Origin: Bacteroidota bacterium
GTDB lineage: Bacteria; Bacteroidota; Bacteroidia; Bacteroidales; UBA1556
NCBI GenBank assembly: GCA_003648395.1
Contig: QMPB01000122.1
Span: 1-9,656 of the forward strand
Length of the DNA stretch: 9,656 nt
Direction: 5' to 3'
Part shown: positions 1 through 9,656 of the stretch, piece by piece
How the letters are laid out: each line of letters begins with the position of its first letter
Position numbering within the stretch: position 1 is the first letter of the stretch
Notes under the pieces: model-generated
The model's input: only the letters and a program-made list of their open reading frames with translations
The model's database searches: none
Told to the model about the DNA's origin: nothing
Translations under genes and position numbers: made by a program

Positions 1-84
1 ATAAGGATCTGGCATTTTCAAACTACCACAACTTGCAACAAATACTGCAAGTAGAATCACTAATAATGTTTTAAAATTACGCAT
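1..84 (-). CDS. Lipoprotein, N-terminal fragment (runs off the left edge)
   Basis: Reading leftward from an ATG at 84 gives 28 open codons that continue past the window edge. The peptide has a short basic start (MRNFK), a hydrophobic core (LLVILLAVFVAS) and a lipobox V-A-S-C followed by GSLKMPDPY, which is a classical type II lipoprotein signal. The mature protein would be lipidated on the cysteine at residue 19. The residues after it (G-S-L-K-M) do not form the acidic cluster often linked to surface export in Bacteroidota, so a periplasm-facing location is possible but unproven. Only the signal region is visible and the function cannot be inferred. The gene lies downstream of and in the same direction as the SPOR protein gene, but a hairpin terminator separates them, so it probably has its own promoter. 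Confidence 0.75.
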   Translation of the reverse strand, partial: MRNFKTLLVILLAVFVASCGSLKMPDPY

Positions 85-151
85 CTTCGTCTATTTAAAT
101 TTATGTAATTAAGTTTATTTTCTAACTATGTAAGTTAACTATAATAATTTG

Positions 152-159
152 CAAATTTA
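152..159 (-). promoter_or_regulatory. Candidate -7 promoter element for the lipoprotein gene
   Basis: On the minus strand this octamer reads TAAATTTG, an exact match to the Bacteroidota -7 consensus TAnnTTTG. It lies about 67 bases upstream of the lipoprotein ATG and downstream of the terminator at 236-262. No TTG (-33 element) is present at the usual 17-23 base spacing. In DNA this AT-rich the octamer can occur by chance, so the call rests on position plus the consensus. Confidence 0.35.
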
Positions 160-235
160 TTAATACTAATTTGATTTAAAAAATAAAAGTGCAAAAAAAC
201 ACTACATTATACCTCAAATACGAAAAATAGTTACA

Positions 236-262
236 AAAAAACCTGCAAGTTGCAGGTTTTTA
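236..262 (-). terminator. Rho-independent terminator of the SPOR protein gene
   Basis: The 8-base arms ACCTGCAA (241-248) and TTGCAGGT (250-257) are perfectly complementary. They are flanked by a run of A on one side and T on the other, which extends the stem and supplies the U-tract. The dyad begins 22 bases after the stop codon of the leftward gene at 284. It could also work on the plus strand, but no plus-strand gene ends here. Confidence 0.85.
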
Positions 263-283
263 GTATTTTATATTTAATTAATA

Positions 284-2077
284 TTACATTTTTACTCTCT
301 TTCCATCTATAAATCTGATAATATAAGCACTTGAAATCTTAAGTTTTATCTCATTCAAGTACTTTTGGGCATCTTCTTTAGACAGATATTTACCTATAGA
401 GTACTGATACCAACCTGAAGAAGTCTTATCTTCCATTATTTTATTCTCGTCTAAACCATATTTATATGCCAATTTTGAAATAGAATATGGTCTACCTTTA
501 GATGCTGATAGCTGAACTTTAAAAGTCTCTCCACTCTCAAACACTCCATCTTTATCCATCACCTCTGCATTAGTCTTATCAAGTTGACCTATATATTTAC
601 CATCTTTAAAAACAACCACATAAGCACCTTTTACTTGTTCCAATGCTTTGTACTGAGCTGCCTCTCCATAAGTTTCAAAACTACCTACTGTATACCTATA
701 AGAATTCTTATATGGGTCTTCTTTAATTTCGTCATCTATTCTAAGTTTACGTTGTAACATACGTTTTGAAGTTGTTCCTCCAAAAACAGCTGCTACTTGA
801 ACTCTATATTCAAGACCATTCGTTGCTATTACTTCTGATGGAACTACCTCTGCAACTCCTGAATTATTACTAGCAGAAACACCACCATTTATAGATACAT
901 TATCGTTTTTGCTTATACCTTTATCTTGGTTATTTGTATTTGAAGCAGTTGTTTCACCCTTTAGGCTCATCCTATCGCTAAATGTTTTTGTTTTATTTTC
1001 ATCATTCTCCTCATATGATAAACTTCCCCTTACAATATAACTATTCTTTTCTAATCCTCCCGTTGTAAGTTTATAATTAACCAAAATATCACTAGCTGCA
1101 ATATTATCCCATATTACCTTAACACTACTACTATCTTTCTCTACATTTGCATTTTCGCTTACTATCTCACCTATATATATATCTTCAGGGATATTAAACT
1201 CATAAATAACTTTTCCTTTAATATCACCCATTGAAAAAGAAGTATTCACCATATATTCAGAATTTGGCTCTATAATCTTAGGAATATTTGAAGAATATTT
1301 AATCTCTGTAGGTTCTTCAACTTCTGCAACAACTGAATCAATAGGTTCATAAGGAGTAAGTTCAACCTTAGGCTCTTTAATTTTCTTAGGTTTTTTTGGT
1401 CCAAACTTATAAGTAACACCCAGACCTGTTATTGAATATATATCATTAGTTTCTGAACCTGATCCTATATATGCATCAACATCATCCAAAAAAGCATGCC
1501 TAAAATTAGTTTCACCATACAAGCTCCATCTTTCATCTAACCTTAAACGAAGACCACCTCCCCAAGGAATCATTAGAGATTTTGAATCAACAGTATGCAT
1601 CAAAGTATCATCACCATAACTATTACCAGAATAATGAACCATACCAATGCCACCGAACATATAAACTGAAATAAGTCTATCTGGTTTAGCTCCAAATAAT
1701 GCAGTAAAATCAACATTAAGCCCAATATGATAATCATAGAAATTTGTTTTTGCTGTGATAACCGGATGATAAACATCACCACTCCACTTTGCTCTTTTCC
1801 CCTTTAATATTCCATTTTGAAAAGCAAATTGCAATTGAAAAGCATCTGTTATCTTTCTTTTTACTGTAACTCCATAAGCTAGAGACACCTCATCACTAAA
1901 CCATCTTTGTAATGGATTACCATTGGAATTAGCATCTCCCCATAGCAAACTAAGCCCTGCATTTGCACTAACATCCCAAAGATAGTTTTTTTTCTTTTGA
2001 GTCACTTCTCCCTGAGCATTAATGAGAAGGGGAGCACAAACAACTAAAATTAAAAGTAGTATGTATATTTTTTTCAT
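284..2077 (-). CDS. Outer-membrane barrel protein with tandem C-terminal SPOR-like domains
   Basis: This 597-residue envelope protein is probably anchored in the outer membrane and able to contact peptidoglycan. Residues 1-21 (MKKIYILLL...LLINA) form a Sec signal peptide, with cleavage likely before Q22. Residues about 30-226 alternate polar and hydrophobic/aromatic positions and end in VTYKFG, typical of a small OMP beta-barrel. A Lys/Pro/Glu linker (227-260) follows, then a beta-rich, Ig-like middle domain (about 265-375) and a Ser/Asn/Gly-rich linker. Two SPOR-like repeats come last: YRVQVAA...YTVGSF.TYGEA...AYVVVFKDGKYI (about 423-496) and FKVQLSA...YSIGKYLSKEDA...AYIIRFIDGKRV (about 519-595). 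SPOR domains are known to bind glycan strands stripped of stem peptides. The start at 2077 is preferred over the in-frame ATG at 2107 because it places the signal peptide at the N-terminus. The gene diverges from the OmpA-like gene, whose barrel looks similar. The physiological role is unknown. Confidence 0.8.
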   Translation of the reverse strand: MKKIYILLLILVVCAPLLINAQGEVTQKKKNYLWDVSANAGLSLLWGDANSNGNPLQRWFSDEVSLAYGVTVKRKITDAFQLQFAFQNGILKGKRAKWSGDVYHPVITAKTNFYDYHIGLNVDFTALFGAKPDRLISVYMFGGIGMVHYSGNSYGDDTLMHTVDSKSLMIPWGGGLRLRLDERWSLYGETNFRHAFLDDVDAYIGSGSETNDIYSITGLGVTYKFGPKKPKKIKEPKVELTPYEPIDSVVAEVEEPTEIKYSSNIPKIIEPNSEYMVNTSFSMGDIKGKVIYEFNIPEDIYIGEIVSENANVEKDSSSVKVIWDNIAASDILVNYKLTTGGLEKNSYIVRGSLSYEENDENKTKTFSDRMSLKGETTASNTNNQDKGISKNDNVSINGGVSASNNSGVAEVVPSEVIATNGLEYRVQVAAVFGGTTSKRMLQRKLRIDDEIKEDPYKNSYRYTVGSFETYGEAAQYKALEQVKGAYVVVFKDGKYIGQLDKTNAEVMDKDGVFESGETFKVQLSASKGRPYSISKLAYKYGLDENKIMEDKTSSGWYQYSIGKYLSKEDAQKYLNEIKLKISSAYIIRFIDGKRVKM

Positions 2078-2126
2078 ATATAATGTATTATTTTTTTCAG
2101 ATCTCAATTATTATTAATAATAAACA

Positions 2127-2134
2127 CAAATATA
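2127..2134 (-). promoter_or_regulatory. Candidate -7 promoter element for the SPOR protein gene
   Basis: On the minus strand the octamer reads TATATTTG, matching TAnnTTTG. It lies about 50 bases upstream of the ATG at 2077 in the divergent intergenic region. No TTG sits at the normal -33 spacing, so the assignment is tentative. Confidence 0.4.
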
Positions 2135-2176
2135 GTATATTTTTTAATATGACCATTTTTCTTTTGATTTTTTTAG

Positions 2177-2184
2177 TACTTTTG
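2177..2184 (+). promoter_or_regulatory. Candidate -7 promoter element for the OmpA-like gene
   Basis: The octamer TACTTTTG matches TAnnTTTG and lies 43 bases upstream of the ATG at 2228, which would give a leader of roughly 35 bases. The nearest upstream TTG (2164-2166) is only 10 bases away, too close for a standard -33 element. The opposing candidate element at 2127-2134 would make this a divergent promoter region with about 40 bases between the two boxes. Confidence 0.45.
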
Positions 2185-2227
2185 TAAAGTTATTCTGATA
2201 CAACATATTTAAATATAGTTTTTTATT

Positions 2228-3592
2228 ATGTCAAGACAAATACTTTTCCCTTTTTTATTTATTATTATGATTAGCACTTTTAGTTTAAATAAACTAAAAG
2301 CTCAAGCTTCTAATAATCAAGTACCTTGGACCGACACTAACCACGTAGAATATAATAGATGGTATGTAGGTGCACAATTTGGGGTATATCAGTTTTATGG
2401 AGATATATCTGAAAACAATTTTTTTACTGGCGGTGCAGAATATGGTTTCTTTAATCGGATGTTTGGATTTAGAGCTGGTAAAGAAATAAATTCGAAATTT
2501 GGCACAAGAATAACATTTAATATGGGGCGGATGTCTTCAAGCAAACATGATTTTTGGTTTGAATCATACGTTAGAAATCTTGGGCTTGATTTTACAATAA
2601 ATATGACTAATATAGTTACTCCTTATCGGTATAATAAAAAATGGAATGCTAATATAAATATTGGAGCCGGTTTTATGGGTTTTCGCTCAATTTTGTATGA
2701 TGGTGCAAATAATGATAGTATTTTAAATGCTACTGGGTTTGATATGGATGGAAAAAAAGAGTCTCTTATCTATAAAAGTTTCTTTAATATTGGTGTTGAC
2801 GCTGCCTATAAAATTAGTGACCACTTTGATGTATTTCTTGAGGTAGGATTTACAAGCACACCATCAGATAATATTGATTCTAAGCCAGTTACTTTATCTG
2901 AACTAGATAATTATAGTAATGTTTCACTCGGTCTTCATTATACATTTGGTAAAAATGATGAAGCTTTTAAATGGAATCCAAAATCTGATTACATAAAAGC
3001 ACTTGAAGATAAGATTGTAGATATGGGTAACGATGTTGATTCAGCAAGAAGTTGTTGTGCAGAGAAAGCCATGATTAATCCTTGTGACACATCAACTGCC
3101 GATGGAGATAAAGATTTGGTGCCTGATTGTAGAGATTTAGAGCTAGATAGCCCTGAGGGTTCTTTAGTAAACTGGCAAGGAATAGCAATTATCAGTCCTG
3201 ATTCAACAGGGGTACAACAAGTTAGAGGAGGTGTGGCAGCTGTTCCTAGAAGAAGTTCTGCTCCAAACATCTTCTTTTCACCAGTTTACTTTGAATACGA
3301 TAAAACAGTGATAGATTCAACAGGTGAGTTTAGCATTGTAAATGTTGCATTATACTTAAAACAATATCCTGGAACAAGAATTCTTATTTCTGGAAATACA
3401 GATAAACATGCTTCATTTGAGTATAATGATGGGTTAAGTCTAAGACGTTGTAATAAAGTAAGACAAATATTAGTTGATGAATATGGTATTGAAGTTGGAA
3501 GACTATCTGTTAAAGCTAAAGGTAAGCATTTCTTACTTTTTCCTAAAAAAGACCATGTTAATAGACGTGTAGATTTTTCTATTATTGAATAG
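2228..3592 (+). CDS. OmpA-family outer-membrane protein (barrel plus peptidoglycan-binding domain)
   Basis: The 454-residue product starts with a Sec signal peptide (about 1-25, ending LKAQA). An OMP barrel covers about 43-241 and ends LGLHYTFG. A short helical, possibly coiled segment follows (253-273), then a Cys-containing stretch with an acidic DGDKDLVPDC motif (292-301) resembling the calcium-binding thrombospondin type 3 repeats common in Bacteroidota OmpA proteins. The C-terminal OmpA domain (about 348-454) has the family signature N400-DG-LS-LRRC-NKV and retains the two residues known to hold diaminopimelate in OmpA domains, an Asp (D392 in NTDKH) and an Arg 15 residues later (R407). 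It ends VNRRVDFSI, also typical. The likely job is tethering the outer membrane to the cell wall. Nothing indicates truncation. A candidate promoter lies just upstream and a hairpin terminator downstream, so it is probably transcribed alone. A more specific role, for example in secretion or motility, cannot be read from the sequence. Confidence 0.88.
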   Translation: MSRQILFPFLFIIMISTFSLNKLKAQASNNQVPWTDTNHVEYNRWYVGAQFGVYQFYGDISENNFFTGGAEYGFFNRMFGFRAGKEINSKFGTRITFNMGRMSSSKHDFWFESYVRNLGLDFTINMTNIVTPYRYNKKWNANINIGAGFMGFRSILYDGANNDSILNATGFDMDGKKESLIYKSFFNIGVDAAYKISDHFDVFLEVGFTSTPSDNIDSKPVTLSELDNYSNVSLGLHYTFGKNDEAFKWNPKSDYIKALEDKIVDMGNDVDSARSCCAEKAMINPCDTSTADGDKDLVPDCRDLELDSPEGSLVNWQGIAIISPDSTGVQQVRGGVAAVPRRSSAPNIFFSPVYFEYDKTVIDSTGEFSIVNVALYLKQYPGTRILISGNTDKHASFEYNDGLSLRRCNKVRQILVDEYGIEVGRLSVKAKGKHFLLFPKKDHVNRRVDFSIIE

Positions 3593-3615
3593 GCTGTTAA
3601 CTTAAGATATTTATT

Positions 3616-3650
3616 AGCCATTTATTTATTAAAGTAGATGGCTTTTTTAT
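3616..3650 (+). terminator. Rho-independent terminator of the OmpA-like gene
   Basis: The arms AGCCAT (3616-3621) and ATGGCT (3638-3643) pair perfectly. The stem can extend inward by about five more pairs, two of them G-U. A T-run follows directly from 3643 and a second T-rich stretch lies a few bases on. It sits 24 bases after the stop codon at 3592. Confidence 0.7.
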
Positions 3651-3700
3651 TTGTTTTTTTTTATTAAATTAGCATCATTAATTACCAATATATTATAGAT

Positions 3701-5599
3701 ATGACTATTCCTCAATTATTTGAAAAAAGCGCAGCTAAGTTTCCAAATAACACTCTCGTTCTAGAAAAAGATAACTCTAGAGAGTATCAGAAAATTACAT
3801 ATTCACAAATAAAAAATAAAGTATATCAATTTAGTTGTGGACTAATTGAATTAGGTATAAAAAAAGGTGAACGGTTAGCTCTTCTATCAGAAGGTCGAAG
3901 TGAATGGCTAATCTCAGAACTTAGCATGCTATACCTTGGGGCTATTAATGTTCCTCTTTCTGTCAAAATAAATGAATTAAGTGACTTAAGTTTTAGAATA
4001 AAGCATAGTGAATGTAAATATATAGTAGTATCTGAACGCCAAATTGAGAAAGTAAGAAATATCATTAATCAACTACCTTTAGTAACGAAAGTAATTGTAA
4101 TTACTGATAGTGAAATTAAGTTAAACGATAATGAAATAGCATATAATGGAGTTCTTGAATTAGGTAAAAATATTTCTAATTATATAGACAAACTAAATGA
4201 TTCTTGGAAAAGCATTAATAATAATGACATAGCAAATATTAGTTATACTTCTGGAACAACTGCCGACCCTAAGGGTATCATGTTAACTCATAGAAACTAT
4301 ACAGCTAATGTTGAGCAAGCAAAAAGTCTTATTTCTATACCCGAGTACTATTCATCCTTACTAATATTACCTTGGGATCATTCATTTGGGCACACTGTTG
4401 GCTTATACACTTTGATTGATAATGGAGCAAGTCTTTCTGTAATAGAACTTGGAAAAACTCCAATGGAGACATTAAGAAATATCCCTAAAAACATTAAAGA
4501 AACTAAACCAACCTTTATATTAAGTGTACCAGCTCTTGCAAAAAACTTTAAAAAGAATATTGAGAAAAGCATTAAAGATAAAGGTTCTAAAGTTGAAAAA
4601 TTATTTAATAATGCTCTTGAACTTGCATATAAGTATAATGGTATTGGTTGGGATAAAGGGAAAAATGGCAATTTTATTGACAAACTTAAACTAAAACTAT
4701 ATGATAAAATATTATTCTCAAAGATAAGAGATGGTTTTGGTGGTAAATTAGAGTTTTTTATTGGTGGTGGTGCATTACTAGATATAGAACTTCAAAAGTT
4801 TTTCTATGCCATAGGTATTCCAATGTTTCAAGGTTATGGACTATCCGAATCTGCTCCCATTATTTCATCGAATGCCCCTTTGAAGCATAAGTTAGGGTCT
4901 TCTGGCTTTATTGTTAAAAATCTTGATTTAAAAATATGTGATAGCAAAGGAAATGAATTACCTATTGGCGAAAAAGGAGAGATAGTAGTTAAAGGTGAGA
5001 ATATAATGAAAGGTTATTGGAATAATGAAACAGCTACTAATGAAGCTCTACAAGGAGGATGGTTATTTACTGGCGATATGGGATATATGGATAACGATGG
5101 CTTTTTATACGTTCTTGGCCGATTTAAAAGTCTACTTATTGGAAATGATGGGGAAAAATACAGCCCTGAAGGTATTGAAGAAGCTCTTGTTGAACAATCT
5201 AATTGTATTGAACAAGTTATGCTATATAACAATCAGAACAACTACACTTCTGCTCTTATTTACCCAAATAAATCATACTTAATAAATAAATTAAAAGACA
5301 AGAACCTAGATATTAAAACTAAAGAAGGAGCTGTTGCTGCATTAAGAATAATTCAAGTTGAAATAGATCATTATTTACCTGATGGCAAATATGAAACCAT
5401 GTTCCCTCATAGATGGATTCCTGCAGCATTTGGTGTGCTAGATGAAGGCTTTACTGAAGAAAACAGATTACTTAACTCTACAATGAAAATGGTTAGAGGA
5501 AAAGTAGAAGAAAAATATCAAGACTATATTGAATATCTCAATTCTCCAGAAGGAAAAAATATTATTAATGAAAGAAATATTAAGAATATGACCTCATAG
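3701..5599 (+). CDS. Long-chain fatty acid-CoA ligase (AMP-forming, FadD/ACSL type)
   Basis: This enzyme would activate fatty acids with ATP to acyl-AMP and then to acyl-CoA in the cytoplasm, for lipid synthesis or degradation. All core motifs of the ANL (acyl-CoA synthetase/luciferase) superfamily are present in order: the P-loop YTSGTTADPKG (182-192), GYGLSES (378-384), the hinge region TGDMGYMD...GFLYVLGR (457-474) with Asp459 and Arg474, and NSTMKMVR near the C-terminus, with K596 as the probable adenylation lysine. At 632 residues, and with the ETKPTFILSVPAL segment, it fits bacterial long-chain acyl-CoA synthetases rather than acetyl-CoA synthetases. The P-loop has Ala where many family members have Gly (TSGTTG); I recall this variant in Bacteroidota homologues and expect it to be active. 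There is no signal peptide. No TAnnTTTG element was found in the 108-base upstream gap. It stands alone, converging with the TonB-dependent receptor gene. Chain-length preference cannot be read from the sequence. Confidence 0.9.
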   Translation: MTIPQLFEKSAAKFPNNTLVLEKDNSREYQKITYSQIKNKVYQFSCGLIELGIKKGERLALLSEGRSEWLISELSMLYLGAINVPLSVKINELSDLSFRIKHSECKYIVVSERQIEKVRNIINQLPLVTKVIVITDSEIKLNDNEIAYNGVLELGKNISNYIDKLNDSWKSINNNDIANISYTSGTTADPKGIMLTHRNYTANVEQAKSLISIPEYYSSLLILPWDHSFGHTVGLYTLIDNGASLSVIELGKTPMETLRNIPKNIKETKPTFILSVPALAKNFKKNIEKSIKDKGSKVEKLFNNALELAYKYNGIGWDKGKNGNFIDKLKLKLYDKILFSKIRDGFGGKLEFFIGGGALLDIELQKFFYAIGIPMFQGYGLSESAPIISSNAPLKHKLGSSGFIVKNLDLKICDSKGNELPIGEKGEIVVKGENIMKGYWNNETATNEALQGGWLFTGDMGYMDNDGFLYVLGRFKSLLIGNDGEKYSPEGIEEALVEQSNCIEQVMLYNNQNNYTSALIYPNKSYLINKLKDKNLDIKTKEGAVAALRIIQVEIDHYLPDGKYETMFPHRWIPAAFGVLDEGFTEENRLLNSTMKMVRGKVEEKYQDYIEYLNSPEGKNIINERNIKNMTS

Positions 5600-5713
5600 A
5601 GATGAAGTAAACCTACTGCATTTTCTTTCTACATACAATACATTAAATAAATAGATAGCTTTACTAGTTTTTTATTTCTGAACTAAAATATGTCTCCCAC
5701 ACATGGTAATAAT

Positions 5714-8062
5714 TTAGAATGTCAAGCTAATACCCAATGATGGCATAAATGGCAATTGGTCAACTCTCTGATTAGTAACTCTATCAATATAAAAGATATT
5801 ATTCCTATTATAAGCATTAGTTATACTAAATGATATTTCTAAGATAGACCTTTCACTAAAATATACTTTCTTTTTAACTCCAACATCCATTCTATGATAA
5901 TCAGGAAGACGTTTACTATTAATAGCACCATACACTATCCCAACATCACCATTTGAACTTGTATAATCAGTGCCTATACCATCTTCATAAAAATTAACAA
6001 TTTCATAATTTCCTGCTGTTGGTGTAAACGGAAAACCCGAACCATAATTCCATCTAATATTAGCTTCCCAAAGTCTTTTCTTTCCAAAAGAATAAGTTGC
6101 AAGAAAATTTACATTATGTCTTCTATCAAAATGAGGTATATAATTAACGTATCCATCATATCTATGATTAAAAGCAAGAGAATAAACAAACCAAACATAA
6201 AATCTTTTATCTTGATATTTTAAAGAAAAGTCAAAGCCTTCTGCATCACCTGTTTCTATTATAAAGTCTTTCTTTAATACATCTGGTTTATCTTGATATT
6301 CCTTAGTATCATTAAATATTTTGTTCTTATTCATATTAGTAAGTTGATTAAACCACTTATAATATCCTTCAAGATTAACAGTAATTCTAGAATTCAAATC
6401 ATATTCAAAGCCAGCAATTACATGAGTCGACTTTTGTAATTTATGAGTTAATTCTTCACCATCAAAAGATTTCTGGAGATTATCAGGTCCAGAAAGAAAA
6501 CCATAGAATAAATTAACAACATCCCTATCGGATGAAGAGCTAATAATATTTTGTGAATATAGACCTGTTGCCGCTTTTAACCTAAAGAATGGTGTAACAT
6601 TGTATTTCATAGAAAGCCTTGGTTCAAAAGACATATTATCTAAAGAGGCATAATAATGCAGACGCAAACCTGGAACAATAATAAATCTATTAATTGTTTG
6701 TCCATTTTTCCTAAACTTCTTTTCACCAAACATAAATCTACCCGAAAAATATCCAGCTAGTTCAGTTGTCGACTCTTTTTGATATATCAATCTATTCAAT
6801 GAGTTACTGAAACGGAAATCTGTCTGAAAACCTTTCATTTCCACACCATATAATAACCTATTCTTACCCAAGAAATAAGTAAAATCAAGCCCCATATTAA
6901 AGCCACCTACCTCACTACTTCTTGGTGTACTCGACCCATCATTTAGCTGAATAATATAATCAGAATACGAAATCTTTCCAGAAAATAGCATTGGTGAACT
7001 TCCTGGAACTACAGTAAATTTCATACCGCCACCAAAAGAATTCCATTCATAATTATTTATTGTCTGATAGCTTACTTGGTCATTAAAACTAAAGCCAAAA
7101 ACATCTGCCCTATTACCATTATTTCCATTAAATGAAACTTTTCCATAGAAATCAGCAAAAGTAAAAGGTAGTCCATCCCCGTTATTTACATATTTATAGA
7201 TAGTGTTAGAGGTCTTATCAATATAAGATTTCTTTGCTGATAAAACATATGTTATGCTTCCTGAATTTTCATCTTTTTGTTTCAATATAGGACCTTCCAA
7301 TAAGAATTTTGTACCGAATGTACTAAAATTCACTTTACCTGCAAATCTATTAGGGTTTCCATATCTAGTCGTAACATCCATAACAGAAGAAATTCTCCCT
7401 CCATATTCTGCGCCAAAGCCCCCAGTATAAACGCTTGCATTACTTATTAAATCAACATCAAATACTGAGAATAAGCCAATAGAATGAAAAGGGTTATAAA
7501 TAATCATGCCATCAAGTAGAACTAGGTTTTGCACAGGAGTTCCACCCCTAATATACAATTGACCTCCTTGATCTCCTGTAAAAACCACTCCAGGAACAAC
7601 CTGCAAATATTGAGCAAAGTCTGCTTCGCCTCCAATTGTTGGAATTCTACTAATACCTTTTGCGGTTACTTTAACAACCGAAGTAGTAGGATCTAATAAT
7701 GCTGTCTGTCGTTCAGCAGAGATTGTTGCCCCTGCCAATTCATATGACGCTTGCTTAAGATACAACTTTTTATTAATAATCCCATTCTCTTTGACAACAA
7801 CATTTGTCTTAAGTGTATCAAATCCAACATAACTAACTGTTAGGATATATCTACCTACGGGTATTTTTGTAATAGTAAAATATCCATTAATATCAGTAAC
7901 TGCTCCATGTGCTGTTCCTTCTAAATATACGTTTGTGTATAACACTGGCTGGCCACTAGACTTCTCATAAACAGCACCTCTAATAGTACCATTCTGAGCA
8001 TAAGCATTACTTCCTAAAAAAATAAATAATACTATAACTGCTGATTGTATAACTCGTATCAT
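5714..8062 (-). CDS. TonB-dependent receptor with N-terminal carboxypeptidase-regulatory-like domain
   Basis: This 782-residue outer-membrane protein would import or handle a ligand using TonB-ExbBD energy. Residues 1-22 are a signal peptide (cleavage after AYA). About 25-103 form a CarboxypepD_reg-like beta-sandwich (GTIRGAVYEKSSGQPV...TNVYLEGT...GAVTDINGYFTI...GRYILTVSYVGF). The plug spans about 115-232, with DFAQYLQVVPGV, QLYIRGG, LVLLDGMIIYNPFH and SVYTGGFGAEYGGR. The rest is a long beta-barrel ending in LGISLTF, with a C-terminal Phe as expected for BAM-dependent assembly. I see no clear TonB box, though these are poorly conserved. The protein is shorter than usual SusC glycan porins (about 1000 residues) and no SusD-like lipoprotein gene is adjacent, so a polysaccharide-utilization role is unlikely. 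The substrate is unknown. Its own candidate promoter and the upstream terminator suggest single-gene transcription. The ATG at 8062 fits the signal peptide well. Confidence 0.9.
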   Translation of the reverse strand: MIRVIQSAVIVLFIFLGSNAYAQNGTIRGAVYEKSSGQPVLYTNVYLEGTAHGAVTDINGYFTITKIPVGRYILTVSYVGFDTLKTNVVVKENGIINKKLYLKQASYELAGATISAERQTALLDPTTSVVKVTAKGISRIPTIGGEADFAQYLQVVPGVVFTGDQGGQLYIRGGTPVQNLVLLDGMIIYNPFHSIGLFSVFDVDLISNASVYTGGFGAEYGGRISSVMDVTTRYGNPNRFAGKVNFSTFGTKFLLEGPILKQKDENSGSITYVLSAKKSYIDKTSNTIYKYVNNGDGLPFTFADFYGKVSFNGNNGNRADVFGFSFNDQVSYQTINNYEWNSFGGGMKFTVVPGSSPMLFSGKISYSDYIIQLNDGSSTPRSSEVGGFNMGLDFTYFLGKNRLLYGVEMKGFQTDFRFSNSLNRLIYQKESTTELAGYFSGRFMFGEKKFRKNGQTINRFIIVPGLRLHYYASLDNMSFEPRLSMKYNVTPFFRLKAATGLYSQNIISSSSDRDVVNLFYGFLSGPDNLQKSFDGEELTHKLQKSTHVIAGFEYDLNSRITVNLEGYYKWFNQLTNMNKNKIFNDTKEYQDKPDVLKKDFIIETGDAEGFDFSLKYQDKRFYVWFVYSLAFNHRYDGYVNYIPHFDRRHNVNFLATYSFGKKRLWEANIRWNYGSGFPFTPTAGNYEIVNFYEDGIGTDYTSSNGDVGIVYGAINSKRLPDYHRMDVGVKKKVYFSERSILEISFSITNAYNRNNIFYIDRVTNQRVDQLPFMPSLGISLTF

Positions 8063-8092
8063 TAAAATATATTACTGTGTGTGTATTGATGC

Positions 8093-8100
8093 CAAATGTA
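8093..8100 (-). promoter_or_regulatory. Candidate -7 promoter element for the TonB-dependent receptor gene
   Basis: On the minus strand this reads TACATTTG, an exact TAnnTTTG match, about 30 bases upstream of the ATG at 8062. It is downstream of the terminator that closes the preceding operon, which is where a promoter for this gene should be. No TTG was found at 17-23 base spacing. Confidence 0.45.
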
Positions 8101-8120
8101 TAAAATAAACAGCTGTAAAA

Positions 8121-8152
8121 TAAAAAAAGTTGCACTAAGTACAACTTTTTTA
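8121..8152 (-). terminator. Rho-independent terminator closing the siaB-siaC operon
   Basis: The arms AGTTGCAC (8128-8135) and GTACAACT (8139-8146) form an 8-pair stem with one G-U pair and a 3-base loop. An A-run (8122-8127) and a T-run flank it, so it could act in either direction. On the minus strand it lies about 20 bases past the stop codon of the membrane protein gene at 8172 and before the receptor promoter. Confidence 0.82.
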
Positions 8153-8171
8153 TAAATATTAATATCAAAAT

Positions 8172-8690
8172 CTATTTTGCTACTTTAGCATCTTCTAATT
8201 GTTTCTTTCGAGCTTTCTTAAGCATATATTTATTAGCAAAATCCTCACCTGGTTTAATTAATATTGCAACTATTAGCTTTAATCCTAAACCAACCCAAAA
8301 ATTATCAGGAAAAGCACGATCAATAATTGGTTCAATAAAAGCTTCTGAAATAATAAAAAGACCAATAGCAATAAACATTACAATAGTGCTCGCTCTTCTA
8401 CCAATTTTAGCTTCAGTAAGTTGGTCAATAGTTTCGTTTAATTGATTATTTAAATCCGCTAATTGTGTATTAGAACTTTCAAGAGCTTCATTTGTTTTGT
8501 TAAGTTTTCTCTGAAGCCTATCACTAATACGAGTAATTATTTTTACTTGATCAATTAGTTCTTCATAATTCTCAACATTCTTCTTAAACTCCAATTGAAG
8601 TTCAAGTTTAGAGTATTCATTCTTTTTCAAGAATGCTTTACTTTGCTCTAAACTATCAACTTCACGCTGATATATACTCTGCTTAGCCAT
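8172..8690 (-). CDS. Coiled-coil protein with two membrane helices, putative output protein of the SiaB/SiaC switch
   Basis: I do not recognise a named family for this 172-residue protein. Residues about 10-97 are predicted helical and heptad-like, with a segment YEELIDQVKIITRISDRLQ (42-60) resembling the helical stalk that precedes catalytic domains in SiaC-regulated proteins such as diguanylate cyclases (from memory, not aligned). A Leu/Asn/Glu-rich coiled coil follows (67-93), then a basic patch KIGRR. Two hydrophobic helices (about 102-121 and 131-147) are joined by a short polar loop (EPIIDRAFPDN). The tail is Lys/Arg-rich (KKARKKQ). By the positive-inside rule both ends face the cytoplasm. 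There is no GGDEF, HATPase, phosphatase or cyclase domain. The gene is last in the operon, five bases after the siaC stop, so co-expression is near certain. Function is inferred from context: it may bind unphosphorylated SiaC at the membrane. A simple scaffold or structural role is equally possible. Confidence 0.7.
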   Translation of the reverse strand: MAKQSIYQREVDSLEQSKAFLKKNEYSKLELQLEFKKNVENYEELIDQVKIITRISDRLQRKLNKTNEALESSNTQLADLNNQLNETIDQLTEAKIGRRASTIVMFIAIGLFIISEAFIEPIIDRAFPDNFWVGLGLKLIVAILIKPGEDFANKYMLKKARKKQLEDAKVAK

Positions 8691-8695
8691 TAAAT

Positions 8696-9076
8696 TTATT
8701 CCTCGAAACCTATTATTTCAAACGTCAGACCACTTACATCCTCGTAATCTTCGCCCGTTTCCATCATCTCCTCATCGTCCTCCTCATAGTACCATTGAAC
8801 TAAAACATCTTTCCCATCTTTTAAAATACCTTTTAATCTTTTAAGAATTTCAAGAATATACTTAGATGAGCTAGTATTAAAGTATTCTAGATTAATCTTA
8901 GCAACTACTTTATCAGGAGCTTCCAAAGCATATGCGTCAAGCCAATTTAAAACTGGGTTAAAAAATTCAAATGTATTTTCAGGAATTGATCTACCACTTA
9001 GACTTAAAATACCAGAAGCTGCATCAAAATTTATTTCTGGAGTTTGTTTTGATCCTTCAATTATTAAATTATCCAT
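8696..9076 (-). CDS. siaC: SiaC-family regulatory phosphoprotein (DUF1987)
   Basis: This 126-residue cytoplasmic protein matches the SiaC/DUF1987 family in length and layout: an N-terminal TPEINFDAASGILSLSGRS strand pair, the ENTFEFFNPVLNWLDAY helix, the core NLEYFNTSSSKYILEIL, and an acidic segment after VQWYYEEDDEEM (94-105). In Pseudomonas aeruginosa, SiaC is phosphorylated on Thr68 by SiaB, and the unphosphorylated form binds and activates the diguanylate cyclase SiaD. Here the motif N67-T68-S69-S70 puts a threonine at exactly position 68. The upstream neighbour encodes a SiaB-like kinase (29-base gap) and the downstream one a membrane protein (5-base gap). No signal peptide or membrane segment is present. 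The family assignment is firm; the downstream partner in this organism is inferred. Confidence 0.92.
   Translation of the reverse strand: MDNLIIEGSKQTPEINFDAASGILSLSGRSIPENTFEFFNPVLNWLDAYALEAPDKVVAKINLEYFNTSSSKYILEILKRLKGILKDGKDVLVQWYYEEDDEEMMETGEDYEDVSGLTFEIIGFEE
8699..8704 (-). promoter_or_regulatory. Possible Shine-Dalgarno sequence for the membrane protein gene, inside the siaC end
   Basis: The minus strand reads GAGGAA eight bases before the ATG at 8690, overlapping the last two Glu codons of siaC. The spacing is right for a ribosome binding site, but such sites are uncommon in Bacteroidota and the bases are also explained by the Glu-Glu coding sequence. Confidence 0.3.
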
Positions 9077-9105
9077 TTTAATATGTTTATCTCGTGTTAA
9101 TATAT

Positions 9106-9654
9106 CTATTTGTCTCTCTTTTTTGCCACTTTAACCCTTAAATCAAAGAATGATAATTCATCATTTACTTTACTAAAGTTATATTCCAATTTCTGACCCG
9201 ACTTACGAGCCATATCAATCATACCTAAGTCAGCACCACCTTTATCAGAGATTTGATTATTGTCTAATATTTGACGATAATACTTTCTTAAATCATCTTT
9301 TGACAATGAATTGACTCGATCAATTCTATCTCTTAACGGTGGTATTTCTTCATTTCTAATGAAATTACCTGTCAAGATATAATAAAAATCATTATCATAG
9401 AACAGTTCAAGCATTGCTCTTCTAGTACTCACATCTCCAATAACTTCTGCTTCAGAATGGTGATAAAGATTTTGCATACACTCAACAAGAACATTAAATA
9501 TTCTTTTTTTAACACTGCCTTTTTCTGAAACAGAATCAAGCCTAGTTTCCATGATTTGTAAAACCATTGTAATAATGTCGGAAGTTATTTCACCCTTAAA
9601 AGATAACATAATATGGTTATCCATCATTCGGCGAAATTTTTCGTAAGCATTCAT
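9106..9654 (-). CDS. siaB: SiaB-family protein kinase (DUF6272)
   Basis: This 182-residue cytoplasmic protein resembles SiaB kinases, which phosphorylate SiaC on a threonine. The beginning, NHIMLSFKGEITSDII (13-28), is family-like. A GHKL-type ATP-binding fold is suggested by an N-box, E58-C-M-Q-N62 (ExxxN) followed by LYHHS, and by a glycine-rich stretch DKGGADLGMIDMARKSG (137-153) resembling the GxGLG ATP-lid motif. No transmembrane or sensor domain is present, so the input signal must come from elsewhere, typically from a membrane PP2C/SpoIIE phosphatase (SiaA) that reverses the reaction. Such a gene would be expected just past the right edge. The start at 9654 has only two bases of sequence before it, so an earlier in-frame start cannot be excluded, although the N-terminus fits the family. 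The gene is transcribed leftward with siaC and the membrane protein gene. Confidence 0.85.
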   Translation of the reverse strand: MNAYEKFRRMMDNHIMLSFKGEITSDIITMVLQIMETRLDSVSEKGSVKKRIFNVLVECMQNLYHHSEAEVIGDVSTRRAMLELFYDNDFYYILTGNFIRNEEIPPLRDRIDRVNSLSKDDLRKYYRQILDNNQISDKGGADLGMIDMARKSGQKLEYNFSKVNDELSFFDLRVKVAKKRDK

Positions 9655-9656
9655 AT

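Follow-up and report, generated by a model that had tools for sequence, protein, structure and literature searches.

Organization of the siaB-siaC locus

The stretch of DNA analysed here (the window) comprises 9,656 nucleotides, positions 1 to 9,656 of contig QMPB01000122.1 in assembly GCA_003648395.1 of a Bacteroidota bacterium, and it carries at one end, on the minus strand, siaB, siaC, and a gene for a protein of 172 amino acids, referred to below as the stalk-hairpin protein. The features of the locus are as follows.

9106..9654, minus strand: gene of a SiaB-family protein kinase (NF038262 over cut-off); the window stops just past the siaB start
8696..9076, minus strand: siaC (PF09345), with the T68 codon at 8873-8875
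8172..8690, minus strand: stalk-hairpin gene, ATG start, 172 amino acids, last gene of the siaB-siaC unit
8628..8675, minus strand: N-terminal helix, residues 6-21 (AlphaFold2), with I6, Y7, E10, L14, and F20 conserved
8406..8609, minus strand: stalk helix, residues 28-95, running on into the first membrane helix (AlphaFold2; profile match to SiaC-operon stalks)
8490..8567, minus strand: predicted SiaC-docking motif, residues 42-67 (conservation; SiaD contact residues, PMC8457831; SiaD alignment)
8511-8534, minus strand: core of the docking motif, TRISDRLQ, residues 53-60, the most conserved segment examined
8328..8393, minus strand: membrane helix 1, residues about 100-121, with the end SEAFIEP (hydrophobic stretch; hydropathy of homologues; conservation)
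8250..8297, minus strand: membrane helix 2, residues about 132-147, with K138 and P147 invariant in alignment A2
8175..8249, minus strand: C-terminal basic tail, residues 148-172 (sequence; AlphaFold2 model)
8151-8123, minus strand: terminator-like hairpin, 3' of the stop of the stalk-hairpin gene

The window SiaC matches Pfam PF09345 above the cut-off (E 1.1e-41) and its alignment with P. aeruginosa SiaC (6kko) is gapless, N67, T68, and S69 all being in place; the window SiaB scores 157.8 bits against the NCBIfam profile NF038262 (cut-off 85). The cut-offs for P. aeruginosa-type equivalogs are missed by both (NF038265 for SiaC, 102.6 bits vs. 150; NF038264 for SiaB, 77.2 vs. 225), and on these profile scores the two proteins are family members and not P. 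aeruginosa-type equivalogs. The spacing is 29 bases from siaB to siaC and 5 bases from siaC to the stalk-hairpin gene, which is probably the last of the unit because the terminator-like site follows its stop; one such site occurs in 7900-9656, against a mean of 0.4 in shuffles. The sequence-only reading of this DNA had put the gene at the end of a siaB-siaC operon, and gene order, spacing, and the terminator-like site agree with that placement.

A SiaA-type gene upstream of siaB would lie beyond the edge of the window, which ends at siaB. Nine of 13 siaC-linked relatives have a long same-strand gene of similar C-terminal end at this place, SpoIIE is fused to SiaB in another (L101), two (L097 and L098) have a different neighbour and no SiaA-type gene beside siaB, and in the last (L099) the region is cut off by a contig edge. 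SpoIIE was identified by Pfam in all three loci tested for it (L001, L101, and L109), and the L001 protein has a propeller-Y_Y_Y-SpoIIE architecture with a predicted membrane stretch. The siaB neighbour in L097 lies on the opposite strand and encodes a PPDK_N protein (Pfam). On the other side of the unit, the next gene on the minus strand of the window is of the TonB-receptor type (5714-8062; Pfam); L001 also has such a gene after its stalk-hairpin gene (Pfam), and a gene of like size is found in L003, L096, and L098. A gene for an AMP-binding enzyme is near (3701-5599; Pfam), as it is, judged by the N-terminus, in the same three loci.

Anatomy of the stalk-hairpin protein

No Pfam or NCBIfam family is matched above its cut-off by the 172-residue protein, in which neither a catalytic domain nor a GGDEF match was found. 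An AlphaFold2 model computed with 33 sequences (mean pLDDT 79.8, pTM 0.39) places helices at residues 6-21, 28-126, and 131-171; in this model the stalk and the first membrane segment are one unbroken helix, and the second long helix is made up of the other membrane segment and the basic tail. The description of the protein, made earlier from the letters of the sequence, as ending in two membrane helices and a basic tail with no catalytic domain is thus borne out by the model, the sequence, and the Pfam/NCBIfam searches. The short N-terminal helix, which that description did not include, recalls the N-terminal helices that pack against the stalk in SiaD, according to the available text of PMC8457831.

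A protein search returned 85 proteins including the window's own, and 84 were aligned with the window protein, the partial P0085 being left out. In 20 rows below 75% identity, the mean majority fraction falls from 0.96 for residues 53-60 to 0.73 in the first and 0.71 in the second membrane helix, with the N-terminal helix (0.60) and the tail (0.52) lower still. The YEELIDQ...ITRISDRLQ segment noted previously is present at residues 42-48 and 52-60, and it therefore contains the best conserved stretch examined. In the same rows, E116 is conserved at 0.90 and E120, P121, K138, A142, K146, P147, and E149 at 0.95 or above.

Relation of the stalk to the SiaC-docking stalk of SiaD

In Pseudomonas, SiaC is phosphorylated on T68 by SiaB and dephosphorylated by SiaA, and phosphorylation of T68 prevents SiaC from binding to SiaD, as stated in the available parts of two reports (PMC8457831; PMC7647112). 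Crystals of the SiaC-SiaD complex show T68 of SiaC inserted between the stalk helices and bonded to S82 and Q86 of SiaD, of which R80, I81, D83, R84, Y85, and M88 likewise contact SiaC (PMC8457831). Members of the SiaB and SiaC families are found in both the P. aeruginosa system (7e6g; PMC8457831) and the window, as are T68 flanked by N67 and S69, the RISDRxQ pattern in a stalk, and an effector gene 3' of siaC. The SiaD contacts R80, I81, S82, D83, R84, and Q86 correspond at the same spacing to R54, I55, S56, D57, R58, and Q60 of the window stalk, so that S, D, and Q are present at the equivalents of SiaD 82, 83, and 86. The systems differ in their outputs, GGDEF in SiaD and a two-helix membrane hairpin in the window protein, and in the number of docking motifs, two in SiaD, which forms a 2:4 complex, and a single one read in the sequence of the window stalk, a feature that the sequence-only reading had not remarked on; because there is one motif per stalk, a complex of SiaC with the window stalk would probably be 2:2. 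Several charged contacts are also changed relative to P. aeruginosa, with D79, R103, and D114 replaced by K, E, and V, respectively, in the window SiaC.

Similarity between the window stalk and stalks bound by SiaC had been suggested from the motif, and profile comparisons make it clear for the catalytic stalks of SiaC operons, which in turn match SiaD. A profile of hairpin-type stalks (A3, 16 rows) was aligned with a profile of catalytic stalks from siaC operons (A4, 15 rows, of which 11 had first been met as siaC neighbours and four, from L057, L059, L075, and L082, through the hairpin-family profile A2), and the two align in register with an hhalign probability of 99.2 and E 2.8e-19. Searched against 177,635 PDB sequences, A4 gives SiaD (7e6g) as its best match (E 3e-5), with both SiaC-binding motifs covered, whereas A3 gives SiaD as a weak match at rank 4 of 17 (E 0.33), with a phi29 gp7-FtsB fusion ahead of it at 0.0017. 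In single-sequence searches of the PDB, SiaD was not found with the window protein and was likewise missed with one catalytic stalk of 91 amino acids. Against the NCBIfam SiaD profile (NF038266), the window protein reaches 3.8e-5 and 23.2 bits, far below the cut-off of 290 and with its stalk part only. Since the hairpin-type stalk by itself matches SiaD weakly, its link to SiaD is transitive and runs through the catalytic stalks.

The strongest test of stalk homology is the search with A4 of six-frame translations of 14 genomes, none of which contributed rows to that profile: 15 places were found at E ≤ 0.001 (E 1.8e-9 to 8e-18), and all of them are stalk-hairpin genes. Weak matches of long coiled coils to many families are common, and the protein could on that account be an unrelated coiled-coil membrane protein whose likeness to the SiaD stalk is due to chance and whose siaC linkage has other reasons. 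Such a coincidence is highly improbable: in 200 heptad-block shuffles, which keep the coiled-coil character, the mean profile score was 30.5 and the maximum 68.6 against an observed 98.9, with none of the 200 reaching it; A4 singles out the stalk-hairpin gene in whole genomes; and conservation is concentrated in the contact motif instead of extending over the whole stalk. Of 2702 ORFs in the loci collected, 37 contain the strict string [RK][IV]SD[RK]xQ, and all 37 are matches of the stalk profile, with the qualification that overlapping loci cause copies to be counted repeatedly and that the profile was built from those loci. By these profile comparisons, the window stalk is homologous to the SiaC-operon stalks beyond the coiled-coil background.

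Covariation of contact pairs was considered as additional support and dropped, as the residues track SiaC ancestry. The set comprised 33 SiaC-stalk pairs, one from Pseudomonas, one from the window, and 31 from the linked loci described below (33 in all, less L028 and L029, on which the motif pattern failed), and ten position pairs (SiaC/stalk) were tried. At 114/77, charged or polar residues are replaced by hydrophobic ones in hairpin pairs (shuffle p 0.08); the values were 0.0004 for 79/77, 0.012 for 103/87, 0.058 for 114/74, 0.11 for 79/74, 0.12 for 103/91, and 0.94 for 103/90, and the pairs 110/84, 110/80, and 107/88 were uninformative (p 1). The change at stalk position 77, which matches the altered SiaC contacts, tracks SiaC ancestry, and I or L at SiaC 114 is also found in SiaC proteins preceding ABC-type genes, where no stalk was found by the stalk profile; the changed contacts are therefore not independent evidence of docking.

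Linkage of stalk genes to siaC and diversity of their output domains

Full-length stalk-hairpin genes number 15, in 14 genomes, and 13 of the 15 lie directly 3' of siaC, at distances of -14 to 19 bases (11 of 13 without L013 and L039, which were first met through siaC), which upholds the earlier expectation of siaC linkage across genomes. The genomes of the two unlinked genes (L007 in G007 and L055 in G532) do contain siaC, at another place, and the single SiaC of G532 clusters among hairpin-type SiaCs in the tree. All 14 stalk-hairpin genomes have siaC, against 22 of 395 in the phylum sample. When A2 was run on these 395 genomes, 15 had a match to the stalk part and 14 of the 15 had SiaC (hypergeometric p 2e-19, with kinship ignored). 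The matches fall in 27 places, of which 17 directly adjoin siaC and 10 do not; among the latter, one primase gene lies between siaC and the stalk in L083 and L084 (a call made by Pfam in L105 and by an identical N-terminus in L107), seven lie in genomes that do have SiaC but on a different contig, and one (L072) comes from a genome in which SiaC was not found, such absences being soft as most of the genomes are drafts.

Viewed from siaC, 33 of the 34 genes found in the phylum sample were examined: 20 have a stalk gene no more than 200 bases 3' of them, one has it farther off, and for the other 12 there is no stalk gene in the stretch examined (in one of the twelve, L047, it is one gene farther on). 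Across all loci, a stalk gene follows 33 of 73 distinct SiaC genes, in a set enriched by the manner of its collection. The 33 linked stalks are joined to the hairpin in 13 cases (by profile A2), HisKA and HATPase in five, GGDEF in four (including a short piece in L026), Guanylate_cyc in four, and SpoIIE in three, and four are stalks alone, with catalytic outputs assigned by Pfam and the stalk-alone class by length. The SpoIIE-type stalks with which comparison had been proposed do exist and are homologous (L032, L034, and L057). In these other Bacteroidota proteins, the stalk is homologous, in register, and in the same position behind siaC as in the window protein, but it carries a catalytic domain or none where the window protein has its hairpin. 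Because the same stalk is joined to differing output domains, it behaves as an exchangeable docking module.

Literature on the SiaABCD system, as far as its text was available, concerns P. aeruginosa, where SiaABC is presented as a c-di-GMP switch of Pseudomonas, and SiaABCD has been cited as a system in which phosphatase/kinase signalling and c-di-GMP signalling are merged (PMC9239204, available in part). In the accessible text of this literature, which took in few or no subscription papers and preprints, no membrane-hairpin or other non-GGDEF SiaC client is described. The available text of PMC8457831 suggests in general terms that DUF1987 proteins modulate adjacent proteins, and the siaC-linked stalk proteins make that suggestion concrete.

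The membrane hairpin as a probable output module

Searches for GGDEF found none in 13 of the 14 stalk-hairpin genomes and one in G167 (the control of the search was positive in 8 of 14 known genomes), and c-di-GMP is therefore hardly the output in these genomes; by extension from these 14 other genomes, an output that does not involve c-di-GMP would be expected in the window's own genome as well. In the A4 search, no stalk client of another type was found at E ≤ 0.001 in any of the 14. This result, together with the scarcity of GGDEF, disfavours the earlier suggestion that the protein is a decoy titrating SiaC off another stalk-bearing effector, which is now very doubtful; in its favour, some other siaC genomes do have several stalk proteins, some of them next to siaC and others apart from it.

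The hairpin recurs behind inputs other than the stalk, namely, behind a receiver domain (P0086/L056, 10 member sequences on 4 contigs) and behind TPRs (L063, L064, and P0090, the last as P0090/L063), and G219 and G030, two genomes with hairpins of this kind, have no SiaC match. Weaker matches (E 8.0e-7 to 2.7e-5) place it at the end of the TPR proteins L142-L144 and of the Y_Y_Y propeller protein L058, which, unlike the window protein, have a further membrane helix. All these proteins share with the window protein the same or a similar two-helix hairpin, in which helix 1 ends with an E..(E)P region and helix 2 contains a conserved P, and they differ from it in their input, which is a receiver, TPR, or propeller region and not a SiaC stalk. 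Across inputs, A100, F112, P147, and E149 are invariant in 14 hairpin rows, including four from proteins with these other inputs. L142, L143, and L144 are TPR-rich by eye and have a signal-like start, and their hairpin stands where one might look for a kinase domain. In P0085, on a short contig, the second half of the hairpin and the tail are joined to TPR repeats, which may be a real fusion or an assembly artefact.

The structure described previously as a membrane anchor is a two-helix hairpin, but to call it an anchor alone is probably too modest because it also ends receiver, TPR, and propeller proteins; on comparative grounds, it is probably a membrane output module. A passive role would make the hairpin an anchor only, with the stalk keeping unphosphorylated SiaC near the SiaA phosphatase or another client and so making the switch sharper or faster. 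Such a dock would fit a protein without a catalytic domain, the membrane stretch predicted in the SpoIIE protein of L001, by which phosphatase and stalk would share the membrane, and the stalk-only proteins of 77-99 amino acids behind siaC, which indicate that a stalk can be encoded with no effector domain in its chain. It is nevertheless rather unlikely, since a mere anchor would need none of E120, P121, K138, K146, P147, and E149, which are kept among 20 diverse stalk-hairpin proteins, since P147 and E149 are retained in hairpins under other inputs, and since no second type of stalk client was found in the 14 genomes.

Fold searches with the whole model and with the hairpin alone gave no match with E < 0.001. 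MCU, which appeared only among weak helical matches, is a two-helix channel that resembles the window protein in general arrangement only (stalk helix into the first membrane helix, short outer loop, second membrane helix), with no significant fold match between the two. CorA is a further two-helix channel with a cytoplasmic helical stalk continuous with the first membrane helix, a short outer loop, and a second membrane helix.

Proposed mechanism

The preferred reading, to which a probability of about 0.7 is given, is that the 172-residue protein is the output of a SiaABC partner switch, in which a two-helix membrane hairpin takes the place of an effector enzyme. A SiaA-type phosphatase would strip the phosphate from T68 of SiaC and SiaB would restore it; unphosphorylated SiaC would dock through N67-T68-S69 on S56, D57, and Q60 of the stalk, and docking would order and pair the stalk helices, as for SiaD. 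Because the stalk continues unbroken into the first membrane helix, docking could be relayed to the hairpin, whose membrane state would then change: it might assemble, open, or come into contact with a partner in the membrane. The hairpin would in that case be a new way of carrying a phospho-signal straight into the membrane.

A broader proposal, advanced tentatively and at somewhat less than even odds, has three parts. The SiaC stalk would be a general plug through which one Ser/Thr phospho-switch can serve interchangeable outputs, from GGDEF, nucleotide cyclase, histidine kinase, and phosphatase domains to a stalk-only adaptor and the membrane hairpin. The hairpin would be a membrane output domain not described before, possibly a channel built of several subunits (a channel-like assembly had been among the roles raised in the sequence-only reading), which in Bacteroidota is also placed under receiver, TPR, or propeller control. 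Dephosphorylation of SiaC would then gate the membrane by itself, and no second messenger would be involved. Should the stalk prove to be a portable docking module, many SiaC operons that now lack annotation would become readable, with the motif pointing to the client and the attached domain to the output.

Other SiaC clients and variant SiaC proteins

In nine further genomes searched with A3 at E ≤ 0.01, no stalk was found in six, of which five have SiaC (the sixth is G031), and SiaC must therefore have clients of other kinds too. Ten SiaC genes (L009, L010, L015, L017, L035, L037, L038, L124, L125, and L127) precede a gene with an ABC-ATPase domain, identified by Pfam in all ten, whose product starts with MSE(E/D)ILKA.. 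or similar, and the stalk profile finds nothing at these loci. All ten SiaC proteins have A69 in place of S69, and because N-T-A replaces N-T-S a different client interface is likely; A69 is also present in some other SiaC proteins without a stalk neighbour. Stalk-bearing nucleotide cyclases and histidine kinases away from siaC (L069, L072, L079, L081, and L086-L089) are possible further clients. Two profile matches, a low-complexity repeat (L060, G666) and the coiled coil of a receiver-kinase (L061, G418), were dismissed as chance.

Stand-alone stalk proteins are encoded directly 3' of siaC in L028, L029, L040, and L045 (L028, L029, and L045 recur as L077, L085, and L076), and SiaC at these loci has S68 in place of T68. 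In L028, L040, and L045, the stand-alone stalk is followed by a protein of ~400 amino acids, with weak TPR matches below the cut-off in L028 and none at 1e-5 in L040 and L045. Three long SiaC ORFs were examined, and no natural SiaC-stalk fusion was found among them: L160:736-2271 is a single SiaB-SiaB-SiaC chain, and L161:1439-2290 and L162:381-1181 are SiaC-SiaC tandems. All three belong to genome G469, which has 21 SiaC matches.
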